Both the position numbers and the translations under genes were made by a program. The notes below the pieces were generated by a model. That model was not told the DNA's origin, did not search any database, and was given only the letters and a program-made list of their open reading frames with translations. Positions 1-64,000 of a stretch of 64,000 nucleotides of DNA are shown here, one piece after another; the stretch's first letter is position 1; the number at the start of each line of letters is the position of its first letter. The stretch is taken from assembly GCA_000309945.1 (NCBI GenBank), contig CM001633.1, positions 3,312,199 to 3,376,198 on the forward strand, given 5' to 3'. This DNA is from Leptolyngbyaceae cyanobacterium JSC-12. GTDB lineage: Bacteria; Cyanobacteriota; Cyanobacteriia; Leptolyngbyales; Leptolyngbyaceae.

Positions 1-97
1 CGGACTTGAACAAGATTGAGAAGTTTTGGGCGCGGTTGAAACATTACCTGCGCAAGTCCCTCCATCAGTTTCCAATGTTGTGGGATGCTGTCGATGA

Positions 98-1554
98 CAC
101 GACTTGGCAAGTTACCCAGAAAGGAAAAAGATAAGCAGAAAATGTAGGAGACGTTAGCCGTAGCCGTATCATGCTGCCCTTTGTCGCTGTGCCATCGACG
201 ATTGCTCAAGAGTTTGGGAAATATCGAGACCTGTTCTGCCGAGGCGCAGGCTTTGAGCAGGTGAGTCGCTATGTGACCGGATTGCTGTTGAGTGAGAACA
301 AAACCTTGCAAGGGATTGCCGGACAATGGGTAGCAGGTGGGGAGGTCGGCGGACGAAGAGCGATGCACGCAGCGGTGTTTGAGGCGGGCTGGAGGAGTTC
401 AGAGTTAATGTCCCATCATCGTGCTGTGATAGCCAAAGAGCATCAGGGGCGAGGGCGAGAAGTCATCAGTCTGGATTGGACGCTCAGCCATCACGATTGG
501 GGCAAGCAGATCTTTGGGGTGAAGCGATCCTATGATTATGTGGAACATCGGATGAGTTGCTTTCAAACGGTGGTGACGGCGACGATTGCGAACCGCCACC
601 TAATTGATGGGATTGACGTGGTGGTGCAGTTTCCAGATTTTTCAGTGGCAGAACGGGAGTATCTGAAGGTGACGGCAAAATCCCCACTATGACGATTTAG
701 ACCAAGTGCGAGAACGACTGATTGAGATGTTGCATTATCACAAGAATCGATTGGAGTATCGCAAACGCACCGAGATTGCCGTCGAGATTGTGCGCCAAGT
801 GGAAGCGGAAGGACAATTTCCCACCGCCGATTATGCGTTTGACAATGGGGTGTTGACTGTTGAGTTAACCACCATGATTGAGTCCGCAGGAAAACACTGG
901 GTGAGTGAAGTTGAAAGTTCTCGCAACATCTTGTGGAATGACCAATGGCAACGGGTAGATGCGATTGGTTTAGAACTCAGAATCCATCACCCAGAGAGCT
1001 TTCGCCCGATTCAAGTCACTTGCCGCAACGGCGAAACGAAACCGATTTGGGCATTTACCAAAGTCGTGCGCCTCAAGAAGTTTGGACGCAAGCGATTGGT
1101 CATCGTCCACGAGCAAGCAGATTTACAAGACCCACCTCGCTTCCTGCTCACCGATGCGTTGCATTGGGAAAGTGGGCGAGTCATGCAGACTTGGAGTTAT
1201 CGATGGTCCTGCGAGGTCTTTCATGAGGTGAGCAAACAGCACACCGGGCTAGAGTCGGCTCAGGTGCGGAACGAGGAAGCGGTCAACCGTCACTTCCGTC
1301 TTAGTTGCGTGGCGCAGTCGATTCTGCAACGGACTGCCTGTTCTGGCGCACAATCTGAACGATTTGAGTTTGCTCAAGGCAAGCAAACGGTGGGACAGAA
1401 GCTCTATACCCTCACTCGTCAAGCCTTTGATGATTTGCTGCAATTCATTGTGACGCGATGTTCTCACGGACATACAAATGAACAGATTTTACAAGCTCTC
1501 CTCCCCAGTTGATTGGCGATCGTTTTTTCTACTTCGGTAACTTGCCAAGTTGTG
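98..1554 (+). mobile_element. IS4/IS701-like insertion sequence, copy 1
   Basis: The element is 1457 bp, with terminal inverted repeats CAC(G/A)ACTTGGCAAGTTACC at 98-116 and, inverted, at 1536-1554. It is flanked by a direct 7-bp repeat TCGATGA (91-97 and 1555-1561). Removing one repeat restores the IS630 reading frame, which supports these ends and this target duplication. A second copy lies inverted at 9045-10500 and differs, as far as I read, by one base. The family is inferred from the transposase; I did not compare it with an IS database. Confidence 0.88.
171..1512 (+). pseudogene. IS4/IS701-like transposase, frameshifted copy
   Basis: This is the same transposase as at 9087-10427, but one extra C in the C-run at 682-685 (four C here, three in the other copy) shifts the frame after residue 171. 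The result is a 173-aa N-terminal piece with the first catalytic Asp (ISLDW) and a separate 268-aa piece with the remaining DDE motifs. The copy is probably inactive unless frameshifting rescues it. A sequencing error in a homopolymer is also possible. Confidence 0.85.
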
Positions 1555-1654
1555 TCGATGATGTCTTCAGAAAACTGTCCTGACTACCCCTTCATCTGCA
1601 ATAGGGGGATTAATCCCTGATCCTTCTCCAGGACTAGAGGATATGCAGTCCAAT

Positions 1655-4345
1655 TCACAAGCTATTCCCAATCAAAATAAAGGGTGCCCAATAGTAAGGG
1701 TGAGAGAAGGCAGATCTCGCTTGGTTTGCACGGCTTCCTGGCTCGACTCGCACTTCTACATCGATTCGTGCTGGGGCATCTTTGGCAGTAGCATTCTCCT
1801 TTAGGAAACTCAATTGTGCCTGACGCAGGGCTTCCGCCTTAGTCATTTTGCCTGTAGCCAGGTGTTTGTAAAACCGCTGCATCAGCAGACTGGTGCTGGC
1901 GTCGTTCACTAACCAGAGCGAGGCGATGACGGATTTGACATTCTGGGTGAGAAAGTAATAGCTCAGCCCTGCGACTTCAATCCCTTCCTTGTCCTGGCCG
2001 CCTTTAGCGGTTTCGCAGGCCGAAAGTACAGCCAGATGGATGCTGCCCAGGTCACTCAGGTTGCGGATATCCGGCACCTTGAGCGGCTGGCCATTGCCCA
2101 ATACCAGAAAGGACTGCTCCGGGTCTTCGGAGACAAATTTGCCGTGGGTCGCGATGTGCAGAATCCGATAGTCGATCAGGTTTTTGAAGGCGGACAGGGT
2201 AAAGGCCTGATTGAGCAACTCACTGCCAGGAAAGACGCCCTTGGGGTCGGTGGCCTTGCTGCGAACGATGGTGTCCAGCTCCTCAGGCACATTGGGCAGG
2301 GCGCTAAACCCAGCAACCGCATTGGAAAGGCCCAGGCCCAGCACCGCGTTCTGGGCGGGATTGGCCGAGAGTTTGTCCGTTGTGTTGGTGAGGCCAGCGG
2401 TGAGGATGGTGGAAAGGGTGAAGCGCTGGACCAGGTATTGCTTGCCGTCGTGAAGGGCGGCCAGAGGCATGTAGCGGGTGGAACGGTCCAGGGAAAACAC
2501 CAGGTTTTGAATGCCATTGGCATCGAGTTGGGGCCGCAGGGGCGCCACCAGCCAGCCATAGAGCTTCTGGCTGACCTGTTGCAGTTGCTTGACATTACTG
2601 CGGGGGGTTTCCAGCAGGGTGCGGAACTGGGTCACGGTCTCTGACAATTGCTTCCGGGTTACGGGAACTTCCCGACTGGCAAAGGTGACGGCTTCCTTGC
2701 CCGCCTGCACGCCATAGACCAGCCAGAGTTTATCTTCCAGCACCAGGGGATAGATCAGCACCGTCTTGGGCTGGGCTTTGACGATATTGGCCGCGGCCAC
2801 GGTCAGCTCTTGCTGTTGCAGTTGGGCCGGGTCTTGACTGCCCTGCTGGCGGATCAGCCGCCGCAACCGCTCTGCCTGCTGGTTAAACTGCTGGGTGGCG
2901 GCAGCCCGTTGAGCCAGCAGTTGCTCCCGTTCCGGGCAGCGGGGTTGCTGGCTTTCGCAGTCCGTCAACTTTAAGCCCAGGGCAATCAGGGTATCAAAGG
3001 GCGGCTTGACCGGGGCTTCCACCGCATTCAGGGGCACCCCTTTGGTGGCTCCGCCAGCCCGGGTATCGCGGGTAAAATCGCGCAATTCCTGAATTTTCAG
3101 GAGTTCCAACACCTGCTGGGCCTCCAGCACCCGCCCTTGGGCCAGCAGCAGATCGGCCAATGCCCGATAGGTGCCAGCGACGGTTTGGGTGTAGGACTCT
3201 TGCAACTGGCGGGAGAGGGGCTTCAATCCGGTGCGGATGGTTTCTACCACATTCACCGACTCTTTGTAGAAGAGAATCGCCAACTCCGGTTGTTGTTGTT
3301 TTTCCAGGGCAACCGCAATGTTGTTCAGCGCAATGCGCTCCCCATCCGGGTCTTTGAGTTCCCGCGCGATGGCTAAGTGTTGCTCGTGATAGGCGATCGC
3401 TTGGGGGTAGTTGCCCAGGGCACGGTAGGCAAGTCCCAGATTGCCCAGGGCATTGCCTTCGCCCAGGCGGTCTTGGATTTCCCGGGCGATGGCTAAATGT
3501 TGCTCCTGATAGGCGATGGCTTTGGGGTAGTTGCCCAGGGAGAAGTAGGCAACTCCCAGATTGCCCAGGGCATTGCCTTCGCCCAGGCGGTCTTTGAGTT
3601 CCCGCGCGATGGCTAAACTTTGCTCCTGATAGGCGATCGCTTTGGGGTAGTTGCCCAGAGCACGGTAGGCATTGCCCAGATTGCCCAGGGCCTTGCCTTC
3701 GCCCAGGCGGTCTTTGAGTTCCCGCGCGATCGCTAAACGTTGCTCCTGATAGGCGATGGCTTTGGGGTAGTTGCCCAGGGAGAAGTAGGCATTGCCCAGA
3801 TTGCCCAGGGCATTGCCTTCGCCCAGGCGGTCTTTGATTTCCCGCAAGATAGCCAACGCCTGCTCGTGATAGGCGATCGCTTGGGGGTAGTTGCCCAGGG
3901 AGAAGTAGGCATTGCCCAGATTGCCCAGGGATTGGCCTTCGCCCTGGCGGTCTTTGATTTCCCGCAAGATAGCCAACGCCTGCTCGTGATAGGCGATCGC
4001 TTGGGGGTAGTTGCCCAGGGCGTGGTAGGCAAGTCCCAGATTGCCCAGGGCGTTGCCTTCGCCCTGGCGGTCTTGGATTTGCCGATAGAGGCTCAATGCC
4101 TGTTGCCAGGATTGCAAGGCCGCTTCAAACTGGCTGGTCTGGAATTGCTCAATGCCCTGCTGCAAGAGGCGGTCTGCCTCGGCTTTGCGGCGGTCGGTTT
4201 GGGCGATTCGCCCTGGCTGCTGGTTGCCAAGATCGGCCGCGATGGCGCCTTCCACTACACCAGGCACCATCCCAGCGGAAATTGAGGAACTCAGACACAG
4301 GCCAAGCGTGGCAAAAGTCAAGCGAACAGACTTGCGGCGCTGCAT
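1655..4345 (-). CDS. Exported TPR-CHAT caspase-like protein A
   Basis: About 896 aa from the ATG at 4345. I prefer this start because MQRRKSVRLTFATLGLCLSS then begins a signal peptide. The N-terminal half has about eight TPR-like units, six of them near-identical 40-residue repeats built on GEGNALGNLGxAYxxLGNYPKAIAYxEQ. The C-terminal half is a CHAT domain (clan CD peptidase fold) with the His motif HIATHG and the Cys motif VLSACETAKGG, so the catalytic dyad is present. CHAT proteins of this architecture are common in cyanobacteria. Some relatives act as proteases released by a partner through the TPR region, but the substrate here is unknown. It lies between two inverted IS copies with a second paralogue 1.9 kb away. 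Confidence 0.88.
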   Translation of the reverse strand: MQRRKSVRLTFATLGLCLSSSISAGMVPGVVEGAIAADLGNQQPGRIAQTDRRKAEADRLLQQGIEQFQTSQFEAALQSWQQALSLYRQIQDRQGEGNALGNLGLAYHALGNYPQAIAYHEQALAILREIKDRQGEGQSLGNLGNAYFSLGNYPQAIAYHEQALAILREIKDRLGEGNALGNLGNAYFSLGNYPKAIAYQEQRLAIARELKDRLGEGKALGNLGNAYRALGNYPKAIAYQEQSLAIARELKDRLGEGNALGNLGVAYFSLGNYPKAIAYQEQHLAIAREIQDRLGEGNALGNLGLAYRALGNYPQAIAYHEQHLAIARELKDPDGERIALNNIAVALEKQQQPELAILFYKESVNVVETIRTGLKPLSRQLQESYTQTVAGTYRALADLLLAQGRVLEAQQVLELLKIQELRDFTRDTRAGGATKGVPLNAVEAPVKPPFDTLIALGLKLTDCESQQPRCPEREQLLAQRAAATQQFNQQAERLRRLIRQQGSQDPAQLQQQELTVAAANIVKAQPKTVLIYPLVLEDKLWLVYGVQAGKEAVTFASREVPVTRKQLSETVTQFRTLLETPRSNVKQLQQVSQKLYGWLVAPLRPQLDANGIQNLVFSLDRSTRYMPLAALHDGKQYLVQRFTLSTILTAGLTNTTDKLSANPAQNAVLGLGLSNAVAGFSALPNVPEELDTIVRSKATDPKGVFPGSELLNQAFTLSAFKNLIDYRILHIATHGKFVSEDPEQSFLVLGNGQPLKVPDIRNLSDLGSIHLAVLSACETAKGGQDKEGIEVAGLSYYFLTQNVKSVIASLWLVNDASTSLLMQRFYKHLATGKMTKAEALRQAQLSFLKENATAKDAPARIDVEVRVEPGSRANQARSAFSHPYYWAPFILIGNSL
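3343..4062 (-). repeat. Six tandem 120-bp TPR-coding units in protein A
   Basis: The 120-bp unit, recognisable from the plus-strand string attgcccagggcattgcctt, recurs six times with few differences, many of them silent. The boundaries are approximate. Near identity at DNA level suggests recent expansion or conversion. The same unit type is found in the neighbouring TPR-CHAT gene. Confidence 0.85.
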
Positions 4346-4566
4346 CCAGAACCCCCCCCCGGTGGAGAAACTCATCAACAATCTATCACTCTCGCCCAGG
4401 GGAGGTTATGCACAAATTGAGCAGGTTAGACCTTTACAGTGGACGATAGCGAACTGAGTAAGCCAGATTTTCAAGTTCTCCCACCTGAGCAATCCTTCTA
4501 AGTCTCTGATGCAATCTCCAGGTTACTAACAGTTGATGGGCATAGATTCACCTGGGACATCTTGCC

Positions 4567-4594
4567 CCCCTGCTCCCAACTCTGGGAGCAGGGG
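4567..4594. repeat. 12-bp inverted repeat in the 4346-4806 gap
   Basis: CCCCTGCTCCCA and TGGGAGCAGGGG are perfectly complementary around a 4-base loop. No T-run follows on either strand, so it is not a clear terminator. The rest of the 460-bp gap between the divergent TPR-CHAT A and Uma2 genes shows no further gene. It presumably holds both promoters. Confidence 0.6.
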
Positions 4595-4772
4595 CTGGGG
4601 GATGAGGGGGAGCGGCGGTGAAACATGTGCCGCCGCGTTGTTTACAATAAGGGCTGTCTACCCTGTTGATTGCAAGTAAGCCTTGCCGCAGCCCAATCGG
4701 CTACTGATGGTTAAGGGAGGTGTAATGAGAACCCTCGCTGAATGCCGCTAGCAGTGATGCCAGCCAGCTCAA

Positions 4773-4802
4773 TCTATCTGAGGTCAGTCTATCTGAGGTC
4801 AA
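4773..4802 (+). repeat. Two tandem 15-bp repeats carrying GAGG motifs
   Basis: TCTATCTGAGGTCAG is directly followed by TCTATCTGAGGTCAA. The second unit supplies the GAGG ribosome-binding site (4795-4798), eight bases before the Uma2 ATG at 4807. The first unit carries a second GAGG 15 bases upstream. Confidence 0.7.
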
Positions 4803-4806
4803 TGCT

Positions 4807-5379
4807 ATGTCGGTTACTACCAAGCCCATGACCCTTGAGGAATACCTGAACTATGACGATGGCACCGATACCCGCTACGAGCTGGTCAACGGGGAACTGA
4901 TTACCATGCCACCAGAGAGTCGCCTGAACGTCAAAATTGCCATCTTTCTGCTGACCCAGTTTGTTCGCCTGGGCATTCCTGAAAACCAGGTCGCAATGAA
5001 AACACAAATTGCTGTGAGCGGATTGCGGGCTACAGTCAGGGAGCCTGATTTGATGGTGTTGTCAGAAGCGGCTGCGTCCTCCTTGGAGGGAGCCAGACAA
5101 TCTCTCATTACCCACGATATGCCGCCGCCGTTGCTGGTGGTGGAAGTCGTTAGCCCCGGGCAGGAGAACCAGGATTATCGCTACAAGCGCACGGAGTACG
5201 CGGGACGGCACATTCCTGAATATTGGATTGTAGACCCGATCGCCCAGAAAGTGACCATCCTGGAATGGGTGGATGGACTGTATGAAGAGCAGGTTTACCA
5301 GGGGGATACGGCGATCGTCTCACCGCTGTTCCCGACGTTGAGTTTGACGGCGGCAACCGTTCTCAGTGCCGGATGTTAA
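4807..5379 (+). CDS. Uma2 family (DUF820) putative endonuclease
   Basis: A 190-aa protein with the complete Uma2 layout: N-terminal [20 protein letters not shown], the PDLMVLS acidic motif near residue 80, then LVVEVVSPG and [19 protein letters not shown]. This family has a PD-(D/E)XK nuclease fold and is abundant in cyanobacteria, often as many divergent copies. Nuclease activity is inferred from the fold and the biological role is not known. The start is supported by GAGG eight bases upstream. The gene is convergent with the DUF4058 gene and lies between the two IS copies. Confidence 0.85.
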
Positions 5380-5407
5380 TAGGGAGAACCGGAAACGGGG
5401 CATTCTG

Positions 5408-6199
5408 CTATCCCTTGCCAGCGTTGGAGGCTATGCACTGTTGCACCCAGAGGCGATCGCCCTCTGACAACGGCGGTTCTGGCACTGGTTGGGTGTAGTC
5501 AACCCGTAGATCGAAATTGCCCTGCTCATAAACAGTGTGCAACAGTGGTTGTAAATCCACCATCAGCGGGCTATCTTCTGGCTTTAAGGGCAGGGAAAAG
5601 CTGGGAATGCGATCGCGCAGATTGAAGCCATACAACTCTGCCTGGGGGCGTTGGGCCGCATCACTCACCAAAATGCGATAATCCCAAACGCCCCTCACGC
5701 CTGACACTGGCATAGGCTGGAAGGCCCGCAGTAAATCAATTTCCACCAGGTGGGTTTGACTCTCAACAATTGCCTGCCGTTTCTTCAGATAGCTGATGCG
5801 TCCATCCCCCCGCTTATTTTTAGGCGATAGCACCTCAATTACAGTGATGACCTCATGGGTTTTCACCGTGCGCACTTCTAGAAACCGTTCTTTCACTGCG
5901 ATTGGCTCTGCCAGTTGCACCCGTTGAGGTTGTGGCTGAGGAATTTCAACGGTGGCAAGGGTAGCCGTTGCAGCTTGACCCTGGGTGGTTGAGGCAAACA
6001 CGATGGCGTCTGGAATGCCGACCAACACCCCGTCCGATTCATCTTCCAAGTAGGTTCGGGTTTCAATGGCCGCATAGTATTTGGGGCGGAGTCGTGCCCC
6101 CAGATCATTGGCAAGTGCCACAATCAGGCGATTATGTACCTCTCTCCAGATAAAAGCGTCTTCTAGATAGGGATTCATCCCTGGAAAGGGCGAGGGCAT
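5408..6199 (-). CDS. DUF4058 family protein
   Basis: About 263 aa. It starts MPSPFPGMNPYLED, the typical beginning of cyanobacterial DUF4058 proteins, and contains the conserved IEVLSPKNKRGDGRISYLKKR stretch in the middle, which resembles a nuclease-like core. The function of the family is not established. I prefer the ATG at 6199 over 6208 because GGA lies about nine bases upstream. It ends close to the Uma2 gene on the other strand. Uma2 and DUF4058 genes are both frequent in cyanobacterial accessory regions. Confidence 0.82.
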   Translation of the reverse strand: MPSPFPGMNPYLEDAFIWREVHNRLIVALANDLGARLRPKYYAAIETRTYLEDESDGVLVGIPDAIVFASTTQGQAATATLATVEIPQPQPQRVQLAEPIAVKERFLEVRTVKTHEVITVIEVLSPKNKRGDGRISYLKKRQAIVESQTHLVEIDLLRAFQPMPVSGVRGVWDYRILVSDAAQRPQAELYGFNLRDRIPSFSLPLKPEDSPLMVDLQPLLHTVYEQGNFDLRVDYTQPVPEPPLSEGDRLWVQQCIASNAGKG

Positions 6200-6244
6200 T
6201 GTTGTCATTCCAAGTGGCTGGTGTCCTCAGTATATCGCTGGTGC

Positions 6245-8917
6245 CTACTCCGCCTCTCCGATTAAGGTAAAGGCTGCCCAATGAAGTGGATCAGAGTATT
6301 TTTGTTTGGTCGTCAGCATTGCCTGTCGCAGAGCCTGCGCTTTATCGTTGGTTGTTCTCAAGTTCTTGTAAAACTCCGTCATCAGAAATGCCGTCGAGTC
6401 ATCGGGAACTTTCCATAAAGACACGACGATACTGGGCACACCCGCCGTAATCAACGATCGCGACAACCCAATTACCCCATCGCCGGTAATCGTGCCCCGT
6501 CCCGTATCGCAGGCACTCAAGACCACCAGTTCCGCATTCAGCCTCATATCCAGGATTTCGGCGGCGGTGAGTAAGCCATCGTTGAGTTCCCCAGTGCCAG
6601 CAGGAGCCAGAGCGATCGCCCCCGGCACCCCCAAGCCTTTGGTGTCATCCAATAATCCATGGGTGGCCAGGTGAATGATGCGGGCCTGCGGCATTTGTTG
6701 GGCGATCGCGGCTTTCGTTGCCTGCGCTCCAGTGATGGCTTGGGTGTTGAACAGTTTGGCAATTTCCAACGCCTCCTGCTTGGCTCCCGGCAGATCAGAC
6801 AACTGCACAGGCGTATCCCCCAGTTGTGTCACCACCTTGGGCATCGTCGGATTCCCGACAATCAACGCATTTTGCATTTTGCGTTTTGAATGTTGCATCG
6901 CCTGCCGTTGCTGCCGGGTCAATTCCAATACTTGAATCGACGGTGCCGTGAGGATGGTGTGTTGCTCAATCAAGGCTGTGCCCCTGGCATCCAGCAAAGC
7001 CGGAAAAGGAACCAGAAAGAGCTCACCCTGCGGCATGAAAATCACCCGCTGATTGGGGTCTTGGGGCAGCAGATCGGCGATCGGGGCAATCAATAACCCA
7101 TGCAGTTGCTTCAGATTGCGCGTCTGCTGGGCTTGCAGGCGTTGCACCTGCTCTGGTGTCTGGGCAACCCACACATCTGACCGCCCCCTGGCACCCATCG
7201 CCTCCCGGCTGTGCACTACCAGATCTGCCAGGGATGAATTTTGCTGCTGCCACAAAGGTTTCAGATCCACTGTGCGGAAGCCGATTTCTCCCGTGGGCGG
7301 AATCACCCAGATGTAAAGTTCAGACTGGCGAGCTTCTTGTTTATCCCGAATCTTGAACTCGTCGAAGATTATGGAATACTGTACCAGAGTTGCATTTTGC
7401 GCCTTGGCAATCTGTTGAATCTGAGCAACGGATGGGGAAACCGCTAAAGCCGAACGAGCCGCCTGTTTCTCCGTTTCCGCCACTTTAGCATCCGTTGCCA
7501 TCCGCTGCGCCAACAACTCCACAAACGCCCTGGCCCGTCCCCGCTCAGCAATTTCTAATGCCCTATTCGTCTTGTTTTGCGCCACTAGAACTCGCTGCAA
7601 GGTGCGATAGGTGCGAGCTTGCTGTTCAAAGATGGAGATTTTTTGGGCATCATTGCCCACCCCGGTTTGGCGCAACAACTCCCAAACGGCAATGCCATCG
7701 AAGAGGGTCTTCTCAGCAGCAGTCAATTTGCCCGATTTCAAGAGGGCCAGTCCCAGATTGTTCAGGGATCGGCCTTCGCCCTCGCGGTTTTGGATTGCCC
7801 GCGCGATCGCTAAACTTTGCTCGTGATAGGCGATCGCTTGGGGGTAGTTGTCCAGGGAGAAGTAGGCATTGCCCAGATTGCCCAGGGCATTGCCTTCGCC
7901 CCGGCGGTCTTTGATTTCCCGCGCGATCGCTAAACGTTGCTCGTGATAGGCGATCGCTTTGGGGTAGTTGCCCAGGGCGTCGTAGGCATTGCCCAGATTG
8001 CCCAGGGCATTGCCTTCGCCCTGGCGGTCTTTGATTTCCCGCGCGATCGCTAAACTCTGCTTTTGATACTCAATTGCTTTGGCATAGTCGCCGAGAGAAA
8101 AGTAAGCAATGCCCAGACTGCCCAGAGACTGACCTTCTCCGTGGCGGTCTTTGATTTCCTGCACGATCGCTAACCGTTGTTCATGATACTCGATCGCTTT
8201 GCCATAGTTGCCCACCGCATGATAAGCAATGCTCAGATTGCCCAGGGCAGTGCTTTCGCCGAGACGGTCTTTGATTTCTCGCGCAATCGCTAAATACTGT
8301 TCGTTAAGCTCAATCGCTTTGGCATGGTTGCCCACAGCATGGTAAGCAAGTCCCAGATTGCCTAGGGATTGGCTTTCGTTCTGGCGATCTTTGATTTCCC
8401 GCGCAATCGCTAAAGTTTGAGCCAGATATTCAATCGCTTTGGCATAGTTGCCCACAGCCCCGTAAGCAATGCCTAGATTGCCCAGGGCATTGCCTTCCCC
8501 CCGTCGGTCTTTGATTTCCCGCGCGATCGCTAAACGTTGCTCCTGATAGGCGATCGCTTTGCCATAGTTGCTCAGAGAGAAGTAAGCCAGTCCCAAATTG
8601 CCCAGGGCGTTTCCTTCCCCTAATCGGTCTTTGATTTCCCGATAAATCTGTAACGCCTGCTGCCAGGAATTAAAGGCGGATTCAAACTGACTGGTTTGAT
8701 ATTGCTGGATGCCTCGTTGAAGCAAGCGATCCGCCTCGGCTTTGCGATCTTGTGTGATTTGGGCAGTGGCGGGGCGGAGAAGAGGGGAGGTAGGAAAGAG
8801 GAGAGATATAGAGAAGATGGGGAGGTGGGGGAGGAGTAATAGGAACCATAGGAAGCGGCTCTGCCTGCTGCGGTTCGTGAGCCTCGCCGATCGACCTTCT
8901 GTCTTCTGCCTGCTCAT
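6245..8917 (-). CDS. Exported TPR-CHAT caspase-like protein B
   Basis: About 890 aa from the ATG at 8917. The N-terminus has a basic stretch followed by the hydrophobic segment FLWFLLLLPHLPIFSISLLF, a signal peptide or anchor. About nine 40-residue TPR units follow, then a helical linker. The C-terminal CHAT domain has the His motif HLATHGLLDD and the Cys motif VVLSACDTGRGT, so both catalytic residues are present. The order and repeat type match protein A, but the linker and CHAT sequence are clearly different, so the two are diverged paralogues rather than a fresh duplication. No dedicated substrate gene is recognisable beside it. Confidence 0.88.
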   Translation of the reverse strand: MSRQKTEGRSARLTNRSRQSRFLWFLLLLPHLPIFSISLLFPTSPLLRPATAQITQDRKAEADRLLQRGIQQYQTSQFESAFNSWQQALQIYREIKDRLGEGNALGNLGLAYFSLSNYGKAIAYQEQRLAIAREIKDRRGEGNALGNLGIAYGAVGNYAKAIEYLAQTLAIAREIKDRQNESQSLGNLGLAYHAVGNHAKAIELNEQYLAIAREIKDRLGESTALGNLSIAYHAVGNYGKAIEYHEQRLAIVQEIKDRHGEGQSLGSLGIAYFSLGDYAKAIEYQKQSLAIAREIKDRQGEGNALGNLGNAYDALGNYPKAIAYHEQRLAIAREIKDRRGEGNALGNLGNAYFSLDNYPQAIAYHEQSLAIARAIQNREGEGRSLNNLGLALLKSGKLTAAEKTLFDGIAVWELLRQTGVGNDAQKISIFEQQARTYRTLQRVLVAQNKTNRALEIAERGRARAFVELLAQRMATDAKVAETEKQAARSALAVSPSVAQIQQIAKAQNATLVQYSIIFDEFKIRDKQEARQSELYIWVIPPTGEIGFRTVDLKPLWQQQNSSLADLVVHSREAMGARGRSDVWVAQTPEQVQRLQAQQTRNLKQLHGLLIAPIADLLPQDPNQRVIFMPQGELFLVPFPALLDARGTALIEQHTILTAPSIQVLELTRQQRQAMQHSKRKMQNALIVGNPTMPKVVTQLGDTPVQLSDLPGAKQEALEIAKLFNTQAITGAQATKAAIAQQMPQARIIHLATHGLLDDTKGLGVPGAIALAPAGTGELNDGLLTAAEILDMRLNAELVVLSACDTGRGTITGDGVIGLSRSLITAGVPSIVVSLWKVPDDSTAFLMTEFYKNLRTTNDKAQALRQAMLTTKQKYSDPLHWAAFTLIGEAE
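7780..8620 (-). repeat. Seven tandem 120-bp TPR-coding units in protein B
   Basis: The units at the 3' side of the array (low coordinates) match those of gene A most closely, for example the GNYPKAIAYHEQRLAIAREIKDR type. Units toward the N-terminus are more varied. This gradient suggests that conversion or expansion has acted on part of the array. Ends are approximate. Confidence 0.8.
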
Positions 8918-9044
8918 CCGGGGGCGCATGGTGAAATTCTCCTGGGGTAATAGTTCATCGAATCTTTGGATTCTGCCGTCTGGTGCAAGATGACGTGGTA
9001 TGACACTCAGGAGTTTCGATCACAGAGACGGTTAAGCGATTGAA

Positions 9045-10500
9045 CACAACTTGGCAAGTTACCGAAGTAGAAAAAACGATCGCCAATCAACTGGGGAGGA
9101 GAGCTTGTAAAATCTGTTCATTTGTATGTCCGTGAGAACATCGCGTCACAATGAATTGCAGCAAATCATCAAAGGCTTGACGAGTGAGGGTATAGAGCTT
9201 CTGTCCCACCGTTTGCTTGCCTTGAGCAAACTCAAATCGTTCAGATTGTGCGCCAGAACAGGCAGTCCGTTGCAGAATCGACTGCGCCACGCAACTAAGA
9301 CGGAAGTGACGGTTGACCGCTTCCTCGTTCCGCACCTGAGCCGACTCTAGCCCGGTGTGCTGTTTGCTCACCTCATGAAAGACCTCGCAGGACCATCGAT
9401 AACTCCAAGTCTGCATGACTCGCCCACTTTCCCAATGCAACGCATCGGTGAGCAGGAAGCGAGGTGGGTCTTGTAAATCTGCTTGCTCGTGGACGATGAC
9501 CAATCGCTTGCGTCCAAACTTCTTGAGGCGCACGACTTTGGTAAATGCCCAAATCGGTTTCGTTTCGCCGTTGCGGCAAGTGACTTGAATCGGGCGAAAG
9601 CTCTCTGGGTGATGGATTCTGAGTTCTAAACCAATCGCATCTACCCGTTGCCATTGGTCATTCCACAAGATGTTGCGAGAACTTTCAACTTCACTCACCC
9701 AGTGTTTTCCTGCGGACTCAATCATGGTGGTTAACTCAACAGTCAACACCCCATTGTCAAACGCATAATCGGCGGTGGGAAATTGTCCTTCCGCTTCCAC
9801 TTGGCGCACAATCTCGACGGCAATCTCGGTGCGTTTGCGATACTCCAATCGATTCTTGTGATAATGCAACATCTCAATCAGTCGTTCTCGCACTTGGTCT
9901 AAATCGTCATAGTGGGATTTTGCCGTCACCTTCAGATACTCCCGTTCTGCCACTGAAAAATCTGGAAACTGCACCACCACGTCAATCCCATCAATTAGGT
10001 GGCGGTTCGCAATCGTCGCCGTCACCACCGTTTGAAAGCAACTCATCCGATGTTCCACATAATCATAGGATCGCTTCACCCCAAAGATCTGCTTGCCCCA
10101 ATCGTGATGGCTGAGCGTCCAATCCAGACTGATGACTTCTCGCCCTCGCCCCTGATGCTCTTTGGCTATCACAGCACGATGATGGGACATTAACTCTGAA
10201 CTCCTCCAGCCCGCCTCAAACACCGCTGCGTGCATCGCTCTTCGTCCGCCGACCTCCCCACCTGCTACCCATTGTCCGGCAATCCCTTGCAAGGTTTTGT
10301 TCTCACTCAACAGCAATCCGGTCACATAGCGACTCACCTGCTCAAAGCCTGCGCCTCGGCAGAACAGGTCTCGATATTTCCCAAACTCTTGAGCAATCGT
10401 CGATGGCACAGCGACAAAGGGCAGCATGATACGGCTACGGCTAACGTCTCCTACATTTTCTGCTTATCTTTTTCCTTTCTGGGTAACTTGCCAAGTCGTG
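9045..10500 (-). mobile_element. IS4/IS701-like insertion sequence, copy 2 (intact)
   Basis: The element is 1456 bp, inverted relative to copy 1, with the same inverted-repeat ends (CACAACTTGGCAAGTTACC at 9045-9063 and its partner ending at 10500). The flanks, gattgaa on the left and acgacac on the right, do not match, so no target duplication is visible. The missing duplication suggests a rearrangement or deletion after insertion. Confidence 0.85.
9087..10427 (-). CDS. IS4/IS701-like DDE transposase
   Basis: A 446-aa intact transposase. DDE-type motifs are visible: ISLDWTLSHH around residue 103, YAFDNGVL around 210, and the C-terminal YRWSCEVFHEVSK with its catalytic Glu, which resembles the Y-R-E-K signature of the IS4 superfamily. 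It catalyses cut-and-paste movement of the element and could also mobilise the frameshifted copy 1 or the whole 10-kb segment between the outer ends. Family assignment between IS4 and IS701 is from memory and not certain. Confidence 0.85.
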   Translation of the reverse strand: MLPFVAVPSTIAQEFGKYRDLFCRGAGFEQVSRYVTGLLLSENKTLQGIAGQWVAGGEVGGRRAMHAAVFEAGWRSSELMSHHRAVIAKEHQGRGREVISLDWTLSHHDWGKQIFGVKRSYDYVEHRMSCFQTVVTATIANRHLIDGIDVVVQFPDFSVAEREYLKVTAKSHYDDLDQVRERLIEMLHYHKNRLEYRKRTEIAVEIVRQVEAEGQFPTADYAFDNGVLTVELTTMIESAGKHWVSEVESSRNILWNDQWQRVDAIGLELRIHHPESFRPIQVTCRNGETKPIWAFTKVVRLKKFGRKRLVIVHEQADLQDPPRFLLTDALHWESGRVMQTWSYRWSCEVFHEVSKQHTGLESAQVRNEEAVNRHFRLSCVAQSILQRTACSGAQSERFEFAQGKQTVGQKLYTLTRQAFDDLLQFIVTRCSHGHTNEQILQALLPS

Positions 10501-10949
10501 ACGACACCCTAACAACACTCTATAAAAACACTACCGTGCACCCCTCAAAGCGATTCAGGGAAAGGATTTCAGGCTGCGCGACACGTCCCACACGCTTAGA
10601 TCACCAACATTTAGGAAAAAATTTTTTACCCCACTGCACCATCGTGAGAAATTAACGGAAATTCCAGAATTCTCAGAATTTCCAGGAATTCTCCAATTTC
10701 TCGGAACATGGCGTTTTCATGCCTCTAAGCTCATTAACGTGTGTTCAAGACGGATTTTTAAGTAATCTGGTCATGTTGCTCTACTTTTACTTAGACCCTT
10801 AAACAACAAGGTTTGCACACAGTATTTTGAGTGGAATGATCCACAACAGTATGCATTTGGTTGAAACCATCCACTTGGGTTAAAGCAATTTCCAGTTACA
10901 AACCTTAAGGCTTGTAAGTCAGACTGAACTTAAATCGAATGTAGTTGGG
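10501..10949. other. Non-coding gap between IS copy 2 and the integrase
   Basis: No convincing gene is present in this 449-bp stretch. It holds a set of nested inverted repeats (10646-10702) and a 15-bp direct repeat (10875-10889 and 10945-10959), described separately. Downstream of an integrase, such repeats could be recombinase or excisionase sites, but this is inference. Confidence 0.5.
10646..10702. repeat. Nested inverted repeats around an AGAATTCT core
   Basis: The outer arms are GAGAAATT (10646-10653) and AATTTCTC (10695-10702). The inner arms are GGAAATTC (10657-10664) and GAATTTCC (10676-10683), with the palindrome AGAATTCT between the inner arms. The layered dyad symmetry is more than expected for plain AT-rich DNA. 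Confidence 0.6.
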
Positions 10950-10959
10950 TTAAAGCAAT
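10875..10959. repeat. 15-bp direct repeat TTGGGTTAAAGCAAT at the integrase 3' end
   Basis: Identical copies lie at 10875-10889 and 10945-10959, 70 bp apart. The second overlaps the integrase stop codon. They could be arm-type sites or the trace of a small duplication. Confidence 0.6.
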
Positions 10960-12086
10960 GGTACAGAGTGTGATTCAGTGACTTGTGCATAGACCCGATC
11001 CACCATTTCTACTGAGTTTCCAATCCACTCAGCTACTTGGATAGACGGCACATTTAAACTTCTGCAATGAGAAACAAAACTATGACGCATCTGATAGGGA
11101 TTGCGATACTCAATCTCAGGGAGCTTGCTTAATACCGACTTCCACGCTCTGTTAGTGAAGTTGTTCCACTGGATGTAAGTTCCTTTGACAGAAGGAAACA
11201 CCAATGATTCATCATCACTCCTTTCCATCCCCACGAGAATGGCTCGAAGCTGTTCATTAACAGGAAAACGCCTACAATTCTGTGTCTTCAATCCCTGTTT
11301 GGTTTGGTAACCTGTGACCGTATCGACCCGACTTTTCTCAAACAAAATGTAATTTGCTTTGACGTGCCCCCATTGGAGCGGGACTACTTCACTAGGACGG
11401 GCACCCGTGAAAAATAGGAATGCTACCAGGTTGGCATAGTGCTGATAGTGGAGATCGTTCCTAAATGCCTGAATGATTTGGTCACGCTCTGCTCTGCTGA
11501 ATGGATGAATTTCATCCTCTACCGTTCCTCGCTGTGGCAGTTTCACCGCCGCTGCCGCTCCCAAGAATGGGTTGTCTGTGAGCAGTCCTGATTTTTGTGC
11601 CCACTTTGCACACGCGCAAAACTGAGTGAGCAGTCGTTTTTGAACATCTGGACTCAATTTGGCGATCGCGTCCAAAATCGCTTGGGGTTGTCGCGTGTCC
11701 TTCGTAGGTAATCGGTCGATGTGGCGAGTTACCCAGTTGTACTGTCTAATCGTGCTGGGTGATTTACCCAAATTTCTAACCTCTAAATATTGCTGCCACA
11801 ACTGGCTAAGAGGTGGGGCTTTTACCGTGGGCAATTCTGATAAAGAGACATTTTCCCCACGTAAAAATTCTCGGTATTGATCTAATTTCTCTAGATTGAA
11901 GCGACCATACTGGATTTCTCGTGTCAGCCATAAAGCGCGGTCATTGGCTAGCTTTTGATGGTAGGGAGTATTCCTCAATCCCAATGCTAACGAGTACCGC
12001 TCACCCTGGTATGTCCACAGGAGGCGAAGGGAACCATTGCAGTTATTGAATTGAACCGTTCCCCGTTCTGCACGTCTTTTTGGCAT
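10950..12086 (-). CDS. Tyrosine recombinase / phage-type integrase
   Basis: A 378-aa protein with a core-binding domain (about 90-185) and a catalytic domain. The motifs FTGARPSEVVPLQW (first Arg), YQMRHSFVSH (second Arg; Tyr replaces the first His of HxxR) and WIGNSVEMVDRVYAQV (catalytic Tyr) are visible. Such integrases insert elements at tRNA genes. Its start is 144 bp from the 3' end of tRNA-Thr(UGU), and it is transcribed away from the tRNA, the usual layout at one end of an integrated element. The expected duplicate of the tRNA 3' end was not found in the window. The start ATG is followed by a basic MPKRRAERG. Confidence 0.88.
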   Translation of the reverse strand: MPKRRAERGTVQFNNCNGSLRLLWTYQGERYSLALGLRNTPYHQKLANDRALWLTREIQYGRFNLEKLDQYREFLRGENVSLSELPTVKAPPLSQLWQQYLEVRNLGKSPSTIRQYNWVTRHIDRLPTKDTRQPQAILDAIAKLSPDVQKRLLTQFCACAKWAQKSGLLTDNPFLGAAAAVKLPQRGTVEDEIHPFSRAERDQIIQAFRNDLHYQHYANLVAFLFFTGARPSEVVPLQWGHVKANYILFEKSRVDTVTGYQTKQGLKTQNCRRFPVNEQLRAILVGMERSDDESLVFPSVKGTYIQWNNFTNRAWKSVLSKLPEIEYRNPYQMRHSFVSHCRSLNVPSIQVAEWIGNSVEMVDRVYAQVTESHSVPLL

Positions 12087-12229
12087 AGCTTTAGATCAAA
12101 ACTGAGATCAAAAGTCTATACAAACTACTTCAAAACGGCACAAAATAATACAACAGTCTTATAGTTCAAGCTTACTGAACAACTGTCTAAAACCGTTGCT
12201 GTAAGGCGAAACCACCGCTATTTCTACAA

Positions 12230-12302
12230 AGCTGGTGACAAGACTCGAACTTGCGACCGGCTGATTACAAATCAGCTGCTCTACCAACTGAGCTACACCA
12301 GC
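12230..12302 (-). tRNA. tRNA-Thr (anticodon UGU)
   Basis: Read on the minus strand it forms a full cloverleaf: acceptor GCTGGTG/CACCAGC, D-arm GCTCAGTTGGTAGAGC, anticodon stem CTGAT/ATCAG with loop TTTGTAA giving anticodon UGU, and T-arm with TTCGAGT. The CCA end is not encoded. It sits at the boundary between accessory DNA (left) and conserved genes (right) and is the likely attachment site for the adjacent integrase. Confidence 0.95.
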
Positions 12303-12416
12303 ATAATCAGTTAGCTTTAGAGTATAGCAAACTTTGTTCTTGTCTGTGTATTAGATTACTCAATCTGAGCAGGTTTTCTATCTTACCTCTGCTATGGTTC
12401 ACACAGTAGTGGCTAT

Positions 12417-12465
12417 AAAAAGGTCGTTACGAACCTGGCAAAACTGGATGACAGTAGCAACGACC
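12417..12465 (-). terminator. Terminator after the exported methyltransferase gene
   Basis: On the minus strand GGTCGTT and AACGACC pair across a loop of about 30 bases and are followed by TTTTT. It lies 36 bp after the stop codon at 12501. The long loop lowers confidence. Confidence 0.55.
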
Positions 12466-12500
12466 TTTTACCAAAGAGGTTTGATAATTAACCTAAGAAT

Positions 12501-13166
12501 TTAGCGCAGACTGGCAGGTACTCTTTCTGGTACTGTCCAAAGATAAATTGTTCTACCATCTACCCGCACAACTTTCTCTGGTTTCCAGTTCCCCATATCG
12601 AAAGCATGGGACACAATTCGAGTACCAGGTTTAAGTTCACTCAGGAGTTTAGGACGCAATCGCAAATTGATTTGTGGCAGCAGGTAAAGGGTGACGACGG
12701 TAGCATCTCTCAGATCCGTTTGGAAAAGATCTTGTTGTCGAAATTCAACGCGATCGCTGACCCCCGCCTGTCTGGCATTCTCATTTGCTTCTTGCACTCG
12801 TCTAGGGTCGATGTCTACTCCGATACCTGAAACTCCATATTGTTTAGCCGCTGTAATTACAATTCGACCATCCCCACTGCCCAAGTCATAGAGCCGATCA
12901 TTTTGTTGCACGTTCGCAAGGCGTAACATCTCATCGACTACTGCTTGTGGAGTTGGGACATAAGGAACATCGGGGGTACGCTCTGGTGCTTGTGGCAGCT
13001 TTCCAGGTTGGGAGTCTTGGGTTAAAGGAGGTGCTTGCGAGGTAACTGCAGGTTGTGCTGTCTGAGTATCTAGTTCTCGCATTTGGCTATAACCAATTAG
13101 TCCTAAACCAATTGAGCCAATACTAGCTGCAAGAATTACTAGCATTCGTTGGAATGACATGATCAA
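12501..13166 (-). CDS. Exported class I SAM-dependent methyltransferase
   Basis: 221 aa. Residues 5-27 form a hydrophobic N-terminal segment, followed by a Pro/Gln-rich linker to about 70 and then a Rossmann methyltransferase domain with the SAM-binding motif LYDLGSGDGRI and the acidic motif VDIDP. The family normally transfers a methyl group from SAM, which is cytoplasmic. A signal or anchor sequence therefore implies either membrane tethering with the enzyme facing inward, or an unusual location. The substrate is unknown. It ends upstream of the tRNA-Thr and begins 34 bp after the permease stop, so the two may be cotranscribed. Confidence 0.8.
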   Translation of the reverse strand: MIMSFQRMLVILAASIGSIGLGLIGYSQMRELDTQTAQPAVTSQAPPLTQDSQPGKLPQAPERTPDVPYVPTPQAVVDEMLRLANVQQNDRLYDLGSGDGRIVITAAKQYGVSGIGVDIDPRRVQEANENARQAGVSDRVEFRQQDLFQTDLRDATVVTLYLLPQINLRLRPKLLSELKPGTRIVSHAFDMGNWKPEKVVRVDGRTIYLWTVPERVPASLR

Positions 13167-13200
13167 ATCTCCTTTACGAATGAATTAAGTGTCGAGATGT

Positions 13201-14580
13201 TTAGTGCCGTTGAAGTCGGTGACGATTCCATAGCAGGAGCGGAATTCCAAGACTGACCATGGCAATACCTACGATCGCGCCCATTCCGGTGTAAGCCACG
13301 CTGGAGTAGAGAAGATAGCCGCAGACGGCACAGAATAAAAGGGGAATAAAGGGATAAAACGGTACTTGAAAAGGACGAGCGCGATCCGGCTCACGATGGC
13401 GCAGCACGAATAAAGAGATGCCACTTAACAAGAAGAAAAACCAGAATACTGGAGCAGTGTAATCAACCATCGTTTCAAACCCTTTACGAGTGATGGTGCC
13501 CAGTACAACTAACGCAAGTGCGATCGCCCCTTGCAGCAGAAAGGCAGGAGTTGGTGCACTGGGGCGTGGCTGCCAGCGTCCCAAAAAGCTAAACAAGGAG
13601 AAATCCTGACCTAGGGCAAAGTTTGTGCGTGCTCCGGTAAAAATGGTGGCATTGATTGCGCCTAGCGTTGAAATTGCAATCAGTAAACTAATTAACTTTG
13701 CGCCAGCTTCTCCAAATGGACGACGCAATAATTCGGCAGCAACGGCAGTAGATTGTGCCATACTAGCAAATCCTAAACCGCGCAAACACGCCAGGTTAAT
13801 TAGTAAATAAATGATGGTGATGATACCAATACTCCACAGCAGCGATCGCAAAATATTGCGACTACCATTACGAATTTCGGCTGAGATGTAAGCGGCTTCA
13901 TTCCAACCACCATAGGACAACAGCACAAATAGCATTGCCAATCCCCAGTTCCCTGTTGATGAAGGCTCAGCAACGGTTTCAGTGATAGGGGGAGATAGAA
14001 ACAGCCCTACTAGGACTACCAGAACTAAACCAAGAACCTTGGCAGCGGTGAGCCAATTTTGAGTGTGTTTACCGAACTGCAATCCGATGATATTAAGTCC
14101 GGTCAATAGTGCGATCGCCAGTGCTGCGTAAATTGATGGTGAAATCGCTCCCAACGAAAGCAGTTGAGTTGCATAGTCACCAAAGACAAATGCTAACAAC
14201 ACAATGGAGCCTGTTTGAATCACTGTCATTCGTGCCCAGGCGAATAAAAAAGCGATTTCATCGCTAAAAGCGCGTTTCAGGTAGTAATAGTTCCCACCAG
14301 CATGGGGATAGGTCGTCGCCAACTCGGAGTAGCACAATGCTCCAATGATTGATGTGACGCCACCAATAAACCATGTGAGTAGCATGGAAAAAGGGCTTCC
14401 AGTATTCCCTGCTACTAAAGAGGGAGTCTCGAAAATACCAGCACCAATAACAACACCAACAATGAGTGCGATCGCATCAATGAGTGCTAGTGAGGGTTGC
14501 GGTGCAGACCTTTCTACAGAGAGCGCAATTGGCTCCAGTAGTATCCGTTCTCCATTTCTAGGCAAAATACATCCTCCCAA
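13201..14580 (-). CDS. APC-family amino acid permease
   Basis: 459 aa with about 12 predicted membrane helices. The first helix carries the APC signature IVGVVIGAGIFETPSLVA, where the GxG break binds the amino group of the substrate, and CYSELATTYPHAGGNYYYLKRAF follows helix 2. The family imports or exchanges amino acids across the inner membrane using a cation gradient. The exact substrate cannot be read from the sequence. The N-terminal 30 residues before the first helix are soluble. Confidence 0.85.
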   Translation of the reverse strand: MGGCILPRNGERILLEPIALSVERSAPQPSLALIDAIALIVGVVIGAGIFETPSLVAGNTGSPFSMLLTWFIGGVTSIIGALCYSELATTYPHAGGNYYYLKRAFSDEIAFLFAWARMTVIQTGSIVLLAFVFGDYATQLLSLGAISPSIYAALAIALLTGLNIIGLQFGKHTQNWLTAAKVLGLVLVVLVGLFLSPPITETVAEPSSTGNWGLAMLFVLLSYGGWNEAAYISAEIRNGSRNILRSLLWSIGIITIIYLLINLACLRGLGFASMAQSTAVAAELLRRPFGEAGAKLISLLIAISTLGAINATIFTGARTNFALGQDFSLFSFLGRWQPRPSAPTPAFLLQGAIALALVVLGTITRKGFETMVDYTAPVFWFFFLLSGISLFVLRHREPDRARPFQVPFYPFIPLLFCAVCGYLLYSSVAYTGMGAIVGIAMVSLGIPLLLWNRHRLQRH

Positions 14581-14955
14581 GTACGATAAGTTGACTGGGT
14601 TTGCTGTAGCTGGTGCCAGCTTTCATCGGACAGGGGATGTTAGTAGCCTTTCCAAATTATGGGTTAGCTGGTTAATCCCGTCCTAGCCTAAACTGGCCAC
14701 CGTTATGATTTACAGGGAATAAACTACTAAGACGAAACAGGCAACTGGGGAAGACTGCTTTCAGGCAAGATACAAACCTTACGTTAAGTCAGATTTAGAT
14801 AGAGTACAGAACAAAACCATAAATAATGTAACTGTGTATATTCTAGATTTTGTTCTTCAACGCCAAAACACGTTGATAGAAAAATCCTACTTTAGGTAGG
14901 AATTCAGGTAAGCATGGAGTCGCGATCGCTCTCTGATTTTTCCGCCTGTGGCTTG
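14581..14955. other. Non-coding gap upstream of the permease
   Basis: I see no gene here. It contains a short hairpin (TCCTACtttaGGTAGGA, near 14886) and presumably the permease promoter. Confidence 0.4.
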
Positions 14956-15174
14956 TCAAAGTTTAGCCGCTCCATTGCCCAAGTTGTAAAGGTCCCAATT
15001 GGACTCCAAACTAAATGCAGACCATGCTCCGCAAATAAATATGATTGTCCACATCATAGGAATCAACGCTTCAAAGGTTAACCATCGGGAACGGCGCAGG
15101 CGTAGAAACCACTTCACATCCCTTGGTCTTGATACATTGCTCAACATCGCGACTAACAACGTCACAACCCCCAA
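14956..15174 (-). pseudogene. Possible N-terminal remnant of a TspO/MBR-like protein
   Basis: The 72-codon frame contains LRLRRSRWLTFEALIPMMWT followed by IIFICGAWSA, which resembles the start of cyanobacterial tryptophan-rich sensory (TspO/MBR) proteins from memory. After this point the resemblance stops (ESNWDLYNLGNGAAKL), and the remaining membrane helices are not found downstream. I read it as a truncated remnant. It could instead be a small unrelated membrane protein. Confidence 0.4.
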
Positions 15175-15328
15175 TCACCATCCACGACTTAATCATGGTG
15201 AGCTACCTACTCAAGAGATAAAGGTCCTGAAAGAGATTCTTCCAAGACCATTGTCTGGTTAACTGCAAAAATAAAAATCAATCCACAGAATTATAGGGAG
15301 CAAGAGTTAGATAGATTATCGCGATCGC

Positions 15329-16591
15329 TTAACCAAAAATGCTGCCAAAGAAATCAACGGCTTCTTTTAGGGCAGCAATGAAGCTATCAATATCTTCTTG
15401 CGTGTTGTAGAAATAGAGACTGGCACGAGCCGTAGACTGAACCCTCAAATGACGATGTAATGGCTGAGTACAGTGATGCCCCGCCCGAATTGCTACTCCT
15501 GCTTGATCCAAAATGGTAGATAAATCGTGGGGATGCACATCGCCTGCGGTGAACGCTGCCAGTGCGGCTCGTCCACCTCCATTAGCATCGGGTTTGGGGC
15601 CATAAATACGAACGGTCGGTACCTGCTCCAGTTGCTTAAACAGGTAGGCAGTCAGTTCTTCTTCGTAGCGGTGAATTGTCTCCATCCCGATCGCCGTCAA
15701 ATAATCAACTGCTGCTCCTAAGGCGATCGCTTCAGCAATCGCAGGAGTCCCCGCCTCAAATTTGTGAGGCAAATCTGCATAGGTTGCATGATCCAGAAAC
15801 ACATCGGCAATCATTTCGCCACCACCCAAAAAGGGAGGCATTGAGCGTAATAACTCTAACTTGCCATACAAAAATCCAATTCCCGTTGGGGCACACATCT
15901 TATGACCCGATGCCACTAGCCAATCACAGTCAATCTCTTGCACATCCAGTAGCATGTGAGGCGCACTCTGGCAAGCATCTACCAATACTTTTGCCCCATA
16001 ACGATGCGCCTCCGCACAAATCTCCTTCACTGGATTGATGCAGCCCAGCGTATTCGATACATGAACCACTGAAACCAGCTTTGTCTTGTCCGACAACAGA
16101 GATTTGAAATGGTCAAAGTCAAATTCTTCCGTTTCCGTTAATTCCACAAACTTGAGAACGGCTCCCGTCCGCTGCGCTACAAACTGCCAGGGGATCAAAT
16201 TGCTGTGGTGTTCCATCACAGTCAGAATGATTTCGTCTCCAGTTTGCAGAGTATTCATACCCCATGCATAAGCCACCAGATTAATGGCTTCACTGGCATT
16301 ACGGGTATACACAATCTCTTGTCGAGAGGCTGCATTAATGAAATCTGCAACCTTATCTCGTGCTCCTTCATACGCATCTGTCGCCCGATTACTCAGCGTA
16401 TGCACCCCCCGATGAACATTGGCATTGTCGTACTCGTAATAATGAGTCAAGGCTTCCAGGACGGAGATCGGCTTTTGGGATGTGGCAGCGTTGTCCAGGT
16501 ATATCAAAGGTTTGCCATGAATTTCCTGATTTAGGATTGGGAAATCGGCACGAACTTTGAAGGCAAGAGGTTTTTCAGTTGCAATAGTCAT
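15329..16591 (-). CDS. sufS: SufS cysteine desulfurase
   Basis: A 420-aa PLP enzyme that takes sulfur from cysteine for Fe-S cluster assembly in the cytoplasm. The PLP-binding Lys is in [13 protein letters not shown], the pyridine-binding region is [10 protein letters not shown], and the active-site Cys is in the short loop [10 protein letters not shown], as expected for class II (SufS) desulfurases. It is the last gene of the suf operon, 82 bp after sufD. No SufE gene is visible nearby. Confidence 0.95.
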
Positions 16592-16673
16592 CGTTAAGAG
16601 GCGTGAATGAGGAACTGGAAGATGGAGGCTGAAAGGTTAGGAAAGGGAATCTAAACTCTAAAGCTCTGCACTG

Positions 16674-18026
16674 CTACGTGGGAATACGAACACTGGCAGC
16701 AAGGATATTTCGCAAAGAAGCAACCGGAATCTGGCTAATGATATCGTAGGCAAAAGCATATACCAGTAGCGATCGCGCACTGTTTTCGTCAATCCCACGG
16801 CTTTGCAGATAAAACACTTCATCGCTTTCTAGCTGGCTCACTGTTGCACCATGAGCACATTTCACATTATCCGCGGTAATTTCAAGCTGCGGTTTTGTGT
16901 CTACCCTTGCTTTGGGGGACATTAGCAGGCTTTTGCTTAACTGACGCGCATCGGTTAATTGCGCCGCTTTTGGTACAAAAATCTTGCCATTAAAAACTGC
17001 GTGCGCCTGATCATCCACAATGCATTTGTGAATCTGATTGCTAGTGCCGTAGGGCTTAGTGTAAGAAATCAGACTGTGCGTATCCGCTACCTGATTATCA
17101 GCAATCATGGTTAGCCCATTTAGCATGGTATAGGTTTGTTCACCGGTTTGGTAGACTTCCAGGTGATGCCGGGAGAGCGCCGCCCCTAAGCTAATGGCGT
17201 TGCAGGTATAGTGGGCATCGCGGGCTTGAGAAACGGCTGTTTTACCAATATGAAAGGCCGTTTGACTGTCTCTTTGAATCCTGGTGTGATTCACATGAGC
17301 ATTTGCTTCTACCCAGACTTCCGTCACCGAGTTGGTGAAATATACACTGGCATTGAGCGAAATATAATCTTCAATCAACGTCAGGCTACTGTTAGATTCA
17401 GCTATTACCAAACAGCGAGGAGTGGTCATCACCTGGGGCTGATCGGCCGTGGAAACGAATAGAACATGAATTGGCGAATCTACAATTTGCTTTTGCGGCA
17501 CATAAATAACAGCAACATCAGTCATGCTGGCTGTGTTTAGAGCCGTGAAAGTTTCTCCGGATCCGGGTTGTCTTGCCAGATAATCTAAAATCCGATTTTG
17601 TAAGGAAGATTCTTGCTGTATTGCGGTAGCAAGATTGCCCACAACCATATTAGTTGGAAGGTTTTGGGTTGTTGATAGTTCTGGCAGAAAGGTGCCATCG
17701 ACAAATACTAAACAGGTAGAACTTTCTGGCAAGATGAATGATGCAATTTCTGCTTGGCTGATAGCAGATGATTTTCTGGCAACGGACTTGAGTTCAACTT
17801 TCAACAAAGGGGACAGATCCGTAAACCGCCACTCTTCTTCGCGCGTTGAGGGAATTGCTAACTCCTGCACTCTGGAGGCAGCGCGATCGCGTACCTCCTG
17901 CAACCAGTCCAGGTTATCAGCAAGGGGCGATTGCAAGGCTAAAAGATTCTTCAGGTAAGTGGTGCGATCGCTCGCAGTTGTAACTCCCAAATTTCCCACG
18001 TCCGCAACGGTAGATATTTCAATCAT
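16674..18026 (-). CDS. sufD: SufD, Fe-S scaffold complex subunit
   Basis: A 450-aa SufD protein with a helical N-terminal domain, a central beta-helix and a C-terminal conserved block ([22 protein letters not shown]). It pairs with SufB and the ATPase SufC to build Fe-S clusters. The His in AHGATV is conserved in SufD proteins. Its start overlaps the sufC stop by 4 bp (ATGA), indicating translational coupling. Confidence 0.94.
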
Positions 18027-18811
18027 CGCGCAACAGCCTCCGCTTCTTCTTCCCGAATCCAGTCATAGCCGCGCGCTTCCAGTTCCAGTGCTAACTCTTT
18101 GCTACCCGTAGTCACAATTCGTCCACCTTCCATGACATGCACATAGTCTGGAACGATGTAATTAAGTAATCGCTGATAGTGCGTGATTAGAACAATCGCA
18201 TTGTCTGGAGTTGTTAACTGATTCACCCCATTTGCAACAATCTTAAGTGCATCAATGTCAAGTCCAGAATCAGTCTCATCTAGAATTGCCAGACGAGGTT
18301 CCAGTAATGCCATTTGCAAAATCTCATTCCGCTTTTTCTCCCCACCAGAAAAGCCTTCATTCACACTGCGACTAAGAAAAGCTGGATTCATTTTGACCAC
18401 ATCCAGCTTGCTCTGCACCAACTCATCAAAGTCAAAGGCATCGAGTTCATCCAAGCCTGCATGTTTGCGTTTAGAGTTATAGGCAATTCGCAAAAAATCC
18501 GTATTGCTCACGCCTGGAATTTCAATCGGATATTGAAACGCCAAAAAAATACCCGATCTTGCTCGATCTTCGGCTTCCATATCTAACAAGTTTTGTCCCA
18601 AATAGGTGATCTCACCACCTGTCACAATATAATCGGGATGACCTGCCAAAATTTTAGAAAAGGTGCTTTTTCCAGAACCATTTGGTCCCATAATTGCGTG
18701 AATTTCACCTGCTTTTACTTCCAGATTTAACCCTTTAAGGATCTGGGTTCCATCCACTTCAGCAGTCAAATCCCGCACCGACAAAATCACTTCACTGTTC
18801 TCATTAATCAC
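18023..18811 (-). CDS. sufC: SufC, Fe-S assembly ATPase
   Basis: A 262-aa ABC-type ATPase that drives the SufBCD scaffold. Walker A is GPNGSGKST (about residue 42), the signature is [11 protein letters not shown], Walker B is [13 protein letters not shown], and the switch His is ITHYQRLL. The absence of membrane helices and the FSGGEKKR signature are typical of SufC rather than of a transporter ATPase. It overlaps the upstream small ORF by 4 bp and sufD by 4 bp. Confidence 0.96.
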
Positions 18812-19101
18812 GTTCCCAACCTCTCTAACCGTTCATAAAATGTGGGCAAGTAAAAACCAGCAAGAAACAGGAGTGGAGAAATAATTGCTTCTCGAACAGG
18901 CTTTTCGAGAAGCAGCGGATAAGTCACTAAGCTAAAAAAACCAGCTTTGACCTTATCGAGTAATTCTTTCTCCTGTTCACAAATCTCTAGAAAATGTTCC
19001 TGCCACTCATAAAAAAACTGATCATCTTCAACGAATTGCAAGCTGAAATCATCAATTAAATCACGTAGAGTAACAGTTCTAGCTTGAAGAGATTTCACCA
19101 T
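18808..19101 (-). pseudogene. Truncated restriction-endonuclease-like fragment inside the suf operon
   Basis: A 97-aa frame between sufB and sufC. MVKSLQARTVTLRDLIDDFS, then ...EWQEHFLEICEQEKELLDKV and PLLLEKPVREAIISPLLFLA-GFYLP, match the N-terminal part of a cyanobacterial protein family commonly annotated as 'restriction endonuclease subunit R'-like, normally about 200 residues or longer. The catalytic part, which follows GFYLP in that family, is missing and the frame ends ERLERLGT. Its stop overlaps the sufC start (ATGA), so even if functionless it may still pass ribosomes to sufC. The identification is from memory. Confidence 0.65.
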
Positions 19102-19109
19102 ATCAGCAC

Positions 19110-20546
19110 TTACCCTACGCTACCTTCGAGTTTGAGGCTGAGGAGGCGATCAGCTTCTACGGCGAATTCCATTGGTAATTGGTTGAACACATCCTTACAG
19201 AAACCGCTGATCATCATGGAAACGGCATCTTCTGCAGAGATACCTCGTTGCTGAAAGTAGAACAACTGGTCTTCACCAATCTTGGAAGTGGATGCTTCGT
19301 GTTCCACCTTGCTGGAGTTATTTTGCACCTGGATATAGGGGAAGGTATTTGCCTGAGCGTTATCACCAATCAGCATCGAGTCGCATTGGGAATAGTTGCG
19401 GGCACCCGTCGCCTTTGGTCCAATTTTGACCAGACCACGGTAGCTATTCTTAGACTGACCCGCAGAAATGCCCTTTGAGACGATAGTGCTGCGAGTATTT
19501 TTACCAATATGTACCATCTTGGTTCCCGTATCGGCTTGCTGATAGTGATTAGTGAGTGCTACTGAATAGAACTCACCAACAGAGTTATCGCCTACCAGCA
19601 CACAACTTGGATACTTCCAGGTAATTGCTGAACCTGTTTCTACCTGAGTCCAGGAAATTTTGGAGTTTTTGCCCTGACACAAGCCGCGCTTGGTGACGAA
19701 GTTATAAATGCCGCCCCTACCATCTTTGTCTCCGGCGTACCAGTTCTGTACCGTGGAGTATTTGATTTCGGCATCATCCAGCGCCACCAGTTCTACCACT
19801 GCCGCATGAAGCTGGTTGGTGTCATACATGGGCGCGGTGCAACCTTCCAGATAGCTAACATAGCTGCCTTCTTCTGCCACGATTAGTGTCCGCTCAAACT
19901 GACCCGACTCCCCATTGTTGATACGGAAGTATGTAGATAATTCCATTGGGCAACGAACTCCTTTGGGAATGTACACAAAGGAGCCATCGCTAAATACAGC
20001 AGAGTTCAACGCTGCAAAATAGTTATCGGCAATAGGAACGACACTGCCAAGATATTTTCGGACAAGTTCAGGATGCTCTTTAAGTGCTTCTGACATTGAA
20101 CAAAAGATAACCCCATCTTTTGCCAATTTCTCTTTAAAGGTCGTAGCGACCGAAACACTGTCAAAAATAGCATCAACTGCCACATTTGCCAGACGCTTTT
20201 GTTCGGATAGAGGAATTCCCAGCTTTTCAAATGTTTCGAGCAACTCTGGATCTACTTCATTCAGGCTCTTCTTCTTCTCGCTGACCTTGGGAGCGGAATA
20301 GTAAATGATGTCTTGATAGTCAATCGCCGGATAAGTGGCACGTTGCCAGGTAGGCTCAGTCATTTTGAGCCACTGCCGGTATGCTCTTAACCGAAAGTCC
20401 AGCATGAACTCAGGCTCGCCTTTCTTCTCAGAAATCAAACGAACAATATCCTCATTCAGTCCGCGAGGAATTGTATCTGCTTCAATTTGAGTGACGAAGC
20501 CATATTTGTAAGGCTGGTTGACCAGGTTTTGAACAGATGCGCTCAT
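19110..20546 (-). CDS. sufB: SufB, Fe-S scaffold complex subunit
   Basis: 478 aa from the ATG at 20546 ([17 protein letters not shown]). The longer open frame to 20627 runs into AT-rich repeats and is not believable. Conserved blocks include [45 protein letters not shown] and [19 protein letters not shown], with the candidate cluster-ligand Cys in EGCTAP. Length and motifs are typical of SufB. It lies between ftrC and the endonuclease fragment. Confidence 0.95.
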
Positions 20547-20637
20547 GGGTGTTCTCGTCTCGATTTTGGATTTTAGATTTGCAATTTTGGATTTTGAATA
20601 TTTTTGAAACCCAAAATCTGAAATCAAAAATGACTAG
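20547..20637. repeat. AT-rich GATTTTGGATTTT-type repeats between ftrC and sufB
   Basis: The 90 bp contain several copies of (A/T)TTTTGGATTTT and its complement (for example ccaaaatctgaaatc), giving internal hairpin potential. Similar low-complexity spacers occur between cyanobacterial genes. The spacer could affect mRNA processing between ftrC and sufB. Confidence 0.5.
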
Positions 20638-21000
20638 CTAGTATTGATTGGTCACGGCACGAATTTGCTCGATAGAAATTTCTTGAGCGTTGCCTGCAAA
20701 GGGGTTATCTGGGGTTAAAAACAACATGCAATGGCATTCTTTACGCTCACGCATTGGGACACAAGGACAATTCCAGTAGGCAGCTTCCGCTTCTGCTGCT
20801 TTGTCTTCATAGTGACGACAGGGACAAAGTGGTGATCCGAGTTCATCCTTGTGTTTGGCAAGCCCCTCAATCACCACTGCCGTTACGCCTGGATCAGAGC
20901 AAAAATAGGTGCCTGTATTCTTGGCATATTTTTCAGAGAAGTGCCGCATCGCTTCGAGGCTTTTTTCAGAGGCTTGGGTCGGTTGAGTCGGTGTATTCAT
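20638..21000 (-). CDS. ftrC: Ferredoxin-thioredoxin reductase catalytic subunit
   Basis: A 120-aa 4Fe-4S enzyme that passes electrons from photosynthetically reduced ferredoxin to thioredoxin disulfides. The signature cysteines are present in order: CPCRHYEDK, WNCPCVPM and RKECHCM, with an additional Cys in TYFCSDPG. It is the first gene of the suf operon direction, 90 bp before sufB, and shares the promoter region with divergent sufR. This places an Fe-S enzyme under the control that serves Fe-S assembly. Confidence 0.95.
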   Translation of the reverse strand: MNTPTQPTQASEKSLEAMRHFSEKYAKNTGTYFCSDPGVTAVVIEGLAKHKDELGSPLCPCRHYEDKAAEAEAAYWNCPCVPMRERKECHCMLFLTPDNPFAGNAQEISIEQIRAVTNQY

Positions 21001-21057
21001 GAGGCAAATGCCAGTATTTAACGTTAAAATCCAACAGCTCGGATTGTATAATTAAAA

Positions 21058-21071
21058 CAACACGTTTGTTT
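21058..21071. promoter_or_regulatory. SufR operator candidate, imperfect
   Basis: CAAC-ACGTTT-GTTT, one base away from the CAAC-N6-GTTG dyad described for SufR in Synechocystis. It lies in the sufR/ftrC divergent region, 57 bp upstream of the ftrC start. Confidence 0.6.
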
Positions 21072-21097
21072 CTAAACTTAATTGTACGACACTTTAA

Positions 21098-21111
21098 CAA
21101 CAAAAAAGTTG
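21098..21111. promoter_or_regulatory. SufR operator candidate, perfect
   Basis: CAAC-AAAAAA-GTTG is an exact match to the CAAC-N6-GTTG SufR recognition dyad. It is 56 bp upstream of the sufR start, in position to control sufR itself and, with the second site, the ftrC-suf operon. Confidence 0.72.
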
Positions 21112-21167
21112 CTAAAGTCAGATGCAGTTAGATTTTGTTCTTTTTTTGGCTATTTCGCTGGACGAGC

Positions 21168-21815
21168 ATGACCGCAACTCAGCAGCCTTCGACAAAACAT
21201 GACATCCTGCAGCATCTCCTAAAGCAGGGGCAGGCAACTGCACAAGATTTAGCCGAGACGCTGCAAATCAGTCCTCAGGCGATTCGTCGTCACTTGAAGG
21301 ATATGGAAGCAGAGGGACTGATTATTCATCAAACGGTGCAGGCTAGGATGGGGCGCCCGAACTACTTATATGCTCTGAGTCAAGCTGGAAGAAGCCGATT
21401 TCCTGATCGTTACGATGAATTCGCCGTCTCTTTGTTAGACACGTTGGCAGAAACCATTGGTAAGGAGCAGATGGGGTCGATTCTCCGTAAACAGTGGGAA
21501 CGTAAAGCTTTAGAGTATCGCGATCGCTTGGGGAATGGTTCTATCAAAGAACGAGTTGATAAGTTGGTGGAACTGCGCCGGGAGGAAGGCTATATGGCAG
21601 AGTGTCATCGGGTTGACGAAACTCAGGATGACCGTTTTGTGCTAACTGAATATAACTGTGCCATCTCGCATATTGCCGAAACGTTTCCCAGCGTTTGTGG
21701 ACATGAACTGGAAATGTTTGGAGCCGCTTTGCCTGATTGCACTGTGGAGCGCACTCACTGGATCGTCAATGGGGAGCATCGCTGTGGATATTTGATTCAA
21801 CCTAAGTACGTTTGA
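21168..21815 (+). CDS. sufR: SufR, Fe-S-sensing repressor of the suf operon
   Basis: 215 aa from the ATG at 21168. The N-terminal winged helix (TAQDLAETLQISPQAIRRHL) is of the DeoR/ArsR-like type. The C-terminal cysteines show exactly the C-X12-C-X13-C-X14-C spacing of cyanobacterial SufR, which binds a 4Fe-4S cluster. Cluster-loaded SufR represses suf; loss of the cluster under iron or oxidative stress relieves repression. It is divergent from ftrC-sufBCDS with two operator-like dyads between. Confidence 0.95.
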   Translation: MTATQQPSTKHDILQHLLKQGQATAQDLAETLQISPQAIRRHLKDMEAEGLIIHQTVQARMGRPNYLYALSQAGRSRFPDRYDEFAVSLLDTLAETIGKEQMGSILRKQWERKALEYRDRLGNGSIKERVDKLVELRREEGYMAECHRVDETQDDRFVLTEYNCAISHIAETFPSVCGHELEMFGAALPDCTVERTHWIVNGEHRCGYLIQPKYV

Positions 21816-22025
21816 TGCAACGAGCGACGCCTGGTTGACTGACAAATCTTTTCCTCTCATTCCTAAATCCCTTCTCCATCTAAGGGGCGTCGGTCTATCT
21901 CTCTGTTCTTAAGATACAAGGGGCTTCAAACCAAAATATTGGATCAAAAGCCCCTCGCCACAATATGGAGTAACTTACAAATATAACCATTGCCCAAAAA
22001 ATAACCGCTGCCTAGTCTACCCATC

Positions 22026-23549
22026 ATGCAAACGCTTGAAAAAACGCATCCTGCCTTTCTAAAACTGCAAACTTTATTAGCTGAGATTACCAATATCCAG
22101 TCTGCAGCCTCGTTGCTGCATTGGGATCAGGCAACCTATATGCCACTGAAAGGAGCCGCCGCCAGAGGACGGCAGTTAGCGACGCTGCGCCAGATTGCCC
22201 ATGAAAAATTCACTGATGGGACGATCGCTCGGCTACTGGACGACCTTCAAGGCTATGAGGCCGATTTGCCCTACGACTCAGACGAAGCCAGTCTGATCCG
22301 GGTAACCCGCCGAAACTGCGATCGCGCCTCTAAAATTCCCGCTGACTTTACTGCCCGTTTTTCTCAGTTGCGTTCAGAAACCTATCAAGTGTGGGCAAAA
22401 GCCCGCCCAGAAAATAACTTTGCAATGGTACTGCCCTATCTGGAACAGATGGTAGACCTTAGCCGTGAAATGGCAAACTTCTTTCCTGGATACGAGCACA
22501 TTGCCGATCCCTTGATTGAGTTTTCGGATTATGGAATGACTGCTCAATCCATTCGACGGGTTTTTGCTGACTTACGGGAGCAGTTAGTTCCTGTTGTTCA
22601 AGCGATTACAGAACAACCCTCGGTGGATGATTCCTGCTTGCGGCAGTTTTTCCCAGAAGCAGAGCAAATCGCCTTCAGCTACAAAGTTCTGGAGCAGATG
22701 GGTTATGACCTGGAACGAGGACGACAAGACAAAACCTTACATCCATTCATGACCAACTTTTCCATTGACGACGTGCGGATCACAACACGGGTGTATGAGA
22801 ATGACCTGGGACAGGGCTTGTTCAGCACGATTCACGAAATGGGACATGCTTTTTATGAGATGGGCATTGATCCAGCGTTTGAGGGAAATTTTTTAGCGGC
22901 GGGGATATCTGCTGGGATTCACGAGAGTCAATCGCGCCTGTGGGAGAATCTGGTAGGTCGGTCTCGTCCGTTCTGGAACTATTTCTATCCACAACTCCAG
23001 GCAATGTTTCCGGTTCAGCTCAAGGATGTCCCCCTGGAAGCGTTTTACCGGGCAATCAATAAGGTAGAGCGATCGCTCATCCGTACTGATGCCGATGAAG
23101 TCACTTATAACCTACATGTGATGATTCGGTTTGATCTAGAACTGGATCTGCTGGATGGCACACTGGCTGTTCGAGATCTGCCAGAAGCGTGGAATGAGCG
23201 CTACCGTAGTGATTTAGGCGTAGTTCCAGAGAGCGATCGCGAAGGTGTATTACAAGATGTGCACTGGTATACCGGACGCGTGGGTGGCATGTTCCAGGGC
23301 TATACCCTCGGTAACCTGATGAGTGCCCAGTTTTTTGAAGCTGCGCTTGCGGATATTCCTGCTATTCCCAACCAGATCGAGGAGGGCAACTTCCAACCAC
23401 TGCACGATTGGTTGAAGAACAAAATCTATCGCCACGGCTGCAAATACACAGCAGATGAAATGATTCAACAAGTAACTGGTAATTCGCTAAGTATGACTCC
23501 TTTTATGCACTATATTCGCCAGAAATATGAAGAGCTGTATGCGATCTAA
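22026..23549 (+). CDS. M32 family metallocarboxypeptidase
   Basis: 507 aa. All hallmark motifs of the M32 (Taq) family are present: HPFMTNF, DDVRITT, the zinc motif HEMGH (about residue 275), HESQSRLWEN with the third zinc ligand, IRTDADEVTYNLH and GVLQDVHWY. The enzyme removes C-terminal residues from peptides in the cytoplasm. A strong stem-loop follows the stop codon. It stands alone as a transcription unit. Confidence 0.93.
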   Translation: MQTLEKTHPAFLKLQTLLAEITNIQSAASLLHWDQATYMPLKGAAARGRQLATLRQIAHEKFTDGTIARLLDDLQGYEADLPYDSDEASLIRVTRRNCDRASKIPADFTARFSQLRSETYQVWAKARPENNFAMVLPYLEQMVDLSREMANFFPGYEHIADPLIEFSDYGMTAQSIRRVFADLREQLVPVVQAITEQPSVDDSCLRQFFPEAEQIAFSYKVLEQMGYDLERGRQDKTLHPFMTNFSIDDVRITTRVYENDLGQGLFSTIHEMGHAFYEMGIDPAFEGNFLAAGISAGIHESQSRLWENLVGRSRPFWNYFYPQLQAMFPVQLKDVPLEAFYRAINKVERSLIRTDADEVTYNLHVMIRFDLELDLLDGTLAVRDLPEAWNERYRSDLGVVPESDREGVLQDVHWYTGRVGGMFQGYTLGNLMSAQFFEAALADIPAIPNQIEEGNFQPLHDWLKNKIYRHGCKYTADEMIQQVTGNSLSMTPFMHYIRQKYEELYAI

Positions 23550-23552
23550 TAA

Positions 23553-23578
23553 AGTTGCCTCCCTGACGGGAGGCAACT
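23553..23578. terminator. Stem-loop between the M32 gene and psbY (convergent)
   Basis: AGTTGCCTCCC and GGGAGGCAACT form a perfect 11-bp stem with loop TGAC, directly after the carboxypeptidase stop and 38 bp beyond the psbY stop. No long T-run follows, but position and symmetry suggest a bidirectional terminator. Confidence 0.7.
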
Positions 23579-23615
23579 AATTGCTGTTAAACCGAAATGG
23601 GATGAGAAGCAAAAC

Positions 23616-23732
23616 TTAACTCTTGGAAAGAAAGTCTTGACCTTGCTTCAGGGCCTGTTGCCCAATGTTTTTGAAGACCCAGGCCAAAGCTAGTACAAGA
23701 GGAAGCAACACAATCAGCAAACGCCAGTCCAT
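23616..23732 (-). CDS. psbY: Photosystem II protein PsbY
   Basis: A 38-aa reading frame (MDWRLLIVLLPLVLALAWVF then KNIGQQALKQGQDFLSKS) with one membrane helix and a basic, polar C-terminus. The start MDWR and the helix followed by xNIxxxAxxQ match cyanobacterial PsbY, a small peripheral PSII subunit near cytochrome b559. A GAGAGG ribosome-binding site lies eight bases upstream of the ATG at 23732. Its short length makes it easy to miss. Confidence 0.9.
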   Translation of the reverse strand: MDWRLLIVLLPLVLALAWVFKNIGQQALKQGQDFLSKS

Positions 23733-23857
23733 AGTGAATACCTCTCAACCTATTAATAAAGATTTTTGAACCTTTCTCATATTTCATTTTTATCGCAAGT
23801 CTGTCTGTTTTCCTAGTCCTTTTTCGCTGTTTATCAGGCTAGTGGGGGCGATTTTAT

Positions 23858-24409
23858 CTAAAGTTTTGTAAAGCCCAAATCCGTTCCTCGATTGGCATGA
23901 ACCCGTGCTAATTTTTCATACTTTTGTGCGTGATTAATCAGGTGATTCACTTCCTCATCAGACAGTTCTCGCACCACTTTTCCAGGAACACCCACCACCA
24001 GCGATCGCTCTGGCATATCTTTGGTTACAACGGCTCCGGCTCCAAGGATACTGCCTTTGCCAATTCGGACTCCATCCAGAACGATCGCGCCAATCCCAAT
24101 TAAACTACCGCGTTCTACATAGGCACCGTGCACTACCGCTCGATGCCCCACCGTTACATACTCTTCCAGGATGGTCGGTTGTCCAGGATCACCATGCAAA
24201 ATGGCACCGTCTTGAATATTGGTGCATTGACCAATCACAATTTTTTCCACATCCCCCCGCACCACGGCTCCATACCAGATGCTGACCCCTGCCGCGATTG
24301 CCACCGTGCCAACTACAGTCGCTGTTGGAGCAACAAAGGCAGCCTGAGAGAGATCTGGAGGCATCCAAAACACAGGAGAATAAAAGGAGCGATCGTTGAA
24401 TTCTTCCAC
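23858..24409 (-). CDS. Gamma carbonic anhydrase family protein
   Basis: 183 aa, or about 168 if translation starts at MPPDLSQAAF. The left-handed beta-helix hexapeptide repeats are clear (VVGTVAIAAGVSIWYGAVVR, IGIGAIVLDGVRIGKGSIL). Possible metal-binding His residues are in ILHGD and VGHRAVVHG. The family forms trimers that bind Zn or Fe and may hydrate CO2. Related proteins include CcmM's N-terminal domain, but this is a stand-alone, shorter version whose activity is unproven. Confidence 0.85.
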   Translation of the reverse strand: MEEFNDRSFYSPVFWMPPDLSQAAFVAPTATVVGTVAIAAGVSIWYGAVVRGDVEKIVIGQCTNIQDGAILHGDPGQPTILEEYVTVGHRAVVHGAYVERGSLIGIGAIVLDGVRIGKGSILGAGAVVTKDMPERSLVVGVPGKVVRELSDEEVNHLINHAQKYEKLARVHANRGTDLGFTKL

Positions 24410-24524
24410 GACTGTTCTACATCCCCAATGAAGTATCGATAGAATTGCCTAAAGGAGCAAGACCTACCCCGATATAATAGACCCACTGGCACTGATGCAA
24501 AGAGAACAGGCAGATTCGCCATCG

Positions 24525-25034
24525 ATGATTAACCCCGCCTTGCAATACCCAATTTTTGGTCCTGAAATTCAGTGCCCCCACTGTCGCCAAACTATCCCGG
24601 CACTGACGTTGACAGATACCTATCTCTGCCAACGACACGGCGCATTTGAAGCAAACCCCAAAACTGGCGAACTTCTACATCTACAATCAGGACGACACTG
24701 GAAACGCTGGGAAGGGGAGTGGTATCGGCAACATACCCATCCTGATGGTATCCGGTTTGAAATTCATGAAGCACTTGATCGCCTCTACACTCAGGGTTAC
24801 CGTGCTACCCGCGTAATTATTGCGCAACGATACAAAGAACTGATCAGTACTTATCTGGAACGCAGCACACCTTGGCGTGGACAAAATGACGCTCCCAAGC
24901 CTCGGCTGTATGGGCTTCCGGTTGAGTTTAGCCCCACACCAGAAGAAGAACCCTGCTGGGAAGTCATCAACTTTGACCTGGAAAAAGAACCTGGTGCCCC
25001 CGTTCGCTATCCTTACTTCCGCCTATTTGAATAA
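24525..25034 (+). CDS. Conserved cyanobacterial protein (TIGR02652-like)
   Basis: 169 aa from the preferred ATG at 24525 (MINPALQYPIFGPEIQCPHC). An N-terminal zinc-ribbon-like part has CPHC and a single Cys/His pair (LCQRHG), followed by a Trp-rich segment and a helical region. It resembles a small cyanobacteria-specific family that I remember as TIGR02652, with no known function. The longer start at 24495 is possible. After the stop, AT-rich repeats (aataagtttatt / aataaatttatt) occupy 25030-25068. Confidence 0.7.
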   Translation: MINPALQYPIFGPEIQCPHCRQTIPALTLTDTYLCQRHGAFEANPKTGELLHLQSGRHWKRWEGEWYRQHTHPDGIRFEIHEALDRLYTQGYRATRVIIAQRYKELISTYLERSTPWRGQNDAPKPRLYGLPVEFSPTPEEEPCWEVINFDLEKEPGAPVRYPYFRLFE

Positions 25035-25155
25035 GTTTATTTCTGAATATAATCTGAATAAATTTATTCCAGATCTATCTTCCCCGGAGTGACAGCAGCA
25101 AAGCTTGGGAGTACTCCAGGTAAAAGATACAAATGTTTCCAGCGATCAACTCCGA

Positions 25156-25986
25156 CTACAACGCACCCTCTAAATCGCCTAAATACGCTTGTGGTTGTTG
25201 GAAGCGGTAGATGTCTTGAATAGTTCGTATCCAGCCATTAGCGAGGGATTCCAGGATGCGATCGCCCTTTTCCTGACTAGCAGTAGTTGGATCGCCCAAG
25301 ACTCCACTCTTGCTCAAGTCATGAGTTGTCCAGGCAAAGGGTAATGCGCCCTCCATACTCAGCAGACTGTTTTGTGGCAACCCGTGAGGATATTCTGCGA
25401 CCGCCCGCTCTCGCTTTACCTGTTCCGGCAGAATTGACAGCAACAGACTAGTTTCCGCATCTCCGGCATGAATACCCAGTTCCAGTTCTTTCTCAGTCAG
25501 CAACTCCGCCGCAACATTGGGTACTCGCCAGACAAAAAGAGGAAAGACAAGAAAATCTTCATGCTGCTGGTGCAAATCTCGCGCCGCAATGTCCATAATT
25601 TGCGGCTGTCCACCGTGAGCATTGAGCAATACCCATTTACGAAATCCAGCACGATATAAGCTTTCGCCCACTTCCATTAATGTCGCAATGAGAGTTTGGG
25701 CAGTCAGTGTCACAGTACCAGGAAAATGCCAGTGTTCGTTGGATTTGCCGTAATACAAGGTGGGCAGTGCATACGCCGGAATGGTTTTATCCAGGTTGTA
25801 AAGGGCTTTACCCAGAACGGCTTGAGCGATCGCCGCATCCACTGCCAGCGGTAAATGCGGTCCGTGTTGTTCAATCGCGCCCACTGGCTGAATCATCACC
25901 ACGTTGCGCTTATCGGGCAAATCTCGAATCTCTGTCCAGGTGAGATAGGGAAAATAGCGATCAGGAGGAATAAAGCCATGCATCAT
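25156..25986 (-). CDS. Creatininase family amidohydrolase
   Basis: About 276 aa from MMHGFIPPDRYF; the upstream 21 codons look non-native. Creatininase-family motifs are present: QPVGAIEQHGPHLPLAVD (metal-binding Glu and His), LLNAHGGQP and GIHAGDAETSL. The family binds two metals and hydrolyses cyclic or linear amides. Members include creatininase, FAPy deformylase and MftE, and I cannot say which substrate is used here. It is divergent from the RNase III-like gene, with the putative starts 86 bp apart. Confidence 0.85.
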   Translation of the reverse strand: MMHGFIPPDRYFPYLTWTEIRDLPDKRNVVMIQPVGAIEQHGPHLPLAVDAAIAQAVLGKALYNLDKTIPAYALPTLYYGKSNEHWHFPGTVTLTAQTLIATLMEVGESLYRAGFRKWVLLNAHGGQPQIMDIAARDLHQQHEDFLVFPLFVWRVPNVAAELLTEKELELGIHAGDAETSLLLSILPEQVKRERAVAEYPHGLPQNSLLSMEGALPFAWTTHDLSKSGVLGDPTTASQEKGDRILESLANGWIRTIQDIYRFQQPQAYLGDLEGAL

Positions 25987-26072
25987 AAAAGGGAATTGCC
26001 AGTCAGGAATAGGGAATAGTAAGACACAGGAGTGATGCAATCTGTTCAATATTTACTATCCATCATTTACCA

Positions 26073-26513
26073 ATGACGATTGAAGAAAAACTCGGTTATT
26101 TCTTTTTTGATAAACAACTGTTGAAACGGGCGCTCACCAGTCGCGGATATGCACTGGAACAAGGACAGCCTGGCGACGATCAAGAGGCTTACAGTTTGCT
26201 GGGTGAAGCCGTGTTGGATACAGTGCTGACAGAGTTGCTGATTCGGGCAGGATACTCTACCCAGCAGGCGATCGTCACCCAAAAGCTGGCACTCAAGCAA
26301 ATTGAAAATCTGGCGCGGATTGGTCAAGAGGTGGGGATGGGCTTTATGGTGAAACTGAGTCAGGCTGAGAAACAACGCCAAGCCTACAAGGAGCCATTAG
26401 TGCTGACTGAAACGTTGGAAGCGGTTTTGGGCGCGATTTATTTTGATGGGGGTTACAGTGCGGCTCGGCGAGCAGTGCATCATCTGTTTCCAGATGTGTT
26501 CTCGGAAGAGTAA
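26073..26513 (+). CDS. RNase III-like single-domain protein with altered active site
   Basis: 146 aa covering only an RNase III catalytic-type domain, without a dsRNA-binding domain. The fold signature appears as EAYSLLGEAVLD, where RNase III normally has ERLEFLGDAVL, and as TETLEAVLGAIYFDGGY, where it has DTFEALIGAIYLDGG. Thus the first catalytic Glu is Ser, the first Asp is Glu and the second Asp is Glu. Activity on RNA is doubtful; a structural or binding role, as in ribosomal L44-type homologues, is possible. It is not the Mini-III type. Confidence 0.72.
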   Translation: MTIEEKLGYFFFDKQLLKRALTSRGYALEQGQPGDDQEAYSLLGEAVLDTVLTELLIRAGYSTQQAIVTQKLALKQIENLARIGQEVGMGFMVKLSQAEKQRQAYKEPLVLTETLEAVLGAIYFDGGYSAARRAVHHLFPDVFSEE

Positions 26514-26672
26514 ATTTCAGGACTGCGATCGCGTCTCCTCCAACCGCTGCACGGTTTCTAGCACAACCCCCATTCGTTAGTGCCTGGGTCGTAGTTTCAT
26601 AATACGCCTGTTCACATGGGAGACTTCCGCGTATCCTAGATGCAAGCAAAACCACTGGTTGAAGGAACTGCT

Positions 26673-27275
26673 ATGCGTTTGGGCAAAGTCGTCAAATCCA
26701 ATTCTCACTGTGACTATGTGGTGCAGCTTGATGATGCAATGGACTATGCTGAGCCACCCCAGCCCGATGATTACGGATTTGGCTCATTCGTCAAGTTGGA
26801 GAGCAACGAGCGCCACTGGGCAATTGGCTTAATCTACAACTCCCAGCTTTTCAACCCCATGTTCTTAAACACAGGTCCGCGCCTCACCAGCGAACCTGAT
26901 CCTGTCTTCACACCAGACCAGATCAACGAAACCCGAACACTGCTGTGGACAATTTTGATCGGCACTCTGGAAACAAGCGACCGTACCAGCTATGGCATTC
27001 ACGGCATCCCAAAAGTGGTGGTTCCGGTTAACACCCCCGTCTACACCATGACGGAAGCAGAAGTGCATCAATTTCACCGCAATGCCAGTCAACGTCCCCA
27101 ATTCTGCTACTACAGTCTTTTGCTGCGCTGTGGCGGTACTTTTGCCGCTCAATTGACTGAGCAAGTATTGAAAGAGCTAATCGAGAGTCAATTATTCACA
27201 GGTGCCGACCAAAAAGCATTGATGGTGCTTTCTAAGGAACTGGCATGGAAAAACACCATGGGTGCTATGCGCTAA
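26673..27275 (+). CDS. Conserved hypothetical protein, possible HAS-barrel N-terminus
   Basis: 200 aa from MRLGKVVKSNSHCDYVVQL at 26673. The first 80 residues (FGSFVKLESNERHWAIGLIY) look like the HAS-barrel found at the start of HerA-type ATPases, but no ATPase domain follows. The remaining part is mixed helical and has no motif that I recognise. The function is unknown, and the nearest gene, trpD, is convergent. Confidence 0.6.
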   Translation: MRLGKVVKSNSHCDYVVQLDDAMDYAEPPQPDDYGFGSFVKLESNERHWAIGLIYNSQLFNPMFLNTGPRLTSEPDPVFTPDQINETRTLLWTILIGTLETSDRTSYGIHGIPKVVVPVNTPVYTMTEAEVHQFHRNASQRPQFCYYSLLLRCGGTFAAQLTEQVLKELIESQLFTGADQKALMVLSKELAWKNTMGAMR

Positions 27276-27387
27276 CGATCCTAAAACTCACAACTAACAA
27301 CAACGATAAGCAAAGGGGTAATACCCTTCTTGCTGGTTAACGGCAAACAGGAAAAGATCAGAAGTATTGGCAAGATTTTTCCCCAAT

Positions 27388-27420
27388 AAAAAACCGATGG
27401 CTTCGAAAGAAACCAATCGG
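27388..27420 (-). terminator. Terminator downstream of trpD
   Basis: On the minus strand CCGATTGG and CCATCGG form a stem with a one-base bulge and are followed by TTTTTT. A second hairpin (GACTCagCCAAAGCcGAGTC type) lies just upstream at about 27442-27463. Both are in the 276-bp gap after trpD. Confidence 0.65.
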
Positions 27421-27551
27421 CAGTCGTGTGTTCCCTGTTGATGACTCGGCTTTGGCTGAGTCTCCCTTAGTATCTCTATGAACAAGTCTGGTGTAGACGA
27501 TATTGATCAACAAAGCCTTGTTAGCCTGCTCACACGTTTGGGTGATCCAAG

Positions 27552-28670
27552 TCACTGAAGAAACGCTACTAGTTGCTCCAGCTTTTCCCAGGCAAACCCA
27601 CTTTGCAAGACTTCTCTAGCACGAGAAATCCCCGTAGCATAAGGGTTTGCGGCATCCGAGACCACGTTACCAACCCGGAGTGCCAGAGATGCATTCAACG
27701 CTACGACATCGGTTTGAGCTGGAGTTCCCCGACCTTGCAAAACTGCTTTAAGAATCTCGGCATTCTGCTGCACATCTCCCCCCGCGATCGCGCTCAATGG
27801 TGCCGCCTTCAATCCCAACTCCGCCGGGTTTAATTCAGCAGTTCTCACCGTCCCGTTTTCTAAAATCGCCAAATCTGTTACATCCGCTAGGGTAGCTTCG
27901 TCCACTCGTTCCCGACTATGCAACACAATCGCCCGCTCTGTGCCCAACTGCTGCAACGCTTGAGCAATGGTTTCCAGCAAACTGGGATCAAATACACCAA
28001 TCACTTGCCCTGAGGGACGCATCGGATTTACCAGTGGTCCCAGAAGGTTAAATACCGTCCGCACCCCTAACGTGCGCCGCATCGGAGCCACCGCCTTCAA
28101 CGCTGGATGCCAACCTGGAGCGAATAAAAAAGTAATCCCCACTTCCTGGAGTGCCGCTTGAGTTTTTTCGGGAGGCGCACCCAAATTCACCCCCAACGCT
28201 TCCAACACATCTGCCGACCCTACTCGACTAGAAGCAGAACGGTTACCATGCTTCACAACTGGCACACCTGCTGCTGCCGTTACAAAAGCAACAGCAGTAG
28301 AAATATTAAATGTTCCGGCTCCATCTCCGCCCGTACCGCAAGTGTCGATGAAAGGGATGGAGGAATGGACATGGGGGTTGGGTAAGGGGGTAGATTGCAA
28401 CTGTAACACTTGCGCCATTCCTGCCAGTTCATCTGCCGAAACCCCTTTGGTTTGAAAGGCGACCAAAATCGCTCCTGACAACACAGGTGGAACCTGCTCG
28501 GTAAGCCATCCCTGCATCAAATGTGCGGACTGTTCCCGCGAAAGGGATTGGCGATCAAGTAACTGCTGCAACAAACGTGACCAAACAGCCGGATCATGCG
28601 CTGTGGAAGAAATAGGGGAATTGGAGGTCGTTGAAGATTGCACCACGGCGTTTTTTGAAATCGAAATCAA
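27552..28670 (-). CDS. trpD: Anthranilate phosphoribosyltransferase
   Basis: 372 aa; second step of tryptophan synthesis, joining anthranilate to PRPP. The PRPP-binding motif [17 protein letters not shown] and the anthranilate-site motif [21 protein letters not shown] are clear. The frame opens at a TTG at 28670; GTG codons at residues 9 and 10 are alternatives, and no strong ribosome-binding site decides. The N-terminal 25 residues before the helical domain are an extension. It is not clustered with other trp genes. Confidence 0.94.
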
Positions 28671-28782
28671 GCTATAGAGTGAATCCTATCAGAGAAGGTA
28701 GAAGTCAGGAGGTGAAAATGAGGCATCGGGAATAGAGGTTGGGAGATAGGGAGAAGTTGCAGATTAGAGATAGTCCACAATC

Positions 28783-29883
28783 TTAAATCCTTCTGACTTC
28801 TGCTTCATGACTTCTATCTGCGGCTCTCAACAACAGTTGATTAATTGATCGCTGAAGCTGCGATCGCAATTCCTGTGCCAACCGATACAGCGTTGTTTGC
28901 CTGGGTCGCTGTTCTTCAATCGATAACGATTCCCACGGTTGCCAGAGCGGCTGAATGTAATACTGCAAGCGGCTACGAGCAACCCAAACTCCCATTGAAG
29001 GAAACAGCACAAACACAGGGATGAGTGGAGAAATAGGAAACATGGGCATATGGGCTAAGCGAGCCAACCACTGAACATTGAACGCGAAGGGGTGAAGGCG
29101 TTCGCTGCCAATACATACCACAGGCAAAATGGGCACTCGATACCGCAAACTTAACCGCACAAAGCTTGTATCGAATGTTGCCAACTTGTATCGCTGTCTC
29201 CAGCCTTTTGCCAGTCCTCGCCAGCTTTCGGGCGCATAGAGAATGACGGCTTTTTGAGCGATCGCTGCTTCAAAACTTTCAGCATCGGCACGCACCCCTC
29301 CCAGCGCGATCGCCCAGCCTTGTGGTAACCACCAATTTAACCAGGGATGATCAAAAAACAATGGATGGGCTAACGGTTGCACAAACCAGGGGTGCTGTTC
29401 TGTCAGCAGTAGAGCCAGAGCCATGAAATCCCACGGAAAGCACATTCCCGCATGGTTGAGGGCAACAATTAATGGACCGGAGCGGGGCAAATTCTCAGGG
29501 TTGTGCAGTTCTGCCCGAAAGTAATGCTTGACGATAGGAACAAGGACTTCTTCTCGAAACGCCCGTTGGTAGTCCGGATCAGGTTGAGCGACATGGGGAT
29601 TGTTCGCGGTTGAAGGGGAGGTAGAACTGAAGCGATTGCGTGCTCCTATGCAATGCTTCACAGCTAACCGCAACCACCGAATAAGTGAGCCAAGATAAAA
29701 TCCACCAGGCAACAAAAACAGTGGATATTCACTCCAACACCATCCCTCTGGATCAGGCTTGTAATGCTGCCAGTGGCGATTAAATAAGATCAACCAAGCT
29801 GGTGGATACCAGACACAAACCCAGTCAAACCAGCCAAAGGGGTACGAAGTTGGCTCTTGCGATTCAGCTACAGCACATTTCAT
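28783..29883 (-). CDS. PlsC-like glycerophospholipid acyltransferase
   Basis: 366 aa. The acyltransferase core shows LIVALNHAGMCFPWDFMAL with a longer spacing between His and Asp than the standard HX4D, and a second block LYAPESWRG in the place of FPEGTRS. Conserved LSLRYRVPILPVVCIGSE follows. The substrate is inferred to be lysophospholipid-like at the inner membrane. A hydrophobic N-terminal segment (VCVWYPPAWLILF) is present. The altered spacing makes the precise reaction uncertain. It lies upstream of trpD on the same strand, 112 bp away. Confidence 0.75.
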   Translation of the reverse strand: MKCAVAESQEPTSYPFGWFDWVCVWYPPAWLILFNRHWQHYKPDPEGWCWSEYPLFLLPGGFYLGSLIRWLRLAVKHCIGARNRFSSTSPSTANNPHVAQPDPDYQRAFREEVLVPIVKHYFRAELHNPENLPRSGPLIVALNHAGMCFPWDFMALALLLTEQHPWFVQPLAHPLFFDHPWLNWWLPQGWAIALGGVRADAESFEAAIAQKAVILYAPESWRGLAKGWRQRYKLATFDTSFVRLSLRYRVPILPVVCIGSERLHPFAFNVQWLARLAHMPMFPISPLIPVFVLFPSMGVWVARSRLQYYIQPLWQPWESLSIEEQRPRQTTLYRLAQELRSQLQRSINQLLLRAADRSHEAEVRRI

Positions 29884-30001
29884 GGATGGGTGCTGACCTC
29901 AGGATGTTGTCGCCAATATATCGCGTTCCCAAATCGTGCTTCATTCGCATGAAGGGGCGATCGCAGGGCAAGGTTCAACAAATCAACCACTACTTAGCTC
30001 A

Positions 30002-30742
30002 TCAACCTGCTAGAGAGTCTGGGCTATCAGCGTCTTGAGCTACGGCAGGTAATTCAAGACAATATCCTGCGCCATATACCGTTTTGATGTACTTAGGATG
30101 ACGTGGATCAGGTTCTAATTTCGTTCGCAGGTGACGAACATGAACCCGGATAGTTTCGATATCGTCATTGGGGTCATATCCCCACACTTCTTTCAAAATC
30201 TCGCTGGGAGAAACAGTCTGCCCGTGTCGTTGCAGCAGGCAATGCAGCAGTTCAAATTCCAAATGGGTAAGCTTAACGGTGCGATCAAACCAGATAGCCT
30301 CAAACCGTTCGGGAACGAGGGTCAGCGGACCGTAGTTCAAAATCTCACTGTGTTTTGCGGCCTGGGGAATGCGATCAGTTCGGCGTAGCAGCGCCCGCAC
30401 TCGTGCCAGCATCTCTTCAATTTCAAATGGTTTGGTCAAATAGTCGTCTGCACCTGCATTGAAACCATCGACCTTATCCTGTGTTTGCCCCAGTGCAGTC
30501 AACATTAAAACTGGGATATCGGCTGTGCGTTCATCTCGGCGGAGGCGCTGACAAACGGTAAACCCATCCACCTTCGGCAACATCAAATCAAGCATCACAA
30601 GGTCTGGCTGAAGTTGCAAAGCCATAGCCTGACCCTTAATGCCGTCAGCAGCTTGACTAACATCGTAGCCAGCCATTTCCAAATTCACGGCGACTAATTC
30701 AGAAATCGCAGGGTCATCGTCTATGACGAGTATCCGGGGCAT
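30002..30742 (-). CDS. rpaA: Response regulator RpaA
   Basis: 246 aa, OmpR type: receiver domain with phosphorylated Asp in [13 protein letters not shown] (about residue 53) and a winged-helix DNA-binding domain. The linker and effector residues ([39 protein letters not shown]) match RpaA, the output regulator of the KaiABC clock through SasA/CikA, and also of phycobilisome association. RpaB has a different N-terminus. No cognate kinase gene is in the window. Confidence 0.9.
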
Positions 30743-30745
30743 CAT

Positions 30746-31054
30746 TAAAACGTTGAGATTTACTGAAGTTTACTAAGAAAACCTAGGAAATACAAATATC
30801 CTTGTCAAGATTATACGCAAGGATTCTAAATGTTTCTAACTTTGTAAATTTTGTCATATTGGCTGTAAAGTCAAGGATGTTTTTCTAACAAATTCAATTC
30901 TTTTCTTAAACATTTCTTTCGATTTAGCTGAGAAAATCGGTACTTGGGCTGAGGCGACGGCTTCAATTGTTGAGACATATTGTCGGAGTTGTTTTATATA
31001 AGGGTTGCTTTACACTGTAGGTCGAAACGCCTTGAGTAGGGCATTAGAAGCATT
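30746..31054. other. Divergent promoter region of rpaA and a glycosyltransferase
   Basis: A 309-bp AT-rich stretch without a gene. TTTTATATAAGGG near 30990 could be a -10-type element for the plus-strand gene. I found no clear operator or riboswitch. Confidence 0.4.
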
Positions 31055-32275
31055 GTGACCAGTCACTTTTTGATCGAGACGTTTGCGATTTGTCTGAATA
31101 TCTGTCTAGTCGTTGCGTTGCTAGGTACGATCGCTTATTGGCGAACACTACACCAAATGATGACAGAAGCCCCCCAACTCCAACCATCAGTTGGCAAGAT
31201 TGCAGCGGTTACAAAGGTTTCGGTGATTATTCCGGCATACAACGAAGCAGACAATATCGAGGATTGCGTGCGTTCGGTGTTACAGAGTTCGGACTGGACT
31301 AGCGATCGCTTAGAGGTTTGGGTAGTAGATGACCAATCTACCGATGGAACGCTCGAAATTGTGCAAATGCTACAAACAACTCTAGCTGATCCCCGGTTAA
31401 GAGTATTTGCAGGGGCACCTCGTCCGGCAGGAGAACTGTGGATGGGCAAAAATTGGGCGTGTCATCAAGTCGCACAAGAAGCCGATGGCGAGTTTTTGCT
31501 GTTTTTGGATGCAGATGTGCGGCTAAAATCGGGTGCGATTGAAACAGCGATCGCGATCGCCCAGCAGGAAAAGAGTGATCTCCTTACCTGCTGGCCAGGG
31601 ATCGTCTGCGATTGTTTTGCTGAATGGTTAGCTCAACCACTGATTGGTGCCATCATCCTTGCTAGCTTGCCCTTTACCCAGGTGAATGATCCCGCTTCAG
31701 ACATAGTATTCGCAGTGGGTCCATTCATGCTGTTTCGCCGAGTTGCCTATGACCAGATCGGCGGACACCGGGCGGTTGCTGACCAGGTCGTGGAAGATGT
31801 GGAGCTGGCACGGCGGATTAAACAGAAAGGACTGAAATTGTATTACGCTCTGGGACACAATTTAGGCACGCTGCGGATGTACCGCTCTGGTGCAGCATTA
31901 TGGGAGGGATGGACTAAAAACTGGTATCTTGGTTCTCGCCGTAATCTTGCAATTACCCTATACGGAGCATTGATGACGTTTTGGATTTGCGCCTTGCCGT
32001 TGATGGGGTTAGTCGGATTAACCATCACGGGAGCGATCGCTGGATTTAGTTGGGCAATTTGGGCGGGGATCACGATCGCACTTCTAACCATTCTGTGGCA
32101 ATACCCACTCCGTCTGGCTATTCAGGCTTTGTCAACGATTCCTCCGCGGTATTGGTGGCTCACAGGGCTGGGCGGCATATTTGTCACAGCGATTATGCTG
32201 GCATCTATCATCAAAACCCAAACAGGCTGGGGATGGACTTGGCGCGGTAGACCGCTGCAATTACCAAATGAGTAG
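31055..32275 (+). CDS. Membrane glycosyltransferase family 2
   Basis: 406 aa. The N-terminal helix (about 8-28) is followed by a GT-A domain with VSVIIPAYNEADNIEDCV, VVDDQSTDGT, the metal-binding LDADVRL and the acceptor motif VVEDVELARR. Three to four helices are C-terminal, with the ending GWGWTWRGRPLQL. This layout resembles carotenoid-glycosylating (CruG-like) and HpnB-type enzymes, but I cannot choose between them. It probably transfers a sugar to a lipid acceptor at the membrane. Confidence 0.75.
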   Translation: MTSHFLIETFAICLNICLVVALLGTIAYWRTLHQMMTEAPQLQPSVGKIAAVTKVSVIIPAYNEADNIEDCVRSVLQSSDWTSDRLEVWVVDDQSTDGTLEIVQMLQTTLADPRLRVFAGAPRPAGELWMGKNWACHQVAQEADGEFLLFLDADVRLKSGAIETAIAIAQQEKSDLLTCWPGIVCDCFAEWLAQPLIGAIILASLPFTQVNDPASDIVFAVGPFMLFRRVAYDQIGGHRAVADQVVEDVELARRIKQKGLKLYYALGHNLGTLRMYRSGAALWEGWTKNWYLGSRRNLAITLYGALMTFWICALPLMGLVGLTITGAIAGFSWAIWAGITIALLTILWQYPLRLAIQALSTIPPRYWWLTGLGGIFVTAIMLASIIKTQTGWGWTWRGRPLQLPNE

Positions 32276-32285
32276 CAATTATGCC

Positions 32286-33506
32286 TTAATTGTTCAATAC
32301 ATCTAGTACAGCTTTAGGCGAGATCTGATCTTTGAACCAAACGAGGCGAGCGGGGGTATGGCTAAAATCAACGCCTGCCTTCTCCAGATTTAACCGCTCT
32401 GAAATTGCCAGAATAATATCGTCCCGATTTGCCTGCCGCACTTGCGAAAACTTTTTCTTCAGATAGTCAGGTCGCCAATAGCCGACAATTTCTAGCAGAA
32501 AGGTGCGTCCATCTGGATGCACCAGGCGAAAATCGGGAATCATCACGCTGCCCGGAATTGGGATCAGGTCTACTTCTCGTTCCAAACGCCACTCAGTTTT
32601 AGTCTTTGCCCAGCGTTCTACGAATCCTGCTTCCAGCATACTGTCGTAGGTTTTACCCGCAGGATAGTGAGTCACTAAGCCACAATCGGAAGCGATCGCA
32701 AATCGCCCTATCCGCGCCTTCCCAGAGTAGGCATCTTTTTGCTGGAGCGTTGCTGTTAAATTCCACCGGGTAACATGGAGCAGTGCTGGCAACAGCATCG
32801 CCAGCTTTAAACCGTAATGAGTGTTGGGTTTGAATAGACTGGTGGGACCATCGATCGTCAGCGTAAAGCCATAATCCGCATCGCCTTCGATGTAGGTCAT
32901 CAGCCCAAACAGCTTCAGGTAGCGAAACAGCAGCTTGTATTCCCCTGGATCATTGCGGTGCGCATTGATCGTAACGTGGCTAGCTCGGTAAAACACACCC
33001 TGTACCTGAGACAGGTTGTAGCGATGTAATAATGCCTCCGGGGTAGGAGGTTCAAATGCAGTTAAAATCTGGTTTTCCGAAAGATCAGCATATAATCCTG
33101 CACGAATCTGGTCGGGTAATACTTCCCGAGCCAGTTCTTGGGTGAGTATGGTAGACATCTGTTGCAACGTTGTTTGAGTCGCTTTTAAGCTGGCGGGAGT
33201 TTGAGCTGCGATCGCAAACACTCGTTGGCGTAAGGTTCCAGGATCGAGAGGACTAATTGTTTCAAACGTACTGAAGGCATCTCCGCTCAGCAGATGTGCC
33301 AGTCCCCGCTTAACACGATAATCAGTTTCTTCGCCTTCTAGTTCCTGTAACTGACGGTTCAAGCTGCCTCGCGTTTCACCCTTTGCAGATTGAAAAATTT
33401 CAATTAGCCCAGTTGCGATCGCTAAATTCTCAGAACTCAGCGCCAGTTGCTTTGGCACAATCTCTTCACCATTGAAGCGATGAATTAGTAGATCCGTTGG
33501 CAACAT
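32286..33506 (-). CDS. DUF790 (Bax1-like) nuclease
   Basis: 406 aa. The C-terminal PD-(D/E)XK-type nuclease motif is IPDFRLVHPDGRTFLLEIVG followed by YWRPDYLKKKF, characteristic of DUF790/Bax1. In archaea Bax1 is the nuclease partner of the XPB helicase in repair. Here no helicase gene is adjacent; the neighbours are a glycosyltransferase and a pterin dehydratase. The sequence supports an endonuclease fold; activity is inferred. Confidence 0.82.
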   Translation of the reverse strand: MLPTDLLIHRFNGEEIVPKQLALSSENLAIATGLIEIFQSAKGETRGSLNRQLQELEGEETDYRVKRGLAHLLSGDAFSTFETISPLDPGTLRQRVFAIAAQTPASLKATQTTLQQMSTILTQELAREVLPDQIRAGLYADLSENQILTAFEPPTPEALLHRYNLSQVQGVFYRASHVTINAHRNDPGEYKLLFRYLKLFGLMTYIEGDADYGFTLTIDGPTSLFKPNTHYGLKLAMLLPALLHVTRWNLTATLQQKDAYSGKARIGRFAIASDCGLVTHYPAGKTYDSMLEAGFVERWAKTKTEWRLEREVDLIPIPGSVMIPDFRLVHPDGRTFLLEIVGYWRPDYLKKKFSQVRQANRDDIILAISERLNLEKAGVDFSHTPARLVWFKDQISPKAVLDVLNN

Positions 33507-33526
33507 GAACTGTTATTCAGCAAGTT

Positions 33527-33979
33527 CTACTTAGCAAGTTCATTCGCTTTGCGTGCCAGATCCACATCTTTTTGAGTGATGCCACCCGCATCGTGAGTGG
33601 TCAGATCAATCGTGACTCGGTTGTAAACATTGAACCACTCCGGGTGATGCCCTGCTGACTCAGCAACCAGGGCAACACTCGACATAAATCCAAACGCTTC
33701 GATAAATGAAGCAAACTGAAATTGCCGATGTAACTTGCCGTTTTCCACACTCCAACCGGGAAGTTGGCTCAGGGCAGTGTCTAATTCAGCTTTAGATAAG
33801 ATAGAGGCGCTCATAGCAAAATTCTGAGACGTTGACTGAACTGTGATGGTAAAACCAGGGTCAGCGATAGCTTGAGCGATCGCGGATGGCAATTGCCCAA
33901 CATTAACTAGCAACCCTAAAGCCAGCATAGCAGTTAGCCTCAGTAAGCCTGACAGGCAGATAGATAAAAAAACGCCCAT
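33527..33979 (-). CDS. Exported pterin-4a-carbinolamine dehydratase-like protein
   Basis: 150 aa from the ATG at 33979. Residues 1-36 ([20 protein letters not shown], ending ...QLPSAIAQA) look like a signal peptide with an AxA site. The domain from about 55 has the full dehydratase signature: [12 protein letters not shown] and [10 protein letters not shown] with the active-site His residues. The enzyme normally recycles oxidised pterin cofactor in the cytoplasm. An internal ATG ([11 protein letters not shown]) would give a cytoplasmic form of about 99 aa. The longest frame, to 34075, overlaps the STAS gene and is unlikely. Confidence 0.78.
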
Positions 33980-34037
33980 ACTATTGATTACAAAGCTTGC
34001 ATGGTTCGTCCTATGGAAACTCTCAAGCCTTAACAGG

Positions 34038-34391
34038 TCAGCTACCCGCTTTCGTATTTGCGATCGCCACATCAACCGATGGTTGGAGTGAAAGGAACTG
34101 TTCCAACCGAACTAGTTTTACGGTTTGAGTAACACGCGGATTCGTTACAATCTGAAGAGTTCCCCCACTGGACTGCACCTTCTTCGCAATCTGAACCAGT
34201 GCCCCCAGACCAGAGCTATCCACAAAATCAATCTTGGACAAGTCCAAAATAAGGTGCTTCGGTCCCTCATCCACGCATTGCCCCAGTACTGAACGAAACT
34301 TGGGCTCAGAGAAAGCGTCTAAAAGACCCGTGAGGCGGAATAATTGATAATCATCCTTGACTTCGCGTGTGCCTCTCAAGCTGACGGTCAA
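34038..34391 (-). CDS. STAS-domain anti-sigma factor antagonist
   Basis: A 117-aa single STAS domain. The phosphorylatable Ser is in [16 protein letters not shown] (about residue 58), and the N-terminal strand and helices match SpoIIAA/RsbV-type proteins. These bind an anti-sigma kinase and release it on phosphorylation change. No kinase or phosphatase gene adjoins it. The C-terminal [10 protein letters not shown] is short and polar. Confidence 0.85.
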
Positions 34392-34526
34392 GGTTAGCGG
34401 CTCAGCGATAGAACCCTCCTAGCGTTTTAGTCCTGAATCGACGCTCCAGTATACACTCTTGCAGACCGACTGGCTACCGCAAGGCTACCGGAAGTGTGGA
34501 TATCTTAGCACCCAAGTTTCACGAGA

Positions 34527-35687
34527 TCACGATACCTTTTGCTGCCGATTTTCTCGCATGGTTTGCACAAACTTGGAGAATAGATAATCAGCATCATGCG
34601 GACCGGGGCTAGCTTCCGGGTGGTACTGTACCGAAAACACCGGTAGAGTTTTGTGCCGCAACCCAGCAACAGTGCGATCATTGAGGTTCAGATGAGTAAT
34701 TTCCACATCGGCTTCGGGCAGGGAATCAGCGCTGATGGCAAACCCGTGATTTTGACTGGTAATTTCCACTTGCTGATGCAATCCACACGGCTGGTTCAAG
34801 CCGCGATGCCCAAATTTCAACTTGAAGGTTTCTGCCCCTAGAGACAAGCCCAAGATTTGATGTCCCATACAAATCCCAAACATAGGCTTGTTGGCTGCTA
34901 GCAGTGCTTTTGCTGTTTCAATTCCTTCGGTGACGGCAGCAGGGTCACCAGGGCCGTTGGACAGGAAAATTCCATCCGGGTTGTATTTAAGGATTTCTTC
35001 AGGCGGAGTAGTTGAAGGAACGACGATAACACGGCAACCGTGACTTGCTAAACGCCGTAAGATATTACGCTTGACACCAAAATCAATGGCAACCACGGTT
35101 AAGCGATCGCCGTCAGGGGTTGCCGTTGGGCTAAACTCCCATACATCGGGAGTTGATTCTGACCATTCGTATACCGTAGGCGTAGTCACTTCCCGAACCA
35201 GGTTTAACCCTGCCATCGCTGGTGCATCTTGAACTTTTTGCAGCAGTTCAATCGGATCTAGAATTTCAGTCGAGATCGCCCCATTCATTGAACCGACTGA
35301 GCGCAGCTTGCGAGTCAAAGCACGAGTATCAATGCCATAAATCCCTAAAACGTTGTGCTGTTTCAAATAATCTTGCAAAGATTGGGTAGAACGCCAATTA
35401 CTGGGACGAGCACAAACGTTGCGAGCAATCACACCGCGTGCCTGGGGACGCGTCGATTCTTCATCGTCTGGGTTGACCCCTGTATTACCCAACTCTGGGT
35501 AAGTAAACGTCACAATTTGGCCGCAGTAGCTAGGGTCAGTCAGCACTTCCTGATAGCCAGTCATGCCCGTGTTAAAAACCACCTCGCCGATCGCAGTACC
35601 TACTGCCCCAAACGACCAACCAGGATAGGAAGAACCATCCGCCAAAACTAACAACGCCGATTGTCCAGACGAAGGAGCCATACTCAC
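34527..35687 (-). CDS. carA: Carbamoyl-phosphate synthase small subunit
   Basis: 386 aa; the glutaminase subunit that feeds ammonia to CarB for arginine and pyrimidine synthesis. The class I amidotransferase triad is visible: the Cys in [11 protein letters not shown], the His and Glu in [13 protein letters not shown]. The N-terminal domain begins [18 protein letters not shown]. The start may be the ATG at 35687 or 35681. carB is not in the window. Confidence 0.96.
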
Positions 35688-35814
35688 CTACGAGAAAACT
35701 TCAGACGCCCTATTATGTCACGTCAGTTTCTAGGCACAAAGAATGAAATGTATGGATTTCATAGCAAACTACAGAGAGGCACGGTTCGTGCCTCCCCCTG
35801 AATTACCTCTACCC

Positions 35815-38235
35815 TCATCGGCGCATGTGCTCTTCTAACAGTGCCTTTGCCCGTGGGCGATACAGTAAGTAGAACAGCGATTCGATATAACGGAACATAT
35901 CTTCTCGGTTCTCCTTTGAGGTGTAGTTCCAGAAGCCATAAATTTTCGCAAGTGACAACAGGCGTGTAGTGTGAATCTTCCAGGTGTAGGTGCTGTAGAC
36001 TCGCTCAATTCCACGCTGAGAAATTTCAGTCCAGTAGTTGGGGTTCCGCTCGCAGGCTTGCACGAAGTTCAAAATAATTTCTGCCATTTCTTCGTGATGG
36101 GTAGGGTTGATGTAAAACCCGTTGTGTTTATCCTGAATAATTTCCAGGGGTCCACCAAACCGAGTCGCAAACGTGGGCAGCCCGGTAATCATTGCTTCCA
36201 GGATAGTAAGACCAAACGCTTCAAACAGGGCAGGCTGCACGAAAATACCTTGATGGTCGGCGATGATGCGGTAGACTTCGCCAGAATCGGCTTTAGGTAA
36301 CCGCACTCCCAACCAGCGAACTTTGCCATGCAGGTTATATTCGTCAATTACCTGGTACAGCTTTTGAATTTCACTGATTTCTTCATGATCCGTGGATTCC
36401 TCCGTGCGGAGTTTACCGGCAATCAAGATCAAATTGCAGTGCTCTTGTAAGCCTTTGCTCTTGCCGTAGCATTCTGCTAATCCTGTCAGGTTTTTGATGC
36501 GATCAAGCCGTGCCATTGAAAACAGTGGGCGTTTATCTGGATCGTCCAAAGTGCCGTATACCTGAGCTGGATCATCCAGCGTGAAGAGGAGTTCTTCCAG
36601 GCGATCGCGTTCTGTCAACAAACGATCTTCCTTGCGAGTGTAAGGAAAATAAACATGCTCATTTACACCAGGCGGCACCACATTAAACTTGGGACTGAAC
36701 AATTCAATCCCACTGACGACATGGTAAAGGTCCGGCATGGTGAAACATTTGTAAGACTCATACTGTCCTACGCTGTCTGGAGTTCCCACAATTTCCTGAT
36801 AGGTGCTACTAATCACAAAATGCGCCGCATTCATGGCAATCAGGTCAGCCGTAAATTGCAGCGAGAAGTGGTACTTATCTTCCAAATCTTGCCAGTAAAG
36901 ATTACTAAATAGGTACTTGGATTTTTCCAAGGCGTGCGCAATATTGCACTGGGTCACTTCCATCCGGCGAGATAGCAAAAACGCCACCAGGTTGCCGTCG
37001 GAGTAATTGCCTACGATCAAATCAGGTTTACCACCAAACTCTGCCCGGAGTTCCCGTTCTGCATCAATAGCATAGGTTTCCAAATAGGGCCAGATCTCAA
37101 ATCGGGAAATCCAGTTTTGGGTCAGTCGGGGGTTAAATTCTCGGAACGGGACCCGCAAAATCCAGGCATCCTCAGTGCCATAGACCTTTTCAAGACGCTG
37201 ATTACAGGTTGTCCCATCACTGTTGGGAATTAACCGTGTTAGTACAATCACTTTGGGATGCACGTTTAATACATCCAACCCCGCCAACTCAATATCTTCT
37301 TGAAGTTGCTTCTCTAAACTCTTAACCTGATCCAGAATATAAACCACCTGCCCACCAGTGTCAGGTCGTCCCAATACACCTTCTTGCCCAAACCAACCAT
37401 GAGGTGATACCAATACGATCCGAAAAATCATCGGAATGCGCGAAATAAATGCTTCTAGAACCTGATGATCGGGTGAGTCAATCAGTTGATCTAGGATTTC
37501 TAAGGTGTCATGGACGCGGCGTGCGGTGTTTCCCCATCCTGGTTCAAAGCCAAGATCTTGCAGATCAAACCGGAATTGCTCATAAGGTTGGTCAGCGGGG
37601 CGATCGCTCACGAAATTAATCGCCTGTTTAACCCGATCAGAAAGTCGCTGTTGAGTTTGGATGCGTTCATTAATCAGCAATTGCGAGCCGTTGTAACAAT
37701 GTAAACGCAAGAAATTGAATAAGGCATCTTGCCATTGCCGCGGATCTTGAAACAATTTGCTGGAGAGGTAACGGTTCAAAAATGCAACACCTTTTCCAAT
37801 GTTTTTAGGGTCGCGGATGGTGGGTGAATAGTCATAAAACGGCTGGAAATCGATTTCCATCACGTCGCCTTCTTGAGGATGGAAGCGATTGACGAAGCGA
37901 TCGCGCAAATCCAGCAATTCCTGAGTACTCATCGGTTCAACAGTCAAGTCCTCTAACAGGCGATACGCCTCCTGACTAGCAATCCGAGGACGAATAATCA
38001 GGCAAAGACTTTCATTGTCAATGATAATTTCCTGGACGTAGTAAATCAACTTACTGAGATTTGATGCGTAATAAAACCGCTCAGACTTTTCATAATCTCG
38101 GCAGTAGTCCGCAAACATGGTCAGAATTTCGTTGCGTAGTAGATAACGCTTCTCCTGAGCACGCAGCAGACTGGCAAACTGCCGCAAGTTCGTTTTTTCA
38201 TCGCTATGTAATACAGCCTGGATCAGATCGGACAT
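35815..38235 (-). CDS. susA: Sucrose synthase
   Basis: 806 aa; reversibly converts sucrose plus ADP or UDP to ADP- or UDP-glucose and fructose. The glucosyltransferase (GT-B) core starts at about residue 280 (VLVSPHGWFGQEGVLGRPDT, GGQVVYILDQ) and continues to the nucleotide-sugar motif FEAFGLTILEAMITGLPTFA. The N-terminal domain is of the regulatory plant/cyanobacterial type and the length matches. In cyanobacteria it mainly cleaves sucrose, linking it to polysaccharide and nitrogen metabolism. It is a stand-alone gene. Confidence 0.95.
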   Translation of the reverse strand: MSDLIQAVLHSDEKTNLRQFASLLRAQEKRYLLRNEILTMFADYCRDYEKSERFYYASNLSKLIYYVQEIIIDNESLCLIIRPRIASQEAYRLLEDLTVEPMSTQELLDLRDRFVNRFHPQEGDVMEIDFQPFYDYSPTIRDPKNIGKGVAFLNRYLSSKLFQDPRQWQDALFNFLRLHCYNGSQLLINERIQTQQRLSDRVKQAINFVSDRPADQPYEQFRFDLQDLGFEPGWGNTARRVHDTLEILDQLIDSPDHQVLEAFISRIPMIFRIVLVSPHGWFGQEGVLGRPDTGGQVVYILDQVKSLEKQLQEDIELAGLDVLNVHPKVIVLTRLIPNSDGTTCNQRLEKVYGTEDAWILRVPFREFNPRLTQNWISRFEIWPYLETYAIDAERELRAEFGGKPDLIVGNYSDGNLVAFLLSRRMEVTQCNIAHALEKSKYLFSNLYWQDLEDKYHFSLQFTADLIAMNAAHFVISSTYQEIVGTPDSVGQYESYKCFTMPDLYHVVSGIELFSPKFNVVPPGVNEHVYFPYTRKEDRLLTERDRLEELLFTLDDPAQVYGTLDDPDKRPLFSMARLDRIKNLTGLAECYGKSKGLQEHCNLILIAGKLRTEESTDHEEISEIQKLYQVIDEYNLHGKVRWLGVRLPKADSGEVYRIIADHQGIFVQPALFEAFGLTILEAMITGLPTFATRFGGPLEIIQDKHNGFYINPTHHEEMAEIILNFVQACERNPNYWTEISQRGIERVYSTYTWKIHTTRLLSLAKIYGFWNYTSKENREDMFRYIESLFYLLYRPRAKALLEEHMRR

Positions 38236-38723
38236 CTGAAATTTCCCCTGCGTAAGTCAATGTTTAAAACCCAGAGTTCTCTGGGAAAGCAGCGAACAAA
38301 ACTGAATTTTTGAGAATGCACCTTGAGAATGTACCAACTCTAGACTATTGCCGCTAGTAACAACACTGTTTGGCGATCGCGCCTGACAAAAAATATGAGA
38401 CTACTCCCGCACGTTGCTCAACCATGAACACAGTACGTTAATGTTACTTAACGCACTCAGTAAAACTCATTTCTGCATCCTTAACGAATAACAGTTCTGA
38501 AGGATTACCTCAGATTTTATGCACGTTTTTTACAAAATTTGTCTCTCTCTAGTGGGGTTAGAAAGAATTGGGAAACGGGTTAGGAAACCCATCCACTTAA
38601 AGTGGATTGAATCAATAGGTTAAACTCAAAGCCTCTGAAATTACATTAACCAGAGCTTTACAGAAAGTGGGTGAAGCTACTGAGTTTGAGTTTAAAGTTC
38701 TGATGAAGATGTTGGCAACCTGA
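38236..38723. other. susA upstream region with a palindrome
   Basis: A 488-bp gap without a gene. It has a tandem-like pair (TTGAGAATG at 38312 and 38324, approximately), an inverted repeat CGTTAA-N6-TTAACG near 38437, and the dyad ATCCACTT-A-AAGTGGAT at 38591-38607. The dyads could be regulator sites for susA or for RNA ends. Nothing else is recognisable. Confidence 0.45.
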
Positions 38724-39809
38724 TCAGGCAGACGTCGGCAGCAGGCGATAAGTTACTCGAACTCCAGGACCAAAGACAATCGTATCTTCTGGCTGTAACT
38801 CAGCACCCTGGCAGCGCTGACCATTGATTAACAAACCATTGGTGCTGGCTTTGCCATCTGGGCTACCATCGACAATTTCATAAAACAAATACCCCTCTGG
38901 CATTGTTTTTTGCGTCAAAACCGCATGTTGACGAGAAACAAACTGGGAATGCAGGCAAATGTCAGTGCTGGGATCTCGCCCAACAACATAGGAATCTCGT
39001 TCCAGGATGATTTCGCGACGTCCCCAATCATCTTCGATGATTAATAGAGGCTGTCCCACAGGCAAAGAGAACACCTCAGCTGCAGCGGTGAATTTGGATG
39101 CAAAGATAACTTCGGAGTCGGTATCGCCTTCGACAAAGGTTTGATCACTGCCAAACCCAGAACCATACCAGGCGGGGTTAGTGGTTGGTTGGCGATCGCT
39201 GATGCCAATTTTTTCAGCCGCTAAGCTGCGGGCGTGCCAGGAAACTTGATCATCTGGGCAAATGACTAGAGCTTGGTCATAGCTGGCGATCGCTTCATCA
39301 TAGCGACGCAACTCAGCCAGAGAATTTCCCCGATTCCGCCAGGCCAGATTATTTTGGGGGTTAATTGCGATCGCCCGGTCGTAGCATAACAGCGCCTCTT
39401 CTGGCAAACTCAGCCCATACAGCAATGCATTGCCTCGATTCTGCCAGATTGCGCCATGGTTGGGACAATATTTCAGTGCCCGCTCGTAACAAGTGATCGC
39501 CTGAGAATAATCACCTAAACCATATTGAAATGCATTTCCCCGATCATGCCAAATTTCGCAAGCAGCATCTTCAGTGGGGTGCAAACTGAGGGCACGGTCA
39601 TAACTAGCGATCGCTTCAATATAATCACCCAGTCGTTCCAGCGCCAACCCCCTCTCATACCAAACCTCGTGGCAATTTGCCTGAAGTTCCAACACTTGAT
39701 TGAAAAACCATACTGCTTGCTCATAACCATTAACCGCAGCCGCAGCCAACCCCTGCCTAAATAACGCTAGAGCCTCGCGACTAAGTTTTAATTGACCGGT
39801 GTCAAGCAT
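38724..39809 (-). CDS. TPR-FHA signalling protein
   Basis: 361 aa with no signal peptide. Five or six TPR units (about 15-200), such as NNLAWRNRGNSLAELRRYDE, precede a C-terminal FHA domain (about 260-355). It carries the phosphothreonine-binding residues of VVGRDPSTDICLHSQFVSRQ, then HAVL and the later STNGLLINGQ. FHA domains bind phosphothreonine peptides, suggesting a partner in Ser/Thr kinase signalling. No kinase is adjacent. The linker between (residues 205-260) is acidic and probably disordered. Confidence 0.85.
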   Translation of the reverse strand: MLDTGQLKLSREALALFRQGLAAAAVNGYEQAVWFFNQVLELQANCHEVWYERGLALERLGDYIEAIASYDRALSLHPTEDAACEIWHDRGNAFQYGLGDYSQAITCYERALKYCPNHGAIWQNRGNALLYGLSLPEEALLCYDRAIAINPQNNLAWRNRGNSLAELRRYDEAIASYDQALVICPDDQVSWHARSLAAEKIGISDRQPTTNPAWYGSGFGSDQTFVEGDTDSEVIFASKFTAAAEVFSLPVGQPLLIIEDDWGRREIILERDSYVVGRDPSTDICLHSQFVSRQHAVLTQKTMPEGYLFYEIVDGSPDGKASTNGLLINGQRCQGAELQPEDTIVFGPGVRVTYRLLPTSA

Positions 39810-40280
39810 AATTTTTATCCGAAATGCACCTTTAGCAATCTGGACATCCCTATCTAGATTGAACCGGGCAGAGCAAGGCGATCATTTCATCAATTCTACC
39901 TAGGGCGTACAAAGCAAATGTGAAGTTATCACTGTCCTCACACTTTCTTTAAAGAGGAATACTTAAAGAATACTTCGCTATTCATTTGCCGATTCAACCC
40001 AGCAAATTCCATCCAGCAATGCAACATCCTTTAAAGAATCAGAAAACTATATTCATCCTAAATCATTTAGGAAATGCCAATTTTTGTAGAAAAATTAAAT
40101 TTAACATCCCTACCGGGTCAATTAAGCCAAGTTCGGATTACGTCCTAAACTCAGCATTCATATGACTACAAAATAAATGATTTAGTTTTTTGTAAGTTGG
40201 GTTTCATTTTTCAACTCAACTTATGCAAATTAATGAATCCACGGTCCTTAGCAAGTAAAAAGCCATTCAATTAATACCTG
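39810..40280. other. Upstream region of the TPR-FHA gene
   Basis: A 471-bp gap with a direct repeat GAATACTTAAA/GAATACTTCG (about 39956-39975) and low-complexity AT stretches. I see no gene or clear regulatory structure. The minus-strand TPR-FHA promoter presumably lies here. Confidence 0.4.
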
Positions 40281-41612
40281 TTAGTTCCGTCCTGTGGTTG
40301 ATAAGCCACCGACAATCAGAGATGGTGTATAACAGGAACCGTTCCAGTCTGCATCGCTGCCCAATTCAATCAGTTGTTTGAGTGCAGTATAGACATTGCC
40401 TGAGACCATCGTGTCTTTGACTCGCCCAATAATTTGCCCATTCTCAACACGGTAACCCAGGTCAACATTGATGGAAAATTCACCTGAAATACCTGCCCCA
40501 CCCCCCAACATTTGGTCAATGATTAAGCCATTGTCCATACTGGCAATGAGTTCAGACAAAGATTTGCCACCCCCTGCTCGTGATCGCGCCCCAGGTTCAA
40601 CGATTAAATTAAACATGCCAGGTGTTGGGTAGCTCCCTAGATCCGGGCGAAACCCATTACCCGTTGTACCGCTACCGAGGGTGCGTCCAGTGGTGCGATC
40701 CGTGTAGAACAACTTGAGGATTCCCTGATCAATAAAGGTAATCGGTCGAGTTGGAGTACCTTCATCATCAAAGGGGCAACTGAATGGACCCATATTGGGA
40801 TGTTGGAGCACGGTCAAGGCATCAGCTATGACAGGTTCATTCAAGCGATCGCTCCAGGGAGAGGCGCCTTCAATTACCTGTTTACCGTTAAGTGCTGCTT
40901 GCACCGTCCCCCACAACATATCTGCAGCTTTAGAGGTAAATAAAATTGGGACTTTACCGCTGATAGAAGTAGTATTTTCCTTTGCCCAATCAAGCCGCAT
41001 CAGAATTTGTTCGACGAGTGCCTCCGGATCCAGACTGCCGCGTTGGGTTTGCCCATCATACACACTCAGAAAGTCATCGCCTCTGATCCATTCCGCGGAA
41101 AAAGAACACCCTAACGTAGTATCGGTATACCCGTAATCTAAGCCTTGAGTATTCATCAGACGGGTTGTTTCCGCTTCACATTCCCACTCTGCTTCGCACA
41201 AGACATCTGGATAGGCATCTCGCACTAGCGCGATCGCCTGCGTCCCCCACTCGACAAGTTGTTCAACTGGAACCACTTCACCCAGATCGGGATATGCCAT
41301 CTTAGAGCCACTGGCTAGTTCAATAGTTTCGGGATCATTTAATTCACTCAGTGCCAACGCCCGATCTATTAGCAGTTGAGGGTCTACAGTGCCATAAGCT
41401 ACTGCTAAACCAGGACGCCCTTCTCGCCAAAGCCTGAGTGCTATGCCCTCTGCTTGGGCACTTTCCAACTGCTTCAGCCGATTGGCTTCAAAAAAAACTG
41501 GGCGCGACAGCGATCGCGACTGGAACACTTCTGCTGCTTCTGCTCCAGACCTTATGGCAAGATCGAGCAGTTGCTCTGCCAGCGTCGTTTTATGCAATTC
41601 TTCCGAACCCAT
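40281..41612 (-). CDS. TldD/PmbA family protein (PmbA-like)
   Basis: 443 aa, one half of the TldD-TldE/PmbA type metalloprotease system. It lacks the TldD zinc motif HEXXXH and carries the PmbA-like C-terminal GAGISGEFSINVDLGYRVENG and GRVKDTMVSGNVYTALKQ. PmbA/TldE partners TldD in processing peptides such as microcins and in degrading unfolded peptides. The tldD partner is not in the window. The family assignment is firm; the substrate is unknown. Confidence 0.85.
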   Translation of the reverse strand: MGSEELHKTTLAEQLLDLAIRSGAEAAEVFQSRSLSRPVFFEANRLKQLESAQAEGIALRLWREGRPGLAVAYGTVDPQLLIDRALALSELNDPETIELASGSKMAYPDLGEVVPVEQLVEWGTQAIALVRDAYPDVLCEAEWECEAETTRLMNTQGLDYGYTDTTLGCSFSAEWIRGDDFLSVYDGQTQRGSLDPEALVEQILMRLDWAKENTTSISGKVPILFTSKAADMLWGTVQAALNGKQVIEGASPWSDRLNEPVIADALTVLQHPNMGPFSCPFDDEGTPTRPITFIDQGILKLFYTDRTTGRTLGSGTTGNGFRPDLGSYPTPGMFNLIVEPGARSRAGGGKSLSELIASMDNGLIIDQMLGGGAGISGEFSINVDLGYRVENGQIIGRVKDTMVSGNVYTALKQLIELGSDADWNGSCYTPSLIVGGLSTTGRN

Positions 41613-41750
41613 AATGGTTGAGTCATCAGCGGTCAGCGATGGGCTGTCAACATAGATAAGCAGAGCGAATAGAAGGTATAAGAGAAGCGAATTCCTTTCA
41701 TTTCAGTGCTTCTAGCCTTTTATCTCTGCTGCTGCCAGCTACCAATCACT

Positions 41751-42617
41751 TTACGTCAAAACGGTCTCCTGCAATAACCAGAATCCAGCAAACGTTTCAG
41801 TATCTGGGGCAGCCTGGATTGCCAGAAAATGCACTCCGTTGGCTTTTTGCTTGGCGGTTTCAAAGTTTTGAGCTTCTGTTTGAACCTGGGCGTTATTTAG
41901 ACTGGCAAGAATCCAGCGATCGCTCCCCCCTGTCTCCAACAGCAATCTGGGAGTAGACTCGGTATCTAATTTGAGGGATCCCAACTCCAAACCAGACATC
42001 CAGCCCGCCATTGGCACTGCGCGTGGAGAGAAGATTATCACTCCTGGGACGATCGCGTCTGGTGACAGGTTTACTAAACTCAATGGAAATGCTTCACCAA
42101 AGTCAATTGCCCACTCATCCATCTCTTCCAGCATCCCTGCTTCTAACGAAACAAATGCCCACTTTTGCCCAATCAGCGCATCTGGCAAAGACTGCACGGC
42201 CGTCGTCGCAGCAAAACTGACCGATGGATTAGAACCTGCTTGAAACCCAGGATGCTTTGGGTATTCTTCTGCGAATCGTTGCTGCAACCATTGATTCAGC
42301 GCGTAGGTTCGGCGGCTTAACACAGATGGAAGATTTAGATCGTTGCAGGCTTTGGTAATCATATTCTTCATCGCTTGCCGAAAAAATCGAATCCGGCTGG
42401 GTGGGCTAGGAGCCTGAGCGATCGCAGTCTGCAATGCTTGCACCAACCGTTCCGAGTTCACCTCTGTACTGGCACAATACTCAGCAAATCGAAACAACCT
42501 ATCAGGTTCAGCCTTAATCTGGGTAGGGCTTTCGCATAACACCACCTCCCAAACCTTCTTGCCATGCTCATCTAAAATCGGGCGTGAGTAAAAATCCAGT
42601 TCCCAAATCGTAGTCAT
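41751..42617 (-). CDS. Tab2/Atab2 family RNA-binding protein
   Basis: 288 aa. The N-terminal WELDFYSRPILDEHGKKVWE and the conserved RRTYALNQWLQQR are typical of Tab2/Atab2 (DUF1092). The chloroplast homologues bind psaB mRNA and are needed for translation of photosystem I reaction-centre proteins. The cyanobacterial role is inferred by homology. It is a monocistronic-looking gene convergent with none of its neighbours. Confidence 0.85.
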   Translation of the reverse strand: MTTIWELDFYSRPILDEHGKKVWEVVLCESPTQIKAEPDRLFRFAEYCASTEVNSERLVQALQTAIAQAPSPPSRIRFFRQAMKNMITKACNDLNLPSVLSRRTYALNQWLQQRFAEEYPKHPGFQAGSNPSVSFAATTAVQSLPDALIGQKWAFVSLEAGMLEEMDEWAIDFGEAFPLSLVNLSPDAIVPGVIIFSPRAVPMAGWMSGLELGSLKLDTESTPRLLLETGGSDRWILASLNNAQVQTEAQNFETAKQKANGVHFLAIQAAPDTETFAGFWLLQETVLT

Positions 42618-42877
42618 GAAGAACGCAACAACGTAACATTGCAGATACCTGTAAACCCTATCACAGTCAGCTTTACGTCACTGTTGAAGTTTGCAATCCC
42701 TTTCATAAACCTAACCCTTTACTACCCCCCTCAGCCAGTAGGAACCTAGCCAAGTAGCATTTGGTCATGACATGATGAACCTGACATGGCTTAATAGTTC
42801 GTAATTGGAGCTAGGGTCATAGAGTAGTTGCTGTAGCAACTTTTGCGATCTCATACAGTTGAGGTATCTGATTTATA

Positions 42878-42907
42878 GATAGTTAACCCTGCCCTCAGTT
42901 AACTATC
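42878..42907. promoter_or_regulatory. Perfect 10-bp inverted repeat upstream of the radical SAM gene
   Basis: GATAGTTAAC and GTTAACTATC are separated by 10 bases and end 38 bp before the start codon at 42946. The half-site spacing is like an operator for a dimeric regulator, or an mRNA hairpin near the ribosome-binding site. No T-run follows, so a terminator is unlikely. The rest of the 328-bp gap (42618-42945) shows nothing else. Confidence 0.55.
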
Positions 42908-42945
42908 AAGATGATGGGCGCTGCATTTTTTTTACATGTGATCGA

Positions 42946-44535
42946 ATGAACATCCTACTGTTATATCCACGCTTCCCCAAGAGCTTTTGGTCTTTTGAAA
43001 AAACCCTCGCTCTCCTCAATCGCAAGGCAATGCTGCCGCCTTTAGGACTGGTGACAGTTGCGGCCATCTTGCCTCAAACCTGGAACTTTAAACTGGTTGA
43101 TCGCAATGTTCGCACTGTCACTGAAGCTGAGTGGGAATGGGCAGATCTGGTGATTTTGTCTGCCATGATTGTGCAAAAAGAAGATTTGCTAGATCAAATT
43201 CGGGAAGCTAAACAGCGAGGTAAAAAGGTCGCTGTAGGAGGTCCTTATCCAACCGCTTTGCCAGAAGACGCAAAAATGGCTGGAGCAGATTATTTAATTT
43301 TGGACGAAGGGGAAATTACCCTGCCAATGTTTGTGGAGGCGATCGCGCAAGGAGATGGATCAGGCATCTTTCGAGCTAATGGCGAAAAACCTGATGTTAC
43401 AACAACGCCCATTCCACGCTTTGATTTGTTGGAATTTGATGCTTACTCCGAAATGTCAGTACAGTTTTCACGGGGCTGCCCCTTCCAATGCGAATTCTGC
43501 GACATCATTGTGCTGTACGGGCGCAAACCCCGCACTAAAACACCTGCTCAGTTGCTTGCTGAACTGGAGCGCCTCTATGAACTAGGCTGGCGACGCAGCA
43601 TCTTTATGGTGGATGACAACTTTATTGGGAATAAGCGCAATGTCAAGCTCTTCCTTAAAGAACTTCAACCCTGGATGGTGGAACATGGCTATCCCTTCTC
43701 TTTTGCCACAGAAGCCTCAGTTGACTTAGCCAAAGACCAGGAACTCATGGATGCAATGGTGGCGTGTAATTTTGGTGCAGTGTTCCTTGGCATTGAAACT
43801 CCCGATGAAGCCAGCCTTGCCCTGACCCAGAAGTTCCAAAACACGCGAGATTCTCTCAGTGATGCGGTTCATGCTATTGCCAAATCAGGACTGCGGGTCA
43901 TGGCAGGATTCATTATCGGGTTTGATGGGGAAAAGCCCGGCGCGGGCGATCGCATTGTGCGGTTCGTAGAGCAAACCTCTATTCCAACAGCACTTTTCAG
44001 TATGCTTCAAGCCCTCCCTGACACAGCTTTGTGGCACCGCTTAGAAAAAGAAGGTCGGCTGCGCAATCAACTTTCCAACGGGAACCAAACCGCACTAATG
44101 AATTTTGTGCCAACTCGTCCCCTGGAAGATATTGCCCGTGAATACGTAGAAGCATTCTGGACGCTATATGAACCGAAGCGTTTCCTGGATCGCACCTATC
44201 GTCATTTCCGCATCCTGGGGCAGGCAACTTACCCGAAAAAGGGCAAGCGATCCGGTAAGAAATTGGATTGGGTCACCATCCGTGCCCTGTTAATCATTCT
44301 TTGGCGGCAAGGAATTGTCCGAGATACCCGTTGGCAGTTCTGGCGCAATCTGTGGAATATGTATCGCCACAATCCAGGAGGCATTAGTAGCTATCTCTCA
44401 GTTTGTGCCCAAATTGAACATTTTGTGGAATACCGCGAAATTGTACGTCGCGAAATTGAAGCCCAAATTGATGCTTACCTCATAGAAGAAGCCCGGTTGC
44501 AGAAAGACGGAGCAATTCCGGCTAATGCCGCCTAG
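42946..44535 (+). CDS. B12-binding radical SAM protein (DUF4070 type)
   Basis: 529 aa. The N-terminal B12-binding Rossmann domain starts NILLLYPRFPKSFWSFEKTL. The radical SAM core has the 4Fe-4S motif CPFQCEFC (C-X3-C-X2-C) at about residue 180. The C-terminal domain has the DUF4070 look. Relatives include HpnP, which methylates hopanoids at C-2, but many cyanobacterial paralogues have no known substrate. A lipid or natural-product methylation at an unreactive carbon is a reasonable inference. It is followed by an FkbM methyltransferase. Confidence 0.85.
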   Translation: MNILLLYPRFPKSFWSFEKTLALLNRKAMLPPLGLVTVAAILPQTWNFKLVDRNVRTVTEAEWEWADLVILSAMIVQKEDLLDQIREAKQRGKKVAVGGPYPTALPEDAKMAGADYLILDEGEITLPMFVEAIAQGDGSGIFRANGEKPDVTTTPIPRFDLLEFDAYSEMSVQFSRGCPFQCEFCDIIVLYGRKPRTKTPAQLLAELERLYELGWRRSIFMVDDNFIGNKRNVKLFLKELQPWMVEHGYPFSFATEASVDLAKDQELMDAMVACNFGAVFLGIETPDEASLALTQKFQNTRDSLSDAVHAIAKSGLRVMAGFIIGFDGEKPGAGDRIVRFVEQTSIPTALFSMLQALPDTALWHRLEKEGRLRNQLSNGNQTALMNFVPTRPLEDIAREYVEAFWTLYEPKRFLDRTYRHFRILGQATYPKKGKRSGKKLDWVTIRALLIILWRQGIVRDTRWQFWRNLWNMYRHNPGGISSYLSVCAQIEHFVEYREIVRREIEAQIDAYLIEEARLQKDGAIPANAA

Positions 44536-44710
44536 TAGTCTGTGGAGACGGTTTTACTGCAAAGTCATTTCAGCAAGTTTATCCTGTATTGAAACCCAAG
44601 CTATTTGATTTATGCTGATCTTGCCGATTACAACCGCAATGCTCGCCTAGAGTTTCTTTAATCGGAAATAGTGCATTACCTGTACCTGAAAATGACAGGA
44701 GTTTTTAGCG

Positions 44711-45478
44711 ATGAAGAGGCTTGTTAAAGAAATTTTAGAGGCTTTAGGGTTGTACGTAAAATCAATGGAGCGAGTTCGTTTCGGCGTTGAGTGGAGTCAA
44801 GATATTCGATACTTGCTGAACAGTACTCCCTTGGATCTGGTCGTCGATGTTGGTGCTAATGTTGGACAGACGGTATACGAGGTCTTGAAGCATTTTCCCA
44901 AAAGTCGTATTTATTGCTTTGAACCTGTTCCTTCTACCTTCCAAAAATTGGCAGAACAAACCGTTATTTTCCCAAATGTATTTCCGCTTAATATGGCGCT
45001 TGGAGATCAGCCATCTACCTGTTCAATGACTGCAAAACCTTGTGCAGAGCAGAATACATTTGTCTTTGATGTCGATGTAGCAAGATCTAATAATACTGAA
45101 ATAATTGACGTACAAATCGATACTCTTGATCGATTTTGTGCCAGCCATGGCATTAATCAGATTAACCTCTTAAAAGTTGATACTGAAGGTTATGAAATGA
45201 AAGTTTTAAGAGGAGCAGAACAACTACTTTCCTCAAAGCGTATTGACTACATCTTGGTAGAATGCGACTTCCTTAAGCGTTCGGATGAACCTCATGGCAA
45301 CTTCGTTGAAATCTTCAATTACTTACAACTTTTTCACTACAATGTGGTCGCTTTTTACACAGGCGGTGTTGATAATTTAGGTTGGAAGTGGGGAGATGTT
45401 CTTTTTCGTAGAGTTTTCAACGAGGAGCCTAGGTTTTTTGCAATGTCCCCATTTTGTCAGCGATCGCAAAAAATCTAG
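44711..45478 (+). CDS. FkbM family methyltransferase
   Basis: 255 aa. The SAM-binding motif LVVDVGANVGQTVYEVLKHF is followed by IYCFEPVP and the conserved LLKVDTEGYEMKVLRGAEQLL of FkbM O-methyltransferases. AGGAG lies ten bases before the ATG. These enzymes methylate hydroxyls of sugars or natural products. Its codon use is more AT-rich than that of the neighbours, and the gene may be acquired. Whether it works with the upstream radical SAM protein (175 bp away) is open. Confidence 0.85.
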   Translation: MKRLVKEILEALGLYVKSMERVRFGVEWSQDIRYLLNSTPLDLVVDVGANVGQTVYEVLKHFPKSRIYCFEPVPSTFQKLAEQTVIFPNVFPLNMALGDQPSTCSMTAKPCAEQNTFVFDVDVARSNNTEIIDVQIDTLDRFCASHGINQINLLKVDTEGYEMKVLRGAEQLLSSKRIDYILVECDFLKRSDEPHGNFVEIFNYLQLFHYNVVAFYTGGVDNLGWKWGDVLFRRVFNEEPRFFAMSPFCQRSQKI

Positions 45479-45506
45479 GCTAACTCACTGAGCACCAGTT
45501 TGGTCC

Positions 45507-46376
45507 CTACTGAGACAGTAAACCCCTTTCAAGATGAATCACAGGTCTTTTGGTGGCAAGTCTGCGTCCAATCGCTACAGCAATAGGCTCCAAACTTTTG
45601 ACCAGCGCTGTCATGTCGTCTAATGACAATGCCTGTCTTGCATCCGAAGCAGACTTTTCCGGTACAGGATGACATTCGATGATTAAACCATCGGCTCCAC
45701 ACGCGATCGCAGCCCGCGCCAGATCAGGAATCAACTCGCGCTTGCCAGCCGCATGACTAGGATCCACAATTACAGGCAAGTGAGTTAACTGTTTCAACGC
45801 AACTACAGCCCCCAAATCCAACACATTCCGAGTGTAAGAGTCGAAACTACGAATCCCTCGCTCACACAACACCACATTAGGATTTCCATGCGCCAGGATA
45901 TATTCTGCTGCCATCACAAATTCCTCGATCGTCGCTGCTAACCCACGCTTCAGCAATACAGGCTTATTCACCTTACCTAGCGCTTTTAATAGCTCAAAAT
46001 TTTGCATGTTACGGCTACCAACTTGGAGCATATCAACGTAAGCACAGACAGGTTCCAGTTGCGCGATGGACATTACTTCTGTCACCACAGGCATTTCATA
46101 CTGTTGCCGCACCGATGCAAGAATTCGCAGCCCATCAACTCCCATCCCCTGAAAACTATAAGGGGAGGTGCGTGGCTTATACACACCTCCCCTCAGGGCT
46201 TGAACAGAAATGCTCGAAAGAGCTTGGGCAACTTGCTGCATTTGCTCTAAACTTTCCACCGCACAGGGTCCACCAATCAAGACAATATCCTGCCCTCCAA
46301 CTATAACCTGGTTAGACAGGTTGACCCTAGTACGATCCTCAGAATGGGATTTGGCTGTAAGTTTTGCGTCCAACAC
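45507..46376 (-). CDS. DAHP synthase, core-only (class I beta)
   Basis: 289 aa from a GTG at 46376 that follows TTAGGAG by eight bases; the longer ATG frame to 46460 runs through the terminator stem and is rejected. It makes 3-deoxy-D-arabino-heptulosonate-7-phosphate from PEP and erythrose-4-phosphate, the first shikimate step. Conserved parts are GGPCAVES, RGGVYKPRTSPYSFQG, VLLKRG, CERGIRSFD, IVDPSHAAGKRELI and IIECHPVPEKSASDARQAL. The N-terminal roughly 70-residue regulatory domain common in class I beta enzymes is absent. Two aromatic leader-peptide attenuators precede it (46421-46686). The symbol is left open because other DAHP synthases may exist in the genome. Confidence 0.92.
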   Translation of the reverse strand: MLDAKLTAKSHSEDRTRVNLSNQVIVGGQDIVLIGGPCAVESLEQMQQVAQALSSISVQALRGGVYKPRTSPYSFQGMGVDGLRILASVRQQYEMPVVTEVMSIAQLEPVCAYVDMLQVGSRNMQNFELLKALGKVNKPVLLKRGLAATIEEFVMAAEYILAHGNPNVVLCERGIRSFDSYTRNVLDLGAVVALKQLTHLPVIVDPSHAAGKRELIPDLARAAIACGADGLIIECHPVPEKSASDARQALSLDDMTALVKSLEPIAVAIGRRLATKRPVIHLERGLLSQ

Positions 46377-46420
46377 GATTGAGACTCCTAAGAAACTAGC
46401 AACAAACAAACGTGACAAAC

Positions 46421-46449
46421 AAAAAGCCCGGAACCAATGTCCCGGGCTA
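46421..46449 (-). terminator. Intrinsic terminator 2 of the DAHP synthase leader
   Basis: On the minus strand AGCCCGG (46448-46442) pairs with CCGGGCT (46431-46425) and is followed by TTTT and GTTTG. It lies 44 bp before the DAHP synthase start codon. Its 5' arm can instead pair with the antiterminator strand at 46471-46482. Confidence 0.88.
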
Positions 46450-46482
46450 GCGTGAATCAATGCACAACAAGCTCACCCGGGA
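46440..46482 (-). promoter_or_regulatory. Antiterminator 2
   Basis: TCCCGGGTGAGC (46482-46471) overlaps the last codons and stop of leader peptide 2. It pairs with GCTAGCCCGGGA (46451-46440) in 11 of 12 positions, one of them G-U. The second strand contains the whole 5' arm of terminator 2, so the two structures exclude each other. Confidence 0.8.
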
Positions 46483-46535
46483 TCTTCCCTGGTCCAAAAA
46501 TAAAAACCGTAAAACTCATGGTTAAGCTGATGCAT
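46473..46535 (-). CDS. Aromatic leader peptide 2
   Basis: A 20-codon frame, ATG at 46535 to TGA at 46473, reading MHQLNHE-FYGFYFW-TREDPG. Six of seven consecutive codons after residue 7 encode Phe, Tyr or Trp. A ribosome stalling there for lack of charged tRNA would leave the antiterminator strand in the last codons free. No strong ribosome-binding site is visible (GGAT about 14 bases upstream). An overlapping frame from the ATG at 46519 (MSFTVFIF...) is less rich in aromatic codons and is rejected. Confidence 0.82.
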   Translation of the reverse strand: MHQLNHEFYGFYFWTREDPG

Positions 46536-46564
46536 GGCAAGCAATATCCAACAATGTGAGCAAT

Positions 46565-46593
46565 CAAAAAGCCGCAGATTTTAGTCTGCGGCT
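46565..46593 (-). terminator. Intrinsic terminator 1 of the DAHP synthase leader
   Basis: On the minus strand AGCCGCAGA (46593-46585) pairs with TCTGCGGCT (46578-46570), loop CTAAAA, followed by TTTTTG. Its 5' arm overlaps the antiterminator 1 partner strand by six bases. Confidence 0.9.
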
Positions 46594-46641
46594 CACCCAG
46601 AGAAGCTCAGCAAATACACTTGCTCACTCCAGGTGAACCAC
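46588..46641 (-). promoter_or_regulatory. Antiterminator 1
   Basis: GTGGTTCACCTGGAG (46641-46627), exactly the last five codons of leader peptide 1, pairs with CTCTGGGTGAGCCGC (46602-46588) over 15 contiguous positions, 11 Watson-Crick and 4 G-U. The second strand includes six bases of the terminator 1 arm. This is the strand 2 to strand 3 relation of classical attenuators. Confidence 0.82.
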
Positions 46642-46686
46642 CAGATACCAAAAGTAAAAGTAAAAAACTCTAAGAATGACTGTCAC
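46624..46686 (-). CDS. Aromatic leader peptide 1
   Basis: A 20-codon frame from GTG (46686) to TGA (46624). Codons 8-14 are TTT TAC TTT TAC TTT TGG TAT, encoding FYFYFWY, seven aromatic residues in a row with all three shikimate end products. The peptide ends LVVHLE. There is no in-frame ATG upstream before a stop, so GTG is the best start; the ribosome-binding site is weak. Its role as a ribosome-stalling sensor is inferred from the codon run and the downstream structures. Confidence 0.82.
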   Translation of the reverse strand: MTVILRVFYFYFWYLVVHLE

Positions 46687-46767
46687 GGAGATCCAGCCTG
46701 TAATAAATTCCTATGGCTCGACCCTATCAAAGAAAATCTCTAAACGTCAAGTCCTGAACAGGCGAAT

Positions 46768-46796
46768 TTTATAAGGATCGTCCAAGAGTATAACAA
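46768..46796 (-). promoter_or_regulatory. Sigma-70-type promoter of the DAHP synthase leader
   Basis: On the minus strand TTGTTA (46796-46791), a 17-base spacer and TATAAA (46773-46768) fit a housekeeping promoter. Transcription would start near 46761, giving a leader of about 385 nt before the DAHP synthase codon 1. A second, weaker pair (TTGACG, 18 bases, TAGGGT) lies just downstream. Confidence 0.6.
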
Positions 46797-46961
46797 TTCA
46801 TTTAGCAACTGATTAATCAGGCTTGATATTGACAATCTAGAATAGTTTTTTCTAGAGAAAAACCTCAGTCTCTTGAGAGAGTCTTCAAGAAATTTCAGTA
46901 ATTATACTGTTCAACAGTTTTTAATCTGTTTACAATGAGAAATGCAGGGTGATGGTAATCT

Positions 46962-47204
46962 ATGGCATTGTACTCATTAAATAAAGAGTGGACGGTATTC
47001 CTGTCTCTAGGGGCATTACTTCTACCTCTAACGTCTGTATCCGCCCTCTATGAAAAATTGTTCAGGAATTTATCGATTTTCAGTATTACTGCTGAACAGA
47101 CAGAGATTTCAACCTTTAATACAAATTCTGCATCTGGGTATGAGCCGCCCCCCGATATTGGAAAACCTCGACGAACAGGAGGTTCGGGTGGGCGCATATC
47201 GTGA
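46962..47204 (+). CDS. Small exported hypothetical protein
   Basis: 80 aa with a hydrophobic segment (WTVFLSLGALLLPLTSVSAL, residues 10-29) that could be a signal peptide. The C-terminus, GYEPPPDIGKPRRTGGSGGR, is a motif I associate with exported cyanobacterial proteins. The function is unknown. It is divergent from the attenuated DAHP synthase leader. An inverted repeat (CGGTC...GACCG, about 47266-47301) follows it. Confidence 0.6.
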   Translation: MALYSLNKEWTVFLSLGALLLPLTSVSALYEKLFRNLSIFSITAEQTEISTFNTNSASGYEPPPDIGKPRRTGGSGGRIS

Positions 47205-47352
47205 ATGAGTAGCATTCCAGAAGGGGAATACTAACAAATACTAACGACTGACAAATACTAACGAACGGTCAGAAAGTGGCGCTTGCTCATTCTCCGACCG
47301 CTTATTAAGTTTGGTTGGTGGTAGTCACTAAATCATTATGAACTTTGATCTC

Positions 47353-47386
47353 GGAATGATGAGCAGCGATAGCTGCTCATCATTCC
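47353..47386 (-). terminator. Stem-loop downstream of petA
   Basis: GGAATGATGAGCAGC and GCTGCTCATCATTCC form a perfect 15-bp stem with loop GATA, 54 bp beyond the petA stop. There is no strong T-run, but it is the clear end structure of the petC-petA operon and could also stabilise the mRNA. Confidence 0.7.
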
Positions 47387-47439
47387 CTATTAAGGTTCAC
47401 CACTAGGTCTACTTTAGCTGACTTCTATCAACTGCAGGC

Positions 47440-48426
47440 TTAGAATTGCATTTCAGCTTCCTGCACTTTCTCAATCTGCTTCTTCTTGAGTACCAGCATG
47501 ATCTGAGCCAGCGTTACGATCGCGAAGAAAGCAAGCAACCCAAGGATGCGATTTGGGCTTTGTAGAACAATCTCAGCATCAACCTGACCAAAACCACCCA
47601 CATTGGGATTATCAGTTAACGCATCGCCTGACTTAACTTCCTGCCCTTCAGCAATTAGGAGGGAAGGCCCAGCAGGAATTGTTTCTACAACCGTAGTTCC
47701 ATCGGCTGTTTGGATCGTTACCTGATAGCCACCATCTTCTGCTTTAGTAATTTGGTTCACGGTTCCACTTGCAGACGCAGTGTACACTGCATTGTTACTC
47801 TTTTCGCCGTTGGGGTAAACTTGGCCACGTCCACGATTCCCCCCTACATGCACTGAGTACTTACCAAAAGAAATGGATTTGTCCGTGCTGGGATCTGGAG
47901 ATAAAATTGGAAAAGTAATTTCCTGATACTGCTCACCTGGTAAGGGTCCAACAACAATGATGTTTTCCTTGTCTTCGCTATAAGGCTGGAAGTAAACGTC
48001 CTGGACACGCTCTTTCATCTCTTCAGGAATGCGGTCTTCAGGAGCAAGTTTAAAGCCTTCGGGCAGCATCAAAACAGCGCCAACGTTTAAGGGTCCTTTT
48101 TCGCCACCTGCGACAACTTGTTGAATGCTTGTGTCGTAAGGGATTTTCACCACTGCTTCAAAGACGGTATCCGGCAAAACAGCTTGGGGGATTTCAACAT
48201 AGGTTGGTTTTGCCGCCAAGTGGCAGTTTGCGCAGACAATGCGTCCGGTTGCTTCACGCGGGGTTTCGTATGCTTGTTGAGCAAAGATGGGATAAGCGAT
48301 CGCGGCTTGAGGTAAAGCCAAATGACTGACCAAGAGTACAGCAATAGATGTGATCGTCACTGTAGCAATGTGCTTCAGGTTTGCGACTCTTTTCAGCAAT
48401 ACTTCTGTCAAAAAGCGTGTTCTCAT
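47440..48426 (-). CDS. petA: Cytochrome f
   Basis: 328 aa; the c-type haem subunit of the cytochrome b6f complex, passing electrons to plastocyanin or cytochrome c6. A signal peptide precedes [15 protein letters not shown]; the mature N-terminal Tyr is the axial haem ligand. The haem motif is [14 protein letters not shown]-terminal membrane anchor ([20 protein letters not shown]) is followed by a basic stromal tail. It follows petC by 113 bp. Confidence 0.97.
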
Positions 48427-48539
48427 GTCTGGTTCGGGTTCAATAGCGGGAACTTGGGTAAGATCGGAGGTTCATCAACAAACGTCAGAAGCAGCAAACT
48501 TCGATCAATCAAAAATTAAACGCAACGTGGGACAGAAGT

Positions 48540-49079
48540 TTAAGCCCACCAGGGATCTTCTCCAGTCCGGAAGTCAGTTTCTGTCCAGGGGGTAAAGGAA
48601 ATCTTATCGTTTTCAACTGTGGCATGAACAAGTGCCAGTGATAGGGGAGCTGGTCCGCGAACAACTTTACCTTCGCTGTTGTACTGAGAACCGTGGCAAG
48701 GACATATAAACTTGTTCTCGCTGGCGTTCCAGGGCACAACACAACCTAAGTGGGTGCAGACTGCGTTAAGACCAAAGCTTGCGATCGATTTATCCTCTTG
48801 CACGATGATGTAGGTTGGATCACCCTTAAGTCCTTGAGCCAGAACGTGATCACCAGCATTGTGAGATGCCAGAAAGTCAGTTACTCCAATATCATTCCCA
48901 AGCGCATCTTTAGCTGTGACGCCACCGCTACCACCGCCTGTAGAGGGAGGAATGAAATAATTGATGACTGGATAAAGCATACCCAGAACCGTGCCTGCGC
49001 CTGTACCAACCATCAAAAGGTTCATAAATTGGCGACGACCCATATCAGGTACATCGGGAGATCCAGAAAGTTGAGTCAT
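48540..49079 (-). CDS. petC: Rieske iron-sulfur protein of cytochrome b6f
   Basis: 179 aa. One N-terminal membrane anchor ([20 protein letters not shown]), a glycine-rich hinge (STGGGSGG), and the 2Fe-2S cluster motifs CTHLGC and CPCHGSQY. It accepts electrons from plastoquinol and passes them to cytochrome f on the lumen side. The preceding GRRQFMN suggests Tat-type export. It is the first gene of the petC-petA operon. Confidence 0.97.
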
Positions 49080-49304
49080 GATGTTAAACGATATTAAGGA
49101 TTGAGCTTACTTTAGAGTAGTAGCACATACGTCCAGTGCGCTGAGCCTGGCGATTAATCTGGCTTCTATCGATACCAATCGTAATTATTACATTGTGTAA
49201 GCATCCTGAAAAACTCCCACAACCTATTTAGAACGATACGAAATGTTAAGTGCCTTTTGGAGTAGGGAAATCCTGGACACCCATCAGGCATGGGTGAGTA
49301 TTTT

Positions 49305-50696
49305 CTAAGTGGGGGTTTTTTCAGAACTGGGAGTTGCTAAACGCCAGCCCTTTTTCACTACCTGTCGCGATCGCGCAATCACCAGACAATCATCTGGAAC
49401 ATCTTCTGTAATGGTGGAGCCAGCTGCAACCGTCACCGCTTCGCCTAACTTAATGGGTGCTACCAGAACACTGTTAGATCCTGTTTTCGTGCGATCGCCA
49501 ATGAATGTTGGATGCTTTTTAACGCCATCGTAGTTCGCTGTAATTGTGCCTGCCCCAATGTTGACCTGGCTACCCGCAGTTGTATCGCCTAAATAGGAAA
49601 GATGTGCTACGTTTGTGCGATCGCCCAGCGTTGTATTTTTCAGTTCAACAAAATTCCCAACCCGGCATCGCTGGCCAACCTGTACCTGCCCCCGCAAATG
49701 AGTGTAGGGACCAATCCGAGTACCATCCGCCACCGAACTACCGCTGATGACAGAGTACAGCACAGTTACATTATTCCCAATCTGGCTATCCTCAACTAAA
49801 CTGCCAGGTCCTACCCGGCTACCAGTTCCGATCTTTGTCATCCCTCGCAAATGGGTCTGCGGTTCAATAATTACGTCTGGCTCTAACTGAACCGTGTCAT
49901 CGATGGTGATACTGTCTGGGTCAATCAATGTAACGCCTTTGCGCATCCAGTCATCCTTAATCCGAGTTTGCAGAATGCTATAAGCATCCGCCAATTGTTT
50001 GCGATCGTTAATCCCTAAAATTTCCTGATAGTCATCCACATCAAATACCATGACTGGATCTAGGTAGTTAACGGCATCAGTCAGGTAATACTCTCGCTGA
50101 TCGTTGTCAGCCCTGAGCTTTGGCAAAACAGCAGCAAGGGCAGACCAACGAAAACAATACACTCCAGCATTGATTCGGCGATTTTGCTTTTGCGCTGGGG
50201 AACAATCTCGGTCTTCGATAATTTGCTGCAACACGTTCTGCCCGTTGCAAAAAACTCGTCCATAACCTTTGGGATTAGGTAGATGGGCTGTCAGAATCGT
50301 AGCTGGGCTGTTATTCTCCTGATGAGCTTTTAGCAGCCGCTTGAGCGTCTCTGACCGTAATAGGGGAACATCCCCATTCAGTACCAACAAGTCTCCATCA
50401 AAGTCCTTTAACTCAGGTAAAAGCTGTTGAACAGCATGTCCAGTCCCTAATTGTTCACGCTGTTCTACAAATTCTAGAGGGGGTAAATCTTTTCCTAATC
50501 GCAGATTAATTAAAGCTTCAGTTACCAACTCAGCTCGATATCCGACGATCACTAAACGCCGAACGGGTTGTAGATGGTCAACGCTATCAAGAACTCGTTC
50601 AATTAGCGATCGCCCACCCAATTGATGCAGAACTTTAGGCAGATCTGATTTCATCCGAGTTCCACGTCCAGCCGCTAAGATTGCTACTGCTACCAT
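49305..50696 (-). CDS. glmU: GlmU, bifunctional UDP-GlcNAc synthesis enzyme
   Basis: 463 aa. The N-terminal uridyltransferase domain has [20 protein letters not shown]; the C-terminal left-handed beta-helix acetyltransferase has the [15 protein letters not shown] segment and GSNSVLVAP. It acetylates glucosamine-1-phosphate and then attaches UMP, giving UDP-GlcNAc for peptidoglycan. It lies upstream of petC on the same strand, 225 bp away, with no evidence of cotranscription. Confidence 0.96.
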
Positions 50697-50783
50697 TCCT
50701 GTTCAAGACCTGTCGATGTGCGTCTTTAAGCTTATCGAAGAAGACGTAGGAGATGAAGGGATGATGCAATAGACTCTGAATCA

Positions 50784-51830
50784 TTAAGCGGCTGAAGACG
50801 CAGGTTGCGATCGATCTCCTGCTACAGACAGTTCTGCTGAAGGATATGAGGTTTCAGCAACAGAGCTTTCAACCAGTTGAATAAACTCCTTGAATTGATT
50901 AACCAGAGCGGGATTACGCCATCCCTTAGCAGTTTCCTCATCCAAAATAGTCAGCGCTTCTTCGGGGGTAAACGCCTTCTTGTAAGGACGCTCACTCGTT
51001 AAAGCATCATAAATATCGATGAGTTGAAATACCTGAGCCAGAAACGGAATTTGATCCCCCTTTAATCCATCAGGGTAGCCAGAACCATCCCAACGTTCGT
51101 GGTGATGCCGAATAATGGGAACAACTCCCCGCATTGTCCGGAGTGGCTGGCAAATACGTTCGCCAATCAAGACGTGTTGCTGCATAATTTCCCACTCTTC
51201 AGCCGTGAGTCTTCCAGGTTTCAACAAAACGGCATCTGGAATACCAATTTTCCCAATATCGTGGAGATACCCTCCCCACATAAGATCTCGGACTTCGTTA
51301 CGAGGCAACCCTAAAAACTCACCAAATGCTTGTCCCCGTTTGACTAACCGTTCGCAATGATCTCCCGTATTAGGATCACGGCTTTCGATTGTACGAGCAA
51401 TTGAAAACAATGCCTGTTCAGCGTGATCCAGATCCTCGTTGAGTCGCTTCTGTCGAATTAATGATTTGACGCGGGCTGATAACTCCAACTGGTCAAATGG
51501 CTTCGTCAGAAAATCATCGCCCCCCGCTTCAATTCCTCTCAAACGAGAGCGGCGATCGTCCAATGCAGTAACAAACACAATCGGAGTCAGACGGGTATGC
51601 TCATCCTGCTTCAAGCAACGACAAACCTCAAACCCATCCATCCCTGGCATCATCACATCCAGCAGAATCAAGTCTGGATTCCCTGAATGAACCATTTCTA
51701 GGGCAGCTGGTCCACTATCCGCTTCGATTACATCGTATCCCTCGACAGACAATAGCGCGACAGCCGTCATTCGGCTAGAAGGATGGTCATCAACAACAAG
51801 AACTCGAGGATGCTCTGGTAGATGATTCAC
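50784..51830 (-). CDS. Response regulator with HD-GYP domain
   Basis: 348 aa. The receiver domain has the phosphorylated Asp in LILLDVMMPGMDG (about residue 57). The output domain (about 135-310) has the HD motif YLHDIGKIGIPD and the GYP motif GSGYPDGLKGD. HD-GYP proteins usually hydrolyse cyclic di-GMP (RpfG type), so the output may be second-messenger control. The C-terminal 35 residues are Ser/Ala-rich. No kinase is adjacent. Confidence 0.9.
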   Translation of the reverse strand: MNHLPEHPRVLVVDDHPSSRMTAVALLSVEGYDVIEADSGPAALEMVHSGNPDLILLDVMMPGMDGFEVCRCLKQDEHTRLTPIVFVTALDDRRSRLRGIEAGGDDFLTKPFDQLELSARVKSLIRQKRLNEDLDHAEQALFSIARTIESRDPNTGDHCERLVKRGQAFGEFLGLPRNEVRDLMWGGYLHDIGKIGIPDAVLLKPGRLTAEEWEIMQQHVLIGERICQPLRTMRGVVPIIRHHHERWDGSGYPDGLKGDQIPFLAQVFQLIDIYDALTSERPYKKAFTPEEALTILDEETAKGWRNPALVNQFKEFIQLVESSVAETSYPSAELSVAGDRSQPASSAA

Positions 51831-52017
51831 GGGAGAAGACCTTGCGCTAGGAAATGGGAAAAACTTTTACAAAGCTGGGATGGACTGGCTCTAATTATCC
51901 ATTCCGGCATTCCTACTACAGTATGGTCAATCACCCAAACAGAAGAATCAGGTTTTCTACGGAGATTAATTTTTTACAATCACTAACCTCGTTGGCAGTG
52001 TAAAGCATCTATCGCTT

Positions 52018-52245
52018 CTAGGGCATTTGCATCGGCAAATCGCTAATTTTCACCTTGGGCGAAACATGCCCAACGACGGAGAATACTCCATCCTTAACAA
52101 CAGCCCTTTGCTTGAGATCAACCTCATTCGTCCGGCCAAACTCTTGCTCTAGAATTTCTGTTCGACAACGACGACACAACCAATAAGCTTGCCCAGAGCG
52201 GATATGGCGCAATAAAACATCTGAACAAAATGGGCAACTAGCCAT
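52018..52245 (-). CDS. Small zinc-ribbon protein
   Basis: 75 aa from the ATG at 52245 (MASCPFCSDVLLRHIRSG). CPFC and CRRC give a four-cysteine zinc ribbon with an arginine-rich loop; the rest is polar and lacks known motifs. It resembles conserved cyanobacterial small proteins of unknown function. The longer start at 52260 adds only MEFFK. Confidence 0.7.
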   Translation of the reverse strand: MASCPFCSDVLLRHIRSGQAYWLCRRCRTEILEQEFGRTNEVDLKQRAVVKDGVFSVVGHVSPKVKISDLPMQMP

Positions 52246-52260
52246 CTTAAAAAATTCCAT

Positions 52261-52658
52261 TTAATTTTGTTAAAACTTTAAGCCCTTCCAGAATCACCAC
52301 CTTCAGCTAAAAAGCTGATCTAGCAATGGGTCTCGTACCTGTTTAGAGACTCGACTCAAAAGCCAAAACAGTACTGCACCTGCATTGTGCGAATAAGCAG
52401 TGCTCTTTCGTGCGTTTCATAATGACTAATTCTTGCCTTTTCACCTAGAGCAGGCTTGTATCACTCAGTACAAATTCAAATAAGTTTATAGAGGTATTAC
52501 TAAAGTTCACAGAAGCAAGGCTTTAGTGGCGCTTCCTGCTTTAAGAATTCGGTTTACTAAATTTTTTGTCTCGTTGAAAAAGTAACGGTTCTATGAACGG
52601 CTACAAACGCTTAACGCTAGGATTGTTTACAGAAGCAATTGTTAAGCGAAGGTGAACT
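52261..52658. other. Gap between the zinc-ribbon gene and nfu
   Basis: A 398-bp divergent promoter region. It contains GTTCACAGAAGCAA (52505-52518) and GTTTACAGAAGCAA (52625-52638), a 14-bp direct repeat with one mismatch, exactly 120 bp apart and the second close to the nfu start. No gene is seen. Confidence 0.45.
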
Positions 52659-52901
52659 ATGTCTCAAGCATTGACACTGACTCCCGAAAACGTTGAGACC
52701 GTGCTCGATGAGATGCGTCCTTATTTGATGGCGGATGGCGGCAATGTGGAGCTAGTTGAGATTGATGGTCCAATTGTCAAATTGCGGCTTCAGGGTGCCT
52801 GCGGCTCTTGCCCAAGTTCCACAATGACCCTGAGAATGGGAATTGAGCGGCGTCTACGTGAGTTTATTCCTGAAATTGCTGAAGTTGAGCAGGTGCTTTA
52901 A
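52659..52901 (+). CDS. NifU-like Fe-S carrier (CnfU/Nfu)
   Basis: 80 aa, a single Nfu domain. The cluster-binding cysteines are in [19 protein letters not shown] (CxxC). Such proteins bind a 4Fe-4S or 2Fe-2S cluster between two subunits and deliver it to targets such as photosystem I. It is distinct from full-length NifU. GAAGG lies upstream of the ATG. The suf operon is elsewhere in the window (15-21 kb). Confidence 0.92.
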
Positions 52902-52988
52902 GGGGGATTAGCGCCGTGGGGAGTAGGGACTAGATTTGGTTCTTCTTCCCCTGTCCCCCATCCTCTATCCCCTTAGTCTTCTATCCTC

Positions 52989-55235
52989 ATGTCTCATCCT
53001 CTGTACGTTGCCTTCATCTGGCATCAGCACCAACCCTTATACAAAAGCCGTGCTGAGTCTGGTGTTTCTGATGGGCGCTACCGTTTGCCTTGGGTTCGGT
53101 TGCATGGCACAAAGGATTACCTGGATCTGGTGTTGATTTTGGAGAAATATCCAAAACTTCACCAGACGGTGAATTTAGTGCCATCGCTGATTTTGCAGAT
53201 CGAAGATTATGTTGCTGGGACGGCACTCGATCCGTATTTGAGAATTGCGCTGATGCCGACTGAGCAATTGACTCAGGAGCAGAAGGAATTTGCGATCGCC
53301 CATTTCTTTGATGGCAACCACCGAACTTTAATCGACCCCCATCCACGCTATTCGGAGCTTTATTATCAGCGACAGGATAAAGGATCAGCGTGGTGTTTAG
53401 ACAATTGGACAGAGCAAGATTTCAGTGATCTGGCTGCCTGGCATAACCTCTCGTGGATCGATCCCTTATTTTGGGATGATCCAGAGATCGCTACCTGGTT
53501 GGAGAAAGGTAAGGGCTTTACATTGGGCGATCGTCAGCGAATTCACTCTAAACAAAAAGACATTCTCAGTCGAATTATTCCGCAGCATCGCCAGATGCAA
53601 GAGTCTGGGCAGTTGGAAGTTACAACTACTCCCTACACACACCCAATCTTACCCCTGCTAGCTGATACGAACGTTGGACGAGTGGCTGTCCCCGATATGA
53701 TCTTGCCGAATCGGCGATTTCAGTGGGCAGAAGACATTCCCCGCCATCTGCGCAAAGCTAAGGAGATGTACAAAGAGCGATTTGGGCAGATGCCGAAGGG
53801 ATTGTGGCCGTCGGAGCAGTCGGTTAGCCCAGCGATTTTGCCGTACATTTCAGAGCAGGGGTTTGAATGGATTTGCTCAGATGAGGCAGTCTTAGGCTGG
53901 TCAATTCATCAGTTTTTCAGTCGGGATGGCTCAGGCAATGTGCATGAACCGGAAGCACTTTATCGACCTTATCGATTAGAAACCCCCCATGGGGATCTGG
54001 CGATTGTATTTCGTGACCACCGTCTGTCTGACCTGATTGGTTTCACCTACGGCAATATGGAACCAGGACACGCTGCGCGGGATTTGGTGGGGCATTTGGA
54101 AGCAATCGCGCGATCGCTCAAATCTCGCCAAAGTAGCGGCAATACTTCGCTGGATCACCCCTGGCTGGTAACAATTGCCCTAGACGGGGAAAATTGCTGG
54201 GAGTTCTATCAACAAGACGGATTACCCTTCCTCACAACTCTCTATGAAATTTTGAGTCATCACTTCGCGATCAAACTTGTTACTGTTTCGGAGTTTATTG
54301 AACAGTTTCCGCCCACAGTCTCAATTCCAGCAGAAACCCTACACAGCGGTTCCTGGGTAGATGGCAACTTTACAACCTGGATTGGCGACCCTGCCAAAAA
54401 TCGTGCTTGGGATTTACTGATAGAAGCCCGCCAGGTGCTGGCCAACCACCCAGAAGCAACAGAGGAAAACAATCCTGAAGCCTGGGAGGCACTGTACGCC
54501 GCAGAGGGATCTGATTGGTTCTGGTGGTTTGGTGAAGGGCATACCTCCAACCAGGATGCCATGTTTGATCAATTGTTCCGGGAACATTTGGCTGCCCTGT
54601 ATCAGGCATTGAATGAACCCGTACCCCCAGAAGTTCGCCGCCCGGTGGAACTGCATACTGGGGGAGGCGATCGCCTGCCTGAAGGCTTTATTCATCCCTA
54701 TATTGACGGACATGGCGACGAGCAGGATTGGAATAAAGCGGGGCGATTTGAAATTGGTGGTGCACGGGGGACGATGCACCGAAGTAGCGTCATTCAGCGG
54801 CTCTGGTACGGCGTTGATCACCTCAACTTCTACTTACGGCTGGATTTCAAATCAGGAACTCGGTTCGGCATTGATTGCCCACCGGAATTAAACTTGCTCT
54901 GGTTTTACCCAGGACAAACCATGCACAACAGCCCAATTCCGCTGGTGGAATTACCAGATGAACCCCCCTTGAATTATCTATTCCATCATCATTTGGGCGT
55001 GAATTTGCTGACTCAAACTATCTGGTTTCAGGAAGCGGGCGATCATCTGCGCTGGCATTCTCGTGCTAGCCGTGCAGAAGTGGGATTGCAATCCTGTCTG
55101 GAGTTATCTGTCCCCTGGGCAGACCTGCAAGCTGAACCAGACTGGTCTTTACAGCTTGTGCTAGTCTTCTCAGATGGGGGACGCTATCGTAGCTATTTAC
55201 CAGAAAATGCATTGGTGCCGATTGGGGTTCCTTAG
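52989..55235 (+). CDS. GH57 family glycoside hydrolase
   Basis: 748 aa. The catalytic domain starts YVAFIWHQHQPLYKS (conserved His), with the nucleophile Glu in LWPSEQSVSPAIL and the acid Asp in TIALDGENCWEFYQ. GH57 enzymes act on alpha-glucans (amylases, branching enzymes, amylopullulanases). The roughly 300-residue C-terminal part is beta-rich and may be a carbohydrate-binding or accessory domain. Exact specificity is not readable. It probably works on glycogen-type glucan in the cytoplasm. Confidence 0.88.
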   Translation: MSHPLYVAFIWHQHQPLYKSRAESGVSDGRYRLPWVRLHGTKDYLDLVLILEKYPKLHQTVNLVPSLILQIEDYVAGTALDPYLRIALMPTEQLTQEQKEFAIAHFFDGNHRTLIDPHPRYSELYYQRQDKGSAWCLDNWTEQDFSDLAAWHNLSWIDPLFWDDPEIATWLEKGKGFTLGDRQRIHSKQKDILSRIIPQHRQMQESGQLEVTTTPYTHPILPLLADTNVGRVAVPDMILPNRRFQWAEDIPRHLRKAKEMYKERFGQMPKGLWPSEQSVSPAILPYISEQGFEWICSDEAVLGWSIHQFFSRDGSGNVHEPEALYRPYRLETPHGDLAIVFRDHRLSDLIGFTYGNMEPGHAARDLVGHLEAIARSLKSRQSSGNTSLDHPWLVTIALDGENCWEFYQQDGLPFLTTLYEILSHHFAIKLVTVSEFIEQFPPTVSIPAETLHSGSWVDGNFTTWIGDPAKNRAWDLLIEARQVLANHPEATEENNPEAWEALYAAEGSDWFWWFGEGHTSNQDAMFDQLFREHLAALYQALNEPVPPEVRRPVELHTGGGDRLPEGFIHPYIDGHGDEQDWNKAGRFEIGGARGTMHRSSVIQRLWYGVDHLNFYLRLDFKSGTRFGIDCPPELNLLWFYPGQTMHNSPIPLVELPDEPPLNYLFHHHLGVNLLTQTIWFQEAGDHLRWHSRASRAEVGLQSCLELSVPWADLQAEPDWSLQLVLVFSDGGRYRSYLPENALVPIGVP

Positions 55236-55303
55236 AGGGTACGAGTGCAGCCGAATGACGGTAGGATGGGGAATGCAAATTTCGCCTACTCTACACAATT
55301 ACT

Positions 55304-56671
55304 ATGTCTACAGCCTGTGTCATCGGTTTGGGAAAGTCGGGAGTAGCAGCGGCTCGATTACTCAAGCGAGATGGTTGGCAGGTTATCGTTAGCGATCGCG
55401 GCGCTACAGAACCCCTTCAACACCAACAACAAGAACTTGCAGCAGAAGGTATTACGGTTCAACTTGGGGAGGGGTTTGACCCAGAAGCAACTCGCCCAGA
55501 CTTGGTGGTTGTAAGTCCAGGAGTGCCGTGGGATATTCCAGGATTACTGCGGGCAAGAGAACTCCAGATCGAAACAATTGGGGAGATGGAACTGGCATGG
55601 CGACACCTGAAAAATATCCCCTGGGTAGGAATCACAGGGACTAATGGTAAAACTACAACCACTGCCCTCACTGCAGCAATTTTTCAAGCAGCAGGCTTGA
55701 GTGCACCTGCATTTGGCAATATTGGCTTTGCTGCCTGTGAAGTAGCATTGGCAGACCATAAACCTGATTGGGCGATCGCTGAACTCAGCAGCTACCAGAT
55801 TGAAGCCTCTTCTACAATTGCTCCCAAGATTGCTGTCTGGACAACGTTTACACCCGATCATCTCAGTCGCCACAAAACGTTAGAGCGCTACTACAGCATC
55901 AAAGCTCAGTTGTTGAGCCAGGCACAGCATCAGGTGTTCAATGGGGATGACCCTTATCTGCGCAATGTCGGGAAATTGATGGCAGTCCCCGTTCGTGCAG
56001 ATGCCTGCTGGACAAGTATCCACGGTAAAGCCAACTTAATTGGCGATCCAGAGCAAGGCATCTATGTAGAAGATGCCTGGGTGCGTACCACGAAAGAGTT
56101 GATTTTACCTGCAAATCTGCTCAAGATGCCAGGACAGCACAATTTGCAGAATTTGTTGATGGCGATCGCGGCTGCTCGGTTGGCGGGAATTAACAAGCAG
56201 GCGATCGCAGAAGCCGTCTCCAGTTTTCCAGGAGTTCCCCATCGCCTGGAGCACATTTGCACCTGGAACGGCATCAGCTTTATCAATGACAGCAAAGCCA
56301 CGAACTACGATGCTGCCGAAGTGGGGTTATCTTCCGTCAAATGTCCTGCCATTTTGATTGCAGGCGGCGAAGCCAAAGAAGGAGACGACACCATCTGGTT
56401 ATCCAAAATTCAAGCCAGAGCCGCTGCAGTGTTGCTGATCGGTAGTGCGGCTTCCCAGTTTGCTGCTCGTTTAGAGCAGGTTGGCTATTTCAATTACGAA
56501 ATCGTAGAGACGATGGAACGAGCTGTTGCCCGCTCGGCTGAATTAGCCACACAATTTGGCGTTGATACCGTGTTGCTTTCGCCTGGCTGTGCCAGTTTTG
56601 ACCAGTACAATAACTTTGAAGAGCGTGGTGATCATTTTCGCCAACTATGTCAGGCGGCGTTTGTGGTTTAA
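55304..56671 (+). CDS. murD: UDP-N-acetylmuramoylalanine-D-glutamate ligase
   Basis: 455 aa; adds D-Glu to UDP-MurNAc-Ala in peptidoglycan synthesis. The Mur ligase ATP-binding P-loop is [20 protein letters not shown], with ELSSYQIE and [20 protein letters not shown] following. The N-terminal Rossmann part begins [16 protein letters not shown]. It follows the GH57 gene by 68 bp and may be cotranscribed. Confidence 0.95.
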
Positions 56672-56735
56672 CAGGGTGAGAAATGCAACAGGTACAAAGA
56701 TTGTGAATGTGAGATGTGCAATGTGATTTGATTCT

Positions 56736-57164
56736 CTAGCTCCCTTTCCCTGCCTGCTCAATCTCTATCAGTGCTTGCAGAACTAGCCTTTTAGCTTCCA
56801 ACTTCCAACCCCGACGCTGAATCCAGATCGCGATCGCAGCACCTACTCCAGTAGCAATAAAATCCAGTGGTTGCAACATTGAGATCCCCAACAGCAGTCC
56901 CAATCCGGCAATCCCCCAAAACGGTAGGGCAACGGCTTGTCGCTGATCCATGATGAGCTTACTGATGGGATCTGTAGGAATTTCAGCTAGCAACGCTTCC
57001 TTCACTTGCTGTTGCTCTGTTGCCGAAACAGATAAGCCAATTTTTTGGCGAAGTTTCTCTAATTTTCGAGCATTAGTACTGTACTGAGTTAGCTCATCTT
57101 CTGCCATCATGATCAACCGTTCGTACTGTCCCACTGGCAACCTCTCATAGCCTGATGCTCTCAT
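56736..57164 (-). CDS. Hypothetical two-helix membrane protein
   Basis: 142 aa. A coiled-coil-like N-terminus (residues 20-60), then two hydrophobic segments (about 78-97 and 99-116) separated by a short turn with QPLDF, and a basic C-terminal helix. I do not recognise a family. The reading frame is convergent with murD and looks coding by its amphipathic composition. Confidence 0.55.
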   Translation of the reverse strand: MRASGYERLPVGQYERLIMMAEDELTQYSTNARKLEKLRQKIGLSVSATEQQQVKEALLAEIPTDPISKLIMDQRQAVALPFWGIAGLGLLLGISMLQPLDFIATGVGAAIAIWIQRRGWKLEAKRLVLQALIEIEQAGKGS

Positions 57165-57335
57165 TATCTCAATGATTCGGTATTGATGAGCCGTCTATTC
57201 CACTCAACGATGTCCCCTAACTATTCAGTGGACATCTCCGAAATTGGACAATTTCTCTAACCAACTGCCTGGAAATGACTTATCCTAAACGCGATCGCAG
57301 CTTTACATCTAGGCGATAAAAATTCACGAGGCACT

Positions 57336-58349
57336 ATGCGAAAGACTCGCTTTTTTCGCTTCTTCCGGCACCTAAACCTTGCGACTATCAAAGAAATCAT
57401 CGCTCGGTCCGGGCAACAACGCCTACCTGGACTGGCTGCAGAAATTGCCTTTAACTCAATCCTGGCACTCTTTCCTGCGATCGTGGTCATTCTGACTGTC
57501 GTGGGTTTGGTTGGCTCATCCCAAAAAACCCTGGAAAACCTGAGTTCACAACTGATTCAATACGCCCCAGAGGAAGTCCTTGAAATTATCAAGCGTTTTG
57601 TTCAAGAACTAAGCTTAGTTAGCAGCCAAAGTTTGCTATCCATTAGCTTCATCGCCGCCTTTTGGATTGCCTCCGGATCAATTAGCTCGACTATGAATGC
57701 GCTTGACCAGATTCACCGCGTTCCACCACACCAAACTCGCCCATTCTGGAAAGCAAAGCTCGTGTCATTAGGACTGACTTTTGGCACGATCCTGCTACTA
57801 GTTGCGGCTTCAGTCATGGTGTTTGTCAGCGATCTGGTAGTCAAACTAGTTGCCACTCAGAGTGATCAGATTGTGGAAACAATCGCCAAACGTCCTGGCA
57901 TCCTGGAACCCAATGTGCTGATGCTCTGGTCCCGACTCAGTACTCCGATCGCTCTGGGCATGGTCACCGTCGCATTTGCCTTTATTTATCGATTTGGACC
58001 CAGTCGCCGCGTCAAAGGCACCCCTCTCCTTCCAGGTGCGCTTCTCGCAACGTTGTTTTGGGCGCTTTTCTCAGGTGGATTTCGGTTGTATGTATCTAAC
58101 TTTGGGAATTACAATCGAGTCTATGGTGCAGTTGGAGCAATTATCGTACTGCTGTTGTGGCTGCAACTGGGTGCATTAACGATGTTGATCGGAGCACAAG
58201 TTAACGTCACAGTTGGCGAGGCGATGCAAAAACAGGTCACCCAAAAGCAGATAGCAAGGGAGCGATCGCTACCGTATATTGCTCAAAACCGCCAGGAGAA
58301 TACAGGTAAAAATCAATACCCAGAGAAAAGCTCCCGGAATGAAGCCTAG
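57336..58349 (+). CDS. YihY/BrkB family membrane protein
   Basis: 337 aa with about six membrane helices. Conserved LAAEIAFNSILALFPAIVVI in the first part and GAIIVLLLWLQLGALTMLIGAQVN near the end are typical of YihY/BrkB proteins, once misannotated as RNase BN. The function is not established; roles in envelope transport or stress are proposed. Its 3' end overlaps by 81 bp a small membrane protein gene on the opposite strand. Confidence 0.85.
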   Translation: MRKTRFFRFFRHLNLATIKEIIARSGQQRLPGLAAEIAFNSILALFPAIVVILTVVGLVGSSQKTLENLSSQLIQYAPEEVLEIIKRFVQELSLVSSQSLLSISFIAAFWIASGSISSTMNALDQIHRVPPHQTRPFWKAKLVSLGLTFGTILLLVAASVMVFVSDLVVKLVATQSDQIVETIAKRPGILEPNVLMLWSRLSTPIALGMVTVAFAFIYRFGPSRRVKGTPLLPGALLATLFWALFSGGFRLYVSNFGNYNRVYGAVGAIIVLLLWLQLGALTMLIGAQVNVTVGEAMQKQVTQKQIARERSLPYIAQNRQENTGKNQYPEKSSRNEA

Positions 58350-58454
58350 AATTGTGAGTCCTCTTAGAACCCAAACAATCAAGGTCAATCCTAGCAGGGT
58401 CAAAAAAATCAGAGTGGTTGGTTTTAATCGTCTTGTCACATAACCTCTCATCAC
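58269..58454 (-). CDS. Small membrane protein overlapping the YihY gene end
   Basis: 61 aa with two hydrophobic segments (LIFLTLLGLTLIVWVLRG and IPGAFLWVLIFTCILLAVL). The pattern TxLIFLTxLGLxLIVWVLRGL resembles small cyanobacterial membrane proteins I have seen in several genomes. Its last 81 bp lie antisense to the 3' end of the YihY gene. The downstream neighbour starts before it on the same strand, 3 bp away. Confidence 0.65.
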   Translation of the reverse strand: MMRGYVTRRLKPTTLIFLTLLGLTLIVWVLRGLTILGFIPGAFLWVLIFTCILLAVLSNIR

Positions 58455-58457
58455 TTT

Positions 58458-58652
58458 TTATTTGCGGCTACTCCGAAGCCCACCCAGAATACCAACACCA
58501 ATCGCTAACAGCACCAATGCCCAAACCACATATTCAGGAATGGTTGGCAGTAGACCCAACCCCTTCAACAAGATCAGCCCTGCCATCATAACAAGCAGAA
58601 TTCCAACAATGTAGAGGACGATTCTAACAGCGAGATTGGCGGGTTCGTTCAC
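58458..58652 (-). CDS. Small membrane protein
   Basis: 64 aa with two hydrophobic helices (about 8-30 and 38-56) and a basic C-terminal RSSRK. It lies three bases upstream of the other small membrane protein on the same strand, so they are probably expressed together. I do not recognise a family. Confidence 0.6.
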   Translation of the reverse strand: MNEPANLAVRIVLYIVGILLVMMAGLILLKGLGLLPTIPEYVVWALVLLAIGVGILGGLRSSRK

Positions 58653-58822
58653 AAATCGAGCATCCTAAAAAGTAAATCTAAGGAAAATCAGACTCTATAT
58701 TCTTCAGATCTTCACACTCTTAGTTAGTACTACGCAACATCTTTTTACAAAACCAGAGTACTCTTTTGAAGAGAACAGTTTAACGGCTCATAGTTCCTTT
58801 AGTTAAGGAGTGACCATTCAGC

Positions 58823-59428
58823 ATGGCTGCATTCACCTCATCGACCGTTAGCCATAACTATTCATTTACCAGTTCGTCGCACACTGACAAGTTATTAACA
58901 TCTCTGTTTGCGGGAGACGTCATCGTAGAAACGAAAGCCCATACAGCCTGGGGTGCAGCGGTAACGGCTCAAATGTACTTGCCACTAAGGCGTGAAAAGG
59001 TATGGAACCAGTTGATTGACTATCCCCAATGGGTACACTACTTTCCAGACGTTACCCAAAGTCGGGTTGTAGCACCTGGGAACCCAACAGAATCTGGAAT
59101 GACTTGTGGCAAGCGCTTGTATCAAGTGGCTAGGAAGTCATTCCTATTTTTCACAGCAGAGGCTGAGATTTATCTTCGTGTAGTCGAAGTCAAAGGGCAG
59201 CAAATCCAATTTGATCTTGAGTCAGGCAGCTTTACAGATTTTTCAGCCAATCTCAAGCTCAAGGACTTTAAAGACGGCACATTGCTTACTTATTACGTGC
59301 AAGCAACCCCAGTGCTTCCTATTCCAACTGTTTTTATCCAACAAGCAATTCTTTTTGATTTACCCTCTAATATGCGAACAATGCGTCAGGTAATTCTCGA
59401 TCAATATTGCAATGAAGAAGTCGCTTGA
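58823..59428 (+). CDS. SRPBCC (START/Coq10-like) domain protein
   Basis: 201 aa. The helix-grip domain spans about 50-195: AQMYLPLRREKVWNQLIDYP with the WNxLxDYxxWxxYFPDV pattern of cyclase/dehydrase-type SRPBCC proteins. They bind hydrophobic ligands such as lipids or pigments. The first 45 residues are Ser/Thr-rich and predicted disordered. It lies upstream of pstS on the same strand, 393 bp away, so a separate unit is likely. Confidence 0.75.
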   Translation: MAAFTSSTVSHNYSFTSSSHTDKLLTSLFAGDVIVETKAHTAWGAAVTAQMYLPLRREKVWNQLIDYPQWVHYFPDVTQSRVVAPGNPTESGMTCGKRLYQVARKSFLFFTAEAEIYLRVVEVKGQQIQFDLESGSFTDFSANLKLKDFKDGTLLTYYVQATPVLPIPTVFIQQAILFDLPSNMRTMRQVILDQYCNEEVA

Positions 59429-59821
59429 CCCCTTAATTCTTAATCCCTTAATCAACAAGAAACTAATTTGATTTTCTGCATCCCTCCGTACACATAAAAG
59501 GAATGGGATCTGTTAAAAATTATTGTGATAGCCAAGCCTCCTTCCAGATGCCTAGCTTTGGGATAAGCCATCATCCATTCACTTAAACTTGATGGTAGCT
59601 AAGCACTTAACTTTTTTTTCAAGAAATTACCAAACGTAAAATTTAGTCAGTTCTTTAGCTTGAATCAGGTTATTTTTTCGCATCGTTTTTAGATTTATTG
59701 ACTAATCAACGGATAAAAAGCTTCAACGTCAGGAATTCATTTTCGATCGCCAAATATTTTAACCTTCTCTTTACTGAAGAGTTGTAGTGTGATGAAGTTG
59801 CGATGTGAGGATGTCGAGATT
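59429..59821 (+). promoter_or_regulatory. pstS upstream region with a weak Pho-box-like site
   Basis: A 393-bp gap, very AT-rich. TTTAACCT-TCT-CTTTACTG (59758-59776) has the 8-3-8 spacing of the cyanobacterial Pho box, with the first half 7/8 and the second about 5/8 to CTTAACCT. This is weak evidence. CTTAAACT (59582) and CTTAACTT (59606) also occur but do not fit the 11-bp period. Confidence 0.35.
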
Positions 59822-60898
59822 ATGGATTCCTTGATGAAGTTAAGCCGCTGGGCATTGTCTGCGTGGGCGATTGCTTTGGCAGCAGGTCTTGCCTCCTGTG
59901 CCCCAAGTACACCCCCCACAGATGGAGGTTCTCCGGCAGCAGGCGGCGGTACGATTGCAATTACAGGTGCGGGAGCTACAGCTCCTAATACGCTTTACCA
60001 ACGTTGGTTCTCCGAATACCGCCAGGTTAAACCCAATGTGCAAATCAGTTACCAGTCTATTGGTAGCGGCGCTGGCATCAACCAGTTTCTGGCACAAACG
60101 GTGGATTTTGGGGCAACGGATGACCCCATCAAGGATGAAGACGCAGCTAAGTTCCCAAAAGATCGAGGAACCCTGATTCAAGTTCCAACAACTGGATTGT
60201 TTGTAGTGTTTGCCTATAATCTGGAAGGTGTTAAGGACTTGAAATTGTCCCGCGAAGCATTTTGCGGTATTGTGGACGGTTCTATCAAAACCTGGAACGA
60301 TCCCAAAATTACCAAAGATAACCCTGGTGTGAACCTTCCCAGTTCTCCAATTACCTTTGTGTTCCGTTCCGATGGTAGTGGGACAACCGCAATTTTCACG
60401 AATCATCTGGTGGCAGCATGTCCAAACTGGAAGGCTGGAGCTGGAAGATCCATTGAATGGCCAATTGGGCAGGGTGCGAAAGGAAATGAGGGAGTCACAG
60501 CTCAGATCAAGCAGACTCCTGGAGGTATCGGATACGTTGAATTCACCTATGCCAGAGAAAATAATATTCCGATGGCGACAATTCAGAATAAAGCAGGCGA
60601 GTTTATCACTCCCACCCCAGAAGCAGCTTCTAAAGCATTGGATGGTCAGAAGCCAGGTGCAAACTTTGTGATTCGTGTTCCTGACCCAGAAGGTAAAGAA
60701 TCCTATCCCATTGTAAGCTTGACCTATGTCTTGCTCTACGGAAATTATCCTGCACCCAAAGGTTCGACACTTAAAGATCTGTTTACCTGGACCCTAAAAG
60801 AAGGAAAGACCGCAGCAACTGAGCTTGGTTTCATTCCACTGCCCGACAGCTTGGTGTCTGAAGTTGTTACTAAGCTTGGAACAGTTGAAGAAAAGTAG
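59822..60898 (+). CDS. pstS: Phosphate ABC transporter substrate-binding lipoprotein
   Basis: 358 aa from the ATG at 59822. A lipoprotein signal ends in the lipobox LASC (about residues 24-27). The mature protein has the phosphate-binding motifs TGAGATAPNTLYQRW, DFGATDDPI and FRSDGSGTTAIF. It captures periplasmic phosphate for PstCA. A stem-loop follows its stop (60906-60940), which would allow more PstS than PstCAB. Confidence 0.94.
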   Translation: MDSLMKLSRWALSAWAIALAAGLASCAPSTPPTDGGSPAAGGGTIAITGAGATAPNTLYQRWFSEYRQVKPNVQISYQSIGSGAGINQFLAQTVDFGATDDPIKDEDAAKFPKDRGTLIQVPTTGLFVVFAYNLEGVKDLKLSREAFCGIVDGSIKTWNDPKITKDNPGVNLPSSPITFVFRSDGSGTTAIFTNHLVAACPNWKAGAGRSIEWPIGQGAKGNEGVTAQIKQTPGGIGYVEFTYARENNIPMATIQNKAGEFITPTPEAASKALDGQKPGANFVIRVPDPEGKESYPIVSLTYVLLYGNYPAPKGSTLKDLFTWTLKEGKTAATELGFIPLPDSLVSEVVTKLGTVEEK

Positions 60899-60905
60899 CC
60901 TGATA

Positions 60906-60940
60906 CAGCCACTCCGGGGTTGCATTGCTTGGAGTGGCTG
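60906..60940 (+). terminator. Intercistronic stem-loop after pstS
   Basis: CAGCCACTCC and GGAGTGGCTG form a perfect 10-bp stem with a 15-base loop, eight bases after the pstS stop. Only a weak T-run follows, so partial termination or 3'-end stabilisation of the pstS mRNA is likely. Confidence 0.6.
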
Positions 60941-61050
60941 CTTACAAAGTTTCCTTCCTACGTCATTTCACTCTATCTAAGTACTTACCAGTTTAGTTTG
61001 ATTGCCTCCGTCCTTTTCTTAAGTGGATTCCTCAACCAAGACCTACGACT

Positions 61051-62010
61051 ATGACTTCAGCAGTAGACAATATCCCAACCATGTCCTATGAGCGAACTCA
61101 AGCGGCACGCACAGTGGACAAGGGGTTTAAGTGGTTAACAACGCTCTTTGGCTTTGGGGTTGGGATAATCCTGTTAGCGATCGCACTACAAGTCGCCAGA
61201 GATGCGCTTCCTGCTATTCAAAAATTTGGGATTATTGACTTCGTGACTGGAGTCCGCTGGAATCCAGTGGAAGATATTTTCGGAGCCTGGACCCAGATCT
61301 ATGGAACGTTAGTCACGTCCTTCATTGCACTGTTGCTAGCTGTTCCAGTGGGGTTAGGAGTTGCAATTATCCTCAGCGAAGATTTTTTACCCCCTAGAAT
61401 TCAAAAGCCTTTGGTGTTTATGGTTGAATTGCTGGCAGCGATTCCTAGCGTAGTTTACGGTCTGTGGGGGATTTTTGTTCTAGCACCGTTTCTACAAGGT
61501 CCCATGACCTTGATTCACCAAGTTTTTGGGTGGATTCCACTGTTCAGCACCCCTCCAACAGGTCGCGGGATTTACATTGCGTCTATTATTCTAGCGATTA
61601 TGATTCTGCCAATCATTGCATCAATTTCGCGAGATTCCTTGGTTGGTGTAAACCCTTCACTTCGCCAAGCTGCCTACGGTCTGGGTGCAACTCGGTGGGA
61701 GACTTTAATCCAAGTGATTATTCCGACTGCAATTTCTGGAATTATTGGGGGTGTGATGCTGGCTCTGGGGCGAGCAATGGGAGAGACAATGGCAGTCACT
61801 ATGTTGATTGGGAACGCCAACAGACCGTCCCCATCAATTTTTGCTCAAGGGTCAACTATTTCAGCCTTGCTTGCAAACCAATTTGCTGAAGCCTCTGGAC
61901 TTCAGGTGGCATCTTTGATGTACGCAGCGCTAATTTTGTTTGGTCTGACCTTGTTGGTCAATGTTCTTGCTGAATACATTGTCAGCAAAGTTGAGATTAA
62001 GAAACTTTAG
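61051..62010 (+). CDS. pstC: Phosphate ABC transporter permease PstC
   Basis: 319 aa with six or more membrane helices. The permease EAA-type loop is ALGATRWETLIQVIIPTAIS, followed by GRAMGETMAVTMLIGNAN. Together with PstA it forms the membrane channel for phosphate. It follows pstS by 152 bp and precedes pstA by 80 bp. Confidence 0.94.
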   Translation: MTSAVDNIPTMSYERTQAARTVDKGFKWLTTLFGFGVGIILLAIALQVARDALPAIQKFGIIDFVTGVRWNPVEDIFGAWTQIYGTLVTSFIALLLAVPVGLGVAIILSEDFLPPRIQKPLVFMVELLAAIPSVVYGLWGIFVLAPFLQGPMTLIHQVFGWIPLFSTPPTGRGIYIASIILAIMILPIIASISRDSLVGVNPSLRQAAYGLGATRWETLIQVIIPTAISGIIGGVMLALGRAMGETMAVTMLIGNANRPSPSIFAQGSTISALLANQFAEASGLQVASLMYAALILFGLTLLVNVLAEYIVSKVEIKKL

Positions 62011-62090
62011 AGTGATATTGCGATCGCGGACGGTTTCTACGCTGTCCCCCTGCCAACCCTTATTAAAAGTAAGCATTCCGAGACACTGGT

Positions 62091-62990
62091 ATGACTAGCC
62101 AAGAGTTCCCTATATCCCTTGCTAAAGGTAGAAGCTTAGAACGCACTGTCACCTCTAAGACGATCTTTTCAAATGTAATGACAGGGCTGGTGATTTTTTG
62201 TGCTTTGTTGGCGCTGATCCCACTCCTAGCATTGCTCTTCTACGTCATCACTAAGGGAGCTGTTCGCTTAGGTCCTCAACTCTTTACTCAGTTGCCACCC
62301 CCTCCTTTTCCCCGTGAATCACCGCAATTTTATTCGGGTGGCTTTGGGAATGCAGTGGTTGGAACGTTCATGACAGTTGGGATTGCTGCCTTGATCAGTA
62401 TTCCCTTTGGGATTATGGCTGCGATTTATTTATCTGAGTTCGCTCGAGATACAAAACTGGCCAATGCGATTAACTTTTTCACAAACGTCCTGAGTGGTGT
62501 CCCTTCGATTGTGATGGGGGTGTTCGCCTATGGTTTAATCGTTGTGACTACCCGCTCCTACTCTGCATTTGCAGCTGGTGTAGCCTTAGCAGTTCTAATG
62601 CTACCTACAATTGTGAGAACTGCAACAGAAGCGTTGGAGGCAGTTCCAAATAATTTGCGTCAAGCATCGGTTGGGCTAGGTGCGTCGAACTATCAAACTG
62701 TTTTGAGGGTTGTCTTGCCGACGGCAGTTCCAGCTATTTTAACCGGGATTATTCTAGCGATCGCACGAGCTGCTGGAGAAACTGCGCCGATCATCTTTAC
62801 CGCACTGTTCAGTAACTTCTGGAATTTTGATATTTGGCGACCAACTGCGACCCTATCGGTGCTGGTTTACAATTTCGCCATCACTCCTTTTGCAAACTGG
62901 CAAGAGCTTGCTTGGTCTGCTGCGCTTGTGTTAGTTGCACTAGTATTGATAGCAAACATCCTGGCTCGATGGATTACCCGCAAACGCTAA
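62091..62990 (+). CDS. pstA: Phosphate ABC transporter permease PstA
   Basis: 299 aa with six membrane helices. The permease loop is GLGASNYQTVLRVVLPTAVP, with ARAAGETAPIIFTALFSNF downstream, both characteristic of PstA. The N-terminal part after the first helix contains a Pro-rich periplasmic segment (FTQLPPPPFPRESPQF). Confidence 0.94.
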   Translation: MTSQEFPISLAKGRSLERTVTSKTIFSNVMTGLVIFCALLALIPLLALLFYVITKGAVRLGPQLFTQLPPPPFPRESPQFYSGGFGNAVVGTFMTVGIAALISIPFGIMAAIYLSEFARDTKLANAINFFTNVLSGVPSIVMGVFAYGLIVVTTRSYSAFAAGVALAVLMLPTIVRTATEALEAVPNNLRQASVGLGASNYQTVLRVVLPTAVPAILTGIILAIARAAGETAPIIFTALFSNFWNFDIWRPTATLSVLVYNFAITPFANWQELAWSAALVLVALVLIANILARWITRKR

Positions 62991-63086
62991 TTTCTTCAAG
63001 TGGTTGAAAATAACTGTTCAGGAACTCTTTAGCTGCTTTTCTCAATTCGCCTTCTCCAGTAGTCTTTCATCACCAACTCTTGACCT

Positions 63087-63893
63087 ATGACCTCCAATCT
63101 TCATCAAAATGTCCGCACTGACGACGTATTCCACACTGAGAACGTCAACATTTACTATGGAGACTTTTTAGCAGTACGGGACATTAATCTTGATATTCCT
63201 AGAAACGCAATCACTGCCTTTATTGGTCCGTCAGGGTGCGGTAAGAGTACCGTACTGCGGTGTTTTAACCGCTTGAATGACTTAATTAAATCCTTCCATT
63301 TAGAAGGCAAGATTTTATATCACGGTCAAGATTTGTACGCTCCTGAAATTGATCCGGTTGAGGTACGACGGCAAATTGGGATGGTCTTCCAGCAGCCCAA
63401 CCCCTTTCCAAAAACGATCTATGACAACATTGCCTTTGGTCCACGCCTGTTGGGCTACAAGGGGGATATGGACGAATTAGTAGAGCGTTCTCTCAGAGGG
63501 GCTGCACTTTGGGATGATGTGAAAGACAAGCTTAAAGCTTTAGGAACTGACCTATCAGGTGGTCAGCAACAGCGTTTGTGTATTGCACGAGCGATCGCTG
63601 TGCAACCTGAAGTTATCCTGATGGACGAACCATGCGCTGCCCTAGACCCTATTTCCACGCTCAAGATTGAAGACCTGATGCAGGAATTGAAAGAGAACTA
63701 TACCCTCGTCATTGTGACTCACAATATGCAGCAGGCATCGCGGGCTTCTGATTACACTGCCTTCTTTAATGTTCAAGCCAATGAAAAAGGGCAACGCACT
63801 GGCTACATTGAAGAGTACAATCGTACTGAAGTTATCTTCCAAAGTCCGAAGAACAAGGCAACTCAAGAATACGTCAGCGGTCGCTTTGGTTGA
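63087..63893 (+). CDS. pstB: Phosphate ABC transporter ATP-binding protein PstB
   Basis: 268 aa. Walker A is GPSGCGKST (about residue 49), the signature [14 protein letters not shown], Walker [15 protein letters not shown] and the switch His IVTHNMQQA. Conserved [20 protein letters not shown] is typical of PstB. It energises phosphate uptake through PstCA. Confidence 0.96.
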
Positions 63894-63959
63894 TTCCGAA
63901 TCATCCTTTCCGTTACGGCGGTTATCGCAACCTATGCTTGAGATTGATTTTGGAACCTG

Positions 63960-64000
63960 ATGTCTTACACGTTACCAAATCAAGCTACGATGATTGAGAG
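63960..64000 (+). CDS. Partial CDS, possibly a second pstB
   Basis: An ATG at 63960 opens MSYTLPNQATMIE up to the window end, 66 bp after pstB. Cyanobacterial pst operons often carry two pstB genes, and the N-terminus fits that family loosely. Only 13 codons are visible, so the call is tentative. Confidence 0.35.
   Translation, partial: MSYTLPNQATMIE

What the first reader, a model, noticed from the sequence alone, without database searches (positions are those of the whole stretch)
10950..12302. tRNA-Thr(UGU) as the border of an integrated element
An integrase lies immediately beyond the tRNA 3' end, transcribed away from it. All genes to the left are accessory and all genes to the right are conserved. 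The left end and the repeated tRNA 3' segment are not in the window.
Basis: partly seen in the sequence, partly recalled or inferred. Interest (0 to 1): 0.5.

Follow-up and report, generated by a model that had tools for sequence, protein, structure and literature searches.

The report
Small tRNA-inserted element split by inversion
A small mobile DNA element sits in a threonine tRNA gene of a cyanobacterium, but a flip of about 615,000 bases between two copies of a jumping gene appears to have torn it in two, so that its other end lies far away and faces the wrong way.

Summary
The tRNA-Thr(UGU) (12230-12302, minus) and the intact tyrosine integrase (10950-12086, minus) are real, and the tRNA is an attachment site. 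The second copy of the tRNA 3' half lies 621 kb to the RIGHT, inverted. The window holds only 1.8 kb of the element (10501-12274); the other 6 kb (VapE-like primase-helicase, excisionase-like HTH, small genes) is at chromosome 3939435-3945463. A congener has the element unbroken (6.49 kb period, tRNA 3' half at both ends), and our halves join in it exactly at a 6-bp IS target duplication. The IS at 9045-10500 and the IS at the edge of the other half carry exchanged duplications (attgaa|acgaca and acgaca|attgaa), the only reciprocal pair among 63 copies, of which 53 have matched ones. So recombination between inverted IS copies flipped about 615 kb and split the element; an assembly mis-join at these identical IS copies would look the same and is not excluded. 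Genes left of 9045 are not its cargo. Related integrases lie beside this tRNA in 7 of 30 genomes read: it is a used integration site. Ordinary parts, unusual arrangement.

The parts
12230..12302 (-). tRNA-Thr(UGU), whole gene; attachment site
   Evidence: ARAGORN, Rfam 72.4 bits
12217..12274 (-). att core: tRNA nt 29-73 plus about 13 bases beyond the tRNA 3' end; second copy at chromosome 3945405-3945463, inverted
10950..12086 (-). tyrosine recombinase (integrase), 378 aa, intact
   Evidence: Pfam Phage_integrase 34 bits, PHROG integrase E 7.9e-41, conserved residues in 7 aligned integrases
10501..12274 (.). integrase-side part of the element; the rest is at chromosome 3939435-3945463
   Evidence: alignment to the unbroken element of G002, L042; junction letters
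9045..10500 (-). IS copy (1456 bp, IS701-like transposase at 9087-10427 minus) at the inversion junction
9039..9044 (+). left flank attgaa of the IS; equals the right flank of the IS copy at 3937979-3939434 read in IS orientation
10501..10506 (+). right flank acgaca of the IS; equals the left flank of the same distant IS copy
1..9044 (.). DNA beyond the inversion junction (an IS copy, two TPR-CHAT genes, DUF4058, Uma2); not part of the element

Best explanation
A small integrative element (period about 6.3 kb without IS copies) entered the chromosome by integrase-mediated recombination at the 3' half of tRNA-Thr(UGU), leaving the tRNA whole and a copy of its 3' half at the far end. It encodes a tyrosine integrase, a VapE-like primase-helicase, an excisionase-like HTH protein, an RHH protein and three proteins without a clear family, so most likely it can leave as a circle, replicates with its own primase-helicase and depends on a helper for transfer. 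IS copies then entered it, one of them inside the VapE gene. Homologous recombination between the other one and an oppositely oriented copy elsewhere flipped about 615 kb. The integrase end stayed at the window; the VapE end is 621 kb away with its att core inverted. The element is now trapped: the integrase acting on its two cores would flip the segment, not excise it. Shown: att repeat, integrase, unbroken element in a congener, exchanged IS duplications. Inferred: circle, replication, helper, order of the events, trapping, and that the inversion is in the cell and not only in the assembly.
For: Second tRNA 3' half, 59 bases at 97%, inverted. Congener G002: unbroken element with tRNA 3' halves at 1-52 and 6491-6542 of L042, integrase 89% identical; window 10501-10876 maps to L042 1991-1616 and the distant half begins at L042 1985, an overlap that contains the 6-bp duplication. 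IS flanks: 53 of 63 copies have matched duplications, and the window copy and 3939434 are the only reciprocal exchange, in opposite orientation. Second breakpoint: in congener G001 the best matches of the Uma2 genes from the two sides lie 146 bp apart in the predicted order and orientation. Related integrases beside the same tRNA in 7 of 30 loci, this genome included.
Against: An exchange of two identical 1456-bp IS copies by the assembler would give the same sequence, and no reads or second strain were available. The inversion is not symmetric about dnaN, and GC skew was uninformative. No relative was found with ndhD or the methyltransferase beside tRNA-Thr, so the empty site is not shown. 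In G001 the TPR-CHAT and DUF4058 genes are missing between the two Uma2 genes, and its TPR-CHAT matches are on other contigs. Some unmatched IS copies remain unexplained. Nothing here shows excision, replication or a helper.
Confidence: 0.8

Rival explanations
1. The element is split only in the assembly: two identical IS copies were exchanged, and in the cell the element is whole beside the tRNA.
For: The IS copies are 100% identical over 1456 bp; the inversion is not symmetric about dnaN; the strain and its sequencing method were not identified.
Against: The genome is one contig and 53 of 63 IS copies have matched duplications, so the repeats were in general resolved. A 1.46-kb repeat is short for long reads (general knowledge).
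Confidence: 0.13
2. The element is an integrative plasmid, not a satellite-like element that uses a helper phage.
For: The best VapE relatives found are on Nostoc plasmids (42%), one of which carries relaxase and MobC genes; 5.8- and 6.3-kb cyanobacterial plasmids carry a VapE gene.
Against: No relaxase or other transfer gene was recognised among the seven element proteins scanned, but the two views differ mainly in what moves the element, which sequence does not show. PHROG and phage matches of VapE and integrase exist as well.
Confidence: 0.35
3. One reading: one large island stretches left from the tRNA, with the genes at 1-9044 as cargo.
For: The genes at 1-9044 are of accessory kinds.
Against: No copy of the tRNA end lies to the left: the only other place is to the right. 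The unbroken element of G002 has none of these genes. ORFs that read as housekeeping genes lie just left of the window.
Confidence: 0.01
4. The tRNA fragment near ndhD is the end of a different, independently integrated element, unrelated to the integrase in the window.
For: Lone tRNA-Thr 3' fragments occur in relatives (9 of 39 genomes by my criterion).
Against: The two halves are adjacent in G002 and meet at one 6-bp site that both IS flanks carry.
Confidence: 0.01

Closest known systems
[quoted passage not shown]
   Same: Size (PICMI115 is 6110 bp), integrase, small HTH regulator/excisionase, primase with DUF5906, a few unknown genes.
   Different: PICMIs are described from Vibrionaceae and inserted in fis; this one is in a cyanobacterium and in tRNA-Thr, with a VapE-type protein. 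No helper or packaging is known here.
tRNA-integrated islands with tyrosine integrase, including tycheposons (named as marine satellites in PMC11389934, passages read; other features recalled)
   Same: Insertion at the 3' half of a tRNA, tRNA restored, integrase next to it, tRNA 3' copy at the far end.
   Different: Far shorter gene set; here the far end was moved and inverted by an IS inversion. No direct comparison with tycheposon proteins was made.
Cyanobacterial plasmids with VapE-domain proteins (Nostoc sp. ATCC 53789 pNsp_l and others)
   Same: Best relatives found for the primase-helicase (42% over 95% of it).
   Different: About 34-49 kb circular records for the four Nostoc ones with at least 95% cover, against a 6.5-kb integrated element.
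Chromosomal inversions between inverted IS copies (general knowledge)
   Same: Two oppositely oriented IS copies with exchanged target duplications.
   Different: One of the two copies lay inside an integrated element, so the element was split and one att core inverted.

Membership tests
tRNA-integrated mobile element | Whole tRNA gene at one end | tested here: met
tRNA-integrated mobile element | Tyrosine recombinase gene beside the tRNA 3' end | tested here: met
tRNA-integrated mobile element | Direct repeat of the tRNA 3' end at the far end, in this genome as assembled | tested here: not met
   The repeat exists but is inverted and 621 kb away; explained by the IS exchange
tRNA-integrated mobile element | Direct repeat of the tRNA 3' end at the far end, in the unbroken congener element | tested here: met
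   L042 1-52 and 6491-6542, same orientation
tRNA-integrated mobile element | Present in some relatives and absent in others at the same site | tested here: met
   Related integrase in 7 of 30 loci with 1.5-kb flanks or less; other integrase types were not looked for
PICMI | Integrase PF00589 | tested here: met
PICMI | AlpA (PF05930 or PF12728) | tested here: inconclusive
   HTH_17 PF12728 22.2 bits, under the cut-off of 27
PICMI | Primase with DUF3987 and DUF5906 | tested here: inconclusive
   DUF5906 27.3 bits against 27.6; DUF3987 not listed at E 0.05; VapE-like domain 265.8 bits
PICMI | Inserted in fis of Vibrionaceae | tested here: not met
   Inserted in tRNA-Thr; same genus as a Leptolyngbyaceae MAG
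PICMI | Packaged by a helper phage | not testable with these tools
   Needs an experiment
Tycheposon | Its hallmark genes | not tested
   No tycheposon sequences compared
IS701 family (the IS at the junction) | Transposase over the curated NCBIfam score | tested here: not met
   96.5 bits against cut-off 150; duplications of 6-8 bp, 4 bp recalled for IS701

The most novel reading that the evidence does not exclude
The 6.3-6.5 kb element is the first seen of a family of minimal satellite-like integrative elements of Leptolyngbyaceae that use tRNA-Thr(UGU); and in this strain its intact integrase now has two att cores 621 kb apart in inverted orientation, so it could flip a ninth of the chromosome back and forth.
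Probability: 0.2. Interest if true: 0.6.

Novelty: new member of a known kind. Interest (0 to 1): 0.4.

Why it matters
It shows why an island can seem to have no second end: an IS inversion can carry that end hundreds of kilobases away and turn it round, and exchanged IS duplications recover the link. It also gives a comparable set of tRNA-Thr(UGU) insertions in Leptolyngbyaceae, including an unbroken 6.5-kb one, in which minimal mobile elements of filamentous cyanobacteria could be tested.

Tried and rejected
A large island to the left of the tRNA: rejected, the only other copy of the tRNA end is to the right. ndhD or the methyltransferase beside tRNA-Thr in relatives: not found in the loci read, so the empty site stays unproven. 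GC skew and strand of long ORFs in 44 stretches of 20 kb: no usable signal. Symmetry about dnaN: none. Relatives in viral contigs: none for the VapE and integrase queries (these find close relatives only). Integrase in phage records: 53 with a match, the best listed at 31%. Defence families in six element proteins: only a borderline match of the HTH protein to a methyltransferase model (E 0.001). Literature: the listings (titles and beginnings of abstracts seen) named no paper on this element; from these listings only PMC10803314 and PMC11389934 were opened, in passages.

Full report
Observation. The window is bases 3312199-3376198 of a single-contig genome of 5,530,391 bp. Its one tRNA is tRNA-Thr(TGT), 12230-12302 minus. 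The integrase ORF, 10950-12086 minus, begins 143 bp beyond the tRNA 3' end. It matches Phage_integrase (34 bits) and Arm-DNA-bind_2 (22.9 bits) and PHROG integrases. In an alignment of seven related integrases the R of TGxRPxE, the K of LKTQ, the RH of YQxRH, the W before GNS (xWxGNS) and the Y near the C terminus are kept in all seven (reading them as catalytic residues is general knowledge).

Where the second end is. The 20-base tRNA end occurs twice in the genome, here and at 3945429-3945448 on the other strand. The match extends over 59 bases at 97% (3945405-3945463). It covers tRNA nt 29-73 and a dozen bases beyond, with a one-base gap. ARAGORN finds no tRNA there. The gene beyond it reads as ndhD (named from its translation). 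The two cores are 621 kb apart and inverted, which simple integration cannot give.

The other half. Between that core and an IS at 3937979-3939434 lie small ORFs, HTH-like ORFs and a VapE-like protein. The VapE gene is interrupted near its start by another IS copy (3941511-3942966), which has matched duplications.

The congener. G002, placed in the same genus, has a 6,910-bp contig (L042). By its length and identical match coordinates it is JACYLN010000117.1, a contig of the MAG Leptolyngbyaceae cyanobacterium C42_A2020_001. It carries tRNA 3' halves at 1-52 and 6491-6542, an integrase 89% identical to ours, and an uninterrupted VapE gene. Window 10501-10876 aligns to L042 1991-1616, and our distant half begins at L042 1985. 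The overlap holds the IS duplication: GGTGTCGT ends one half, TGTCGTAGTG begins the other, and the congener reads GGTGTCGTAGTG. So the halves are one element. From these coordinates I calculate a period of about 6.3 kb for ours without IS copies, against 6.49 kb in G002. The L042 contig begins inside the tRNA; the other part of that tRNA is at the start of contig C56 (L043).

How it was split. The IS end occurs 63 times. I read the flanks of all 63. The script found matched duplications of 6-8 bp for 53. Of the other ten, two had no right end within the script's reach; one of these and its neighbour (2467696, 2466234) look like a tandem pair whose outer flanks match by eye (ttccatt). The copy in the window (attgaa left, acgaca right) and the copy at 3939434 (acgaca left, attgaa right) are the only reciprocal pair and are in opposite orientation. 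My arithmetic, with equal base frequencies: 28 pairs of eight unmatched copies times 4 to the power -12 gives about 2 in a million expected. Two further one-sided matches of 6 and 7 bp (120239 with 4985261; 4985261 with 298682) suggest more IS rearrangements. The remaining unmatched copies (352944, 2753987, 2755908) are unexplained.

The second breakpoint. Before the inversion, the Uma2 gene left of the distant IS (L038 12356 on) would have faced window DNA left of 9044. In G001, another genome of the genus (84% complete, 840 contigs), the best match of that gene (C273 4699-5241) and the best match of the window's Uma2 gene (C273 5387-5966) are neighbours in the predicted order and orientation. 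The TPR-CHAT and DUF4058 genes are missing between them, and TPR-CHAT matches lie on other contigs, so this is support and not proof.

What the element is. Seven element proteins were scanned (six from G002, one from this genome): integrase; VapE-like primase-helicase (265.8 bits; DUF5906 27.3 bits, just under its cut-off); HTH_17/excisionase-like (under the Pfam cut-off); a 181-aa protein without a clear family; RHH_5 (37.9 bits); two without families. No capsid protein was recognised; a weak match of the HTH protein to a small-terminase PHROG (E 0.0009) ranks below its excisionase match (E 1.2e-5). VapE has its best plasmid matches in Nostoc (42%) and in phages matches over about half of it in the ten rows listed of 684 records. 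This fits a minimal satellite or an integrative plasmid; I cannot tell which.

The site in relatives. Of 39 genomes searched (this one included), 38 had a match to the tRNA region. In the 30 loci read, flanks of 1.5 kb or less, 7 have a related integrase, this genome included; the one in G022 matches in two pieces and may be broken. Nine of 39 genomes have a separate 3' half (criterion applied: match starting at query base 26 or later, reaching base 82 or beyond, at least 94% identical, contig-edge matches left out). In G002, G015 (18.3 kb) and G035 (66 kb) the two copies lie on one contig in direct orientation; in G035 no related integrase was found beside the tRNA. In G014, G015 and G021 an ORF related to the excisionase-like HTH protein lies near the integrase (31-40%), but no VapE relative was found there. 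Neighbouring genes differ: a DUF3987 primase, a GmrSD-like and an HNH protein in G015, a D5/DUF5906 primase and a putative excisionase in G014, a TrbI-like protein under the cut-off in G021. FACHB-502 (L093) also has a related integrase beside tRNA-Thr.

Limits. An assembler's exchange of two identical IS copies would give the same picture; I put this at 0.13. Skew and symmetry do not help. The empty site was not found in a relative. Mobility, replication and trapping are inferred. Correction to notebook entry 4: it says that 10 IS copies have a 36-bp duplicated right end; the table shows 8 of 1492 bp.

Noticed in passing
window 98-1554 and 9045-10500; 63 left ends in G000: Abundant IS with a transposase below the IS701 cut-off, duplications of 6-8 bp and, in 8 of 63 copies, a 36-bp repeated right end. 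It may deserve its own family or group.
   Followed up: partly
G000 120239, 298682, 4985261, 352944, 2753987, 2755908: IS copies with unmatched flanks; the first three are linked by one-sided 6-7 bp matches, which points to further IS-mediated rearrangements.
   Followed up: partly
window 171-692 and 706-1512: The IS copy at 98-1554 is 1457 bp long and its transposase frame is broken in two, unlike the copy at 9045-10500.
   Followed up: no
window 1655-4381 and 6245-8929: Two long TPR-CHAT proteins with 120-base repeat units; a CHAT C-terminal remnant lies at L038 10675-10915.
   Followed up: no
L038 101-3285: Three RAMP-superfamily proteins in a row, as in type III CRISPR systems.
   Followed up: no
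L044 15724-19235 (G015): GmrSD-like and HNH proteins downstream of a related integrase, with weak matches to defence models such as HEC-05.
   Followed up: partly
L147, L148 (Cyanobacterium aponinum plasmids, 5.8 and 6.3 kb): Small plasmids of similar size with a VapE protein about 30% identical to the element's and a TnpB gene.
   Followed up: no

Follow-up and report, generated by a model that had tools for sequence, protein, structure and literature searches.

The region upstream of a short DAHP synthase gene in Leptolyngbyaceae cyanobacterium JSC-12 most likely contains two ribosome-mediated transcription attenuators arranged one after the other, for which the supply of Phe, Tyr and Trp would be the signal. 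From the sequence evidence, we put the probability of this reading at about 0.92. The source genome consists of a single contig of 5.53 Mb, and the window, i.e., the whole stretch of DNA analyzed, comprises 64,000 nucleotides. The leader region is flanked by the cytochrome f gene (47440-48426, minus strand; called by eye from its translation) and the short DAHP synthase gene. On the minus strand, the order is promoter, leader 1 with terminator 1, leader 2 with terminator 2, and the short DAHP synthase gene. The features are as follows.

46721-46750, minus strand: promoter of the leader transcript (TTGACG at 46750-46745, 18-nt spacer, extended -10 element TGATAGGGT, hexamer at 46726-46721)
46624-46686, minus strand: leader peptide 1, MTVILRVFYFYFWYLVVHLE, 20 codons, GTG start at 46686, TGA stop at 46626-46624
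46645-46665, minus strand: sensor of leader 1, seven consecutive Phe/Tyr/Trp codons (FYFYFWY), read from the sequence
46627-46641, minus strand: strand 2 of module 1 (5' arm of antiterminator 1, inside the codons for VVHLE), from its 15 pairs with 46588-46602 and covariation
46588-46602, minus strand: strand 3 of module 1 (3' arm of antiterminator 1, overlapping the 5' arm of terminator 1), from alignment and covariation
46566-46594, minus strand: intrinsic terminator 1, hairpin 46594-46569 (10 pairs) and U tract, from an independent scan
46473-46535, minus strand: leader peptide 2, MHQLNHEFYGFYFWTREDPG, 20 codons, ATG start at 46535, TGA stop at 46475-46473
46494-46514, minus strand: sensor of leader 2, codon run FYGFYFW, read from the sequence
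46471-46482, minus strand: strand 2 of module 2 (stop codon included), from its 11 of 12 pairs with 46440-46451
46440-46451, minus strand: strand 3 of module 2, from alignment and pairing with strand 2
46421-46448, minus strand: intrinsic terminator 2, hairpin 46448-46425 (10 pairs) and U tract, from an independent scan
45507-46376, minus strand: short DAHP synthase gene, 289 amino acids, GTG start at 46376, GGAG at 46388-46385, catalytic domain only

The 289-amino-acid protein was identified as a type I DAHP synthase, with scores above the curated cut-offs for both TIGR01361 and PRK08673, in agreement with an earlier note on this DNA that had named the gene behind the leaders as DAHP synthase. 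By this gene, the closest named relative was a Leptolyngbyaceae cyanobacterium (84% identity). The short enzyme possesses the catalytic domain (PF00793) and lacks the ferredoxin-like domain PF18152, which is present in a long paralogue (354 amino acids) encoded elsewhere in the same genome. The ferredoxin-like domain is the seat of feedback inhibition in such DAHP synthases, and core-only forms tend toward being unregulated. Because the short enzyme is without this regulatory domain, its control may fall to the leader, which would supply what the paralogue achieves via feedback inhibition.

Each leader frame has a codon run that specifies the end products of the pathway under control, and both 20-codon frames described in the earlier note, with FYFYFWY at 46665-46645 and FYGFYFW at 46514-46494, were present. 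In this genome, the start codon of leader 1 is GTG, and no clear ribosome-binding site precedes it. The counterparts of leader 1 in relatives end in YFYFWF.VVHRE followed by the stop codon (typical form M...SYFYFWFRVVHRE), and those of leader 2 end in WFYGFYFWPRxSSG followed by the stop codon (typical form M...SWFYGFYFWPRxSSG). Of the distinct leader sequences, 87 of 89 for leader 1 and 90 of 94 for leader 2 contained Phe, Tyr and Trp together. The position of the run was also conserved, the final Trp being located 8 codons ahead of the stop in 70 of the 89 leader-1 sequences and 7 codons ahead in 74 of the 94 leader-2 sequences. The Tyr codons varied synonymously (84 TAC and 111 TAT in leader 1; 115 TAC and 75 TAT in leader 2), and the ends of the leader-1 peptides (VHRE, VHLE, AAHPAR) changed along with the RNA pairing partner. 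Pairs of short frames in which 6 or more of 8 codons were aromatic were found at 67 of 100 real loci, compared with 0.1% of upstream sequences resampled with the same dinucleotide composition. Within the source genome itself, nine further FYFW codon runs were found, none of which was accompanied by a leader ORF and a terminator.

The distribution of the system was determined using the upstream regions of relatives in whole genomes and at 80 named loci. Scanning for short frames in which five or more of eight codons were aromatic detected both leaders at 100 loci, and covariance models added six (L017, L047, L060, L072, L100 and L120). There were 113 loci of the short paralogue, four of which were cut by contig ends, leaving 109 whose upstream DNA was long enough. 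Of these 109 loci, among which a few genomes are counted twice (e.g., L003 and L044), 106 had both leaders together with their terminators and antiterminators, and the other three (L032, L034 and L111) had one module. The single-module loci were of both kinds, with module 2 only in L032, L111 and L155 and module 1 only in L034 and L156. The loci span many families, including Nostoc, Calothrix, Scytonema, Microcoleus, Spirulina, Hydrococcus and Leptolyngbya-like genera, so that the aromatic codon runs and stems, the conservation of which the earlier note had suggested checking, were kept across many cyanobacterial families. No leaders were found upstream of five long paralogues (L036-L039 and L041) or of the more distant L043. 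Upstream of another long form (L035), one weak leader candidate was supported by neither covariance model.

In a survey of 386 genomes sampled across the phylum, 38 had the short gene (E at most 1e-100) and 38 had module 1; module 2 (E<1e-5) was found in 37 and all three in 36, with one match per module per genome. The exceptions comprised G192, with module 2 only, and G165, with module 1 only, as well as G084 and G425, described below; in G084, the only module 1 that lacks a complete gene lies on a decayed DAHP synthase. In 14 small genomes, all from one other family, module 2 matched weakly (E 4e-4 to 9e-3); these matches were taken as chance and were not counted. By this comparison of sequences, the tandem arrangement is associated one-to-one with the short DAHP synthase gene. 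An origin of the two modules by duplication is possible.

An intrinsic terminator lies between the leader ORF and the structural gene in both modules, and the two terminators listed in the earlier note were recovered by an independent scan. The pairings given in that note were likewise correct: between 46641-46627 and 46602-46588 there are 15 contiguous pairs (11 Watson-Crick and 4 G-U), and 11 of 12 positions pair between 46482-46471 and 46451-46440. The compensatory stem changes that it had proposed looking for were seen in antiterminators and terminators alike, as indicated by pair counts from alignments of module 1 (A2, 52 sequences) and module 2 (A3, 58 sequences). In antiterminator 1, 85.4% of cells were paired across the 52 sequences, compared with 32-48% when the arms were slid. 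Double changes occurred in 10 of its 15 pairs (58 cells, compared with 23.7 in shuffles); for example, GGUUCACC/GGUGAACC was replaced with GGUUCGCC/GGCGAACC in several lineages. Terminator 1 was paired in 99.3% of cells, with double changes in five pairs (52 loci). In antiterminator 2, 92.1% of cells were paired and 19 double-change cells were counted, compared with 5.8 in shuffles (58 sequences), these changes being located in just 3 of 9 pairs, no more pairs than in shuffles. Terminator 2 was paired in 92.2% of cells, with 38 double-change cells compared with 9.1, and double changes in 7 of 10 pairs (58 loci).

Covariation indicated that the antiterminator begins right after the regulatory codons and shares strand 3 with the terminator. 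In module 1, it overlaps the 5' arm of the terminator only at the base (AGCCGC). In module 2, strand 2 (GUUCCGGGU) almost copies strand 4 (GUUCCGGGC) in most relatives, and therefore both compete for strand 3. The arrangement has every sequence-level feature of a trp/phe-type attenuator, the protector or pause hairpin (1:2) apart. A 6-pair hairpin, GUUCAC/GUGAAU, surrounds the stop codon of leader 1; 93% of its cells were kept and no covariation was detected. Its GTGA was retained in L006, L022 and L049, where the stop codon of leader 1 has moved upstream.

When module 1 was folded to equilibrium, an 8-pair core of the terminator persisted beside a shortened antiterminator. Further, the equilibrium fold of full-length module 2 favored the terminator whatever the position of the ribosome. 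Because the equilibrium folds keep the terminators, the switch must depend on the order of folding; according to these models, it would be kinetic, as in known attenuators. When strand 3 had been made and strand 4 had not, with a ribosome in mid-run, the antiterminator was predicted in 52 of 52 module-1 and 54 of 58 module-2 sequences. With the ribosome at the stop codon, the probability of the antiterminator was zero, which is a consequence of masking strand 2 and not independent evidence.

A promoter precedes the leader ORF, as indicated by sequence conservation rather than by a mapped start. Of 96 non-redundant loci, 92 had TTGACn-16..18-TAnnnT ahead of leader 1, compared with 0.7% in resampled sequence, and 89 had the form with an extended -10, compared with 0.04%. 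From terminator 1 to the gene, all 96 loci lacked this pattern. Thus, a start downstream of both structures, which the earlier note had regarded as evidence against its proposal, was not indicated, as the sole conserved promoter precedes both. The conserved system reaches beyond the coordinates of that note, upstream to the promoter (46750-46721).

On the basis of these features, transcription would start about 25 bases upstream of leader 1. When Phe-, Tyr- and Trp-tRNAs are charged, a ribosome translating the leader would reach the stop codon and mask strand 2. Strand 3 would then be free to pair with strand 4 as the terminator, and RNA polymerase would stop. When any of the three amino acids is scarce, the ribosome would stall while still within the aromatic run and short of strand 2. 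That strand would take strand 3 before strand 4 exists, the base of the terminator would not close and the polymerase would continue. Leader 2 would repeat the test, and the short DAHP synthase gene would be reached only by polymerases that pass both stages. The two stages would multiply each other's effect on readthrough. The control would probably let the cell make the short DAHP synthase only when some aromatic amino acid is short. We consider it somewhat more probable than the opposite that the two attenuators, both responding to the same signal, act as a multiplicative switch that covers all three aromatic amino acids, is the main regulatory input of a DAHP synthase without an allosteric domain, is old in cyanobacteria and represents an RNA class not in Rfam.

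The existence of single-module loci (L032, L111 and L155; L034 and L156) is what would be expected if one module alone regulated the gene, probably leader 2, which is nearest to it, while the other was a decaying or constitutive relic. However, these loci are few and of both kinds, and both modules show covariation and conserved codons at more than 100 loci, features that relics would lose; we therefore regard a single functional module as quite improbable. It is unlikely, too, that the leaders respond to a general slowdown of translation (darkness, nitrogen or carbon stress, antibiotics) and not to aromatic amino acids in particular. Any slowing within the run would presumably act alike, as is inherent in the design, but the codons are specifically those for Phe, Tyr and Trp in almost all distinct leaders (87/89 and 90/94), and the controlled gene encodes the entry to aromatic synthesis.

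Aromatic genes of other bacteria are under the control of T-boxes, and the leader RNA could by analogy bind a tRNA or a metabolite as a T-box or riboswitch, the peptides being incidental. We give this very little weight, since no Rfam family matched the leader even with a permissive threshold in the window, and what is conserved is a set of aromatic codons in frame and, after them, a short terminator switch, with no large conserved aptamer. Finally, single frames with at least 5 aromatic codons in 8 occurred in 16% of resampled upstream regions, as a chance occurrence of such codons next to ordinary terminators, with no regulatory role, would allow. Conservation at more than 100 loci, together with covariation and a one-to-one association with just one gene, refutes this explanation to the point that its probability is negligible.

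Leader-peptide attenuation is known mainly from Proteobacteria and Actinobacteria, plus a few genes of Firmicutes (PMC2965389), and a 2016 survey of leader genes stated that there were "no reliable data" on this mechanism in cyanobacteria (PMC4833913). We found no cyanobacterial leader-peptide attenuator in the open-access literature, in accordance with the earlier note, which knew of none; subscription papers and supplements were outside the scope of this search and priority is uncertain. An Rfam search, also suggested by that note, gave no match within 45000-48500 of the window or at the leaders of six loci, and the T-box covariance model was likewise unmatched. Near the loci of relatives, Rfam matched a Cyano-1 RNA (L020:57-128, plus strand) and a cobalamin riboswitch (L109:639-782, minus strand), both unrelated to the leaders.

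For mechanism and target gene, the closest relative is the aroR leader of the aroF operon of Corynebacterium glutamicum. In that system (Neshat et al., 2014, as described in PMC11802643 and PMC4046766), Phe limitation is reported to lead to ribosome stalling and readthrough, and an aromatic-codon leader peptide (Phe-Tyr-Phe) likewise precedes a DAHP synthase gene. However, aroR is a single leader from another phylum, and its run comprises three aromatic codons, none of them for Trp. The cyanobacterial locus has two leaders; in most cases each of them contains Phe, Tyr and Trp, with 5-9 aromatic codons. The enterobacterial trp and pheA leaders similarly have regulatory codons followed by a mutually exclusive antiterminator and intrinsic terminator, with a stop codon sited so that the terminating ribosome covers strand 2. 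In contrast, they are single attenuators, each for one amino acid and ahead of a different gene, whereas the present leaders are in tandem and match no Rfam leader family.

For the tandem design, which the earlier note had called unusual, the one precedent that we found is Salmonella mgtCBR. Its leader also has two short ORFs, each tied to an attenuator, and the two act independently and additively; they answer ATP and proline, and the authors call the case singular (PMC3641672). Unlike these two different signals, the same three aromatic codon types occur in both cyanobacterial leaders. From its sequence, what appears new in the present system is that it is cyanobacterial, tandem and would read all three aromatic amino acids at each stage. 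Attenuation kept in many families would show that cyanobacteria use such control, and therefore that transcription and translation are timed closely enough for a ribosome to steer the polymerase. Further, a tandem design with one signal poses a testable question, namely why there are two. The system also bears on engineering, as the production of aromatics in cyanobacteria has to release control at the DAHP synthase step.

Several further observations were made at these loci. The two covariance models cross-matched weakly in the window (E 0.02 and 0.35; 46566-46671 and 46421-46514, minus strand), as an origin of the modules by duplication would predict. In L154 (G084:C48:72500-75500), leader 1 and its antiterminator are fused to a decayed DAHP synthase, leader 2 and the start of the gene having been deleted. 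In L157 (G425:C1:3950300-3958300), about 6 kb of other ORFs splits the short DAHP synthase gene, and both attenuators adjoin its separated 5' part. Within the DAHP synthase gene of the window (46159-46195, minus strand), a strong hairpin, GAGGGGAGGUGUG...CACGCACCUCCCCUU, arises from the codons for LRGGVYKPRTSPY (-27 kcal/mol; z about -5 compared with random synonymous codons). The hairpin precedes a T-rich stretch and might be an intragenic terminator. A similarly strong intragenic hairpin was found in L003, L005, L006, L033, L093, L096 and L102, the mean z across 96 loci being only -1.
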